This document shows, one piece after another, positions 1-64,000 of a stretch of 64,000 bases of DNA; the stretch's first letter is position 1; every line of letters starts with the position of its first letter. The notes under the pieces are model-generated. The model was given only the letters and a program-made list of their open reading frames with translations, had not been told where the DNA came from and did not search any database. A program made the position numbers and the translations under genes. This stretch comes from Pollenia angustigena (lineage: Eukaryota > Arthropoda > Insecta > Diptera > Polleniidae). The stretch is taken from assembly GCA_930367215.1 (NCBI GenBank), contig OV884059.1, positions 77,285,393-77,349,392 on the forward strand, read 5' to 3'.

Positions 1-110
1 TTTTAATAAAAATTCCAAGTTGCAAAATTCATTCCCTCAGTAAAAATAATTTGATGAGCTCAAGCCTGATTAAAGAATATCAAAAAAATTTAAAATTATC
101 AGTTCAACTA
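1..110 (+). mobile_element. Old 3' fragment of the hammerhead retroelement family
   Basis: The segment resembles the 3' half of the family annotated at 31562-34228: GTTGCAAAATTC, then CAGTAAAAATAATTTGATGA, then CTCAAGCCTGATTAAA. It is well diverged and lacks the ribozyme. The left edge is cut by the window. Confidence 0.6.
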
Positions 111-204
111 AAAATCAAAATTGTTCTTATTTAGGATGTTCTTCAAAACTCTATAATTTTTCCAATTAGAACCTATGTACCAAACTTCATTAAATTATGT
201 TTAA

Positions 205-395
205 AACTATACTTGCGCACAAGTTTACATGGACAGACAGCCAGCCGTCGTCAGATCGGTTCAAAAAGTAATTCTAAGTCGACCGGTATACTAAAAAGTT
301 GGTGTCTAGGACCATCATTTTAAGCTGTTACAAACTTCAGCACAAACGTGTAATACCTTCACCATTATTGTGGTGTAGATATAAATATTGTACGA
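205..395 (-). repeat. Dispersed repeat family A, degraded partial copy
   Basis: Shares with 14757-15480 the order GCGCACAAG..TTACATGGACAG, CAGCCAGCCG, GTCGACCGGTATAC, AGCACAAACG and ATTGTGGTGTAGATATAAAT. Many substitutions suggest an old copy. Confidence 0.6.
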
Positions 396-820
396 TTCAC
401 CAAAAAAATTTCGATATCTAATAAACTGATCTATAGACAATATGATTCAATAATTCTAAAGTAGAAATTGTTTTCGATCGAATAACGAAAAAATTATTTT
501 GTTATTTGTTTGTGTTGTTATTTGCTAAGAAAATTTTTCATTCTAAAAACTATTGAAAAATTCTAAAATATTCATATTAAATTTTCATTTGGACTTTTAA
601 AATATTTGCGGTATTAAAAGCGTAATTTTTATTTGAATATACGAAAATCTTAAAATTCGAAAATGTCTCAACTCTGCTACGTAAATAACTTCGTTATGGA
701 TCGGTTCATTATGACCCAGAAACATGTTTGTTTTTTTAATTAAAGGTTGCAGCAAACGAATTATTACTTGATAACCTCAATTTTGGTCATCTTAATTTAA
801 ATGACTTACATGCTTTATGT
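396..820. other. AT-rich DNA without recognised features
   Basis: No reading frame, RNA signature or inverted repeat that I could support. Confidence 0.5.
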
Positions 821-1049
821 AAATCAATCACTGCGCTGCATTTGATGCGATTCTGTGATTATATAACGATGCTCATGAAAATCAGCTGATGCCGAAGAAT
901 GTTTGCCGCGCAATTTGGTTATATTTTTGATGCTTGTTATTAGATCGTCTACTTTTGCTATGTATTTTTAAACAGCTGACATTTGCGGTGATGCCAGATG
1001 CTGCTTTTACAAACAATCTGCGCATCAGATGCAGCGCAGTGATGCATTT
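821..1049. mobile_element. MITE with ATCACTGCGCTGCAT terminal inverted repeats
   Basis: The left end reads ATCACTGCGCTGCATTTGAT and the right end, reverse complemented, ATCACTGCGCTGCATCTGAT, followed by GCG on both arms. The match extends a few bases outward with mismatches. About 220 bp long, non-coding, no clear TSD, superfamily unassigned. Confidence 0.65.
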
Positions 1050-1246
1050 CCGAACAGGCCCTTAATTCTTTGTTTTAAAATTCAAAGGCATCAGTTATAT
1101 TTGTTTCGGACTTTAATATATTAGACAAATATATAAAACAGTTATTCTTATTTTAAAAAACTTTGGGTACTGGGAATTTCCGCTTGTTATATGAAATCGT
1201 TCCTGTTTTTTAGTTGGCCTTGAATCTATTTTTTCTTATTGCTGTT

Positions 1247-1395
1247 TGTGAGGACATGGTTCTTTGATTTTTCCTGTTTAACTGAATATTTAAAAAAAAA
1301 ATATGCAGTTAAACAAGAAAAATTAAAGAACCATGAACTCACAAATTTAAAATATACATTTAAACAAGAAAAATGAAAGAACCATGTCCTCATAT
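1247..1395. repeat. Inverted repeat with an extra internal copy
   Basis: GAGGACATGGTTCTTTGATT at the left is answered by the reverse complement near 1370-1393. A third partial copy in right-arm orientation lies at about 1306-1346. Probably a small foldback MITE. Confidence 0.6.
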
Positions 1396-1399
1396 GTTA

Positions 1400-3937
1400 A
1401 CCAAACTGATCCGATAAATCGTTGTAAATAGTTAAACAACATCGTTCTTGTTCTGTACCCATAGGCACAACTGAAAGGTTTCATAATTCAAGGTTTTAAA
1501 ATATTATATTTTAGTTATAAATACAATAAACAAATATTTGCAATTGTTTCTGAAACATTTTAAATTTTCGCTAGAGATAACTAAAAGAAACTGTTATTTA
1601 AATGTTCTTGATTTTTAAATCTGAGGTCCAAAATACATTCTATTTAAATCTTAAATACCATATCGGACATTTAAAATTGTTATTGGAAGGTTTAAAAACT
1701 TTGAGTACTGAAAATTTGCCACTCACTCTATTTAAGTTATTGATCAGTACATAAAACCGCCCTCTGGATGACGATAACTCTTTTACATATATAAGCGTTA
1801 ATAGCGCTGGATAGGCCATAACCTAAAGAAGCCTGTAGATGATATCACCAGAAGTACCTTAGACTGGAACCCTCAAGGCCAGAGATATGCTGGCCGAACC
1901 GTTGTTCCTTGTAGAAATTTCTGGAATAAATTACATTTCGTTGGTCTCAAGTAGAAAGGCCCTAACTCAAATAATGGTTACTCTACAAAAGAAGATAACA
2001 ACATAATAGAAACTGCATGTATCATAATGTCAAATCGCTCACACAATTGCTTGTAAAACCGCAATATTTTACACAAGAGACTTTCGATATATAAAACCAC
2101 AATTGAAATGAGTTTTCCGAATTCCAGGTCCAGAAATGCTTGTTTAAAGTAATTTATACCCCGAATCATACATTCCCTTAGACTAGTTTATCTTTGAATT
2201 ACAATAAACAATTTTAATAAAATCTGTATAAAGTTTCAAAACACCTTGTTTCTCGTACTTTTTGCTGCAGCTTCTTGTTCAAAAAGCAGTATTTAACATA
2301 CAGAAAAATTGAATAAATGGGCATGGGTGCCGTTTTTTGTGTTAAGTTCAAACACTTGAGGTTCGTTTGTGATCGAACTTGCTGCAGTGACTGCTTGCTG
2401 TAAGTGTGTACGATTGATAGTGCTTCGTACATGCAACATCAGTCCCAGCAGGCGTTCACCCATGTAACAGCTTCTGTACAATTGATGTGAAATGATAATG
2501 TTCCTTTTTCTTTGTGGTTTTTCGATGTTGTTGGTGTTGTTTTGTTATTTTATAATAAATGAGAGTCAGTGGATCGTTTGTAGAGGTCTAGGTATTTACT
2601 TATTCACATTGTTGTTTTTGGTTAGATCGTATAACTTGTTTCATCCATACGATTGTTTATCTTTTAGATCTTGCATTTTATTTTCTTGAACTTCTGATTG
2701 CTTGTTTTTCTTTTTGGTCTTAACATTTTGTTCTTTTCTGTTCTTTTTTTTAATTTTTTGTTGTTGTTTTCTTTTTGCCTTTTTGTGTTGATTTTGTTAT
2801 TGAAAGACTTAATTAGAAAATTGATTTTTTATTTATTGTATGTCGTTGTATTGAGATAAAAATAACGTTTGTTAAAGATCACAGATATATGAATAAAATT
2901 TTTTGTGTTCTTATTTGCCTTTGATTTTCGATGGGATTATCAGTTTGTTTAGAGTGCCTAATATAGTACAGCTCTGTTTATTAGAACATTTTCTTAAGAA
3001 TTATTTAAATTTTAATTGTAATAAATTCTTTATTTTAGTTTATGAGGTGCGTTAAGGGTTCTGTGATTTGAATATTTTTTTAATTAATTAATTTTGAATT
3101 AAAAAAGATTCTTCCCATTATTTCACAGTTAATAATTTGAAATAAAATCGTTTCTTGTTAAGATAATTGCGGCAATTTTAAAAACCATGATAAAGCGGCC
3201 TATGAAAAGAATTTATTTTAAAAAACTGCAGCAGGATGGAGCGTAGAATAATCGCTTCTGAGGTAGGGCTTTGTGATCTCTCAAACTTCTGCTTACGGGA
3301 AAAGTCGTGGCACTTTCGCTACTAGAATGTTGTAATTTTACAGATTATTTACCAATTATTTTCTTTTTTTGGATACTTAATATACGCATGCGAAAACCCC
3401 TTAAGATCTTGCAGTTTTGAGAGCAACATTTAATTAAATAAGAACTTTGTAAAACCAATATTTGAGCTTAAGTATTTTTTTTTTTTTTTTTTTTTTTTTT
3501 GACGTTTACACAAATTTTTCCCCCTTGTACATCTTTACCAATCTTCTGATTTCACGGTTCCGTTCAACAACCTTAAGATCGTTAGGGCTGGTTGATATTT
3601 TGCTTTTCTGCAAGTCCCGCTGTCTCGCCTGGGAAGGGCGGAATTCGACCAGTTAAAATAAAGCGAGCAGTTTCCTTTTATTGGAGGAATGTATATATCT
3701 TCGCCATTCAGAAAAATAATTTAGTGCTATAAAAGTAAATTCGATAATTTATCGATCAATTTCGCTAGAGACGAGCTTTTTAATTGGAGTACCAAAGTAC
3801 CAAAGTTGAATTAAATAATCCAAATCTGGCATTCGTTTCCAATATAGCCCAATAATTGGAACAAAAGCTGTTTATTTGCTAGCTATTAGCGGAGCGAAAA
3901 TATTATAGAACTCTTACTCTCTTTTTTCTAATCTGAC
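1400..3937. other. AT-rich intergenic or intronic DNA, nothing recognised
   Basis: Short chance reading frames only, none with a recognisable domain. A run of about 25 T lies near 3475-3500. A slightly GC-richer stretch at 2214-2480 looks like a decayed repeat but could not be assigned. Confidence 0.5.
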
Positions 3938-4398
3938 CAGAGTTCCCAGTTTTATTTTATCGCCAATTTGTGATCCCCAAAAATCCCCAAAATAGCAATT
4001 TTCTTATCCCCAAAAATCCCCACATTTTCTTAAAAATAAAATAGATAATATTATGTCAATGGAAAAATATGCATACATCGATTTATTTATATAAATCCAT
4101 TTGTGTAATATAATTAAAACTAATGTTATTTATTCTTTGAGTTCTTCGTATCTATGGACACATGTATAGTATGTAACTAGGGTAACGTAAAAACACAAAA
4201 GAAAAATAACCATGCGTCAATACATAGTTATCATTTCCAAAACTAGTGAATCCATAATCTTCTAATTCATAAGTCAAAGCAATTTTTATTTACATGTTGT
4301 TTGTTTAAAAAGTGCATTTAAGATTATTGAATAAATTTGTCACAGCATGCTGCATTATTTCAAAGTGTGTATTTATTCTAATAAGAGCTCCTAATAAC

Positions 4399-4600
4399 TC
4401 ATATTGTATTCTGTTGCAAATATTGATTTTGGTTGTATTCATTACAGAAAAAAGCTAGTTCAACAGAAGAAACGCTAGTTGGTACAAAAAGCATATTTAA
4501 ACCTATTTCAACAAGTTCTTGAAATAGTTTAAAACCGGAAAAAAAAATTTGTACCCACATATTGACCAAATCGGTCTTGCCATCGCAAAAATGAAATTTA
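4399..4600 (-). pseudogene. hAT transposase C-terminal (dimerisation) remnant
   Basis: The minus-strand frame includes LFVPTSVSSVELAFF, resembling the conserved PATSxxSERxFS segment of the hAT dimerisation domain near the transposase C terminus, followed shortly by a stop. The frame runs into the nested MITE at 4608, so only about 65 residues of transposase origin remain. It sits inside a TSD-flanked hAT element, which supports the call. Not functional. Confidence 0.6.
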
Positions 4601-4607
4601 TAATAAT

Positions 4608-4877
4608 CAGGTATGTGATGAAAAACGATCGTTTTCAAAATGATAGTTTTTAGTAGGTGTGATGAATTTCGACCGGTTTTAAAATCCATTTCTGAAGTAA
4701 AGTCTTTATTTTTTGTCCAAAATACAGTTTAATTAATATATTTAATAAAGAATTTAACAGAATATATAAATGAAAACGGAGGAAAATGTATTAGAAATCA
4801 ATTTTTAAAGATACCGAAAACGATATTATCGTTTTCAAATCGTTTTGTTTTCAAAATCGTTTTCCATCACATACCTG
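4608..4877. mobile_element. Nested hAT-like MITE, CAGGTATGTGATG ends
   Basis: CAGGTATGTGATGAAAAACG at the left is matched by the reverse complement of CGTTTTCCATCACATACCTG at the right. The flanking octamers are AT-rich and match only partly, so the TSD is weak. It interrupts the hAT transposase remnant. Confidence 0.65.
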
Positions 4878-5029
4878 AATATTTTATCCCCAAAAATCCC
4901 CAGCTGAATAAGTGCTTTTCCCTAAAAAATCCCCTGGGGATTTTAACGAAATTTGTATCCCCAATTACAAAAAAAAATAAATCCCCAACTGGAAACACTA
5001 AATCTGACCGCAAAACCTTAAACTCTCTA

Positions 5030-5075
5030 GAGAGAGAGAGAGATTAAGAGAGAAAGAAAAGGAGAAGGAGAAGAT
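5030..5075. repeat. GA-rich microsatellite
   Basis: A GA dinucleotide run passes into imperfect GAGAAAG/GGAGAA purine sequence. Confidence 0.7.
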
Positions 5076-5090
5076 AATATACCACAAATT

Positions 5091-5289
5091 CAAGGCGAAT
5101 TCAACTACAGGTGGTGTCGGAACTACAACAATCCAAAAACAACAGAAACAGCATACGGTTTTTTTCATTGCATTGCTAGTGCTTTAAATGTCAACCATTC
5201 TTAGCAAAACACTAACAAATCAGAACAAATAAGCTCGAAATGTCAAAATCAGATGCCGTTTCGACACGACCTGTAGTTAATTCGCCTTG
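5091..5289. mobile_element. hAT MITE, CAAGGCGAATT family, TSD CACAAATT
   Basis: CACAAATT is present at 5083-5090 and 5290-5297. Termini are CAAGGCGAATTCAACTACAG and the inverse of TGTAGTTAATTCGCCTTG. Non-coding, 199 bp. A second TSD-flanked member lies at 60640-60853 and a fragment near 23143-23160. Confidence 0.85.
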
Positions 5290-5330
5290 CACAAATTCTT
5301 AAAAAAGTAGAAAACAATGCAGATTTATCA

Positions 5331-6667
5331 GGGTAGACCAGGGTTGATAAAATTGGTACATTTGTACTTTTTTGGTACAATTCAAAACTAAAAAGTACGC
5401 TGGTAACACCGTGACTCATTTGGTACTATTTCTAAATTTTTCAAACCTACATATTTATAATTGATATAAAATGGCAACTCGTATTTACTGTCCAATGAAT
5501 ATAAGCGGAGTTTGGTGTTTGGTGCAAATAGTCTTGCGAGAATGCAAAATGTCGTACCTTTTTTATGAAATATAAGGGAAACTCTATTTTTTGTTTTTGG
5601 ATTTAAAAAAACAGCTATGCTATTTTGCATTTGCTCTTTTGTAAGACCATTTGCACCAACACTCCGCTACTTTGAATAGATTTTTGCACTTGTTTATTGA
5701 ACGATTGCTTATGCCACACTCTAAATTTAGTATCATCGGCGTGCATTTTCTGATGACATTGACAAGATATAAGAAACCATTTCTACAATAGTTCTAGAAG
5801 AAGAGACGACTTCCTCTCATTTCAAGATTATTTTGGAACGGAAACTCATAATATTTGGAAAACTAACTATTTTGAAAAATCCGGGGCTCTAAATTAATTT
5901 TTGACCAATGGTTTCTTTGGCAAAGTTTCTTGGAATGACTTATACAACAAGAATCGCTATGTGCTATTGAAGGGAAAAAGTTTAGCCCACCCTATTATTA
6001 TGTATAATTAATGTACTAATGAATTTTAAGTACCTTTTGTTATTGTTGTATTAATTTTTTGTTTTTAAAAATAAAATAAAACAAATTTATAAAAAAAGAT
6101 TTAGTACTATTGGGGCCGAAAAAGAACTATTTTAAAAGTTCGTTGGTACGATATTGGTTTTCTCATTTGTCATCCCTGGGGTAGACTCATTTAGGACAGT
6201 TATAATATCCCTATCGTCAACCCTGCAAATAATAGGACCAGTCCAAACACGCGTGTAAAGAGTAGTCCACAAGGGACCAGGACTAGTCCAAAAGTAACCC
6301 AAACGTATGGAAAAAACCTGGTCTATTTAACATTACAGTGTCCTAGGAGAGGACCATATAACCCACCTTTGGACCACTAAGGACTAGTTTTAAAACTACT
6401 CCATGGTATACTCAAGAGGATAAGTTTTGAAGTCGTTTAAAAACGAAAGCATGTCGTTAAAAAACGAAGACATGTCGTCTCACTACAAACACTTTTTAAC
6501 AATGACATGGTCCATGCTTGCATTACATCGGACCAGTCCATGGAGTAGTCTATTTTATCAAAATGGATCAGGTGGTCCAGTTTTATTTGCAAGGAAGTTA
6601 CGTATGTATGATCTAAAAAATGTGCAGTCGGTCTTTTTTGCAATGCTTTCCATAATGAGTCTACCTT
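5331..6667. mobile_element. TIR element (GGTAGACTCATT ends) split by a hAT insertion
   Basis: GGTAGACTCATT at 6180-6191 is the inverse of AATGAGTCTACC at 6656-6667. The left terminus was hit by the hAT at 5339-6178, so part of its TIR (GGGTAGAC) now appears twice as that element's TSD. Without the insert it is about 490 bp. The interior has recurring GGACCAGTCC and GGACTAGT motifs in both orientations. Superfamily unknown. Confidence 0.6.
5339..6178. mobile_element. hAT element with 8-bp TSD GGGTAGAC
   Basis: GGGTAGAC occurs at 5331-5338 and 6179-6186. Ends are CAGGGTTGATAAAATTGGTA and the inverse of CATTTGTCATCCCTG. TTGGTAC-type motifs recur just inside both ends. At 840 bp it is non-autonomous, and no intact transposase segment was recognised. 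Confidence 0.85.
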
Positions 6668-9179
6668 GTTAAATGTGCCTTGGTAGAAAAGTTTCTACTT
6701 TTGCGTTAATTTTAGAGAAATCTGCTTAAACATGTTTAAACTTTTCAGACAAGAATTGTTTATTGTTCTAATTTCCTTTCCTAGATATTTCCTTTAAGCA
6801 CGATGTAAATTAAGTTGGTAACATTCCGAAACGCTTCATCGGAGTAAGTGGTGCATGTTGTTAGTTGAAAATGTATTGCTTTCATCATACTGGCAGCACA
6901 GCGGGAAAACTCAGAAGACCTTCTTACTTCATTTTTTTGATTTAATTAGTATTTTTATCTAACTGCTAAAGAATGCCTCATAGAAGGCTTCGGCTCTTTC
7001 TCTACTATGAGAAGGAAGAAGAGAAGGAGTATAATTTTTTGTTTTATGATGAAAAGATATGAGTATGGAATGGAGCGAGCAGTAAGCAGCGCGAAATTTT
7101 CCGAAAGAAATTTCTGATTTTGCAATATCCCAAACAAAAGTTAGAACAGAATTAATTTAACATGCCCTGCGGGAAATTTGTGTTAATTGGTTTTAAGGCA
7201 CATATCCCGTGACAAGTGAAAGCAGTTTTATAATAAAAAGGAACGAATTGTGATAGGTTAACGCAAGTTGAAAAACAACTTGCCATGTAACTGGATTTTG
7301 CGTGGGTAATTACTGATTGATTCTACCTGGTTCTATTACTTTAAATGAAGGGGATCCGCCCTAATAACATGGTTCAGTCGGGACAATATTTGCGACAGGC
7401 ATTATTTTAACTGAAATTTAATGTGCCCATTTAGGTTATTTCTGTGACCTGTTACAAAGCGTCAAAAAGGTGCCAATTAACCCCCTCGTAGGACATCGCC
7501 ATGTTAAAGTGACAAGTCCCCTTCATATAAAGTGTTAGAACTCGAACCGGTCCCTATCACTATAGAACTGTCACGTGACAAGTTAAGTGTTAGTTCCCTT
7601 TCCTCAAGGGTGTGGAGTAGTTAGTTCTGTTACACAAAGCAGATCTCTACTTCGGTACTTGTTTTAATTCCGGCACGGACTAGTATAATTCAGAGCTACA
7701 GTGTTGAAATCTGATACAGCAGAAATAAAAGTGAAATAGTTGGTGATAAGATTACCACACTTGGTCAAAAGGTTGTAAGTTATTTCGTAGAACAGCTAAC
7801 TTTTATAAAAGAAAGTTTTAGCAAGCGATTATTGCTTATAGCTCAGATCTGCATTTTGTAAATCTCTTTTTACAGATTCTGCTTGAAAAAATTTCTCTTC
7901 TTTTAAACTTTTGTTTTAATATTTTTCACTGACAACTTCTGACATTTAGTAATTTTCACTTAAAACAAGTTGCATTTTTATATCATTTAAAGTGAAATTA
8001 TGACAAACTCAAATAAATTCAATTAATATTTCCAGCAACACACATGTTGGAGTGTTTGACAAATTATCTTAAACTATTTTTGTTTTCCATATAAATAATC
8101 ATTAAAGTCATTGGTGTTTAAAGATAAATTTCTATTTTGTGACATAAAATCAATTTCTGGTTAAGCCGTAAATACCATGCAAAATATGTTGAATCTTCAA
8201 CTGCTGATATTTTGACTGAACTTAGAAGACTGTGAAAACACACTAAACTTTTCAGAGAAAAATTAAGGTATCCATGTTGTAAGGTATCCCCAGTATAAGG
8301 TACATTCTAAAGAACTGGATTCCGGACACAATCATTTTTTTTTTATTCTGTCTTCGAACACTACATCGAAATACAAATACAAACTTACCTCCGTATGAGA
8401 ATTGTTTAAAACTTCTTAATCTTCCAACCCTAAAAAATCGGAGGATGTTTATAAAAGTCTCCTTTTTTGTTATATACTAGAAACTATAGATTTAATTATT
8501 TAAAGGCTACCAGACTTCCTACTGTCAATTCATTGGCAAATTAAGTAAACAAAATAAAATTTTTAAAATCAGTTAATAGTGATTTGTTATAAACATAAAG
8601 TAGGGTACTTGACTGCTAGAAAAAAAACTTTAAATAGTTTTCTTTTCTATAATTTGATTTCGATTAATAAATATTGCTATTTGACGTTCAACCACCGTTC
8701 GTTCGTTAATCTTTTTTTTATTTGATTTACTTAATAAATTTTCTATTTATTAATTAGTTTTTAAGCAACACCATCTTCATCATCAACAACATCATGTTGA
8801 TTTATTTATCTAGACATGTTGAAGTAGTCGTATCTGAACGAGAGGTACCTGTTTATTGGCCGTTTTGTTACATGTCACTTGGTCTGTTCAGACGTCAGTT
8901 TTTTTTAGTGTCTGTGTACTACAAATGTAGTTTGCTAATGACGATGTAGTTTATTTTGATATTTTTTAACTATAATTTTTGCAGCAGAGATTAAGTTGAT
9001 TCAATTAGTTAAGCTTTCGTTTATAATTATCTGGCGGGTAGCATTTTTTATACTGGATTTTCAACGTATTTGAATATATTTTAAGTAGTTAAAGACGTGT
9101 TAATAAAGTTTCATACAATTGGGTTTGAAAAATGCAAGTAGTATGCCAAATTTGAATAATGGATTTTTTGATGGTAAGG
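6668..9179. other. AT-rich DNA, mostly unassigned
   Basis: A weak inverted repeat around ACTTTAAATGAAGGGGA (7340s) and TCCCCTTCATATAAAGT (7517-7533) may bound an old MITE. No protein domain or RNA gene is supported. Confidence 0.45.
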
Positions 9180-9870
9180 TATAATTATACCTACTCCATA
9201 ATAGTGGAGGGGGTATTATGCATTTGTGCTGACGTGTGTAACGCCTTAAAATAGTGGTCCTAGACCCACCTTAAAGTATACCGATCTACTCAGAATCACT
9301 TTCTGAGTCGAACTAACGATGCCGTCCGGCTGGCTGGCAGGCTGGCTGGCTGTCCATGTAACCTTGTGCGCAAAGTACAGGTCGCAATTTTGGAGATAAT
9401 TTGATAAAATTTGGGTCATAGGTTCTTATTGGCACAAGGGCCAAGCCTATTGAAAATGGGCCGAATCGTTGGACCACGAGGGAAGATAGGGGGAAATTTC
9501 TTCCTATCAGAAACTATCAAACCGATTTTCATGAAATTTAAAACATAGATAGAACCATATCTATATGGACACAAAATGTATACAGTTTTAAAAAAATCGG
9601 ACCACGAGGGGAGATAGGGGCAGTTTCTGTCTCTCAAACCGATTTTAATGAAATTTCTATAGGGACACATTAGCTATACAGTTTTTAAAAAATAGAACCA
9701 CAAGGGGTGGCAGGGGGCAATTTCTGCCTCTCACAAACTTTCAAACCAATTTTCATGAAGTTTATAGACATAGATAAATCCATATTTACATGGACACATA
9801 AGCATGATGTGTTTTTAAAAACTGTGGTGTAGGGTATCATATGGTCGGGCTTGACCGACTATACTTCCTT
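9180..9870 (+). mobile_element. Dispersed repeat family A, long copy
   Basis: About 690 bp, non-coding. It runs from TATACCTACTCCATAATAGT through GGTATACCGATCTACTCAG-like sequence, CAGGCTGGCTGGCTGTCCAT, three diverged internal repeats of the type ACCACGAGGGGAGATAGGGG ... AAACCGATTT, and ends at ATGGTCGGGCTTGACCGACT-ATACTTCCTTACTTGTTTT. The terminal GTCGGGCTTGACCGAC forms a hairpin. Copies also lie at 14757-15480 (inverted) and 15515-17062. Class unclear; a Helentron/DINE-like or MITE origin is possible. Confidence 0.75.
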
Positions 9871-10955
9871 ACTTGTTTTAATTAAATTTAAAAATATTAT
9901 TTATTGAGAAAAAAATATTCAAAATATTAAATTTTTACAATTTTTAGTAATCAATATAATCATTTTGGTAATAGGTGCAAAATCAACAAATGTGTTGCTT
10001 GATTATATGAATTTGGAACAAATTTGGTGATTAGAGACAATTTTTAATTTTTTCTGTGCGTTTAACAGTTTTATTTGGTTTGATAGGTCAAAAATTAACG
10101 AAAGGGCCATATAAGCCCTCACCCTAAAGTCTAATAAAAGCAAACAAATCTCATATAAATGAGTAAATCTAATAAATATTCGGCACAATAAACTTTTACA
10201 CGGCTCTTCACATAATTTTGGTTTTGCAGATCTATGATTGAAAATGATTTTAGATATTGAGATAGCCGAATAAACGACGTTAACCCGTGCCGCTAGTCAC
10301 TTGAAGTTTGAAATTGTTGGCCAAAAGTGGACATATGCAGCCAAAACTCCAGAACGGTACATAATAAAACACGCTTAATATCTCAAACACTATTCTTCAA
10401 AATATATATTCTTTACATAATCGTTGATATTATAAGTCAAACAGAGTTACAACAGCCTTTAGCACCAAAACCGTGACCTGGTAACATTATAAGCCAGTTT
10501 GGGAGTATTCTAAGAATTAAAATGTATTTCGGAACTCAATTTTCAAGCAAAAAGAACCTTTTGTGGGGATAACCTGAATAGTTTACCAAAGAAAGATCAG
10601 TTTGACAGGTAAAAAGGAGGGTAAATCTAATTTCTATTTTAGGTGATTTTACTTCAGCGTACAACCGACCTTTTATTTATTCAGTTTAGATTCTATAAGT
10701 TTCTAAAATGCCTTTGAGCTGGTTAGATCGAACAATTATCTAGTGAAGATATTTTAAGATATCCGACAAAAATGCCACGCGAACTTTAATAGCTACTCTT
10801 GAAGCACTAAACCTTGACCGTCAATATCTGGAAAGAGCAATCGTTTTGTGTGGTCCAGACGAAGAAGATTCCGACATTTTTCCCCCTATATGAGATTCGG
10901 TCACCCTATTGGCAATGGGTGCCAATTAGGGTACATCCTCGAAAATTTGTTTTTA
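9871..10955. other. AT-rich DNA, nothing recognised
   Basis: No domain, RNA signature or strong inverted repeat seen. Confidence 0.5.
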
Positions 10956-11015
10956 TATATTGTGGTGTAGGGAACCACATGGTCGTGCTTTACCGACCAT
11001 ACTTTCTTACTTGCT
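10956..11015 (+). repeat. Dispersed repeat family A, terminal fragment
   Basis: ATTGTGGTGTAGGGAACCAC, then ATGGTCGTGCTTTACCGACC and ATACTTTCTTACTTGC match the right end of family A. Confidence 0.65.
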
Positions 11016-13598
11016 TTTATTTTTTTAAAGGCATACAAAATTAACTACTAACGTTTCAAATGAATTAAGCCTTAAAAATTTATTACCATTAAAATTAAAG
11101 TTTTTTTTTAGACATTTTTAAATATCTTAGTCTGACATTTAAAAATAAAAAAGGCTTATAAAAGGTTTTTGAAACGGAGTTTCTATCAAAATTTGTTTAA
11201 CCCTCAAATCACCTTTAAAAAAGCTTACGTAAGTTACCCTCGTGTGTGGTTTTTCAAACATATGCAATGTCAGTCTACTTTGCTATGGCGCCATAGCTCG
11301 TTTGTAATCTAAATCATGATTTACGTAACAATAATTATGTATTTTCCCTGTTTGTGATCAACAACTAAGCGTACAAAGCTTGTGTGCAAGCACTCATTTT
11401 ATAAAACATGCATTAAATGCAGTTCGCGAGAATATCAAACGACAGAAAATTTTGTCTATAAAGCAAATAACATAGAAACTACATATATGTGGAAAACCAC
11501 TCACGAGGGCCGTTATTTGCCTGAAAGTTCTGAAATATTTCTTTACTAAAAATAGTTTTAAATCAAAAAATGCGTTTCCAGTATTTAATTGATGTTGCTT
11601 ACAAAGTTGTTTATCGTGTTTAAATTATTATTTTTGTGTGGTTTTTAACACAATGTTAATAAACTTTTTATTTACCTGTGCATAGAACTTAAAGCTTTAT
11701 AGCTTTTGTTATATTAAAGTTAAGCTCAGATTTCAAACGTTTAGTATACAGAAAAATTAAAACTTTTTTCAATTATATGACAGAAAAGCATTGAGCTTCA
11801 TGTTAAAAGCAAGCTTAGAAGCTACCTGCAATACATACAAAGCATATTGTTTTTACAGCTTAATGATTTGACTTTTATTTTAATTCAAAGCTTTAAAATA
11901 AGACAAAATATGGATATTTTTAATATGCGCTACAGATTCTAGCACAAACACATAGTAAACATAATGTTGTAGGGTACAAATATTTAAGTCTACATTAACT
12001 GGCTCTTATTGGAAACCGATTGTTAAAATAAACATCCATGAGTTTGTGGAATTTGGAATGCATTTTTAGTTTAGATTCATAATTCAATTTCTCCTTTGGC
12101 TTCTTTAGAGTCACCAAGAAAATTATCCTCTTAAGCCCCTTAGCAAGTTTTTAAATGCATATTTCAATTGACTATAACAAATGCTAATTTACCATAAATC
12201 AAACCTCAAGAGAAATTAATTTCATCAATAATTTTGCCTTTTTATTTCAATTCGATTATTATTTAAATTTAAGTACATAAAACGATTTATATTAACGAGT
12301 AACTCAACAAAATTATGCAAATTTCTTGCATTTAAATTTAACAAGTTTGGATATGTCATTTTAAAGACCCATTCATTTCCAGAAGAAAAAAAATTTTAAA
12401 AACAAATAATTCAAACTATTTAATGGTCAAATAGGTTTATAAAACAAATTGCTTGTTATAATATCAAAACTTGATCGCACAAAAAAAAAGCAAAAATGTT
12501 TGAGGAGGGAGTGAATTCAAGCGGAATGTGTTAAATTTATTTTACAACAAAAAAATATCAACAATTTGCTGGTAATTTGATACTCTATTTGTTAATAAAC
12601 ATTTAAATGTTTGGGCATTAAGTCAAAAGTTATTATTGAATTTATTTTAGCTCCATGAGCATTTTATGCATATGTTTTATTTTTGTATTTAAATATTTGA
12701 GAGTGTGAGGAAATATGAACTAGTTTTTGCTTAAAAATTTTTTTAATATTATTTCTGGTATATTTTTGTAGGTGCTATTTGCTGTTTTTGCTATTTATGT
12801 GTTAATATTTGTTTTGTATTTAATGTTTGATTATTAAAATTTAGTTTATATTTATTGTATTTATGTTTATTATTCTTATATTTATTTTAAAAGTTAAACA
12901 TTTTTATGGGACTATAAAGCATGTACGATTTAGTTTATATTAATTTGTTTTTGTTTTATTATAAACGAGACAAATGGAATGTGCCAAGTGTTTAGACGAA
13001 TTGAAGACTTCCATCACAAAACGATATAATTCCATTGAAAATTGTTCTTATGTTTTATACCATATACCAGTTTTTATTTTTGGCATTAAATTGCAGCCAA
13101 ATTATTGACATTAAGAAAAATTTATAGCAAAGCTTAAATACATTTTAGTATTCAGAAAAGAATTCAAGAACAAAAAGAATAAAGAAAAAAGTTAGAGGCA
13201 ATCGTGACATTTTGCTCAAATCTTAGCCATTTATAGACCGATCTAGCTGAATTTTATAAGCAAAATTTAACGAAGATGTGACAGAAATAAATAACAACCA
13301 AGTTCCCATCATATCTTGGGTCTTCAGAAAACCCATTTCAACAGACAGACAGACAAACAGTGAGACGGATATCATTCAATCAACTTTGCTACTCATTACG
13401 ATCAAGAACATATAAACTTCATAGTTTCTAAAATCAATATTGTTGAAATTACAAACGACATGACAAACTTGTATATCAATTGTTTTCCAAATACGAACTC
13501 TGTAACCTACTTAATAGCAAAAGACTCTTGTTCCGGCTCAATCATGAACCATTACAATTTCAACATATAATCAAGATATTATTAAAAGTTTAAAGAAA
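11016..13598. other. AT-rich DNA, nothing recognised apart from a weak dispersed-repeat trace
   Basis: Around 13230-13400 there is AGACCGATCTAGCTGAATTT and CAGACAGACAGACAAACAG, typical of degraded dispersed non-coding repeats in flies. No coding potential. Confidence 0.45.
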
Positions 13599-13601
13599 CT
13601 A

Positions 13602-14694
13602 CACCATTTTTCATTTAAAATGAGAAAATTCAAGATGAAATTGAGAAAATTCCAAATGAAATTGAGAATTTCAATTTGATATTGAGAAAATTCCAATTGA
13701 AAATGAGAAATTCAATTTGATATTGAGAAAATTCCAAATGAAATTGAGAATTTAAATTTGAAATTGAGAAATTCCAAATGAAATTGGGAAAATTTAATTT
13801 GAAATTGAGAAAATTCCAACTGAAATTTAGAAAATTTCAAATGAAATTGAGAAATTTTAATTTTTCATTGATAAAATTGAATTATCTATATAATTTTTAT
13901 TATATTCATTCAACAAACATACATAACTAACAAGGATCGAAAAATATGAAAATAAATACAAATCGCAGTATTATTGACCAACAGGCATATCTTCCAGATC
14001 CAGAGCAGATTGGTAAAACGATGAAGTATGTTGTATGGCTCTACTGAAATCTCCAGTAGTTATACATGTATTAGAAGCATTAATCATCTGTTCTAAAAAG
14101 ACAAGCCTCTGTTCTCCTACATGGGTGGGAATTACGTTCGGTACATTCATCGTTGTTGTTACCGTACTTTTTATTTTTGACCAAATAATTTCAATGGGGT
14201 TAAGCATCGGTGAATAGAAGCTCAATCGCAGGAGCGTAGCTGGAGAGTTGTCAGAAATAATTTGTAGCCGACTGTGGCATTGAGCATTGTCACATACCAA
14301 TACGAAGATCTGGATGCCTGTTGGTCAATAATACTGTGATTTTTATTTAGTTTAATTTTTTTCGATCCTTGTTAGTTATGTATGTTTGTTGAATGAATAT
14401 AATAAAAATTATATAGATAATTCAATGTTATCTAGGAAAAATTAAAATTTCTCAATTTCATTTGGAATTTTTTCAATTTCAAATTTAAACTTCCCAATTT
14501 CATTTAGAATTTTCTCAATTTCAAATTGAAATTCTCAATTTCATTTGGAATTTTCTCAATTTCAAATTGATATTCACAATTTCAATTGGAATTTTCTCAA
14601 TTTCAAATTGAAATTCTCAATTTCATTTGGAATTTTCTCAATTTCAAATTGAAATTCTCATTTGGAATTTTCTCATTTTTAATGAAAAATGGTG
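13602..14694 (-). mobile_element. Tc1/IS630-type element with ~400-bp inverted repeats
   Basis: CACCATTTTTCATT at the left and its inverse AATGAAAAATGGTG at the right are each bordered by TA, as expected for Tc1/mariner insertion. The arms stay complementary for about 400 bp. They contain a tandem array of a roughly 30-bp motif (GAAATTGAGAAAATTCCAA-like) on the left and its inverse on the right, then TATATAATTTTTATTATATT and CATACATAACTAACAAGGAT. Only about 310 bp of unique transposase sequence remains in the middle. The arrangement looks like an internally deleted, foldback-like derivative. Confidence 0.82.
13971..14300 (-). pseudogene. DDE transposase fragment (Tc1/IS630 type), C-terminal half
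   Basis: About 109 residues. VCDNAQCHSRL carries the second catalytic Asp in the DNAxxH context, and YSPMLNPIEIIWSKIKS carries the third acidic residue (Glu) in the SPxLNPIExxW context. There are 32 residues between them in this frame, near but not equal to the 34 of canonical Tc1 elements. The first catalytic Asp and the DNA-binding domains are missing and the frame runs into the right inverted arm, so no active enzyme is encoded. The stop follows a short tail ending MPVGQ. Confidence 0.82.
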
Positions 14695-14756
14695 TAGAGT
14701 TTTTTCCACATATACCAAAAATTTTCATTGTTTTCGAATTTTGCTTTTCCGGAAAA

Positions 14757-15480
14757 AACAAGTAAGAAAGTATAGACGGTCAAGCCCGACCATATGATAC
14801 CCTACACCACAGTATTGAAAAACACATCATGCTTATATGTCTATATAAATATGGATTTATCTATGTTTATAAACTTCATTACAATCGGTTTGAAAGTTTG
14901 TGAGAGGCAGAAATTGCCCCCTACTTCCCCTTGTGGTCCTATTTCTGAAAAACTGTATAGCTTATGTGGCCATATAGGAATGGATCTATCTATGTTTTAA
15001 ATTTCATTGAAATCGGTTTGAGGGGCCGAGATTGCCTCTATCTCCCCTCGTGGTCCTATTTTTTCAAAACTGCATCCTTTTTGTGTCCATATAGATATGG
15101 TTCTATCTATGTTTTAAAATTCATTAAAATCGGTTTGATAGTTTCTGAGAGGAAAAAAATTTCCCTCTATCTTCCCTCGTGGTCCTACGATTTGGCCCAT
15201 TTTCAAAAGACTTGGTCCTTGTGGCAATCAAAACCTATGTCCCAAATTTGATCAAATTATCCCCAAAATTGCGACCTGTACTTTGCGCACAAGGTTACAT
15301 GGACAGCCAGCCAGCCAGCCTGCCAGCCGGACGGACATCGCTATTTCGATTCAGAAAGTGATTCTGAGTCGATAGGTATACTTAAAGGTGGGTCTAGGAC
15401 CAATATTTAAAGGCGTTACACACATCAGCACAAATGCATAAAACCCTCTACACTATTGTGGTGTGGGTATAAATATTGAG
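14757..15480 (-). mobile_element. Dispersed repeat family A, inverted full-length copy
   Basis: Reverse-complement relative of 9180-9870. It starts AAACAAGTAAGAAAGTATAG, passes the hairpin end CGGTCAAGCCCGACC, contains three internal GGTCCTATTTTTT...AAATCGGTTTGA-type units and CCAGCCAGCCAGCCTGCCAG, and finishes with ATTGTGGTGTGGGTATAAAT. It stands head-to-head with the next copy across a spacer of about 40 bp. Confidence 0.78.
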
Positions 15481-15514
15481 GATAACACTTTTGAAAAAAC
15501 TGATTTTGTATATA

Positions 15515-17062
15515 TTTATACCCACACAACAATAATGGAGAGGGGGGCGCTAAGTACAGGTAATTTTGGAGATAATTTGATAAAAAATGGGACATAGGTT
15601 CTTATTGGCACAAGGACCAAGTCTATTGAAAATGGGCGGAATCGTAGGAACACGAGGGAAGATAGGGGGAAATTTCTTCCTCTCAGAAACTATCAAACCG
15701 ATTTTAATGAAATTTAAAACATAGATAGATCCATATCTATAGGGACACATTAGCTATACAGTTTTTAAAAAATAGGACCACAAGGGGAGGCAGGGGGCAA
15801 TTTCTGCCTCTCACAAACTTTCAAACCGATTTTCATGAAGTTTATAAACAAAGATAAATCCATATTTGCATGGACACATGTAACGACGTGTTTTCCACCT
15901 TATGCTGGGGTAGAGCTCGCGGCTCCCAGGGTTCGTTACAAAAATTTATTTTATGACCAGAGAAATGAAACAACGGACTCGCTCTTTTCTTCAAACGTTA
16001 TAAACCGTACGCTCAGTTTATTTGTTTCTCTTAATTTTACAATTTTACTGCAATAGTTGGCAAATTAAATATATCTCTCGGGACGGAACCGACAACACAC
16101 ACGAGGATAGCGACGCGACACACACGACGGCTAAGACAGAAAGGCCAAGGTAGCCAAGGAGAAGGCAGACGACAAACCAAGAGAATTTAGTCTACACCGC
16201 TGTTCTCTTGCTTTGCAGTCGTTACCGGGCGGTCTACTACACGTCGAGAGAATTTAGTATACACCGCTGTTCTCTCGAGATGCAGTATCACCCTGCTCTC
16301 TAGCGCTGTCTCACGATAGTCAGGAAAAGGGTCAGAAAACAAACCAAGAGAATTTAGTCTACACCGCTCTTCTCTTGCAATCTTTCCTAGCAACGAGTGG
16401 AATCAAATGAAAGAAGTGTAACCTCTCTTCAAATTATCGCTAGATATAAGTTAGCTGTAGAAGTGTAACCTCTCACATCTAAATTAGACCTTACCCGTTT
16501 GCCGGCTGCCGACTGACCGACTGCTTAATGGTGCGTACTCCGCTTTTATACTGTTTGCCGGTGTACATTTACACACTCATACTAATATAATTATTTATCA
16601 TGGTTGCTCATAAGTGTATGTTGTCGTGTCCTACTCCTTTCTACTCGCCACCAGATGGCGGAAGCCATCGGTCAGTTAATTTCAAAATTAGTACATATAT
16701 TACTTCTTATTTAATACAAATAATAATTAAAGCACGAAGATAATATAAATTATAGAATTCACTCTAGCAAGAAAATTAAGTTAAACATAATATGAATTCA
16801 TTCACCCTTACTATGGGTAATAATAAAACTCAAGGATAATATAATCTATGTGATACGGTATAATACGAAAAATAGTAATAAATTCAAATAATTATGATTC
16901 ATCTTGGGCCGGGTTGGTCTGGTGTGGTGGTGTAGTCTAGGGCATGTGACTCAAAAACGAGGGCTCCGACTTTTGGTCGTCACACACATAAGCATGATGT
17001 GTTTTTAAATACTATGGTGTTGGGTATCATATGGTCGGGCTTGACCGACTATACTTTCTTAC
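15515..17062 (+). mobile_element. Dispersed repeat family A copy interrupted by a solo LTR
   Basis: Starts TTTATACCCACACAACAATA and continues with GAAATTTAAAACATAGATAG and related family A segments to ATGGACACA. It resumes after the LTR with CACATAAGCATGATGTG and ends ATGGTCGGGCTTGACCGACT plus ATACTTTCTTACTTGTTTT. The uninterrupted copy at 9180-9870 reads GGACACATAAGCATGATGTG, which confirms the empty site. Confidence 0.78.
15879..16984. mobile_element. Solo LTR (~1.1 kb), TSD CACA
   Basis: Bounded by TGTAACGACG and GGTCGTCACA, i.e. TG...CA ends that also form a short inverted repeat, with CACA duplicated at 15875-15878 and 16985-16988. No gag-pol, primer-binding site or second LTR is present, so it is a solo LTR left by recombination. 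Three internal copies of AGAGAATTTAGTCTACACCG (one reading GTATACACCG), each followed by CTGTTCTCT or CTCTTCTCTT, form hairpins around 16180-16378. A 4-bp TSD fits Gypsy-like elements; clade not determined. Confidence 0.82.
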
Positions 17063-17087
17063 TTGTTTTACCATTGATTTAAACAAT

Positions 17088-17125
17088 TGAGTGCCCCGGT
17101 AGGCTAGCTGTTAGCGAGCTACTAA
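17088..17125 (+). mobile_element. tRNA-derived SINE family S1, 5' fragment
   Basis: GAGTGCCCCGGTAGGCTAGC matches the head, including box A, of the copy at 23454. The rest is missing. Confidence 0.55.
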
Positions 17126-17539
17126 AAACATTCATACATTTTTTCAAAAGCAAATTCAAGTAAAATTTATTTACAAATATTCTAGGGCTATCTTATGAAC
17201 AATGTTGCTCTGTATTAGATTTCTTTAACAAGAATATTTAATCCAGAAAAAACCAAATTAAAAAATAACGCCGAAATATATATAATATAATATATATAAT
17301 AACGCCCTAGAATATTTGGAAATAAGGTTTTTCTCTAAAATAAATATTACGGAAGTTATCAACAATTAAAGCGACCCATAGTGAGAAAAATAGCATTTTA
17401 GCAAACTTTGTGGGCTCAAGGCACGGCTAATAACTATGCAAACAATCTAAAATTTTTGATATATATTTTTTTATAATTTAAAATAATTCTAAGGGGTTTG
17501 CCAAGTGGAAAAAAAAATTGCCCATATAACTAGCGGTCA
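17126..17539. other. AT-rich DNA, nothing recognised
   Basis: TATATAATATAATATATATA low-complexity sequence near 17278. No coding signal. Confidence 0.5.
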
Positions 17540-17965
17540 CACTAATGTAACAGCCTTTGTGTATCTGGGTTACACAATTACAACAACAGGTGGTTTAACG
17601 CAAGATTTCAATGCAGACTAGACAAGACAGGCATTTATCATGCAAACCCCATTGTATATTTTGGCCCGAAAGAATAAATAGCTTTGTTCTTTGGGCACTA
17701 ACCAACAAATTTTCAGATTCGAAGGCAAAAAGGCGTACATTTGGGCACACACTTAGGATATAACTAGATCTGGCCTGTAGGATTTTAACCAATGGCGATT
17801 CTTGTAATATCCTAAGACTTCTGGGTAGACCTGCATATACCTGGAGAAGCCAGCAGGATTATGGAACTGAAATCTCAGCACACAATTGAAGTGAAATAAC
17901 ACATACAGCAAATCAAAGGGACGCTTGAAGGAACTTTATTGCTGCCCTATGCTTCTTTTTATTTA
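17540..17965 (+). pseudogene. RTE/BovB-like LINE, C-terminal ORF remnant
   Basis: Plus-strand pieces read FVYLGYTITTTGGLTQDFNA, then (after a stop) RQAFIM, and further on GRPAYTWRSQQDYGTEIS and QRDA*RNFIAALC. These resemble, in order, the FxYLGSxxxxxGG and RQAFxxL block after the RT domain, the GRPxxTWRR block and the WRNFxAALC end of RTE-clade LINE proteins. Internal stops and frame changes show it is dead. Order and strand are consistent across 400 bp, which is the main support. Confidence 0.68.
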
Positions 17966-18059
17966 ATTACACAATATTAAGTATACGTAACAATTTGAAG
18001 AGAATTAAGAGCATTTTCAAAACCTTTCAAGCAGCACAATTTGGTAATTTTTGAAACCA

Positions 18060-18215
18060 TTGGTAAAAAAATTTTGGCTGGCAGGCACCGCCAACCCGAT
18101 CCCCAGCTCAGCCAAGAATAAAAATTATCAATAAATTTTAATAAATTTCATGTTGTAAAATTCCTTCCTTCAGTAAAAATAATTTAATGAAAATTAAATT
18201 TGATGAACTCAAGCC
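18060..18215 (+). mobile_element. Old truncated copy of the hammerhead retroelement family
   Basis: GGCAGGCACCGCCAACCCGA, then CAAGAATAAAAATTATCAAT, TTTCATGTTGTAAAATTCCT and GAACTCAAGCCTAACTAAAA follow the 3' part of the family at 31562-34228. The ribozyme core is absent, so it is 5' truncated or eroded. Confidence 0.7.
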
Positions 18216-20106
18216 TAACTAAAAAAAATATGTATATATGTATATCAAAAGCTCTAATGTTAACATTTGTACATCAAGTTGTACAAATAAAATGTCGCCG
18301 AAAGTGGACAAAAAACGATATTCACTTGTCCGCCTTTTTGTTTGTAGGCTTAAATCGGTTTTCTGAAGACCCCATGTATGGTCGGATTAAGGTTGTTAAG
18401 CATTTACATTGCATATTGTACTGTCAAAATTCAACCAGTTCGGTCTACAAATAGGGAAGAAAACACCACAAATTTTGGTGCTAAAATCAACTTTAAGATG
18501 AGGAAGAGCTGCTGTTGTACATCTATAGTTTATAGGCAGATGAAATGATCGTTAATTTTTTTATTTGTTTTTTTTTTCTAAAATATAAACAAATATTTTT
18601 AATCTTACCAAACCGAATCACACTAATTAAAGCAATAAAATAATGACAAAATCCAACAAAAAGCTTAATTTATACATTTGTTTTAAATTTTTATTATCTT
18701 TTTTCGGTTTATTTTAACAAGTTTAACGATTAAATGTGTTTTATATTTATTTTTTATTTTCGTTAAGTGCCAATTAATTAAAATGCATTTAAATCATGTT
18801 TGCTACCGATGGGCAGCTTCTAAAACAAACACAAGGGGAGACCCCCTTAATTTAAAAAGCAGAAGCTTAAAATTGTAAAATCAAAAAGGTACAAAGAAAA
18901 AATGTTTTATAGAAACCTAAATATCCGGCTACTAACTTGTCATTAATGTCGAAAATTAAAAAATACTTGCACTAGAGCATTTGAAGTAGATACAGATGGG
19001 TCTTTAAGAAATTTTTTTTTTTAATTTTTAACGCCACACGCATACTAACACACATTTTATCACCAACATTATTAAACCCATTTATAAAATTTTCAAATAT
19101 GCTTTAATTTTCTCTTTAGCCCAGATTAATATTTAAAATATTTTCAAATAAAATTAAAAACTAAAAATTGTATTTAATGTGTTTGATACCGGTTTGTATT
19201 TTTTCCCCCCATAAATCTTCATTAATGTCGGAATTTTTATTTAAGATTTTTTTTTTTTTTGCATCTGAACATTTTACTGTTTAGTTTGTGGTTGTTTTGA
19301 TTTCGATAAAAATTAAGATATTTTACAATAAAATCCATAAACAGCAATACAATGCCCGTTTTTTTGTTCAAATATTTACCCAACACTCATGATCGAAATG
19401 TCATGTTCGTGTTAGAAAACAATTTAAATGTCGTTTTTTGTAGAAAAGATCAAAGATTTGTTTAAGAAAAATTTTAATTGATGGATTGTTTACGAAAATA
19501 GGCAAATGAGGAAATTAAATATATTTTCGGGGATTTTTTTTTTTTTTTTAATTAATGAGATTTTGGTTAAGAGGGCTGGATTTAGACATGACCCACAGAA
19601 AGTGTCGTGTTTACATGATATGAATATTAAATTGTTAGTGTTATTTATGCGATAGCGGATTATCGAGGGATTTGTATACGATTGTCATTGAAACAGGTGA
19701 GAAATCAAAGATTTATGAGGAAGAGTTTTAAACATAATTAATATACGGGGCATTCCATACCAAGTCGGATAATTAAAAAAAAATTTTTTTTTTTTTTTGG
19801 TAAAATGCTTTTTTGACCGCCTTTTACTCACTGCAAATGGATGAAACTTTGCAGGCATACATATTCCCGATGACAGTACACGAATACATGGGGTAGCCAG
19901 GAAAAAATCTAGAGGGGCGGGCAAAATTTTTTTTAAATGTTCTTTTTTAAGAAAACCGTTTCTTAAAAAAAAATTTTTTAAATGTTCTTATTTATAACTT
20001 TCTTAATAATGGTCCATATTTTTTTTTTTTTTTTTTGTGAAATCTTCCTTTTTTGTGTTTTTAAAGAAAAAAATTGAAAAATAATTTTCAAATAGAAACT
20101 GGGAAT
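18216..20106. other. AT-rich DNA with short repeat traces
   Basis: 18340-18450 (TCTGAAGACCCCATGTATGG ... CGGTCTACAAAT) resembles 26990-27110, a degraded dispersed repeat. Several long A or T runs lie at 19535, 19770, 19960 and 20018. No gene seen. Confidence 0.45.
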
Positions 20107-20470
20107 TATTTTATAAAGCTTTTTTGTAATAGTTCTATTCCGTTAATTTTTCAGAAAATGACTTTATACACTACCAGACTATTATATTGTATTTTCTTTT
20201 TACATTTTACCTTAGCCTTCCTTTGGAAAGCAATGAGGTATATTGAATGTTCAGAAAAATTTACAATTATTAGACACCAGCAGAATGCAATGCATTTTCT
20301 GGCCCGCTACGGCCTTCGTCAGCATTCTTTGTGTCTCACTGGATAGTGTTACTTTATAAATTGAATGTATGTAACTCAACTATTTTAACAAATCGAAACT
20401 GGGAATTATAAAGTCATTTCTGAAAAATTAAAGGAATAGAACTATTACAAAAAAGCTTTATAAAATACAT
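20107..20470. repeat. Long inverted repeat, ~58-bp arms
   Basis: Arm one (20107-20167) contains AAAGCTTTTTTGTAATAGTT and CTATTCCGTTAATTTTTCAG. Arm two (20407-20470) is its near-perfect reverse complement. The loop is about 240 bp. GAAACTGGGAATTAT precedes both arms in direct orientation (20095 and 20394). Probably a foldback MITE. Confidence 0.72.
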
Positions 20471-22110
20471 AACTGAAATTTAGCTCATAGAATAAATTCG
20501 AAAAATGAAAAATGTTGAAAAATAATTTTCCAAATTTTTTTGATTAAAGGCCGAACTATAATATGCATAAGCTTCTGTCTGAATAAAAATCGTCTCAAAT
20601 GCATTTAAAAACACAAAAATAAAAGCAACATTCGAACGAAACCTTGTTAATTAATTTTTTGAATCCCAAGAAAAACTTTGGTAACTAATATGCATGTGGC
20701 AGTGTAAAATAAAACTGAACTGGCAAAATAAAATTAAGTAATTTGTTTTTATTTTTGTTTTTTCTTTACCCACTTACAACTACATATAGAGTTGGCAAAA
20801 AATCAACCGATTGTAGTCGGGACTGTAAGAAAAGATAAACTCACTGTTTATTGTTGTTGTTTTTGTTTAAGCTTTGATATTGTTACAGGTAAAACTGGGG
20901 CTTATAATTCTTATTCGCTTAACAGTTTTATTTATATAATATCTTTAGTTTTTCTTAAATCATTGGATGAAGTTTCCTGATGATCTAGCCTAAGCAAACA
21001 AGTGAAATGATCATAGGCATAGCTTATCCCATCAACAATAAATTTCAGTTTATCAATAGTATGAAATGGGAATTTAGCACATTTAAACGAAACCTTGTTA
21101 AAAAACATTTGATTCCGTACGGAAGGTGCGATCTGTTTCGCACCTTGCTTAAGCAAATGACAAAAAGTTTCCTTAAGTTCAATTTAACACATATTCGTCC
21201 ATTTGCTTAAGCCAACTAAAGCATATTATAGTTGGGCCTTAAGAGTTCTTTGTGCCGAATATTATCTAGGTTAGATAAGGTTTCATTAACATCCGAAATA
21301 AAGCACAGTCCACGTGGGTCCAGAAATTGATTCCTGTTGTGTTTCCATGTTTCACTGTCCACCAGGGGTCCAACGTTACTTGGATGCCGATATTTTAACT
21401 CCTTCAACCAGTTGATTTAATGAAGGGGTGGAACCTATTCAAATCAATGTCAGAGAGTGTTTTTCTACAAAACCGTTTGAGTCGTAGGTCTCTAAATCCC
21501 GGCAATACAGAGAAGATAGAGATTCCACTAGCCTCTGGGCATTTTTCCCAAAAGGCCAATGGACAGTTATAAACGCAAAACCATTGAAATAATTGATATT
21601 TGTAATTTTATTAAATTTTAATATCCTTTGATTGTTTTCATTTACTTACCCTGTAGGAAGTCAAACCCATTTTTAAGTAACTTCAAACTGGTTTTTTTAT
21701 AACCACAACTAGTTGATTAAGTGACTTTTTTCCTTGTCGACGACTCATAATTTTAACATAGGCATGTCATAGGCAATAGTCAATTGGCCATCTTTGCATG
21801 ACTTTTAAGCTGACTGCTCACTACTTATTTTTCAACCTATTTGTAGTTTATTAATATTATAGTCAGTTTATAATAAATTATTTAAATGTTAAATAATTTT
21901 TGTCAAAAAAATATATATTTATTTATGTACATACATATGTATGTTTGTATATCTGTATATATTTTTATATAGAAATAATTATTTAAAAAAATTTTGCATG
22001 AAATTGCATTAAATGATGATGAATAATAGTTCTGAAATAAATACGCTACAATAATTTTTTGTTCATAAACAGATTTGTATTGCGTTCATTTTTAATTTTT
22101 TTCAATAATT
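20471..22110. other. AT-rich DNA, mostly unassigned
   Basis: 21216-21560 is less AT-rich and has a minus-strand frame of about 63 residues that I could not match to a domain; it may be decayed retroelement. ATACATATGTATGT low complexity lies near 21930. Confidence 0.45.
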
Positions 22111-22886
22111 ACACGGTGCTACAGTGAAAATATACTTGGAAAATGACCTAGTGTAAGTTGAAGGCCTTGTTGAGTAGATCTCAAATCAGTTTTAAAATGT
22201 TCGGAAACACCCTCAAATTTCGGAGTTATTCCGAAAAAACCATTTTCGGGTAGGTTCGAGTACTTATCAACACGTAAATCAGTTGATTTTTATCAACTTT
22301 TATTGACATATCTTTCATTCTACGGGGAGATTGGCATAATTTTTGTTTTTTATGGAGGTTGACCCGGTCTATTGAACAATATTTGAAAAAGCTAAATTTT
22401 TCACTTTTGAAAAACCTTAATAACTTTTTTATTTTTTGTTCGATTTTATTAAATGAAAGCTGGTTTAACTCAAAACTAAATTAGCTTTAATATTGTGTAT
22501 ACATATTGGTATGTTTCTAAACAAGCTAATTTAAAAAAATGGCACCAAACTTGAAAAATTGAGAAAAAATCAAATTAAAATCAGATATAATTAAGAATAT
22601 CACTACAAAAATTGTATACACATACCAAAAAGTGTATACATTTAGAAAGGCACACGTCTCTTCTTTCTGAAACCGTTTAAAAAATAAAAATCGGATAATA
22701 ATCAACTGAGTTACGTATTCATAAGTACTCGAACCTACCCAAAAATGGTTTTTTCGGAATAACACCGAAATTTGAGGGTGTTTCCGAACTATTTAAAATT
22801 GACTTATGATCTACTCAGTAAGGTCTATAACCTACACTAGGTCGCTTTTCAAGTATAAAAAAAAGTGCTCATTTGTAGCAGCGTGT
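22111..22886. mobile_element. TIR element with ~150-bp arms (ACACGNTGCTACA ends)
   Basis: Left end ACACGGTGCTACA, right end (reverse complement) ACACGCTGCTACA. The inner arms 22132-22280 and 22700-22856 match closely, including GGAAACACCCTCAAATTTCG and AACCATTTTCGGGTAGGTTC with one or two differences. The core is about 420 bp without coding potential. TSD unclear. Confidence 0.75.
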
Positions 22887-23142
22887 TATTATTATTTAAA
22901 TATGTTTGTATATATTTTTTCATTTGACTTCATGGCATGCTTGTTTTTCTTATTTTCTTTTGTTTGTGTTTTACGTGTGCCTCTATGCAAAATGTTTGGT
23001 TGATATCTGCATGAGATTTAAACCAATTTGTAGTCATTTGAAAGATAGTTAATTTATAGTTAGTGTTTTTTGCAACTGACTATTTTATTTACTACAGGGT
23101 ATGTTCATAAAATACTTTATCAATTATCAGACAGTAAGAAGC

Positions 23143-23160
23143 AAGGCGAATTCATACAGC
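23143..23160 (+). repeat. Terminus-like fragment of the CAAGGCGAATT hAT MITE
   Basis: CAAGGCGAATTC matches the end of 5091-5289. No partner end was found nearby. Confidence 0.4.
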
Positions 23161-23453
23161 TAGCATTTTCGAGTCATCTGTTTTTTTTTTTTTATTTTTT
23201 GTGTTTATACTGAATGTCAAGCTTTGTTTACATTTTGTGAAAAAATTTGTTAGTTGAAATTCAATAAAAATTAAAATATTTGGAAAAAAAATTTATTTTA
23301 ATTTTTTTAAACAAAAAAAGTAAAAAGTGAATATAAAATTGTGTGTAAATTTAAAACCTTAAAGTCGTTTTATGTAAAACCTATATTTTTGAGTTATAAT
23401 GTTGCAGCAAATGTAAGTCTTAAATTTGTTTTCAGGCCCACAAAGTCGAGATG

Positions 23454-23645
23454 GAGTGCCCCGGTAGCCTAGATGCTAATGAGCTAGGTTATCAACGCCG
23501 GGGTTGCGGGTTCGATTCCCGCCAGAGACTCTGGTTTCATTCCTGCAGACAAGCGCAGAGCTTCGCGGGGTTTAACTTAGGGAATTAAAAAATAAAAAAT
23601 AAAATATAAGAATAAAATAATAAAATAATAAAAAAAAAGAACATT
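23454..23645 (+). mobile_element. tRNA-derived SINE family S1
   Basis: The 5' region reads as a degenerate tRNA with an RNA polymerase III box A-like GGTAGCCTAGATG and a box B GGTTCGATTCC at 23509-23519. A tRNA-unrelated body follows (GCAGACAAGCGCAGAGCTTC), then a simple A-rich AAATA-type tail. A reverse-orientation copy lies at 49082-49222 and a head fragment at 17088. Not a functional tRNA, because the acceptor and D arms do not fold cleanly. Confidence 0.78.
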
Positions 23646-23886
23646 TCTTTCGCATATTTATATTAAAAACAATAATAAAAAACTAAAATTTATTTTTGTT
23701 TTCAACATAAATATACTTATCGACATCGTGGGCCAGGCAATTTATTATTTTTATTAATTTGATTCTACTATTATTATTAGTAACTAAATATGCAATACTA
23801 TTAATCATAAATAATTATTTAGATACAAATAATTGACAAATCTTAAAATTTGTATGTGGTGTTTACTTTAATTTTGCGCTCCCAGT

Positions 23887-24870
23887 TAGGGTTCCCAACT
23901 TTTCTTGTTGCAATTAAAGTACATTGATTAGTTAAGATTAATAAAATGAAGTACAGAGTATAAATATAAAGTACAACTATTTCTTTTTATTGTTATATTT
24001 AAAAACGTTTTTTTATTGCTTTTCGCAAGTTTTATCAAACAATTACACTGTGCTAGAATTTGACACTTTTTTTAGACAAGCCGGGCAACTCGCTTTAACC
24101 TAATTCGGGTACGCTGAATCCAATAACGTGTCAAAAACGTTTCAGTTTATTGAAATTATTAAAAAAAAAACGAAAATCCGCAAAAAAATTTCCTTTTTTT
24201 CTAACATGCGCAGTCGTTTTAGAAACATATTTTTTTTTTTTTTTGACAACAAAAATAATTTTTTAGCAACATTTCGAAATTTGTGTTTGTTAAAAATCTA
24301 TAAAAAGTTACAGCTATGCTTCTTATTATATTATATAAACAACAAAGCTTTTAACAAAACAAGCTATAAATGAATTAAATCTGTTAACAACTTTTGATTT
24401 TATTCACAAAAGTCGAAAAATTTTAATAAATTTAAAAATTTCATATAACGCAAGAAGTGGTGATAAGGGACAAGTACGTCTCAAGAAATTGTTAAGGCGA
24501 CTTCTCGGCTGTTATGGTCCGTTTTCTACAATATATTTCTAGTCCGTAAACATTTTGTATGGGAGCCCCTTAAGGAATGGAAATTTTGTTTTAAATGTTA
24601 GTTAAACGAGTCACTTTTGTGCTTGCGATCTAAAAGCAGGCCGTAATTTGAAAGAGTTTTGCACTCGTGTTTTAAAAACAGGCAGTTAGTGTATAGTGCT
24701 GTCAGATTATTTTTTTTCGAAAAATCGTCCTGCCAATATAAAAAACATCAACAAATGGCCCTGACTAATATTAATTAGTTGTTCTTATTTTATTATTCTC
24801 AAAAAGTATAGAGTACAATTACTCGCAATAACGTACAATACTTTATTAGTAAGTACGGCTGGCAAGCCTA
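23887..24870. mobile_element. hAT element, diverged TSD CTCCCAGT/CTCACAGT
   Basis: Ends TAGGGTTCCCAACTT and, inverted, TAGGCTTGCCAGCCG, with octamers 23879-23886 and 24871-24878 identical at 7 of 8 positions. Subterminal AAGTAC/GTACTT motifs occur on both sides. About 980 bp; no transposase segment recognised. The terminal divergence suggests an old insertion. Confidence 0.68.
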
Positions 24871-24878
24871 CTCACAGT

Positions 24879-27440
24879 AATTAATTTTAAACATTTTTTT
24901 AACTGACCCTTCAATTTCAAACTCAATATATTAAAGTTCAATTCATTTTCATTATTCATAATTAAATCATCATTGATATTTATTGCTGGATTTCCCTTTC
25001 CGCATTAAAAAAAAAAACATCAAACATTTTGAAAATTTATCAAAATCAATCATTTTTTTCATTAAGGCGTTTGCGCTTTTAAACACTGGTCGTTAGGTCA
25101 ACATCAACGACATCATTACCGCCATTATTATAATCAACATCTTCATCATCAACATCGTTATTTTTATTATTATTATTGTATACATTTGTAAATATCCAAT
25201 AATAAACATTACTCAGAGGTTTTGTTGATTTTTTTTTTATTTTTTCGTTTTGTCGATAAATTATTGTTGATTTCCTAAGACAATGATTTCATTTCAGTTT
25301 CAATATAAAATAACCAAAGAAAATGAAAAAATAACGAACCAAAATGTCTGTCCGTTTAACTGTCTAAATATTCCACATTCCCCAAAACATATGAACGAAC
25401 AATAATATAAATATGATTTTTGACACATTTATCGTTAGTGGCCATCAATAATCGTGTCTGAGTGAGCGTATGTGTGATATTGAATCCCTTCTGGTAGGCT
25501 ACATAAAATACTTTCATTTTTTTTTTTCCTTTTCCTCTGACCTTTTTCCGATGGCTTTAAGACATTTTAGTGTGCATATATTTTTCACACTTCGAAGTAA
25601 ATTTTAACAGTTAACAGCCGTTAGTTTATGGTTGTTTTGGAATATATCTTCCCAATTTCTACGATGATGGCGTAAATGATGATGATGGTATTATGGTGTG
25701 ACCAGCAATATCGGTTTCATTCATTTTATATTATTTTGCTTCGTTTCGTTTTTATTTATGTTTTATGCTCTTTTTTTCATCTTGGCCCTTTTTGATGTTT
25801 TTTTTTTTTTTTTGTAAAATTTTTGTTTGGTTTTTATGCGCTTTTTTCTTTTGGATATAAATTTCCCAAGGGTACTATTCAATTAAGTATCCAAGAATTT
25901 ATGTCTGGTTATGTGACGTTTGTTATGGCATTCCAGGATTGTGTGGCAGTTGCAGCTTTTTGTATTGAATATTTTATAAGAAAGAGTTTATTGAAATTCC
26001 AGTAAAATATTTATTTTCTCATTTTGATAACAATGCATATCACAAATAAAATTTAAGTACACCAAAGCCCCGATTTGCGTAGGTAAAAGGGATCATTTAT
26101 CATCCCAAAATACTTAAGAGTGATTTCTGGTATTAAAAGACATAAATTTTAATACAGCAGTGAAAAAAGTTTTAGCGTTTCAGAAGCCTGATAAATATGG
26201 GCTCTTTAGTAAATTATGGACCGTATATCACAAAATTACAAGATATTTTTTCTAGCAATATATGCTAAGTTGGAAGAAATTTAACCACCATATCTATACT
26301 TGCAACGTTTTAGGCGTTTTGAATTAATTACCGAGAGTAGGGTTTATATGGGGCCTGGGGTAAATTATGGTCCGATCCACATTTTTTTGTTTTGCTGGAC
26401 TTCAATCCCAAGCTGCTTAAGATAACTACAAGCAATTTAAGACCAAGTTTGCTCTTTTTTTGCAACAGACGGACACCAGGACAGACGAGCATTGCCAAAT
26501 CGACTCGATGAGCCGGAATATAAATACTTTATAAGGGTCTGAGATGAATAATAAAATAGTTTCACACGAAATGAGAAACTTATGGTATTTTCTTTTCTAC
26601 AAAAAAAAAAAAAAATACCACTTCGTTAAAAGGTGCATGTAGTATTCTGCAATTTCTAATTTGACCAGATCAAAACACAAAATTGGAACGCATTGTTTTT
26701 AAAAGCTGCCAAAAAGTCGGCTGGTATGTTTTTTGTTTTTTTTTTTCATTATTTTCTAAAATAAAAATTTTAGCAGAAAACTTTCTTGGAGGCTAATGTT
26801 GTTGACTAGAAGAGCTAAAATATTGCCATATATCATATTCTTGTAAAATGTGTTTTTAAAAAGATAGTCATACGCAAACAAATTGCATTTAAATATGGGC
26901 GTTTGTAATTGATGTTAGACCCTATAAAGTATATATATTCTGGGTCCTTATGAGGAGCGAAGTTGATTTAACGATGTCCGTTGAAATGGATTTTCCGAAG
27001 ACCCCATATATGATGGGGGCCAGGTTATTATACATTTATGTCACATATGGTCCGGAATTGTTTGCTATTGAAATTCAGCAAGATCGGCCCACAAATGGCT
27101 GAGATATGAGTAAAAAACCACGACTGTCTCAAATTTTTTCCTTTAAAGGTCCAATTAGACGTGACATTACCATACCAACACTGTAATACCAAAACGACAT
27201 AAACATATCATACAACCAATTCAATTTAGGTTTCTACGGTCATACAGTGGCTATGGTAATACAGTGTTGGTAATGTGGTTTTTTTGTTTTTTTTATACTG
27301 TTTACTACAAGTGGTGGATTTTATTTGTAATGTGTTTAATTTTACGTATACACATGCACATTAATGCATGTATATGATATGCCGCTCAAATAAAGAAACA
27401 AGCCCATAGACTCAATATTAATTTAATTTAACGCTTCCTC
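24879..27440. other. AT-rich DNA with degraded dispersed repeats
   Basis: 26260-27150 holds ACCCTATAAAGTATATATAT, GATTTTCCGAAGACCCCATA and CAGACGAGCATTGCC, fragments of a common non-coding repeat type also seen near 18340 and 34580. CATCATCAACATC simple sequence lies near 25090-25160. No gene recognised. Confidence 0.45.
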
Positions 27441-27446
27441 AGTAAA

Positions 27447-27518
27447 AGCACTTGTAGCCGAGTTTTTAAGTTCTCTCCTGAGACTGATGATATTGCCAGT
27501 TCGAATCCCAATAAGAAT
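27447..27518 (+). pseudogene. tRNA-like sequence (Ser/Leu type head), SINE or tRNA pseudogene
   Basis: GTAGCCGAGTTTTTAAG resembles box A plus D arm of Ser/Leu tRNAs, and AGTTCGAATCCC at 27498-27509 fits box B. The acceptor stem does not pair well, so a working tRNA is unlikely. Different in sequence from SINE family S1. Confidence 0.5.
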
Positions 27519-27689
27519 TTCTTTTCATGTTTTTTATTTAATTTTTTTATGTTCTAAAAAACGATTTTGAGATTATAAAACTAATTTCAAACATCAACTT
27601 TGGCAAAAGAGGAAACGGCCTTAGGTACATATATAAATTTTTTGTTTTTTAAATTCTTCGGCATGACGAAATGAAAAGTTGGCGTGGCT

Positions 27690-27815
27690 CAATTAATATT
27701 TATTTTTACCTATCTAAAGAACGTTATTTATGTATATAACTTTTTGTTATTATCTCATCATTGTGAAGGGTATATAAGATTCGGCATAGCCGAATATAGC
27801 ACTCTTACTTGTTTT
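27690..27815 (+). mobile_element. Repeat family B 3' end with hairpin
   Basis: ATCTAAAGAACGTTATTTAT, GGGTATATAAGATTCGGCAT-AGCCGAATATAGCA and CTCTTACTTGTTTT. TTCGGCATAGCCGAA is a perfect small hairpin near the end. A second copy lies at 37650-37785. A hairpin followed by a short T-rich end recalls Helentron/DINE-like elements, but the 5' end is not defined. Confidence 0.5.
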
Positions 27816-27902
27816 CAATAAAACTGAACCGATTTGGGGGGAGAGAATATAAGAGATTAACAAAAAAATTCTCCATACAACTAACGGCCACGCTGATGAT
27901 TA

Positions 27903-28010
27903 CATCTAAACTTATTATGATTAACATCATAATAATATGATGACTTCTAAACCTATTATGATTAACATGATGATAATATAATAACTTCTTAACTTATTAT
28001 AATTACTAGG
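27903..28010 (+). repeat. Short tandem repeat, ~41-bp unit, nearly three copies
   Basis: CTAAACTTATTATGATTAAC, CTAAACCTATTATGATTAAC and CTTAACTTATTATAATTAC start at 27906, 27947 and 27988. Confidence 0.65.
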
Positions 28011-28468
28011 ATTAAGGGAAAAATATTATGATGGAATTTTTCGAATATATGTATATGGTCATAATATGATTCAATAATTATCGTAATATGTTGACCACAA
28101 TCATAATTCTTATCATAACATGTTGCTCTTAGAATATTTAACCACAACCATATTTTTTCTTTGCGTGTATATAGCAATTAATCTAGAGACAAAAGATAGT
28201 CAAACTGCATACTTCATTTATTCCTTATCTTTTTCCCATTTTAAACGACTTAAAATTTTTCGAAAATGCCTTTTTTAATTTATTTTTTTTAATATTAATA
28301 TTTATTTTTTAATCCAAATTTTTAATATTTTTAATTAGGCTTAAGTTCATGAAATTTAATTTTTATTAAATTATTTTTGTGAAGAAAGGAATTTTACAAC
28401 ATGAAAATTAATTAAAATTGTTATTGATAATCTTTCATTCTTGACGTGGCTCGGGATCGAACCCTGGC

Positions 28469-28529
28469 CGGCAGGTTACCATGACATGTTTCGATCGCAA
28501 CCACTCGATCTCCTCAGATGGATTTGCCG
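28469..28529 (-). ncRNA. Type I hammerhead ribozyme motif (left arm of dimer)
   Basis: Reverse complement of the motif at 28934-28994, with all core bases present. It lies in the inverted arm, so a transcript through the dimer in either direction contains one sense ribozyme and one antisense copy able to pair with it. Confidence 0.85.
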
Positions 28530-28933
28530 TCTTACACTCGCAGCCATCGACGACTGCTGACGTCACTAGTCAAACATCAATCCTTAAACCAAATTGTATT
28601 TTAACATTTGGTAGATCGAAATTTGCTTTCCTGAATGATTATCCATCTTAATTGATTTTACATGTTTTTTCCTTTACTTCTGTTTTTTCGTACTTTCGTC
28701 AAGAATTTTTCTTGAAGTCCAAGTACATTTTACATTTTACTTGGACTTCAAGAAAAATTCTTGACGAAAGTACGAAAAAACAGAAGTAAAGGAAAAAACA
28801 TGTAAAATCAATTAAAATGGATAATCATTCAGGAAAGCAAATTTCGATCTACCAAATGTTAAAATACAATTTGGTTTAAGGATTGATGTTTGACTAGTGA
28901 CGTCAGCAGTCGTCGATGGCTGCGAGTGTAAGA

Positions 28934-28994
28934 CGGCAAATCCATCTGAGGAGATCGAGTGGTTGCGATCGAAACATGTCATGGTAACCTGCCG
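28934..28994 (+). ncRNA. Type I hammerhead ribozyme motif
   Basis: Core: CTGAGGA (C3-U-G-A-N-G-A9), stem II GATCG/CGATC closing loop AGTGGTTG, GAAA (G12-A-A-A15.1), a very short palindromic stem III in ACATGT, and cleavage site GTC with scission predicted after 28980. Stem I pairs CCAT with ATGG, then an AAT/TAACC internal loop, then CGGCA with TGCCG. Every universally required hammerhead base is present. A minimal stem III is typical of the hammerheads of Penelope-like elements and retrozymes, which often act as dimers. Confidence 0.9.
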
Positions 28995-29644
28995 GCCAGG
29001 GTTCGAGCCCGAGCCACGTCAAGAATGAAAGATTATCAATAACAATTTTAATTAATTTTCATGTTGTAAAATTCCTTTCTTCACAAAAATAATTTAATAA
29101 AAATTAAATTTCATGAACTTAAGCCTAATTAAAAATATTAAAAATTTGGATTAAAAACCATAAATAGTTCAACAAAATAACCACAATACTAATTATTAAT
29201 ATTTATTTTTATTAGCAAATTCGGTGCCAAATAGAAGAGAAGGCTCTGTAGAATTTTATAAAAATATTTTCTCTAGTTCTCCTGAACAATTTTTGTAAAA
29301 TGTTAAGTCCTCTCTTTAAAAGGACAAAAGATGAGGAAATGATAAATCAAGTATGCAGTTTGACTATGTTTTGTCTCTAGACTAATGGCTTAATTATGTA
29401 GTTTCTTCCAAATAGAAAAAGTTAAAATTTGTCACACTGTGTAATAATAGGCAATTAAAGAGATATAGCGAAATCGAAATTTCATATGCACTACTGTTAT
29501 CAAAAAGCCGGTACTTTATTCAACAAAACTGCTGACAGAATATAAAAACAGAGTATAAGCGTACACAGAGGACTTTATTTTGGTAGCAGTAAAAAAAATT
29601 TGTTAGCAGCATTGCTTAATGCAGCACAAATTCGAAAACGAACA

Positions 29645-30000
29645 CATCGTTAGCTAAAATGCAAAAAGGCGTAACTAACAAAAATTAAATTTTACTGGAG
29701 AAGCAAAAAACTTTATTAATTTAAAACCATAAACATGTCAGAAAAGATGCATAGATAAGTATTCCATGAAATTCTTAAACAATTTTCAAAGGAAACCATT
29801 TCATTATATTTTGTTGAAAAATAATGGCTAATTACGTAATTTTTCATTTATGTTTTTTGTTAATAAAAGCACAATTTTTGATCGCAGAAGTGTAAAATTT
29901 TGTGAAGACATGTAGTTCAATGGCATTCATGATAATCAATCAAAAACACGGTTTTGAATTTTTTGTTAGTTGCGCCTTTTTGCATTTTAGTTAACGACAT
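29645..30000. mobile_element. MITE family C (CGTTAGCTAAAATGC ends), copy 1
   Basis: TCGTTAGCTAAAATGCAAAA-AGGCG at the left is inverted at 29972-29997 as CGCCTTTTTGCATTTTAGTT-AACGA. About 350 bp, non-coding. Copies at 39664-40019 and a one-ended fragment at 45346-45376. Confidence 0.72.
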
Positions 30001-31767
30001 ACTGTGTTACCTGTTTGGCTATTGGTCTAGGGATTTCTTTTGGAAATTTGAATGCAATAAGTTGGATAAGTTAATAAATTTATTTGAATGATTGTAATAA
30101 TTTTATTAAAACTACTTAGTAGGGTATTCATTCGGTTAATTTCAAATTGGCTTTTTTCGATTAACGATTAAACCGGATAATTTCAGTCGATTAACCGATT
30201 AACCGATGCAACAAACATTTCAATATTTTGTAGTATTATAACATATTTTTTGTGTTTTTAACTATTTGTTTCGTCTCACATACAAAATGTATGTGTTTAG
30301 AAAATATTTTTTTATACAAACATAGAAGGTGGTAATTTTAACCCATTTTCCGCCGTCCGGTGATTAAAATTACAATGTTTTTCAATGTTTTTTTATCTTC
30401 ATCATCGATCAGCAGTGGCAAAAAATAGGTTAAATGTTTGATTGTCAACACCTTTTTTTGTTTCACATTTATCATATAGGCTTTTTATACTTGCTCGCAT
30501 CTTTCATCTTATAGCAATGATGATAACATCTTCCCATAAGAATTGTACAGATCTTAAAATCAACATCTTTCTTCATCTTTAAAAGATGTTCATATCTCAT
30601 GTTGTTTCATTCAACATCTTTCGATTATTTTAGTGTCATCACTAGAAAAAACAAATAATTTGTTAAAAACTATATACCATCACTAGAAAAAAATACAAAG
30701 GAGCAGGACAGCAATATCATTTATTTACTTTTTATTCGCTCTTAGACTTGAAAATAAATATTTTTGTGATGAAAGATGAAAGATGTTACAAATGTAAACA
30801 AGTTTTTTTCATTTTTAACATCTTCCCCGCATACCTTTAAGATGTGCTCAAGTGTTAAAAGGCTAATACATACTTCTCATATCAGTCTTTTAACAGAATT
30901 AACCGAAACAATTAGAAGTGTTAAACATTTAAAAAAAAACTCTAATGGCATAATGGAGTATTTTATATGTTTAGAGAAATCCTGGAAAAGGACTGAGAAA
31001 TTAGATCTACGATAAGTAAAAGAATTTTTTCCAAGTCAAAAACTAAAGAAAAGAATCGCTTTAATCCTAAACATTTAAACCAAATTACTTTTCTTAAAGT
31101 TTTATAAAATCTCCTTTAACTATTGAAATAACTAATAAAATTATCTCAGCTTATCAAAGTAATTTCGTTCAGTTCAGCTAAGTCTTATGTCTTAAAATAA
31201 TGATGTACAAGAAATATATATCTTCGGCTTAATATGCAAACCGGATAAATCCACTTTTATGTAAATTGAGATGTTGATGCCGTGTGGTAGAGAAAGGCAC
31301 GCCTCGTCGACCAGCATGTAGTTTTTCTCCTATTTTAGTCTTGAAGTGTGTAAAACTAACTGTATTTTTAGTTTTCTATCAAGCTGAAAATAGGTAAAAT
31401 AAAAAGTTTTTTGTCTCTCCTGTAAAATGTGCTGAAAGTGAGTTAGCAGGTTTGCATAATAAGCCGGCGATATAACTGTTGTGGGCTACCGCTTATAATT
31501 TAGATTTCTAATGTACAGTTATGACGAATCAATGAACACAGCATTAAAATTTTTATTTTTAAAAATAATTAGTATTGTGGTTATTTTGTTGAACTATTTA
31601 TGGTTTTTAATCCAAATTTTTAATATTTTTAATTAGGCTTAAGTTCATGAAATTTAATTTTTTATTAAATTATTTTTGTGAAGAAAGGAATTTTACAACA
31701 TGAAAATCAATTAAAATTGTTATTGATAATCTTTCATTCTTGACGTGGCTCGGGCTCGAACCCTGGC

Positions 31768-31828
31768 CGGCAGGTTACCATGACATGTTTCGATCGCAAC
31801 CACTCGATCTCCTCAGATGGATTTGCCG
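31768..31828 (-). ncRNA. Type I hammerhead ribozyme motif (inverted arm of array)
   Basis: Reverse complement of the motif repeated in the direct units, with an intact core. The arm joins the first direct unit at 32090/32091. Confidence 0.85.
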
Positions 31829-32334
31829 TCTTACACTCGCAGCCATCGACGACTGCTGACGTCACTAGTCAAACATCAATCCTTAAACCAAATTATATTT
31901 TAACATTTGGTAGATCGAAATTTGCTTTCCTGAATGATTATCCATCTTAATTGATTTTACATGTTTTTTCCTTTACTTCTGTTTTTTCGTACTTTCGTCA
32001 AGAATTTTTCTTGAAGTCCAAGTACATTTTTTGTTTTTTCACTTTGTCTTTCTCTTTTCTGTTGACCTTTTTCAGCACAACTTGAAGGACAAAAAGGTCA
32101 ACAGAAAAGAGAAAGACAAAGTGAAAAAACAAAAAATGTACTTGGACTTCAAGAAAAATTCTTGACGAAAGTACGAAAAAACAGAAGTAAAGGAAAAAAC
32201 ATGTAAAATCAATTAAGATGGATAATCATTCAGGAAAGCAAATTTCGATCTACCAAATGTTAAAATATAATTTGGTTTAAGGATTGATGTTTGACTAGTG
32301 ACGTCAGCAGTCGTCGATGGCTGCGAGTGTAAGA

Positions 32335-32395
32335 CGGCAAATCCATCTGAGGAGATCGAGTGGTTGCGATCGAAACATGTCATGGTAACCTGCCG
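32335..32395 (+). ncRNA. Type I hammerhead ribozyme motif, array unit 1
   Basis: Same core as 28934-28994: CTGAGGA, GATCG/CGATC, GAAA, ACATGT, GTC. Predicted cleavage after 32381, exactly 562 bp before the next site. Confidence 0.9.
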
Positions 32396-32896
32396 GCCAG
32401 GGTTCGAGCCCGAGCCACGTCAAGAATGAAAGATTATCAATAACAATTTTAATTGATTTTCATGTTGTAAAATTCCTTTCTTCACAAAAATAATTTAATA
32501 AAAAATTAAATTTCATGAACTTAAGCCTAATTAAAAATATTAAAAATTTGGATTAAAAACCATAAATAGTTCAACAAAATAACCACAATACTAATTATTG
32601 TTAAAGCTAAGGCACGAGCTCTATGTGTACATTTGTCCTTCAAGTTGTGCTGAAAAAGGTCAACAGAAAAGAGAAAGACAAAGTGAAAAAACAAAAAATG
32701 TACTTGGACTTCAAGAAAAATTCTTGACGAAAGTACGAAAAAACAGAAGTAAAGGAAAAAACATGTAAAATCAATTAAGATGGATAATCATTCAGGAAAG
32801 CAAATTTCGATCTACCAAATGTTAAAATATAATTTGGTTTAAGGATTGATGTTTGACTAGTGACGTCAGCAGTCGTCGATGGCTGCGAGTGTAAAA

Positions 32897-32957
32897 CGGC
32901 AAATCCATCTGAGGAGATCGAGTGGTTGCGATCGAAACATGTCATGGTAACCTGCCG
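32897..32957 (+). ncRNA. Type I hammerhead ribozyme motif, array unit 2
   Basis: Intact core. The flanking base at 32895 is A where other units have G, outside the pairing regions. Predicted cleavage after 32943. Confidence 0.9.
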
Positions 32958-33458
32958 GCCAGGGTTCGAGCCCGAGCCACGTCAAGAATGAAAGATTATC
33001 AATAACAATTTTAATTGATTTTCATGTTGTAAAATTCCTTTCTTCACAAAAATAATTTAATAAAAAATTAAATTTCATGAACTTAAGCCTAATTAAAAAT
33101 ATTAAAAATTTGGATTAAAAACCATAAATAGTTCAACAAAATAACCACAATACTAATTATTGTTAAAGCTAAGGCACGAGCTCTATGTGTACATTTGTCC
33201 TTCAAGTTGTGCTGAAAAAGGTCAACAGAAAAGAGAAAGACAAAGTGAAAAAACAAAAAATGTACTTGGACTTCAAGAAAAATTCTTGACGAAAGTACGA
33301 AAAAACAGAAGTAAAGGAAAAAACATGTAAAATCAATTAAGATGGATAATCATTCAGGAAAGCAAATTTCGATCTACCAAATGTTAAAATATAATTTGGT
33401 TTAAGGATTGATGTTTGACTAGTGACGTCAGCAGTCGTCGATGGCTGCGAGTGTAAGA

Positions 33459-33519
33459 CGGCAAATCCATCTGAGGAGATCGAGTGGTTGCGATCGAAAC
33501 ATGTCATGGTAACCTGCCG
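33459..33519 (+). ncRNA. Type I hammerhead ribozyme motif, array unit 3
   Basis: Intact core. Predicted cleavage after 33505, 562 bp from both neighbours. Confidence 0.9.
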
Positions 33520-34020
33520 GCCAGGGTTCGAGCCCGAGCCACGTCAAGAATGAAAGATTATCAATAACAATTTTAATTGATTTTCATGTTGTAAAATTCC
33601 TTTCTTCACAAAAATAATTTAATAAAAAATTAAATTTCATTAACTTAAGCCTAATTAAAAATATTAAAAATTTGGATTAAAAACCATAAATAGTTCAACA
33701 AAATAACCACAATACTAATTATTGTTAAAGCTAAGGCACGAGCTCTATGTGTACATTTGTCCTTCAAGTTGTGCTGAAAAAGGTCAACAGAAAAGAGAAA
33801 GACAAAGTGAAAAAACAAAAAATGTACTTGGACTTCAAGAAAAATTCTTGACGAAAGTACGAAAAAACAGAAGTAAAGGAAAAAACATGTAAAATCAATT
33901 AAGATGGATAATCATTCAGGAAAGCAAATTTCGATCTACCAAATGTTAAAATATAATTTGGTTTAAGGATTGATGTTTGACTAGTGACGTCAGCAGTCGT
34001 CGATGGCTGCGAGTGTAAGA

Positions 34021-34081
34021 CGGCAAATCCATCTGAGGAGATCGAGTGGTTGCGATCGAAACATGTCATGGTAACCTGCCG
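34021..34081 (+). ncRNA. Type I hammerhead ribozyme motif, array unit 4
   Basis: Intact core. Predicted cleavage after 34067. The unit ends early, inside the TSD at 34229. Confidence 0.9.
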
Positions 34082-34340
34082 GCCAGGGTTCGAGCCCGAG
34101 CCACGTCAAGAATGAAAGATTATCAATAACAATTTTAATTGATTTTCATGTTGTAAAATTCCTTTCTTCACAAAAATAATTTAATAAAAAATTAAATTTC
34201 ATGAACTTAAGCCTAATTAAAAATATTAAAAATTTTTATTTTTATTTATTTTAAACCATTGTAATATATTACATATTTTGGATATAATGATGATAACCGA
34301 TTAAGCAAAATGTCGATTAAATTAATACCCTACTACTTAG

Positions 34341-35031
34341 TGAATCAACGAACAAAAATTTATCTTCAGGGTAGTTCCCGGCGAAGCAAAATCTAACTTT
34401 TTAAAGGTAATTAAACTTGAGCGGTACACTATTATTAACGAACTAGAAAAATTTTAGCCGACAATAAATTGTTAATATAAAAGACTATTCAAATCGCTTA
34501 TTTTCTTTAAGGTCACCCTGTATTATGCTTAAGAATAGTTTTATACCCTTCACCAAAGGTAAATTCCGTTTGTTATTTCTAAAATATTGATCATAGACCC
34601 TCTAAAGTATAAATTTTCTGTATAAATTTGTTTTTTATTTTTCTTAATGCCATATTTTGCGTTTTTTCCGTAATTTTATTGCGGAATTTCGTTTATTTTA
34701 ACTTACTCAATACACTGAACCGTTTTTGAGTTACGCGAATATATGTTGTGAAACCTCCTCCATTTTTAAAATAACGGTATAAACATATATTTTTGTATAA
34801 TTTAATTTCAAAATATTTCTGCTAGAATTTTAGAATTACTTCCTTAGCAAAAGTTTAATAGTTCATTGCGAGCTTAAGTTTCTGATATAAGGGTGTAACA
34901 TTAGGGTGGTACGAACAGAGATCTGCTGGATAAATACTAGAACGAGATTCTTGAGGTCAATAGCCTCGAGGTGCGAAACATTGGTCTTCTCGAGACGAAT
35001 CACACTTTATGATCGGACTGGAAATGTCTAA
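34341..35031. other. AT-rich DNA, degraded repeat trace
   Basis: TTTTATACCCTTCACCAAAG and TAGACCCTCTAAAGTATAAA near 34540-34610 belong to a common non-coding repeat type. No gene. Confidence 0.45.
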
Positions 35032-36585
35032 AGCTGGGATCACACGATTGCCCCAAATGCACCAATATGACACAATTTTGATTGTGCTTTATTGACGTAC
35101 AATAAAGAAATTGCACCAATCAAATATTCTGAAATCACACGATTGCCCTGTTTTATACAAATTTAATTGCCGCTAGTTGGTACAAAGTGAAATGTGTACA
35201 ATAATTGCCGCAGCACAGTCACACGATTGTTATTACTTGACAACTGCGAAAACAGCTGTTGTGGCAGCGATGCCAACTTAGTGCTTTTGGCACTATTTAT
35301 GGTTCTTTTTGATGCCTCAAAACGCCAAAATTTGATCCATAGTTCCAAACTAAAAAAAAGCACTAACTTGCTGCTTTTTATATTTTTCGTTAGTGCCTTT
35401 AGTGCTTTTTACAATTTTTATTTTTTTTCTACCATTTTTTAAAACCACGATTAAAAAGAGGATGATTTAGTTGACTTTGCTTTTTAGGGAACAATTTTGA
35501 GAAGTCTTGTACAGATTTTAAGATTTCAAATGATTAAAAAAAAGGGATAAAAGAAGCTTACAGTCGTTTTACCAAAAACTTTATTTACGAGGTTAGAGCT
35601 AGGCTTCCTAGCAATTTGGAAATTTTACGAAACGTTGCACTTTTAAGCATTGAAAACATTTTTAGTAAACGTAATATAAACGATGTATTTCGGTAAACAT
35701 ATTTTTAAAGATGTAGACACTGTTACAAAAATAGAATATGGATTGAAAAATATTAGGAATTGTTTAAAAACATGCAGTCGGAAACCGTAGAAAAAAACGC
35801 AAAGACTTTAAAAACAGAAAAGAGCCGTAGCTTGGTACATGCAAAGTGTTAACTAAATTACACATTAAAACAGAAAATACTTTTATAACGAGCGTTGTGT
35901 AACCTGCAATTTTTCATGCGCTTAAGTTTTCCACGTTTTGTGCACTTCTACCTCTAGTGCTATTGAAAACATACATGTTTTTTCTATTTTACACCTAATG
36001 TGAGTTCTTAACTCAGAAGCGTACATATGTTAAAATGATTGGATAATATCATAAGCCAATTGTTCTGTTAAACTTTGCACGCTTTTAATTAAGATTTATT
36101 TAAACGATTAAATATAAGGATGTTTATTATAATATATGCTGTTATTTAGTTTTATAAACAATGGACGGTCAATGAAAATTTTTGGCAAATACCTGTTTTA
36201 TGGCCAATTTAAACTCCGAATGGTTTGGATGATATTATTTTTATTGAAGATAATAATAATTCATTTAATTTTTAAATTTTGGAGGTATTTAATATTCGGC
36301 GCAGCTGATTACAACTTGTTTTGTGTTTAATTAAATTGTAAAAATGGCTTAGTGCTTTTTTACGCTTTTTTTTTTGCTCGAAATAGTGCTTTTTAGTGCT
36401 TTTTTGAAATTGCTTTTTGCTCTCAAAAAGTTGGCATCACTGTGTTGTGGTAGCTTTTTAATTTGCTTGGAAGTTCTAGTTGGTATGTTCATTAAAAACG
36501 AAAATTTTCTTCATAGTTACTCTAAAATTTTTTGGTGTATTAAAAAGTTTGAAAATTTGTGCATTGCGGCAATCGTGTGATCCCA
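35032..36585. mobile_element. PIF/Harbinger-like MITE (GGGATCACACGATTGCC ends) split by a hAT
   Basis: GGGATCACACGATTGCC at 35036 and its inverse GGCAATCGTGTGATCCC at 36568-36584, flanked by TAA at 35029-35031 and 36586-36588. ATCACACGATTG recurs about 95 and 180 bp inside the left end, so the terminus carries spaced subterminal repeats. Excluding the nested hAT and its TSD it is about 370 bp. TAA target use suggests PIF/Harbinger. Confidence 0.72.
35265..36442. mobile_element. hAT element with 8-bp TSD TGTTGTGG
   Basis: TGTTGTGG at 35257-35264 and 36443-36450. Ends CAGCGATGCCAACTTAGTGC and the inverse of AAAGTTGGCATCACTG. TAGTGCTTTTT motifs recur near both ends. At 1178 bp it is non-autonomous, and no transposase segment was recognised. 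Confidence 0.87.
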
Positions 36586-36588
36586 TAA

Positions 36589-37649
36589 ATTTATATGGAA
36601 GACCCCAAGTTCGCAAAAATTTCGAATTTCCTTGCAAAAATACTTTATATAAGAGGGTTTACGGTGCGTTTTTTTCTTGTAAAGCGGTACGCGCTAATGT
36701 AACGATGTCCGGCTGTCCGTCGGTTTTTGTATAGCTGTACCCATGCTCTGTAACTGCAGTGAAAACTTCTTGCATCGAGAAGATATGAAACAGAATATTC
36801 CATCGTATCTCGAAAAGTGAGAAAAAATGTGCCTGTAAGTCATGTCGAAAATTATCAAAAGAGATTACGTCGTTATGTTATAAATGTTATAACATTGCAC
36901 TCGAAGCCGATGTGACATTGCAGACGTTGACACATATCGTTGACGGCGACCAACATTTTCTTATATACCAAATAATGTAAAGGGCAACACTTCGCCATTG
37001 TTTGTAAATGAGCTTTGAAAACATTCGTATATTTTATGAAAACGTTAAAAGCCAACTCATTAAGCAATAAAAAAATGTGCCATGAACCAAATATTATTAT
37101 TTTTTTGTATTTTGCATTTTTAATTGTTTTTTAGTGTTAAAATTTTTTCTCGCCCCATTTTTTTCGTGAGTTTATTTGACAGTTCATAACGGGAACTTTT
37201 CTCATAAAAATATTACAGACAGACTTTTTCTGTAAATTGGCGAGTAATTTCCTAACGTGACAGCTAATACCTTCCAAAAAAATTTACAGACAAAGTTTAG
37301 TGAGAAAAACAACTGTTTGCTACAATATATGGCATTTTTGTTTCATTTCACACATTTCAATCGAAAAGTTTCTCGACGCGAGAGTTATAGAACATGGGCA
37401 CTGAGAAGCGAAAGAGCCAAAGTTTCCAAATAAGGTACAAACATCTTGGATTTCAATAGACAACAACAGACAAAATAGATATATTTATATTGATACATAT
37501 AGCTGGGTTACCAATACACAACCTCTCTAAATATGGGCGAGATTGGATAAGTGGGCATGGTACCTCCCGTGCATAGACAGAAAGATTTCTGTTTTACAAA
37601 TTAGTTACATGCTTCTTCTTACATGCTACACAACATCCGGCCAAATTGG
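36589..37649. other. AT-rich DNA, nothing recognised
   Basis: Moderately GC-balanced 36690-37060 with short chance frames only. Confidence 0.45.
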
Positions 37650-37785
37650 ATTGGAATTGGGCGATGCACAAAATGGATTTTTTATATCTAAAGAACGGGA
37701 TGTATATAACTTTCTGTTATTATCGCAGTATGGTGAAGCGTATATAAGATTCGTCAATGCCGAATATAGCACTCTTACTTGTTGA
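37650..37785 (+). mobile_element. Repeat family B 3' end, second copy
   Basis: ATCTAAAGAACGGGATGTAT, GCGTATATAAGATTCGTCAA-TGCCGAATATAGCA and CTCTTACTTGTT match 27690-27815. The hairpin is degraded here. Confidence 0.5.
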
Positions 37786-37789
37786 GATT

Positions 37790-39663
37790 TAAACCTTTTG
37801 CAAGCTCGTCAAAAACTTTGGTCTGCTTCACTTCGTGACTTAAAGCTACTCTGAAAATAATTTAAAAATAAATAAATTGTTAGAAAAATAAAAAAAAATC
37901 TTACACAATATTAACTATCAAGATCGTATTCAACATCAAATGAATGACATGTTTTAAATACAGCTACTAGAAATTTAATCAATCTTATAAAAATGTAACA
38001 TTTCAAATGTAAAAAATGGCATGTAACGTGTTCGAATTAATTGCTAAGAAATGCTTTAAGTGTTGCCATACATTTATTTTAATCTTTATTAAATACATTT
38101 TTTATCCTATAAAAAATGGTAATAAAGAAATCTCGAAAACAAACCCTTTTTACAAAGAATATACAAAAATAAAAGTATATTTGTAAAGTAACAAAAAATT
38201 AAATTAAATTTACATCAAACGAGTATGAACTACATACAGCCAGCCTCAGCCTCAGTTGTCTGGCTGGCTACAGAGTGCCAGTCTCCACTTACTTTGGTCA
38301 TCATCATCATTTGATGCCCGTAGTCTCAATTTCATTTTATTGTTGTTGTTGTTGCAGTTGCATATTAATTTTATTTCCCATTTTTTCATTTCTTAATAAC
38401 TTTTAATTTCTTTGGAGATTCTTTTGTGGTTGGTGTGGCAGAAGTTTGGAAGTGAAATCACCGTCTACCAACTTCTTTGTAGTTTTGCGCCTTGAAGGTA
38501 ATTAAGAAACCATTTGTGCTGTGCGTACGTGAAGATAAGAAATGGACAATACGATCTAGTACGACTGACTATCAGATGGATTGTGCAGATGCTAATGTTG
38601 GTGTTTTTTATTTAAGCATGTTATTGCATAAATATAAAATAATAATTTTAGTTGATTTAATTTACTTTTGATTACCAATGACTCGATTTTAATTGTAGAA
38701 ACTTATAGACTTTTTGAAACCCTTCAATACTAAACCTTAACCATAATTTATACCTATTAGAAATTTCTAACAATAAATATACACTTAAAAGACTGACAGA
38801 CATACGAGTAAATAGTCATATCAATCAATCACAAAATGACAAATTAAATTTATTGACAACATTGTGCGAAATGCAGTACAACGCTCCAATATAACCAACA
38901 TGCAACCACGAACATTTTCCCGCTACAACAAAGTAAAGAATACATTCATAAAAAAACCATCAATAATGTGGTGGCAGCATTTCAAACTAGAATTAAAATG
39001 ATGACATTGATAATCTATCCGCAATATATGCTCTTGGGAATTGAATCAATGCTCTCAAGGCAGCCAAGACAACTAAAAAGTCAGATAGAAAAAATAAAGA
39101 AGTTGAGGTCTTTTCTTTATTTCTTTTTTTACTTTAGCATAAAAGAAATTACGGAATGATTTACACAGACAGAAATGATGACAATTTGTCAATGGTGCAT
39201 GACAGCTTGGCAAATAAAGTGAAATCAAAGAGAGATAAAAATGATATAAATATTTGTGAATAAAGATTATTAAATAAATTATAGAGTTAATAAAAAAAAA
39301 TGTATTTCTAACAACACAGGCCGACAAAATTTGGAAAAAGTATTTTTTAGTTGCAATAATACAGGCGAGCCATAAAATTTATTTTGAAATCCGAAACTGT
39401 ACTCAGAACTTCTGCATAAAAATCAGCATCATGTTTTCGAGATATCTTAGCTTTAAGTTGTTTTCGGAATATTGAAAACGTTATAACTGCGCGAATTCAT
39501 TGTCATTTTCATTAAACCCGATATGTCGTTTTCCCAATTACCTTTAAAATAAATCTTAATATTTGTAATATCATGTTTTTGTTGTGACTTTTTTATAATT
39601 TGGGCTTAATATTTGTATTTCTTACCCCCAACTTTAAACATTCAAATCAGGTAAGCACTTACA
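37790..39663. other. AT-rich DNA, nothing recognised
   Basis: CATCATCATCAT and TTGTTGTTGTTG simple repeats near 38300-38350. No coding domain in the short frames. Confidence 0.45.
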
Positions 39664-40019
39664 TATCGTTAGCTAAAATGCAAAAAGGCGTCACTAACAA
39701 AATATTCAAAATCGAGTTCATATTGATTATTATGGATGTCATTAAACGACATGTCTTGCCAAAATTGTGCACTTATGCGATCAAAAATAACGCTTTTATT
39801 AACAAAAACAAAAGTACGTAACTATAAGTGTGCTAATTTGATATATGCAAAACGACGTAATTACACGTTTTTTTTCTAACAAAATATGTGTAATGAAATG
39901 GTTTTCTTTGAAAATTGTTTGAAGAATTTCATGGACGACTTATCAATGCATGTTTTTCTGACATGTTAATAACTTATTTTTGTAGGTTATGCCTTTTTGC
40001 ATTTTAGATAACGACATAT
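39664..40019. mobile_element. MITE family C, copy 2
   Basis: TATCGTTAGCTAAAATGCAA-AAAGGCG left end and the inverse of CCTTTTTGCATTTTAGATAA-CGACATA right end. Same length class as 29645-30000. Confidence 0.72.
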
Positions 40020-40739
40020 ACCCTTTAAATTTGTTTGTTTAATTATCACACATCAGGGCTCAATTTTATTTCTGAACTATCAAAATCCATATTCAAAATT
40101 TTTTTTTGTGAATTTTGTCCTTTATCCTTTTTTGAAATATTTATTACACTTATTATTACTAATTAAACAATTTTATTTGACAAACCTGATTTTAGAAGTC
40201 ATTAATATTTGCGATAATTTTAGTCAAATATGTTAATGTGAAATAACTATTTCATTCTAATCCATTTCTCATTAATTTAGCGCTCTAATAGATTATTAAG
40301 CGCATTTTATATGACATTGATTTTGTGGTATATTAAATAATTTTATTATTGTTTAATTGTGTTGCCACACACACAATATTGCCACTGCCACATTCTCTGG
40401 GGTTTATGTTTGTTGCCGTGGCCGCTTAATTAAATTAGTCTGATGTCTGGTTAAACGAATTATACATTTAAATTTATTTATTTCAATTTAATTAAAAATT
40501 CGTTTTAAATGCCACATGAGAATTAAGAAAAAATAAATAAATTGTTTTTAATAGATTTTATGAAAATACAATTAAGGTTTACTAAACATGAAATTAACCC
40601 CAGAAATACAAAAAGGAACAAAAAAAAAATGCCAAAAACCCAAAAATTCAAGAAATATTTTTAGAAAAGTATCGCAAAGCCAAAAAAAATTTAAATTATT
40701 AAAATAATAAACCTAGAATGTAAAAAAAATAAAATAAAG

Positions 40740-41015
40740 AAATCTAATGAGTTTTGTTGCGACTGTCAAAAAATCTAATGTATCATGACAGTTTGTGTTC
40801 ACACCATCACACAAAGTATAAACACTCACACATGAAATAAAATGCAACCCTGATCCAATGAAAAGTATTATTGTTTAGAAATTTTTCAAAAAACGATGAA
40901 GGCGTATGGGATGTCAAACTTTTTTCTTAATACTTGTCATTTTCGTGACACATTGCATTCACACTATCACACTTTGTCATATTACTTGAGTTATACAAAG
41001 TATAATAGCGTTATC
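40740..41015 (-). mobile_element. Harbinger-like MITE, partial copy of the 61258-61613 family
   Basis: Matches the reverse complement of 61275-61562 almost base for base, from ATGAGTTTTGTTGCGACTGT to ATACAAAGTATAATAG. The outermost TIR bases are missing or diverged. Confidence 0.75.
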
Positions 41016-41378
41016 TTGCCTTAAGGAATAACTTCACACAAAATTTAGTACAAAAAATTCAATTTTCGATTTTTCCAATTGTTCGACATTTGCGGATAGA
41101 TTTTGTAATTTTCCGCATTTGGCATTTTCCGCAATTAGCCATGATTTACACTTAAACTTTCTATTGTTTGATTTGGAAAGCCATTAAGGAATAATTTTAC
41201 ACAAAATTTCATACAAAAACTCGATTTTCGATTTTTCCAATTTACCAACTTTTCGGAGGGATTTTCTTCCGTAAAAACCTTTTCTTCGAAAATACGAACA
41301 ACTGGCAAGAAATTTTACAGAAATCGGCCCAGCCGTTCTCATTTTATGAAATAATATAAATTTTTACACCATTTTTAT
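41016..41378. other. Direct repeat of unknown origin next to the mariner
   Basis: AAGGAATAA...CACACAAAATTT...CGATTTTTCCAATT occurs twice (about 41024-41083 and 41187-41243), giving a ~160-bp direct repeat. Confidence 0.5.
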
Positions 41379-42309
41379 ATCGGGTGATTGTTTAGCTATT
41401 ATCTTTTTGCCAACACTGGTTTAAACAGCTGACGCCCGTTTCGTGTTTTGTTTCACTGTCAAACATCTTCAGTTTGGTCTATAATTTAACCATGAATCGT
41501 CGTACAAACGAACAACGCTTGCAAATTATTAAATTTTGTTATCAAAATGCGTGCTCTGTTAAGAAAGTTCATCACGCGCGCTGCTTATCTTCAGCGACGA
41601 AGCTAATTTTTGGCTAAATGGGTACGTTAATAAGCAGAATTGTCGATTTTGGAGTGCAGATCAGCCAGAAGCCTTGCAAGAGCTACCAATGCATCCAGAA
41701 AAAGTCACAGTTTGGTGCGGTTTATGGGCTGGTGGCATCGTTGGACCATACTTCTTCAAAGATGAGGCGAATCGTAAGGTAACTGTGAATGGTGAGCGCT
41801 ACAGTGAGATGGTATCCAACTTTTTTTGCCCAAAATGCAAGAGCTTGACTTGCATTACATGTGGTTTCAAGTCGGTGCCACATGCCACACAGCACGCTTA
41901 ACAATGGACTTATTGAGAGGCGAGTTCGGTGAACATTTTATTTCACGTTCGGGACCGGTCAAGTGGCCGCCTAGATTGTGCGATTTAACGCCTTTAGATT
42001 ATTTTTTGTGGGGCTATGTTAAAACTCATGTCTATGCACATATGCCCGCTTCAATTGACGCATTAGAAGACAACATTAAAGCATTAATTCATGAGATACC
42101 GGCCGAAATGTTGGAAGGAGTATGCCAAAATTGGACTAATCGGATGGACCATTTGAGGCGCAGTCACGGTCAACATTTGCATGAAATAATCTTCAAACAT
42201 TTAATTATATGGACCGTACTATCGATTCAAATAAAGATTTCATGCATTTTTCTGAACTTTATGTGTTCTTTTAAAACTTTCCTATAGCTCTTAAAAAACC
42301 ACCCATTAT
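41379..42309 (+). mobile_element. Mariner-like (DD34D-type) element, internally deleted
   Basis: The left end near TATCGGGTGATTGTTTAGCT and the right end, inverted, ATAATGGGTGGTTTTTTAAG are imperfect TIRs next to TA-rich targets. The interior encodes pieces of a mariner-type transposase on the + strand. About 930 bp against a usual ~1.3 kb; the difference is a deletion at about 41580. A relative lies at 63642-64000. Confidence 0.82.
41492..42226 (+). pseudogene. Mariner-like transposase pseudogene
   Basis: Begins MNRRTNEQRLQIIKFCYQNA (N-terminal helix-turn-helix region) and jumps at about 41580 to LIFSDEANFWLNGYV with the first catalytic Asp, losing over 100 residues. The frame shifts at the T run near 41821, after MVSNFF. 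Where relatives have a DG in FQxDGATCHTA this copy reads FQVGATCHTA, so the second catalytic Asp is gone. The third Asp survives in CDLTPLDYFLWG at 41997-41999. The C terminus HLHEIIFKH is present. Deletion, frameshift and active-site loss each inactivate it. Confidence 0.88.
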
Positions 42310-43229
42310 ATATGTAAATATTTCTGAAACTACAAAATCTAATTTTTATTTATAAATATTCCACTAAAAACTTTTAAAATTTCCCCTACTCTAGAAAAAA
42401 TAATAGTTCGTTTTGTTTTTATTAAACACTACATGTAAATTATTAAGTGGATTAATTTAATGTTGGCAAATAAATTAATTTTTATATGAATTTAAGCCAT
42501 CTATAAATCATTTGCAAATCTACTTTTGAATTATTTGCAACAAAAAGAAGATACAAATCTTGTAAGAATTCCAAGAAAACGTATAATTCATTCACCAGAT
42601 CAGACATCAAAAAAAAACTATTTGAAATTAACAACATGTAAAGTGTTGACAATATCAGTTGAATACATTAAATTTTATGTGGAACGGACAAAAGAAAAAT
42701 TGTATTGCAAAAAATAAAACAATCGGTCTAAAAATTCTTGCTCAAATCATATGGCGCTAGAAATGTGTAATATTTGCCTACAAAGACCACTATTTACAAT
42801 TAAAGACACTAAATGGATTTTAAAATAAGTTTATTTTGAGGCACCACCCTGCTTTAATAAAGGAAGTTGTTTAACCCATCCGGGTGACCATTTCGTTTTT
42901 ATTTTTTAAATTTTCTTCAGTTAAAAGAAAATTTTTACTCACTCAACAAAATGATTTCTTTAAAAAAAAATGTGTGACGAAAACTTTTTTAAAAAACTGA
43001 AAGGAAAAAATTTTTATGACAAAAACTTGCTCACATGGGTGGGTATTGGTAGACGATGTCCATTAAAATTTGTGGTAAGGCTAATGTTAAAGAGTCAATC
43101 GTGTGTGTAATATTTCTTAACAAATTTTACCTTCGTTAATGTAAACTGATTTTAATAATAATTTGCTCTAATATCTAAAACTAAGAAATCTTGTTTTTTC
43201 AAAATTCTTAAAAGCTTTTTTTGGGAATT
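42310..43229. other. AT-rich DNA, nothing recognised
   Basis: A 63-residue frame at 42526-42717 has no recognisable domain. Confidence 0.45.
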
Positions 43230-43553
43230 CTAGGATTTCTGTCGACAAAAACGAATAAAGCAGGTAATCTCACCCCGCCATCTCTCCTGAAAGCTTCTGT
43301 ATGAAATGCCGGTTAGGCCGTCTGCGAACATGTCGTCCAAGAGGCAGCCCTGTTTGTCCAGATCGTCTTCAGTTTGGTTCCCCAGACACCCATAGTACCC
43401 TGGCATCCATGCCAGCATTACCCTAGAATGTTCCGCAATTTCAGTTAGATACGTCCGGCATTCCACAGTTATTCTCAATGTCATTAAGACACCAGCTAAA
43501 GCTCCAATGGCAGTATTGCCGCCATTTTTATCCCAAAAAAAACTAACATACAC
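43230..43553 (-). pseudogene. LINE RNase H domain remnant (I-like clade)
   Basis: The minus-strand frame reads NTAIGALAG ... TVECRTYLTEIAEHSRVMLA and WMPGYYGCLGNQTEDDLDKQ-G, matching the RNase H pattern of non-LTR retrotransposons: a residue run after the DSxAAI block, then WxPGHxGxxGNExAD.LA..G. The H of PGHxG is Y and the Glu of GNE is Gln, so the domain is dead. No RT domain nearby. Confidence 0.72.
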
Positions 43554-44089
43554 AATTATTTTGTGTAATAATTTTTATTACTCCAATCTCAAGGCCAATT
43601 CAACCGTTTTAGAATCTTTATAGTTTATTTCTGGCACTAGTAGGGCTTTGATTAGTGATGGACATTAAAAAAGAAGTATACAGAAATCGATGTTATATCG
43701 ATATTTCGCAAAATACATCGATGTTTTCTATACAACGGTTGTTTTTTGTAGTATGAATAAATTTTATTAAATTTAATAACAAAAACTGTATTACGTTTCC
43801 AATTATAAAAAATAATTAATTTTGTTGACCTTTCCTTTATTGAGTCATCGCCTGTGTCGCTTGCGAAAATTGTCTTTCGGAGGGAACCAATGTTTCCACC
43901 ATCGTCAGACATTTAAAGACGATTCTATGTAGTTTTATAAACTGAGTGTTATAGTCCTTTTAAATTTCCAACGGATTATCGTTCAGTCAGAGGAGTGTTA
44001 AAATAAAATGAGAGTTTAGTAGACAAAATCGCATCGCATTTATTACTCTTTCTATTCCAATGCACCAGTAGTAATGGTCAGTTCATATT

Positions 44090-44400
44090 GAAAAGGAGTT
44101 TTCTCTTTTATCAGACTTTTCAGAGTCAGACTCAACGTCATTTTTCCGCAAATAAATTTTTAACAACTTCTTCATTTTCGACAAAGCAGTGCTTCAAGCC
44201 ATTGCATCATTTAAATGCATTTTTTTGGAATCGAGGGTTTAAAATGTTAGCAATAGCAATAGGAGTGACATGTTCTATGGAACCAATACTTTTTTACATC
44301 TCTTGCAAAGCCTATTTTTGCACCTCTTTTGTCACAAGTTCTTCTACAACAACTGAGGTAATATTGAATTGGATACAACAGACTTCGCTTCAATGCATCG
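44090..44400 (-). pseudogene. hAT transposase remnant
   Basis: The minus strand reads IGSIEHVTPIAIANILNPRF followed by QKNAFK, corresponding to the IATxLDPRFKxxxF block of the hAT catalytic region, then several stops. Its location inside a hAT with readable TSD supports the call. Confidence 0.6.
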
Positions 44401-44416
44401 AATGAATTATAGCTTA

Positions 44417-44888
44417 TGCTAAGTTCACACTTGGGTTTTTAAACGCGTTTAAGCAAAATGTTGATTAAGCTAATCAAAGCTGTTCACATTACATTTGAGA
44501 TGATTAAGATGACATGACATGACAAAATCAAACAAATTTATATTTCTTTAAAGTATTAAAAATGGATAAAAACACTTTTATAAAGTTATCAGAAGATTAT
44601 TTTAATAATTTTAATGATGAAATTGTGAAAACTTATGAATTATTTAAGGAAAAAAAATAAAAACATTAAGCAGAAATCTTGGCCGGTTGTACACGACATG
44701 TTGGCGATTCTACATTCTTAAGTATGTTCAGTGGATTCTATGTGGTGATTTAGTTGTAATCATGTCGATTTGAAGTGATTAACAAATCACTTCAATGTAT
44801 GAGTAATCATCTCGATTTTGAAGTGATTAGAGCTTAATCACGTTCGAGCTGCTTAAACGCGTTTAAGAACTCAAGTGTGAACATAGTA
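44417..44888. mobile_element. PIF/Harbinger-like MITE, TSD TTA
   Basis: TGCTAAGTTCACACTTG and, inverted, TACTATGTTCACACTTG, followed inside by TTAAACGCGTTTAAGC on both arms. TTA at 44414-44416 and 44889-44891. AGTGATTA/AATCAC motifs recur inside. 472 bp, non-coding. Confidence 0.8.
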
Positions 44889-45345
44889 TTACATCCAGTG
44901 TTATTAAAACATCGATGTATATCGTCCACCACTAGCTTCAATTGTTTGTAGTAGGAATACATTAAAAACAATTCGTAAAGCTATGTACATATGCATCGGG
45001 TTAAGCACCTTGAGTGCACATCTTATGTATTTGCCAATGAATGTTAGAGTTTATAATTCAAAAAATACACTTGTATGCTAATGTTTTTTCTGTATTAACA
45101 GGATACTTTTCGATCAGATTGTGTGCTTAAATTTTTTCTCATTTGTATCTTCTTCAGATAAATTTCCAAAAAAGTTGAAGTTTGTCGGGTGTATTCTTGA
45201 GCTTGAATCCAACATTGTTAATTGCTAAAACAACTGAAAGGTTTTATAAAAAAACAAGGAAGAAAAATTAATTATAAACGGTTTAATCCAATTTATCATA
45301 TCAAATAGTTTTTTATTCTCCTGTAAAATTTTTAAAGTAATAGAT

Positions 45346-45376
45346 ACGGCCTTTTGCATTTTATGTAACGATATGT
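45346..45376 (-). repeat. MITE family C, single-end fragment
   Basis: GGCCTTTTGCATTTTATGTA-ACGATATG matches the right end of family C; no partner end nearby. Confidence 0.5.
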
Positions 45377-45402
45377 AAGTATGTACCAGAAAATATGGCT
45401 TG

Positions 45403-45520
45403 AACCAAGAAAATGTTGCACCATTCTCGTCCAATCCAAAAATTATTTTTTGTTATTTTGTAACCAAGAAAATGTTGCACCATTCTCGTCCAATCCAAAA
45501 ATTATTTTTTGTTATTTTGT
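45403..45520 (+). repeat. Perfect 59-bp tandem duplication
   Basis: AACCAAGAAAATGTTGCACC begins at 45403 and 45462 and the copies look identical through TTGTTATTTTGT. Its perfection suggests a very recent event (or an assembly artefact). Confidence 0.85.
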
Positions 45521-46681
45521 AAAATGTTCTGGCAGAGGGGCCTAAACAGCTCTTAAACAATATAGAGAAATTACAGAAAACATTTTAAATTATGAATTTC
45601 TGAACCAAATACAATAATTTTTGTTTAGTCTTTATATCTTTAAATTTAAGGATATTTAAACTAACCCGTTCTCCGGGCTTTAGAAACTATTGGGGGATTC
45701 ACAAGGTTTCATAAAGTCATATGTCTTAAAATAATAACATGAAAAAATACGACTGTTGTGTACAACCCCTCATAATTCAGTGTGCTATTTTGAATTAAAA
45801 TAAGTTGATTTAAAACAAGTATACAAAATAAATATTTACAAAAAATAAAAATATTTTTTAATTCTAATCCATGCATTAATAAATTAAATTAGATCTTACC
45901 TGACTATTTCCAATTTTTAAGACGCAAATCAAAAAGAAATTTTATTTTGTTTGTTTACCAAACAGCTGAGTCCTAAGCCGATCTAATTTGACGCCGCAAG
46001 TGATTTACTGCAAAAATTGCTAGCCGCAGGTTAAATTCGAATGTTAGCCGGATAAAATTATAACATCAACATCGACGGCTTACAAAAGCTAATGCGGCTC
46101 GGCTTAGCTGTTCAGTGCAGGTCTCTTCGGATTAATAACGACAGCACAATAAACATTGCAAGCAAAGCTCTTTTTATTTAAGACACTTTTTGTTTACAAA
46201 GCAACAACAATATTTTCAAACCATTTTAAAATATTAGAACATTATGACAATATAACATGATAGCACACCTTGTGAATATCCCATATATTTGTTAGTAGCT
46301 TACTATCCCTCTCATACCGTCTAGCGCTCTTATTGTGTTATATATTTCTAGAGTTGGATTATTTCTTTTTTTAACACCATTCAAGATGTGTCATTTCAGA
46401 CAGCTGTTGCTACAGTTGCTGCTGCTTGTTGTTGCTGTTTGCACCAGTCAGCATTTGAAAGGGGAGCTAAAGAATAAACAAACCTGTCGCCAACTATATA
46501 TTTTTTATTCATATTGAAATAAGCATGTTTTTCTTTGTGTGTATGTAGCAATAAAAGAATACTTCAACAAGATTTTTTATTTGAGGTAAATTGGACTATA
46601 AAATGCCCTATATAATTGCAAAAGCTATTTTCAAGAAAATGCAGCTGATTGAAATAAGAATTCCTTTTAAGATTTTGGAAC
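45521..46681. other. AT-rich DNA, nothing recognised
   Basis: CAGTTGCTGCTGCTTGTTGT simple sequence near 46412-46431. No gene recognised. Confidence 0.45.
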
Positions 46682-46820
46682 AAATCTAGTTTACCGACGC
46701 AGCTCCAAATGAGAAAAAAGTACGTAGAAAATTGAAAAATAAGAAAAAAAAATTAAATAAAAAAATTGGCGCAAACGCTTAGTTTTCGAGTTATGGACGT
46801 TTTTAGTTTTCATAGAAATA

Positions 46821-47337
46821 ATTAGTATTGTGGTTATTTTGTTGAACTATTTATGGTTTTTAATCCAAATTTTTTTAATATTTTTAATTAGGCTTAAGTT
46901 CATGAAATTTAATTTTTCATTAAATTATTTTTATGAAGAAAGGAATTTTACAACATGAAAATTAATTAAAATTGTTATTGATAATCTTTCATTCTTGACG
47001 TGACACTCAATAAAATCAATTAAAATGGATAATCATTCAGGAAAGCAAATTTCGATCTACCAAATGTTATAATACAATTTGGTTTAAGGATTGATGTTTG
47101 ACTATTGACGTCAGCAGTCGTCGATGGCTGCGAGTGTAAGACGGCAAATCCATCTGAGGAGATTGAGTGGTTGCAATCGAAACATGTCATGGTAACCTGC
47201 CGGCCGGGGTTCGAGCCCCAGTCACGTCAAGAATGAAAGATTATCAATAACAATTTTAATTAATTTTCATGTTGTAAAATTCCTTTCTTCATAAAAATAA
47301 TTTAATGAAAAATTAAATTTCATGAACTTAAGCCTAA
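46821..47337 (+). mobile_element. Hammerhead retroelement, third insertion, 13-bp TSD
   Basis: TTTCATAGAAATA flanks it at 46808-46820 and 47338-47350. The left arm (46821-~47004) is the inverted 3' part of the unit ending at CTTGACGTGAC; the right arm (~47008-47337) is a direct, 5'-truncated unit with the ribozyme. The opposite arm of the host palindrome reads TTTTCATAGGAATATG without an insert, confirming boundaries and TSD. Confidence 0.88.
47142..47202 (+). ncRNA. Type I hammerhead ribozyme motif with stem II covariation
   Basis: Core as at 28934-28994, but stem II is GATTG/CAATC instead of GATCG/CGATC: a C-G pair has become T-A through changes on both strands of the stem. Cleavage predicted after 47188. 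The following box B-like arm is GGGGTTCGAGCCCC, a perfect small stem in this copy. Confidence 0.9.
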
Positions 47338-47388
47338 TTTCATAGAAATATGTAATTTTTCCACAACATTTCTAAAGGTACACAGAGA

Positions 47389-47623
47389 AAAAATAAAAAT
47401 TGATTTCAATTAAAAAATTTGTGATATTAATTAAAAAATTAATTAAATTTACACCAGTAAACAAATTAATAATATCAAGTAAACCAGTTGATAGTATTAA
47501 TTAAACGTTTAATTTACTTGATTAAAAGTTTAATTCACTTGATTAAATTTTTAATTAAAACTGATTTTATTTTTGATTAATGCTTTAATTGGTGAACAAT
47601 TTTGGAGAATTTTTTCTGTGTAC
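47389..47623. mobile_element. MITE family D (TACACAGA ends), copy 1
   Basis: TACACAGAGAAAAAATAAAA at the left and the inverse of TTTTTTCTGTGTA at the right. The interior is almost pure TTAATTAAA-type sequence with ATTTACTTGATTAAAAGTTT repeats. Copies at 48837-49081 and 63244-63470. Confidence 0.72.
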
Positions 47624-47818
47624 ATGGCCAATATCGGTATCATTCTGAAGTATTTACTAGATCTTTCTGGATATGTAGAATTTATTTAAAAATTTTTAAC
47701 TCTTAGGCTTATATTACAGTTTTTGTGTACTAAGTGTATAATTTATTTAAATAAAAGTGTAATACAAATTTTATAAAATAACAACCACCAATGTCGCAAA
47801 CAAAACCTTCATGCTTAG

Positions 47819-48060
47819 GCGCCCTTCGGCCGGACGCAAAGATTTTTTTCTCTATGGTATAAACAACACCGACTTCGCTAACTTAAGCTTCTCTGTATAG
47901 CCGGCCTTCGACCGGGCGCAAGGATTTTCTACTCTATGGTATAACAAACACCGGCTTCGCTGACTTAAGCTTCTCTGCATAGCCGGCCTTTGGCCGGGCG
48001 CAAAGTTTTTCTCCTCTATGGTATAACAAGCCCCGGCTTCGCTAACAAGAACTTTTCTGC
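47819..48060 (+). repeat. GC-rich tandem repeat, ~82-bp unit, three copies
   Basis: GCCGGCCTTCGACCGGGCGC and variants (CTTCGGCCGGACGC, CCTTTGGCCGGGCGC) start at about 47820, 47900 and 47982, each followed by AAGG/AAAG...TCTATGGTATAAC and CACCGGCTTCGCTGACTTAA. Each unit has a strong CCGGCC...GGCCGG-like hairpin. Similar TTCAGCGAAGCCA sequence lies in the core of the element at 55426-56006. Confidence 0.75.
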
Positions 48061-48836
48061 ACCTAAAAAATACTTAAATAAACCTAAATAGGAAAATATT
48101 ATGCGAATACAAAAACAAAGTACATATTTGCAATCATGAACAAATTACCTTTAATTTGAGTACCCACGCATATCACTAACTGGGAGGGGCAGTCTCTTGG
48201 TTCCAAGGGGCCCAACGGGCCTCAGCCCCCTTTAATTTTAATTTTGGTTTTTTTCTTTTATTATTCTGAATCGGGTGGCATATTTTTTTTTCGTAGCCCT
48301 TTAAGCTGCACTTTAGCAAAATCACATATTCCTATGAAAACTAAAAACGTCCATAACTCGAAAACTAAACGTTTGCGGCAATATTTTTATTCAAGTTCTT
48401 TCTTCTTATTTTTCAATTTTCTATCTACCTAGGTACTTTTTTTTGGAGCTGGGTCGGTAAACTAGATTTAAGCCAAGATTTTTGTGCTTATGTAAAAAAC
48501 TTTAGCATAAATTTTAATTTGAGTTTAAATGAATTATAAAATCAACATTGAGGTCATTACTTAATCGATTACTTTTAATAAATAAGTGGAATAACACATT
48601 CAAATGCAGGTCATTTAAAAAATCAGTATAAACATGTTGTAGAATTTCTAACAAACTAAGATATTGCAAATTACAAAATGCATTATTTAGTAATAAGACA
48701 TTACTCACTTAATTACTTTTAAGTAGAAAAACCTGGAAATTGAGCACTGCTCAGTTGTAAAGAAAAAGTTTTATATTCGGATGTTGCAAATCATACATAT
48801 TACCCTTCGCCACAGTTCTTGAAATTGTTCCCTAGT

Positions 48837-49081
48837 ATGCACAGAAAAAAAAATTGAGTTCAATTAAAAAATTTGTGATGCGTTCACATATTAAATAATT
48901 AATTAAATTTGCACCAGTAAACAAATTAATAGTATCAATTAAACTTTTAATTCACTTGATTAAAAGTTTAATTTACTTGATTAAACGTTTAATTCATTTG
49001 ATGAAATTTTTAATTAAAACTTATTTTATTTTTTATTAATGGTTAATTAAAACAAAATTGCGATAATTTTTTTTGTGTGTG
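48837..49081. mobile_element. MITE family D, copy 2
   Basis: GCACAGAAAAAAAAATTGAG start, GCACCAGTAAACAAATTAAT and TTAATTTACTTGATTAAACG shared with copy 1, end TTTTTTTTGTGTGTG. Confidence 0.7.
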
Positions 49082-49222
49082 TTTTTTTTTTAATTCTCTA
49101 TGCTAATCCCCGCGAAGCTCTACGCTTGTCTGCAGGAAAGAAACCAGAGACTCTGGCGGGAATCGAACCCGCAGCCCCGGGGCAGATACACTAGCTCACT
49201 ACTAACTAGCCTACCGGGGCCT
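49082..49222 (-). mobile_element. tRNA-derived SINE family S1, reverse copy
   Basis: Reverse complement gives GGCCCCGGTAGGCTAGTTAG (box A region), GGTTCGATTCC (box B) and CAGAGTCTCTGGTTTC, TGCAGACAAGCGTAGAGCTT, CGCGGGGATTAGCATAGAGA with an A-rich tail. Same family as 23454-23645. Confidence 0.78.
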
Positions 49223-51520
49223 ATGGGTGCTTGTGTCGAAATACGTATTCCGGCATTAAATTTGTGTAGGCGCTATGCGAACTTATAGGTCTGTTTTTAT
49301 AACCAAAAAAAGGCTCATATATAGAGAATATTTAAGCAAATTTTATCAACCGAGCTTGTGTTGTATAGAAGCTATCGTACCTAAGCGCCTAATTCGGGAG
49401 GACAGGACACTTGTATGGAATTCACATGATATTATCTCTTTATATTTATATTTATATTTAGGAAATATTTGAGCAAAATTTTGTCCTCATAGCTGATATG
49501 GTATGTGTTCGCCCCCGGGGGTGTAGGGATCATCTTAAGAATTTTAACCTTTTGGTATTACATACTCTCGGGCAAATCAGATGCAAGCAACCTGGGATGC
49601 GACAAACATCCAAATGACAGGGCTCATGAAGTTTTTGGATTTCTTGAGTTGAAATTTCACAAAAGTATATAACTTGGATGCCACGGGAGTCAGTAGCCCA
49701 CGGTGAGTACAAGGCATTGGTTGACGCTCTCGATGTATGCTTCTTGCGAGAAATGATTCCTGTTTTTCGAGATGATTGTCTTTGCGGAAGCCTCACGTTT
49801 CTTTAGAAGGTATACTTTCGGGGATCACGTGGCTGTGGATTATACCGGTGAGTGTAAGCCATAGGTCTGACTATTGGTTGAGAATCCCGGTGTATGCTTC
49901 CTTCTGTTGCTGTTCGACAGAAGCTGCTGGTATAAAAAGCAGTGGAGGTTAAAAATCACTCACAATTGCTAACTATGTGTGAAATTCCATACACACAAGG
50001 GGGCGATTGGTAAACGCATAATTTGAGACCCAAAGTCAGCTACTCATGTAATCGTTGTCACATACATATGTGGCAATGAAAGGGCACATGTTAATGATGT
50101 TTCAACAATCCTCGGTGCAAGTCAGGTGCTCTCAATGCCTGAAAATCGGCAGAGGTCGAAATTGGCACATCTATTGAGTTCGCTGCTGACCAGAAATACT
50201 ATTTAGTAGCACGGGAGTAGCCTACGGAAACATAGCTGCGGAATAACTATTTGTTAAAGCCCCATCGCGGATTTTGTGGTGGTTGTGGCTTAAAACCAAA
50301 GTCACGAGGAGGGAGATGTATCAAAGTCAACATCAACGACTGATTTTCCACCACTTGTACTTAAGTAAGTAAGTAAGAAATATTTAGGCATGTATTTTTT
50401 ATATTTTTTTTTATTTAAATTAAAGCGACAGACATTCGGCAAAGCTAATTAGCAAGCCCTATAACGAACTTTATTTACTTTCCTCATGATGTAGCGTACT
50501 TTAAAATAAAAATATAAGATTATTTGGTTACTTTTCATACAATTTCCCATATTTTTTGTTTTTGTCAATTTCATTATAAAAATTGTACTAATTTTTGTTG
50601 CCTGTTTTATGCAGATGCAACACGTCACAACGACGTTGTAAAAATATTTAATTTTTTATTTTTTTAATTTTGTCTTATTTTTATTTGGTTGGCCTTAATA
50701 AAATAAAGATTGTATGTTGTTATTTTCCCACTTTTTCGTAGTTGTCGCGCGTTATTTATTCTTGAATTGCATAATTTCTTTTTATTTCGCTCCTTTTTTT
50801 TCTTTTTTTGTATTTCATGTTCAATTCACACTTTTGTTTTCGTTGTAAATCTTTTATTAGTTGTGTCGTTGTTCTTTGTGTGGAAACGTTTGGTCGTTGT
50901 TTCTTTACTTCTTGATTATATTCAGTTTCAATTTTTTTTTCGTGGGTTGTGGGATGAGGAAAAAAAATTAAAATAAAATGAAAAGTGTCTAGCATTTTCA
51001 GCACCTTGTTATATGAGCAAATTCAGTGTATATTTTTGTATGGCCTGTTTGTTGGCCTCAAACATGTGTGCGTCTGCTAAAAGAACATGGACAGGGAAAA
51101 TGCATTAAATTAATTAATTTTTTGTATTGTAAGTTACAACAACAAAATAAGCAAAAAACGAAGACAAAAACAACATAGCAGCTACATATAATGTATTGGT
51201 CAATAAAAAGAACGAATGTGTTTTCTTAAACATTTACATGCATTTACAAATTATTACAAGCGTTTTAGAAATTAATATAAATTGTAAGAGACAAGACAAA
51301 AAATTTTCAAAGAAAAATTTAAATTTTTTTTAATTGTTTTTGAATGTTACAAAGAAAATGTTTAAGAAAAATTTTTAAATAAAATCTAACAATGTAGTAC
51401 ATATATTTTAAAATACATTCAAATCTTTATGAAAATATTGCTAGATCTAATTAAAATTTATCAAGGTTTGAATATTATTCCTATCATATTATTCTAAGAA
51501 CTAAGTTTTTTTATATTTTA
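49223..51520. other. Unassigned; possible LINE 3' region with TAAG tail at 49490-50373
   Basis: 49490-50370 is clearly less AT-rich than its surroundings, has no long frame, and ends TGTACTTAAGTAAGTAAGTAAG, a short tandem tail as seen on some LINEs. It contains GGTGAGTGTAAGCCATAGGT and repeats of CGGTGTATGCTTC / CGATGTATGCTTC. No protein domain could be read, so the LINE idea is only a suggestion. The rest is AT-rich without features. Confidence 0.4.
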
Positions 51521-53105
51521 CTAGCTATTACCCGGTGTGCTCCGCCAACCCTATCGTAAACAAAAAAAAATTAAATATTAAAAAACATCTTGAATTTTTT
51601 TTTTAATTCTTCCTATGGCATGGACGTCAGAGTTGCTCTTACATACGGCCACAGAGCACACAGAGGCGTCACGAGATAGAAAATATTGTGTTTTTTTTTT
51701 GTCTTTCTTCGCAAGCTGCGCTTTTTGCGTTTTTTGTTTTGATTATGCAATTTGTGTTGAAAGTAGCGGCCAGTTTTTACACATTGCCACTTCACTACCA
51801 AAAAACGTTTTCTTTCTATTTCTTCGAAAGCTGCCCTCGTAAATGATTTAGGCATTTTCCATACGTCACTTTTTTCATCTCTGTATGCTTTGTGCATACG
51901 GCCCACTATTGGCATTGTGCCAATTTTTTGTCCAAATGCTTATATGAATTTTAAAATTGCCTTGCTAAATTTGATGGCTCTTGTCCAGATATACGAATTT
52001 TAGTATTAATTTTTAGACTGTACCTGTTATAGTCTCCAATATAGAAGCATTTTATTATTAACTTCATGCAGGAGGTGCCACGCCTATAATTAGCGATCCG
52101 CCCATTTTTGCCTTACATACTCTTATGGATCTTAAAGTTATTCGTACAAAATTTGGTGGCTCTGGTTCACAGACTTACTTCATAGAGTAAGTGCCACGCC
52201 CACTATTAGTAGTCCGCACATTTTTGTCCAAAATATTTATTTTGATAATAATGTTGCTCTTACAAAAATTCGGGATTCTAGCTGTTATACTTTTCCAAAT
52301 ATACACATTTTGGTATTTAATAATAAGGGAAGTGCCACGCCCACATATGTTAGCACACCAATTTTTCCCCCTTAATGTGTATATGGATGTCTAAGTTGCA
52401 TGGGTAAAATTTGCTGGTTTTAGCTGTTATGGTTTCGGAAATATATACGAATTTTAGTATTTAATTCATATGGGAGGTGCCACGCCCAGTATTACTTATG
52501 CACCCGTTTCTAATCCAAATAATCATAAAGATGATGTCAAAGATGCTCTAGCAAAATTTATTTACTCTGACTGTAATCATTTTCCAGATAAACGAATTTT
52601 AGTATTTAATTCATATGGAAAATGCCACGCCTACTATTGCAAGTTGAGAGTATATAATTTGAAGATTCTAGTTGTATTAGTTTCCGTGATAAGCAATTAT
52701 TAATACTAACTCTTTAACTGGGCGTGGCACCTCGCCTACTTGCAATTTTAAAACAAAATATACAGCCTTGTCACAGAGTACAATTCCGTTCGGAACCGGA
52801 CGGTTCATTCCGTATTTTGTTGCTTCAGAAAATGACGAAAAACATTTTCGAAATGAAACCATTTTTGTTTTCATGAACGGAATGGAAATTTTTGGTATCT
52901 GATAGGCCAAACAACTATCGAGATACACTGTCTACCAATTAACAAATATGTTTTCTTCGATTCCGAATGGAATTATACTCTGTGACATGGCTGAAAGCCT
53001 ATATTTCCTTAAAGACATACAGAAGATGCTGTGACAATTTCATGAAAAAAAAAACATACAAACAAACAAATACACAAATACACATTCATTTTTATATACA
53101 TAATA
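51521..53105 (-). mobile_element. Helitron-like tandem-repeat element next to the netrin exon
   Basis: Begins CTAGCTATTACCCGGTGTGC-TCCGCC, the inverse of the end of the element at 56795-57700 (CGGGTCAGCTATT), and ends ATTTTTATATACATAATATA-GAA, the inverse of that element's start. The interior has five diverged GTGCCACGCC units at 52075, 52191, 52332, 52477 and 52622 (spacing ~116-145 bp). Such ends and internal arrays occur in insect Helitron/Helentron-type non-autonomous elements; no Rep-helicase is present. It stops about 45 bp before the exon. Confidence 0.55.
52763..52993. mobile_element. hAT-like MITE (CAGCCNTGTCACAGAGTA ends)
   Basis: CAGCCTTGTCACAGAGTACA and, inverted, CAGCCATGTCACAGAGTATA, then ATTCCNTTCGGAA on both arms. 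231 bp. Flanking octamers share only some positions (AAAATATA / AAAGCCTA), so TSD support is weak. Nested in the Helitron-like element. Confidence 0.7.
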
Positions 53106-53130
53106 TAGAAGATTTCTTTATATGAAAAAT

Positions 53131-53150
53131 TTTTTTTATTTCTCTTTCAG
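53131..53150 (+). promoter_or_regulatory. Splice acceptor of the netrin exon
   Basis: A T-rich tract with only two purines runs into TTTCAG directly before the exon. It is the only strong polypyrimidine-AG next to the LE2 reading frame and sets the exon start. The usable intronic sequence between the acceptor and the nearest mobile element is very short. Confidence 0.85.
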
Positions 53151-53339
53151 TTTGCAACTGTCACAATCATGCCCGCCAATGTCGTTTTAACATGGAACTT
53201 TTCAAATTATCCGGACGTGTATCCGGTGGTGTTTGTCAAAATTGTCGTCATTCAACAACTGGTCGTCATTGTCATTATTGTAAAGAAGGCTTTTATCGTG
53301 ATCCCACAAAGCCATTAAATCATCGTCGTGTCTGTAAAC
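53151..53339 (+). CDS. Internal exon of a netrin gene: second laminin-type EGF (LE2) module
   Basis: Netrins are secreted, laminin-related axon-guidance ligands; their three LE repeats follow the N-terminal laminin domain and take part in receptor (DCC/Frazzled, Unc5) binding. The 189-nt exon lies between a TCTCTTTCAG acceptor and a GTGAGT donor. It holds 62 complete codons plus two bases at its start and one at its end, so both flanking introns are phase 1. The peptide has eight cysteines at residues 1, 3, 10, 28, 31, 40, 43 and 61, the canonical LE spacing, and contains [12 protein letters not shown] and [12 protein letters not shown], close to the most conserved stretch of the netrin V-2 module. 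No laminin N-terminal, LE1, LE3 or NTR exon was found in the window. The peptide alone does not let me separate the NetA-like from the NetB-like paralogue. A Helitron-like element ends about 45 bp upstream and a hAT MITE starts about 290 bp downstream. Confidence 0.95.
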
Positions 53340-53345
53340 GTGAGT
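53340..53345 (+). promoter_or_regulatory. Splice donor of the netrin exon
   Basis: GTGAGT follows the lysine codon after the eighth LE cysteine and one extra C. This gives a phase 1 intron, matching the phase at the acceptor, so the exon could be skipped without a frameshift. Confidence 0.85.
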
Positions 53346-53626
53346 AAACATACATTTTAATATTTATTATTGAGAAAATTATTCAAATTACAGGCATTAT
53401 AGAAAAATGTTGAAGTTAAGAATATTTAAGAGAAAAACAACTAAACTTTATTTTAAGAATAAAATAATTAAAAAAAATATATATGTTTTTAAATGCTATA
53501 AGTGTTATACTACATGATATCGTAATTAATATCAAATATTAATATATTCAAAATCGGTTCTTCGACTAAAGCTCGAAAAAAGTTAACTAATTGATTTTAA
53601 CAAAGGCTCACAATTACAGTTGACAT

Positions 53627-54107
53627 CAGTGTTCGAAAATAAACACTAAATATCGTTTCTTAATGTTCGGTTCGGTAGATTTGTGGAAAACACAAACGCT
53701 AATAGTGTTTGTGTAGAAAATCGAACTCAACAAAAGATGTGAACATTTAATTCCGTACGGTTTTTTTTTTTTTTTTTTTTTTTTGAAAATCCACAAATTT
53801 CAATGCGTTCGGTTTGGCTCATTAATGTTCGTCCCTTTTGGCTGGTAAAAAAAAAAACAAAAATTTTTTACAAAAACAAAATATACACACGAAAAAACAT
53901 TACAGAACATTAAAATATAATGTTTGTCTACAGTATCACTACAATTGTTCTGTTTTTTAACGTAGAACCGAACATTATATTTTCTTGAAAATAGTTACGA
54001 ACGGTATTAAGGGTTGTGTATGTCTACACAATCACTAAAAAAATAGATATCGTTCCTGGGTGTGTGAGCCGAACGTTAAATAATGTACTGTTTATTTTCG
54101 AACACTG
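53627..54107. mobile_element. hAT MITE with 8-bp TSD GTTGACAT
   Basis: GTTGACAT at 53619-53626 and 54108-54115. Perfect termini CAGTGTTCGAAAATAAACA and inverse. GTTCGGTTCGG and AGCCGAACGTT-type motifs recur inside both ends; AGAACATTAAAATATAATG inner repeats. 481 bp, non-coding, about 290 bp downstream of the netrin donor. A 24-T run lies at 53761-53784. Confidence 0.88.
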
Positions 54108-54115
54108 GTTGACAT

Positions 54116-55425
54116 TACTTTTAGAAAGTAATGACGATTTTAAATCGATATATCTGTAAATCAAATCATTTTATCATTTTAATTTGTTTAGATTAAGCAA
54201 GTTTTGTACTGCTTTCTAGACAAAAATCTTAAAACTTTTTTAATGTTTTCAACCAAAAAAAAAAATTGAGCAAATGACTCAGTTATTATTCACTTGCTCA
54301 AGTTTGTTTATAATTTTTTGGAAAAAGAACACAATTATTTACAAAAAAAAAAACAAAAAAAGAACAGTTTCTTATAAATTAAAAAAGTTTTTTTTTTATT
54401 TAATTTATTATCTAAACAAATAAACTTTTAAGAAAAATTATTAAAATCATTCAACCAAGTTAACAAATTTGTTTAAAATAATATTTATTTATTTCAAATG
54501 AGCGCTCTAAATGAAAATGTTTCATTTAATTAATTTTTCGAATATAAACAATATACGAATTTGGCAGTACTTTGTGTTCTAAAATATAAACAGATCTACA
54601 TTGAATTTAAAAAATGGAACAATTTTAAAATTTAAAATTAAAAGTTAAAAATAATTAAAATAAGAATTTTTTGCTTTAAGTGCAAGATCTTTATAAATTT
54701 TGTACATTTGGCCAGTTTCGGTCAGTATGGAAATTTATGCCCATTAAATCGACCAATTAATTTATTGCTTTTTTTTTGTTATTAATTTCTTAATACACCT
54801 TACAAATCTTTTTAAAAAGAAAGAAAACGCTGCAGAAAAAAAATAAATTAAGTTCGCCAGAATTCTATAACGAAGTTAAAAACTGTGCGTTGTCTTGCGG
54901 GTGTTTAAATGAAGAGAAATACACAGCATGTTTTTTTGGAAACTTTAATTAAACATTATTAATTAAAACAGGCAAATTTGTTTACTTTATGCATATTAAT
55001 TGTTTCTTAAATAAACTATGGAATTTCGTTTATGTAAACATAAAATTAGTTCATATGAGTATTTCCACAGGAAAGTGTAACGTAACCTGACAAACGCTAT
55101 CAAGCATTTTAAATTGTTTTTTAAAGAATCGTTTATATGTTTAGTATATAATTTTTTTTTGTATTTTGGTGTAAATAGCAGTTAAGCGAAAGAGAGGAAA
55201 CATTTGAACAACACGGGTCTAAAATACAAAATTAATTGCTTGGTGGGGTAACGTGACACTTCTGTAGATAATTGTAGCTAAAATTTGTTTTTACAAATTG
55301 GTCTACAAAGGGACATGTGCTCAACGCAATAAAGGGTCTGTCAAAAACCTATCTAAATAAAGACCTCTGATTAAAGTTTAAATTATTTCCTATTAAGACT
55401 TACTAGATACTTAAGCCTCTTTTAA
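54116..55425. other. AT-rich intron DNA, nothing recognised
   Basis: No inverted repeat, RNA signature or netrin exon detected. Confidence 0.5.
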
Positions 55426-56006
55426 GGGGGGGGGGGGGGGGTGCTTTAAAACCATGTGAGATAAGGCCATGATGGCTTTATTGCTTAATTGAATGGGAGA
55501 TAAAGCCATAATGGCCTTATTGCCCAATCATTGAGAGGTAAGGTCATATCTAAAATTTTCAGAAATGAGAGATATAGCCATATTATTTTTTCGCAAATGA
55601 GAGATAAAGCCATATTTTTTCAGAATATTGTTATGCATGGTGTAAACATTCTGTAAAAGGGAAAATTATCATTGAAAAACATTTTTTATTCTTGTGACGC
55701 ACGCTGGAAAACTTTATTCAGCGAAGCCACCTGCCGCGTCCTACTGGAGGAAAATAACCCTAAGCACGGCCGCAGGCCTCATCGCCGAAAAACTTTAGTA
55801 TGCGAAGCCAGATTTCAATACTTAACTTCAGTGTCTCCGGAACTGAAATGAGAGATAAAGCCATTTTCTAAAATTGCTAATGTGAGCTAAGGGCATGATG
55901 GCTTTATCTCCCATTTAAATGAAAAAAAATCAAAAAGGCTTTATCTCCCTACTGAATGAGATATAAAGCCATCATTGCCTTATCTCACATGGTATTAAAG
56001 CACCCC
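55426..56006. mobile_element. MITE with poly-G termini and repeated GAGATAAAGCCAT motifs
   Basis: A run of about 15 G then TGCTTTAAAACCATGTGAGA-TAAGGCCATGATGGCTTTAT on the left; inverted on the right, ending CCCCCCCTT. GAGATAAAGCCAT/ATGGCTTTATCTC units recur about nine times in both orientations. The core (55690-55810) is GC-rich with AACTTTATTCAGCGAAGCCA. TSD not clear. Confidence 0.72.
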
Positions 56007-56794
56007 CCCTTCTTATAATATTCGGTCACAAATGTACATCCTATCATCAAACAGAAACGATTGAAAATATTTTGTTGAGGCCCCATGCTCCTTATAGGAT
56101 ACCTGGCGTGTGCTACTACGTTCCCCCCTTCTCCAAGTCCAATTTTTTTAAAAAATTCATAGCTTACATGTGTATCTAAACAGGGGTCTATCTATGACAG
56201 TTTGGAGAACCAGAAATTTCCATCTACCCCCTCGTGATCCTATTTTTAAGAAATGTATAACAAATGTGTCCATACAAGTAGGAATATATCTATCATTAAA
56301 CTTCATTAAAATGCCCAAAGCTGTCCTTACAAAATTGCATTTCTAATGAAACCCGTTGAATGGTTTCAGAGCCTATAAAACACATAGAAACATTTTTTGT
56401 ATTTTATATACATATATAGATATTTTGGCATGTATATAAAACTAATATTAAAGCTGCAATTTAAACTTAAATAAGTCTAAAAAATTTTTGTATTTGTTTA
56501 AATTAAATGGGCTTTACTACATTTAATATAATCGGATATCAATAAAAATTGGCTTTTTTGTTGGAATTTTTTTTAATTCATGTATTGATTTTCAGTTACT
56601 TTACAAACACTTTGCTTAACAATTAATATAATTCAGATTAATAATGCAACTTCAATTGAGCATTAAGAAGAAATACCCATGATGTTATATTTATGATCAA
56701 ATGTTTTTTTTTTTTTTTTTTTTGTTTTAAAATGCGGAAAAAATTGAATTTTTGTGTCACTTATGGAGTTTTCTTATCTAAAAAATAATCTATA
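56007..56794. other. AT-rich DNA with degraded dispersed-repeat trace
   Basis: 56100-56320 (TTTCCATCTACCCCCTCGTG, TGTGTCCATACAAGTAGGAA) recalls the internal units of dispersed repeat family A. A T run of about 22 lies at 56705. Confidence 0.45.
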
Positions 56795-57700
56795 ATCTAT
56801 CTTATATATATAAAACAGGATGTGGTATGTATATATGTATGTATGTATGTAACGTATGGACTCCAAAACGGCTGGGGCGATTTTGATGAAATTTTCAGGG
56901 AATCTTCAGAATATTCAGGCGGGTGACACTGTGAAGTCTGATTTTTAATTTTCATATTGCACCACCAATGACATCTTTATAATTTGGACGATTTTTTCTT
57001 TCAAATGATCGCCATTGTCCAACTTAGATTTATACGAAAAAAAAATTTTGCCCCGCCCACTTCTCAATCAATCGATTTAACAAATTTTTCTTTAGAATGT
57101 TCGTATTAATTCATTTTAAGTTTTCATCGAAAGAAAAATTTACCACTCCTACTTGTACGCCCATTTTTTCTTTTAAGCGCATAACTTGAGAACGGCTTGA
57201 CCAATTTGAACGATTTTTTCTTTAAAATGATTGACATGGTCCAACTTAGGTTTTTACGGAAAGAAAATTTTACCCCGCCCACTTTTTGTGATTTACCAAA
57301 TATCAAAAAACGGCTCCATCGATTTGACTAATTTTTCTTTCAAATGTTCGTATTCATCTATTTTAAGTTTTCATCGAAAGAAAAATTTACCACGCCTACT
57401 TTTACGCTCACTTTTTCTATTAAGCGCATTACTTGAGAACGGCTTGACCGATTTGGACGATTTTTTTCTTTAAAATCATCGCCATGGTCCAACTTAGGTT
57501 TTTACGGAAAGAAAATTTTGCCCCGCCCACTTTAACGCCCACTTTTTTCGATTTACCTAAAATCAGAAAACGGCTCCATCGATTTGACTAATTTTTCTTT
57601 CAAATGTTCGTATCTTTTTTACGGATTTTAAAAATCGAACGCAAAAATTTTTCTAATTTGGACAGGATAACGTCTGTCGGGTCAGCTATTCAGTATAATT
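56795..57700 (+). mobile_element. Helitron-like tandem-repeat element
   Basis: Starts near TCTTATATATATAAAACAGG, has TATGTATGTATGTAACGTAT, then repeated units of roughly 250-260 bp: CGGCTCCATCGATTTGACTA at 57311 and 57571, CATGGTCCAACTTAGGTTTT at 57235 and 57483, and CCCCGCCCACTT. It ends AACGTCTGTCGGGTCAGCTA. The same end type, inverted, starts the element at 51521. Non-coding and without a Rep-helicase, so the class rests on end similarity only. Confidence 0.5.
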
Positions 57701-59662
57701 GTGTAATATATTAATCAGGTTACACGAACTCTTACAAAGTGATACATTTTTCTAAATTACAATGGAACAAAATAATAGCTACGTTTAGCACTCAACACTA
57801 ATGTGTATTTAGCGTGTTAAATATTGAATGCAAAGTTCGCTCTAAGAGCGATATTCACCACGCTTGTAGCAATTTTAAACATACAAATTTTTTTTTGAAT
57901 TCGATTAGCTTTAACAGCTCTGATTTTCAATAACTAATGTCAGCTGTTGTTAAACATTTTGCGCCAAAAAAAAAAAACAATTATTAAATAAAAGTAAAAC
58001 AAACGAAAAACAAAAAGATTTTATATCCATCACAATATAACCAAAAATCACAATATTACACGAATTGTACGCAACCACAAGAAAAAAAATTAATAAAAAA
58101 ATTGCTTCAATAAAAAAGTACTTTACTCAGTTATAACCAGGGTTGTCAGATTGATTTTGACCTTTTTCGCCAAATTCAATGTCAAAAATCGCCAAAATCG
58201 CCAAAGCCTTTATTTTCAAGATTTTGGCAGTAAAATACATAATTTTTAATTTATTAAAAATATTCTTTATAAATTCTAAAAAAATTAATTTGTTCCGTAT
58301 CGCTAAAATACGCAAAAAAAGTCGCCATGGTATATATTTTGCTTAATTTTTATTTAGAAAAAAGTAAAAATAGCTAGTGAACACAAAAATGGTACGATGT
58401 TTACTACAAAAAAAGTTTTTTTGCGGATAGTATTAAACAAATATTGGATATATTTACATTTTTATATATGTATGTAGTTGCAGTTTTATTATATATCTAT
58501 GGTACAAAAGAAGTGCAAATTATAACTCGTAACAACGCGTCTAGAAGTTCGTATTGCATTCTACTTCAAAGGCGAGTTGTAGTGGAGTTCATAGCTTAAA
58601 CACAGGCATTACTTATAATAATATAAAGAACATATAAAGACCAGTCAAAGTAAGTTCCTTGAAATTGTACGTACCTGCCGTTTCGTTGCAGCTTTAAAGT
58701 TTTGGCATAAACTTATTTATCTTTGCAATTAACCAACGCAAATTTTTTCATTGGGTTTCAAAAATGTCCAAAGGTATGTATGAGTTCATAAAAATCTTTA
58801 AAATATCACTGACAACAACGTATTGTATCTGGGATACAAAATTGCCACATACATATAATGAAAAAATGTTCATAGACTTTAAATATATTTATGTTAATTT
58901 CTATTTATTGATTCTTTCAAGAGCACTTTTAAATATGAAAAACTATTTTCTCGAAGATATTCATTATCTTCATCAGTCATTTGAACTTTCAAATACTGAC
59001 CATACATCTGTGGTTTTCATGGGCAACCACGTATGTCTAAAAATCAAATTTTTCAGGAGAGCCAAAAAACCGTTCTAGATGAAATTTTGGGCTAGGTATT
59101 AAACTTTTTAAAGTTTTTCTTAAACAGCCATGTGAATATAGGTCTTACTAAATTTTCATAAAAATTTCGGACAAATATCCTTTAAATATTTGATCCTAGC
59201 GGAGAACAAAAAAACAAAGTGGTACAAAGACTAAAAGTGTGTGCAGAAAAAACAACATATGTCAACACAGGTGGTTCTCAATAATCAAAACTGTTATTAA
59301 GGCAGTCACCCAAGAAGATTTAGGTTGTTATTGTCTAATAATTATTCGCCGATATTTTGAAGTTTTTGTTGAAAGATCCGTTTGGTATTAATTTGTATTA
59401 TCTAAAAAGTGCATCAGAAAAATAAAACAGTAAAAAAAAGTTCTGCAATTATTTATTTATTTATTTTTTTTATTTTAATTATTAATTAATGGGCACAAAT
59501 TGATAATACTTCACCATATAAAATATAAAAATTGAAAAGTTAATTCAATTAAAATGTTGTCTTAAAAATTAGCAATATTTAAATTATAAGTATTACTCCT
59601 CGTCTAAAGAGCCAGTTTACACGGTAATACAATGTATTACGACTATGTAGAAACAAAATAAT

Positions 59663-60582
59663 GGGTCTCATGCATAAAACGTGAGCTTGAGCTCGGACTC
59701 GATTTTTTGAGTAAAAGGTGCTTGTCGTATGCAAAATAAAATTTAATGTATTTGCTTTTACTCACTGCTCACGTTTGATCTCGTCTGGCTCAGTTTGAAC
59801 TAAGATAGATGAGCTTTTGCTCATTTTTGCTTTCTTTTTTGAGCTCTTGCTTTGTTGAGCCTGCCTTATAGTTGCTCGCATACAGTAAAAAGGAATCATG
59901 GCTGAATATTTTGTGCCACAAAGAAATACAAAATGTTATCAACAGCGTAAAACAAATTTAGCAAGTGAGGAAAAAAAATAATACATATATACATAATTAA
60001 TAATAAAATGATAAATACATAGGTGTGATGATAGAAGCATCTGCTTATTGGCTAATTATTTTTTTGAGGAGTCAGAAGAAACACGTGGTAGCAACATTAA
60101 TAAAATTCGACTGTATTTTAGATTTTGTGCAGAACCTGGACTCCACAGATATTGGAGTCCACTAATCAACTGTGCCGCGAACTATTGCGGAAGTTTGCGA
60201 AACTTATATCTGCCAGAGCAAGCGAGTGGATAAAATTCCCGAAAGATGCAGATGAAATAAAAGATGCTCAAATGAAATGGCAAGCAAATTATTGCTTTCC
60301 ATTTGCAATTAGAGTGATTGAATGTACTCATATAAAAATTAAAAACACACAAATCAAAGCGATGAGTATTATTATTATTTGATTCTACTTCACTTTCACT
60401 TGACGACATGAGTGCACTTCAATAACAATTAGACGTTTGATTTCCCTTTGCAATTGGTTTGAACTCATTTTTATGCATACGAAATTGAGCAAAAGCTGTT
60501 GCTGTTTGATCGAACTCGACTTACGAGCAATTGCTCACCTGTCTCAACTCAGTGCTTTTGCTCGTTTTTATGCTTGAGACCC
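59663..60582 (+). mobile_element. PIF/Harbinger element, internally deleted, TSD AAT
   Basis: GGGTCTCATGCATAAAACG and, inverted, GGGTCTCAAGCATAAAAACG, flanked by AAT at 59660-59662 and 60583-60585. GAGCTTGAGCTC / GAGCAAAAGC motifs recur near both ends. 920 bp against 3-4 kb for autonomous members. Contains a transposase fragment on the + strand. Confidence 0.82.
60048..60345 (+). pseudogene. HARBI1-like (PIF/Harbinger) transposase remnant
   Basis: One frame gives QILESTNQLCRELLRKFAKL followed by SEWIKFPKDADEIKDAQMKW and CFPFAIRVIECTHIKIKN. This corresponds to the V..C..I.......I.FP.......I...F......FP..IGAIDGTHI region of HARBI1-type DDE nucleases. The catalytic GAIDGTHI is altered to RVIECTHI, losing its Asp. 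The upstream part (EESEETRGSNINKIRLYF) lies in another frame, so at least one frameshift is present. Inactive. Confidence 0.75.
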
Positions 60583-60639
60583 AATATGAAATTCTCTCCG
60601 TGTTTAAAAGAAAAAAATAAAAGTCTGTTGAGAGTATAC

Positions 60640-60853
60640 CAAGGCGAATTTATAACAGGTAAGTGCAACTCTACAACTACAAAAATCCCCATGTATGCCC
60701 CATGTATTTTGTTTTTGCAATTTTCTGACTTCTTGTCAAATTTCAGTTTAGAAACAAAACAATATTTTGACGTTTCACCATTTTTTTAATTCGCCGTGGA
60801 TACAGCTGACGAACGGCTGACGAGTTGAGCTTACCTGGAGTTAATTCGCCCTG
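60640..60853. mobile_element. hAT MITE, CAAGGCGAATT family, TSD GAGTATAC
   Basis: GAGTATAC at 60632-60639 and 60854-60861. Ends CAAGGCGAATTTATAACAGG and the inverse of CTGGAGTTAATTCGCCCTG. 214 bp. Same family as 5091-5289 with an independent TSD, which confirms family boundaries. Confidence 0.85.
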
Positions 60854-61257
60854 GAGTATACTTTCTGTTTACACGGATGCTATAAGTAAAATCAAAAATA
60901 ATAACAAAAAAGCAGATGGTTGCAGTTTTACAATTTTTACAAAAACAACATGAAAATTTCTTGAGTTGATTTTAGTTGTTTTTGTAATTGTATAAAAATG
61001 CTACCACCTTCAATATACTCCGTTAAAATGCACCTCTGGTGTGATGAAAATACATAAGTTTCTAAAATGGTTTAGAAAAAAACCATTTATCGAACGCTTG
61101 TCAGATTTTGTATTCGTATTCTCTCTTACTCAATGCATTTTGCTTTTACATGATATGATTTCTCTCATTCTACATTATGTCGTAATACAATGTATTACCG
61201 TGTAAACTGGCTTATGCATCTAGACATGTAACTAACGCGAGAAGAATAGTTACCTAA

Positions 61258-61613
61258 AGGCTAGATTACACTATTATACTTTGTATTAATACATGTCAAA
61301 AACTCAAGTAATATGACAAAGTGTGATTGTGTGAATGCAATGTGTCACGAAAATGACAAGTATTAAGAAAAAAGTTTGACATCCCATACGACTTCATCGT
61401 TTTTTAAAAATTTCTAAACAATAATACTTTTCTTTCATTGGATCAGGGTTGCATTTTATTTCATGTGTGAGTGTTTATACTTTGTGTGATGATGTGAACA
61501 CAAACTGTCATGTTACATTAGATTTTTTGACAGTCGCAACAAAACTCATTAGATTTCTATCTCACAAAGTATTATGGAATACGTAAGACTTGTGAGATAG
61601 TGTAATATAGGCT
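61258..61613. mobile_element. PIF/Harbinger-like MITE, TSD TAA
   Basis: AGGCTAGATTACACTAT and, inverted, AGCCTATATTACACTAT; TAA at 61255-61257 and 61614-61616. ACTTTGT and CACAAAGT motifs recur throughout in both orientations. 356 bp, non-coding. A partial inverted copy lies at 40740-41015. Confidence 0.8.
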
Positions 61614-62048
61614 TAAGTACCAATATTCTTTAAATAGCAACAAACGGTCTTCATTGCAAATTGGTTTCTCTGCATTGCAATCTACAAAACGATAGTTCCT
61701 TGCTCTGGCGCTCAGGTACATATAACTTTTCCATTGCTTGAATTTTAATACTACCATCCTCATTTTAATTTTGGAATTGTACAGAGCTTTCGCTTATTCC
61801 AAAATCCGTCTGAACTCTTCGTTTTTTTGGTGGTATACCTTTATCATATCATATACATATTTTAAAACAATTATACATACTATTATTATGGAAAATTATC
61901 TCTTTTTCTATCCGGGAATTTTAATTTTTTTCGAATCAGCCATTACTTTTATATAATTTTTATAAAAAAGTTTTACGCAAAATCATAGATTTATTATTAA
62001 ATTATATATTATACCATACACTGAAATGATATTTCAACTTAAATACGC

Positions 62049-62107
62049 ACTTAACACGAAATTATTAATACTATAATCATTATAGTATTAATAATTTCGT
62101 GTTAAGT
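62049..62107. repeat. Perfect 29-bp palindrome with 1-nt spacer
   Basis: ACTTAACACGAAATTATTAA-TACTATAAT, then C, then its exact reverse complement. Could be a minimal deletion derivative of a TIR element or an RNA hairpin. No evidence of conservation. Confidence 0.9.
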
Positions 62108-62145
62108 ATAATGGCACAAACTTCAATGAAGGCTAACCAGAATGC

Positions 62146-62411
62146 AGCAATCATATCGACCCCTTTGCGCGAAATTATCGTATGTTACAAAAACCAAATT
62201 TTACAGGAGAGCCATTTTTATACTTTTCTCTGCTATCACTTGCAATATAAATATGAAAATATACATTCAATTTTTGGAGCAACGAAGTGAAATTTGCCTA
62301 CAATATTTTGTCAGGCGACGTATCTTTAAATGTAGAACAAGATTGCATCAAAAACTCAATTTCAAAAAAATTGGCATATACGATAATTTCGCGCAAATGG
62401 GTCGATATTAT
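62146..62411. mobile_element. MITE (ATATCGACCC..TTTGCGCGAA ends)
   Basis: AATCATATCGACCCCTTTGC-GCGAAATTATCGTAT at the left, inverse of the segment near 62378-62411. About 265 bp, non-coding, nested in the large hAT. Confidence 0.7.
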
Positions 62412-63243
62412 TTTTTAATCCAAAAACAACGTAACGGCACTTAGAATAAGAAAAAAACATCGTATCAATAACAAAAAAGCTAGCAAATTATGAAAAAAGC
62501 ACACAAGTAATTATAAGTTCTTGTTAACTGAAAAATAATCAAAAAATAATGTTCAAATATTTTCAAAAATAACAACGTATGTTCTCTTGTATTTCTTAAA
62601 CAGAAATAATTTTTCAACAAGCAAACGCTTGTTGACATACTTCGTTAGTGCTGATCGCATTTTGAATATATATAGAAGTTACGTTGTTGTTTCGTTAAAA
62701 AAATCGTAATTGGATCATTTTTTTCTAAAAACTTTTAGAACCATGTAAAAAGCATTTTGAAAAAAGTACTTTGGCATCAATAACTCAAAATCGAAAAAAA
62801 TTGACATACGCGGTTGCGCATGAAAACCACAGACATATGAATGCCTCAAACTTCATACATAAAAATAATATAAGTATAATAAAATTTATATTATTTCTCA
62901 GTATTGAATTTAAAGATTTTCAAAACAAATGCATAGCTCATCAAAAATAGCCAAAAAAAATCGCCAACTTTTTTGTTAAATCGCCAAAAAAAATCGCCAT
63001 GTCGTTAAATCAAAAATTAGGTCGCCAAACAAGTTTGAAAATCGCCACGTTTGGCGAGAAATCGCCACATCTGACAACCCTGGTTATAACTGGGGGTAAG
63101 AAATGGAACAAATTTGCAATTAATTGTTGCAACATATTTAGAAAAGAAAACGAAAACTTTTCACATTTTTGCATATATTTTTAGAATGGAACAAAAACCC
63201 GCGCGAATGGTAGCATACATGGAACATTTTTGACAAAAAAGAA

Positions 63244-63470
63244 AACACCGAAAAAAATTCTCGATTTTTTTTTTTCAATTTAACCATTAATTAAAAATAA
63301 AATCCGTTTTAATTAAAAATTAAATCAAGTGAATTAAAAGCTTACATATATCAACAACATAACAGCAGAAAATGTTGTTCATATTATAAAAATATTTAAT
63401 TGATGATTTTAATTAGTGCAAAATTAATTAATTTTTTAATCAATATCACAAATTCTTTATTTGAAATAAA
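63244..63470. mobile_element. MITE family D, third copy, rearranged
   Basis: Reverse orientation relative to copy 1: GAAAAAAATTCTCG, ATTAAATCAAGTGAATTAAA, then an unrelated segment with ACATATATCAACAACATAAC, then TTAATCAATATCACAAATTC. The replaced middle and lost end show it is decayed. Confidence 0.6.
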
Positions 63471-63641
63471 TTTTGTTACTATGGGTGTGTTTAATAACGA
63501 AAGTGGTAATCTGCAGCGCTTAAAAAATGCAGTCAAAGCAGAAAACTGCAATTTCTTTCGCTTCTTCATTTATCATTGGCTAAATAGTTTTTGGTGTCGA
63601 CTGCAGTTTTTTAAACCCTGGTAATCAACAATGGAGATAAC

Positions 63642-64000
63642 TAATGGGTAATTTTTTAAGAGCTATAGGAAAGTTTAAAAAAAAAACACTTAAAATTCAG
63701 AAAAATTTATGAAATCTTTATTTGAATCGATAGTACGGTCCATATAATTTAATGTTTGAAGATTATTTCATGCAAATTTTGACCGTGACTGCGCCTCAAA
63801 TGGTCCATCCGCTTAGTCCAATTTTGGCATACTCTTTCCAACATTTCTGTCGGTATCTCATGAATAAATGCTTCAATGTTGTCTTCCAATGTGTCAATTG
63901 AAGCGGGCATGTGTGTATAGACATGAGCTTTAACATAGCCCCACAAAAAATAGTCTAAAGGCGTAAAATCGCACGATGTAGGCGGCCAATTGACCGGTCC
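63642..64000 (-). mobile_element. Mariner-like (DD34D-type) element, truncated by window edge
   Basis: The terminus TAATGGGTAATTTTTTAAGA-GCTATAGG matches the inverted right end of 41379-42309, and the following sequence is its close relative. Only the 3' third of the element is inside the window. Confidence 0.82.
63749..64000 (-). CDS. Mariner-like transposase, C-terminal part (continues past window)
   Basis: Open from the right edge to a stop at 63749, about 83 residues. It includes CDFTPLDYFLWGYVKAHVYT, with the third catalytic Asp in the mariner-type PLDYFLWG context, and ends HLRRSHGQNLHEIIFKH. No stop or frameshift is visible in this part, unlike the copy at 41492, but the first two catalytic Asps and the DNA-binding region lie outside the window, so integrity is unknown. 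Confidence 0.8.
   Translation of the reverse strand, partial: GPVNWPPTSCDFTPLDYFLWGYVKAHVYTHMPASIDTLEDNIEAFIHEIPTEMLERVCQNWTKRMDHLRRSHGQNLHEIIFKH

Follow-up and report, generated by a model that had tools for sequence, protein, structure and literature searches.

Tandem repeats that carry hammerhead ribozymes occur in animals, for instance as the pDo500 satellite in Dolichopoda cave crickets and as a satellite in Schistosoma, with which the repeats reported here share the tandem arrangement and the hammerhead. Here, we analyze 64,000 nucleotides of the fly Pollenia angustigena (assembly GCA_930367215.1, contig OV884059.1, positions 77,285,393 to 77,349,392; hereafter, the window) containing a tandem unit of 562 bp with a hammerhead motif. 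In the parts of the work of Cervera and de la Pena (2020, PMC7229834) that characterize them, metazoan non-LTR retrozymes share several features with this unit: each repeat carries a type I hammerhead, repeats are arranged as tandem dimers to multimers, GC content is <45% (183 of 562 bases are G or C in the unit), and the RNA is non-coding and strongly self-paired. The unit and axolotl HHR_Amex1 both have a weak helix III capped by a palindromic tetraloop, and hammerhead-bearing Penelope-like elements (PLEs) are present in the genomes of retrozyme hosts as they are here. The unit is longer than the ~170 to 400 nt given for metazoan retrozymes; because size is descriptive in that source, which also mentions repeats of 150 to 450 bp, we still class the unit as a retrozyme. 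The same source names PLEs, on other grounds, as strong candidates for mobilizing retrozymes, and its descriptions of retrozymes do not include the two-arm insertions with one long and one short outer end reported below.

These insertions resemble those of PLEs. In the relevant parts of three accounts (PMC3846280, PMC8969392, PMC11167929), PLEs combine inverted head-to-head pLTRs and partial tandems with a hammerhead; they insert at AT-rich targets, duplicate a short piece of the target and carry an extension on just one arm. All of these features have counterparts in the unit insertions. Specifically, Penelope inserts are described as having head-to-head inverted pLTRs, one of which bears a 31-bp tail, along with a short duplication (PMC3846280). 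By contrast, the units lack an RT/EN frame, their arms hold up to several units, and their two outer ends differ by a variable 31 to 67 bases. Biochemical work on a purified lizard PLE (PMC11167929) shows cutting and extension of both strands and a preference for AT-rich ATT targets; synthesis starts at two adjacent places within the RNA.

Results

The unit forms a two-armed insertion with a hammerhead motif in each unit

The central locus, insertion B, is one insertion in which a minus-strand unit stands head-to-head with 3.8 plus-strand units. Its features, with predicted cut sites, are as follows (a dot means no strand).

31546..31561, dot: left target-site duplication, an exact 16-base repeat of 34229-34244 (15 bases without the last A)
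31562..32090, minus: inverted arm, about one unit; outer end is the fixed 3' end (unit 509-515)
31768..31828, minus: hammerhead in the inverted arm; core at 31816 (minus), cut between 31781 and 31782; outer helix I assigned by eye
32091..34235, plus: direct arm, 3.8 units of 562 bp; outer end is unit 459
32335..32395, plus: hammerhead 1; cut after 32381, core at 32347; outer helix I (CGGC/GCCG) assigned by eye
32532..32605, plus: putative reverse-transcription start zone (unit 442-515), given here for unit 1; an AT-rich stretch followed by AACAAAATAACCACAATACTAATTATT
32897..32957, plus: hammerhead 2; cut after 32943, core at 32909
33459..33519, plus: hammerhead 3; cut after 33505, core at 33471
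34021..34081, plus: hammerhead 4; cut after 34067, core at 34033
34229..34244, dot: right target-site duplication; overlaps the direct arm by 7 bases

An earlier, sequence-only reading had described four direct 562-bp units ending at 34228, each with a complete hammerhead. All the motifs that it named are present, the direct copies start at 32091, 32653, 33215 and 33777 and are thus spaced by 562 bp, and its cut positions are right, the next bases being 32382, 32944, 33506 and 34068. Its count holds for the four direct hammerheads; the locus comprises five units in all, one of them inverted (31562-32090), and the direct array runs on to near 34235. The inverted arm is 99.8% identical to the unit, its hammerhead matches the plus-strand copies at all 61 letters, and adjacent full units differ by 1 and 2 per 562 bases. 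As that reading had stated, protein-coding capacity is absent: the repeats of the window are tandem without a long open reading frame, the longest stop-to-stop frame being 86 aa. The 562-nt RNA is predicted to be strongly self-paired (folding z −6.1 relative to shuffles; 0/100 shuffles as good). What the present analysis adds is the inverted arm, the target-site duplications and an insertion form that appears to be of the Penelope type.

Further copies lie elsewhere in the window.

18097..18225, plus: older fragment D, 84% identical to the unit
28306..29197, dot: insertion A, two head-to-head arms, with unit 43-478 on the minus strand and unit 49-509 on the plus strand
46817..47339, dot: insertion C, two head-to-head arms, with unit 326-509 on the minus strand and unit 114-442 on the plus strand

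The sequence-only reading had missed insertions A and C. Like B, both are two-armed with the 5' ends pointing inward, and both have flank repeats, of 17 bases in A (28293-28309 and 29194-29210) and of 13 in C (46808-46820 and 47338-47350). Insertion C has a hammerhead core at 47154 with a compensated stem II pair. About 20 bases downstream of fragment D lies a 47-base match (79%) to unit 527-571. Matches resembling microRNAs at ~28.7 and 32.1 kb coincide with the palindromic junctions of insertions A and B, and we do not regard them as genes.

A strict B box is present in the units; an equally good A box lies beside 27 of 137 random B boxes. The 562 bases contain two TTTT runs and none longer, about as expected from T content by hand arithmetic. 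An internal Pol III promoter is a weak lead.

The hammerhead pattern is abundant in the genome and shows compensated stem changes

A descriptor requiring the core, stem II of ≥4 bp, GAA, stem III and stem I of ≥4 bp gave 8 matches in the window, compared to a single match across 300 simulated windows (first-order Markov). Rfam returned no match in the window at gathering thresholds; the best Hammerhead_1 match, at 32341-32386, scored 15.3 bits where 34 is the cut-off (E 0.44 on 161 bases). Formally, this is an outcome that the sequence-only reading had named as refuting, the lack of a hammerhead-model hit above threshold. We do not count it against a hammerhead because all 45 model positions are matched and the helices show compensated changes between subfamilies. 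Core and stems I and II are as the sequence-only reading had them; "complete" overstates helix III, which is merely A[CAUG]U or the self-complementary ACAUGU. For this reason, cleavage would probably require two units acting together. In a folding prediction, an isolated 69-mer prefers another fold (−18.9 relative to −13.6 kcal/mol for the hammerhead, the latter computed without helix III and loop contacts).

The hammerhead pattern (≤2 mismatches) has 29,176 matches in the 1.37-Gb genome, and the control has 0. At one stem II pair, the 109 copies that span the motif have C-G (89), T-A (19) or a broken pair (1). Among the first 100 genome matches listed, the same stem, scored by eye, is C..G in 44 and T..A in 56, with none of the mixtures that the pattern permits. 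Subfamily 2 has CCCT/AGGG in place of CCAT/ATGG with an unchanged core; some copies have broken helix pairs or an altered core. Same-strand hammerheads are spaced by 560 to 582 in 41 of 43 cases (571 to 573 in subfamily 2), and one array among the listed matches has 13 units. Scored copies are spread over five large contigs. Exact-pattern scans of viral and genome contig collections, which may omit records near this genome, found no relatives. Altogether, the descriptor matches, the compensated stem changes and the genome-wide matches support the earlier proposal of a non-autonomous, non-coding hammerhead retroelement of the retrozyme kind.

Nearly all measured two-arm insertions have one long and one short end

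Twelve of 20 loci fetched with long flanks have two arms with 5' ends inward, and five have one arm only. Among the first 100 matches listed, which cover the initial 6.4 Mb of contig 1, mixed-strand hammerhead clusters are minus then plus in 11/11 cases. Among 16 two-arm insertions, 15 pair an outer end at a fixed place (unit 507-515, the long end) with one in an AT-rich stretch (unit 442-478, the short end); were 15 long and 15 short ends paired at random, the chance of this would be 2e-4. Subfamily 2 differs at 2 of the 74 bases of this start zone (unit 442-515). Flank repeats of 10 to 17 bp are present at 13 of 15 two-arm insertions tested compared to 2/500 random place pairs, and at 1/6 one-arm insertions (L045). 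The end count omits L032, which extends past its stretch; the nested copies L039 and L041; L027 and L030, which have unseen ends or one arm; the one-arm L037, L038, L044b, L045, L049 and L050; and minor additional fragments within L026, L047 and L049. L029, which has a MITE inside one arm only, is in the end count and out of the flank-repeat test.

At L046, one end is odd (unit 124), and 28 bases of target are missing in place of a duplication; L031 has no flank repeat, and none was found at L041. The nested loci L039 and L041 contain plus-then-minus neighbors. At L039, one minus arm ends at 510 and the plus arm opposite it at 509. Taken as one insertion, the two would make a long-long pair, but their identities of 97% and 79% speak against a single insertion. 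Median unit divergence is 0.64% within an arm, 0.54% between opposite arms and 2.1% between different insertions, and for 32/81 units the closest other unit sits in another insertion.

The genome contains PLEs with their own hammerhead-like motifs

The genome carries PLEs with long open frames, RT and a GIY-YIG endonuclease. At E 0.01, at least 114 GIY-YIG matches were obtained with 150 of 493 candidates scored; five lie in open frames of 823 to 831 aa. A hammerhead-like 35-mer has 211 copies and lies downstream of 20 of 68 GIY-YIG matches compared. A third PLE, with an 833-aa frame and another hammerhead-like motif, is in tandem around the unit copy at L046. In L052, a PLE start adjoins an inverted RVT_1 piece; L055/L056, the only PLE pair with outer sides inspected, has no end duplication by eye. 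The unit compared with six PLE pieces gave no similarity beyond E 0.009 and, with lax costs, 6e-4 in an A-rich stretch among the matches listed. The units have no single open frame with RT and GIY-YIG and, therefore, are not classed as PLEs.

Discussion

We consider it likely that the unit is a non-autonomous, metazoan-type retrozyme that cleaves itself, probably circularizes, and is inserted by a PLE enzyme priming on both cut strands. Transcripts of tandem units would cut themselves at every hammerhead, probably with two units cooperating, and the 562-nt RNA would then probably be circularized. A PLE reverse transcriptase/endonuclease, supplied in trans, would cut both strands of an AT-rich target ~10 to 17 bases apart. 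Both target 3' ends would be extended on the RNA, one from the fixed site (unit ~507-509) and the second from the AT-rich stretch 31 to 67 bases upstream. Each cDNA would run back, repeatedly around where the template permits, and the two cDNA ends would be joined head-to-head. Ribozyme processing need not belong to insertion itself: in the corresponding experiments on the lizard PLE, mutating the ribozyme left in vitro insertion unchanged, the main substrate was RNA that had not been processed, and reads ending at the ribozyme cut were absent (PMC11167929). As for supply in trans, the rotifer data in PMC3846280 include pLTRs carrying a host gene in trans, and cross-mobilization between PLE types was not seen there.

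Other readings deserve consideration. The units could be solo pLTRs of an autonomous PLE of this genome rather than a separate non-coding family. Units and PLEs share the tandem and head-to-head form as well as hammerhead-type motifs, and several same-strand PLE hammerheads are 2.8 to 3.1 kb apart. However, within the set of L004-L050 plus the window, three PLE protein fragments match only L046 (the same as L020), where the unit copy is an insertion within the PLE array. Moreover, the motifs differ, with ACAUGU in the unit as opposed to ACGU and AUAU in the PLEs, both of which have an extra A after the core; the unit pattern outnumbers the PLE 35-mer, and the PLE pieces examined, from a few families, have no reliable similarity to the unit. 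We regard this reading as unlikely.

It is also improbable that a LINE-type enzyme moves the unit and generates the inverted arm by twin priming. Twin priming yields inverted 5' parts together with target duplications, and the flank repeats would fit it. The two segments, however, stem from adjoining parts of one RNA, whereas the unit arms share as much as one full unit and have a fixed end other than poly(A).

A third reading accepts PLE-type insertion and explains the head-to-head form by self-priming (snap-back) on an antisense template in place of priming on both strands, as proposed for rotifer Penelope elements in the part of PMC3846280 on these forms. Inner arm ends are ≤25 bases apart in insertions A, B and L044a, as snap-back would have it; yet such closeness is seen in just these 3 of the 16 two-arm insertions, where chance would give 1.5, and snap-back does not predict the pairing of long and short outer ends. 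We give it little credence.

Satellite DNA of the ordinary kind, spreading by unequal exchange and retaining the hammerhead by descent, would account for near-identical units in tandem arrays, including that of 13, and is very improbable given short insertions on five contigs with their own flank repeats and defined ends, an interrupted target visible at L046 and compensated helix changes. A foldback-type DNA transposon with hammerhead units as arms would have long inverted arms, but is barely credible since the arms of one element differ in their outer ends, vary in length and are single at 5/20 loci.

The shape of the insertions suggests that the retrozyme is copied by PLE enzymes, which would explain how a ribozyme element without its own protein moves. 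More broadly, and tentatively, we propose as a possibility that animal retrozymes parasitize PLEs by double target-primed reverse transcription from two RNA sites, one fixed and one located through AT-rich pairing. If so, the long/short end rule would be the fossil record of an asymmetric enzyme dimer acting on ribozyme-processed RNA. With tens of thousands of copies, many of which in our sample have readable ends and flank repeats, two questions would become countable, i.e., which enzyme moves animal retrozymes and why PLEs insert as inverted pairs, and the unit offers a defined RNA for tests with PLE proteins.

Insertion design and scale

The sequence-only reading described a tandem array of a 562-bp hammerhead-bearing unit, and both the period and the motifs hold: direct copies begin at 32091, 32653, 33215 and 33777, adjacent full units differ by 1 and 2 bases, and each direct unit carries CTGAGGA, the GATCG/CGATC helix, GAAA, ACATGT, C and the CCAT/ATGG helix. 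We number the unit from 32091, with the ribozyme cut after unit position 291. Scanned with a structural descriptor, the window yields 8 hammerheads, compared with 1 in 300 simulated windows. Rfam Hammerhead_1 is covered over its full length, yet the match scores 15.3 bits, below the cut-off of 34, and no Rfam family reaches its gathering score in the window. Overlooked in the sequence-only reading was a minus-strand unit, the leftmost 529 bases of the stretch, which stands head-to-head with the direct array. This two-arm insertion (B) is joined in the window by two others (A and C).

Repeats of the window
13592-14704: foldback-like DNA transposon, long inverted arms of 41-bp tandem repeats
18097: older piece of the unit
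28306-29197: insertion A, same design as B, flank repeat 17 bases
31546-31561 and 34229-34244: flank repeat of insertion B, 15-16 bp
46817-47339: insertion C, same design as B, flank repeat 13 bases
47794-48061: 82-bp tandem repeat, 3.3 copies, GGCCGGCCTTCGGCCGG-like palindromes

The minus-strand frame between the foldback arms matches DDE_3 at 3.7e-6 (27.3 bits, cut-off 28.6). Two overlapping frames at 41563-42287 (plus strand) resemble, by eye, a decayed mariner-type transposase; no transposase family of Pfam matches there at E 0.1.

In the 1.37-Gb host assembly, the hammerhead pattern occurs at 29,176 places with ≤2 mismatches (reversed control, 0). The first 100 matches listed form 46 clusters; 11 contain both strands, minus then plus in 11/11. 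Of the 43 same-strand spacings, 41 fall within 560-582. Querying with the unit produced 562 first-look candidates; 40 of these were scored, and 38 loci were counted by eye among the rows. We sampled 30 short loci (3 within the window) and 20 with long flanks.

Sixteen two-arm insertions were measured, namely A, B, C, L029 and 12 of the loci L031-L050; the nested loci L039 and L041 were omitted from the end count. In 15 of the 16, one outer end lies at unit 507-515 (long end) and the other at 442-478 (short end), in either order (8 and 7). If these 15 long and 15 short ends were paired at random, the chance of the observed pairing would be 2e-4. The sixteenth, L046, ends at 508 and 124. Both nested loci contain plus-then-minus neighbors, and L039 would count as a long-long pair if its two arms, which are 97% and 79% identical to the unit, were a single insertion. 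Of the 15 two-arm insertions tested, 13 have flank repeats of ≥10 bases, as do 2 of 500 random pairs; L031 and L046 lack them, and among six one-arm insertions tested, only L045 has one.

Constraint on the ribozyme

In a set of 109 hammerhead copies, which make up 48 distinct rows, one of the stem II pairs reads C-G 89 times and T-A 19 times and is broken once; each of the remaining four is broken in 0-4. Some copies have core changes; these and the broken pairs would be expected from decaying copies. All 100 listed genome matches read C..G (44) or T..A (56) by eye, under a pattern that permitted mixtures. Subfamily 2 (the seven units of L032) differs from the unit at 52 of 562 bases; its hammerhead has both halves of the stem II C-G/T-A change and the same core, and its helix I is CCCT/AGGG in place of CCAT/ATGG (alignment gap disregarded). 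The compensated helix changes are few independent events.

For a single motif, a fold other than the hammerhead is predicted to be favored. This fits a ribozyme working as a dimer and is also what an inactive ribozyme would look like. Just past the cut, each unit carries a Pol III B-box-like GGTTCGAGCCC (32401, 32963, 33525 and 34087, plus strand), which in insertion C lies in a T-arm-like hairpin (by eye). It could be a promoter; its occurrence together with an A box is not above chance.

Arrays as probable single events

Across 84 unit passes in 24 insertions, units differ by a median of 0.64% within an arm, 0.54% between opposite arms of one insertion and 2.1% between insertions. Fixed non-consensus bases are common to both arms at 16 of 17 two-arm loci (exception, L034); arm-specific ones are also present. 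Because differences within insertions are small and arms share non-consensus bases, the arrays probably arose directly as multimers, as would be expected if the RNA template was circular or multimeric. Against one event per array, 32 of 81 units have their closest relative in another insertion, and the MITE of L029, confined to the plus arm, speaks against a single template; later unequal exchange among units may have acted.

Four different MITE-like inserts, presumably Harbinger-like, occupy one base of the unit (240-242) in L022, L027, L028/L029 and L030, with terminal inverted repeats (partly by eye) and TAA duplications. Eight rows (7 loci) of the locus listing break there, and 4 of the 7 loci were read. 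In L029, identical MITE copies (355/355 bases) lie in two successive 922-bp units.

Penelope-like elements in the same genome

Penelope-like elements (PLEs) are present in this genome, and six PLE pieces show no similarity to the unit beyond E 0.009. GIY-YIG (PF01541) matches number at least 114 (150 of 493 candidates scored), five of them in open frames of 823-831 aa. All four PLE 5′ regions examined (L051-L054) have long frames, and none contains a CTGANGA core. In L052, the PLE start adjoins an inverted reverse-transcriptase piece (RVT_1, 1.1e-7), and this junction is of the head-to-head form of the hammerhead-unit insertions. A minimal hammerhead-like motif, CCCTGAAGAAGTGAACATAAAATTCACGAAACGTC, lies 3′ of the endonuclease in this PLE family; it has 211 genome copies (≤2 mismatches) and, for the first 100 listed places, falls 217-790 (mostly 308) bases past 20 of the 68 GIY-YIG matches compared. 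The motif is also seen at L056 309-343, with several same-strand copies ∼2.8-3.1 kb apart. Separately, a 1070-aa stop-to-stop frame lies next to hammerhead units in L041.

A third PLE forms a tandem array in L046 (188-9001), with frames of 797 aa (cut by a unit insertion) and 833 aa, and matches the reverse-transcriptase fragment of L052 at 46-47%. Its hammerhead-like motif (TTTC-CTGAAGA-A, a 7-bp helix, GAAATATT-GAAA; by eye) lies upstream of each frame, at 575 and 5404. In both PLE motifs, putative ribozymes, the core is followed by an extra A, which in CCCTGAAGAAGTGAACATAAAATTCACGAAACGTC precedes stem II. Because the ∼1.9-kb unit insertion interrupts a PLE copy, L046 proves integration into a known site, here without duplication: relative to the next PLE copy, the target has lost 28 bases, and the joins share 3-6 bases. 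The interruption also accounts for the odd second end at unit 124.

Insertion mechanism and classification

Rotifer Penelope insertions are described as two arms whose 5′ ends meet, with a one-arm extension and a short duplication (PMC3846280). The rotifer study favors self-priming on an antisense template (PMC3846280). For the unit, such a snap-back origin of the head-to-head arms is not favored, since the inner arm ends lie ≤25 bases apart in only 3 of 16 insertions, with 1.5 expected. A purified lizard PLE cleaves the two strands of AT-rich ATT sites and extends both, starts at two adjacent places inside the RNA and does not need its hammerhead for insertion in vitro (PMC11167929). The hammerhead-unit insertions have the form expected if an enzyme of this type copied hammerhead RNA, circular or multimeric, on both strands. 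The retrozyme paper regards PLEs, on other grounds, as strong candidates for mobilization (PMC7229834). We therefore place the element among metazoan retrozymes and describe its insertion form as Penelope-type. This analysis adds the rule on outer ends, the helix covariation and the scale.
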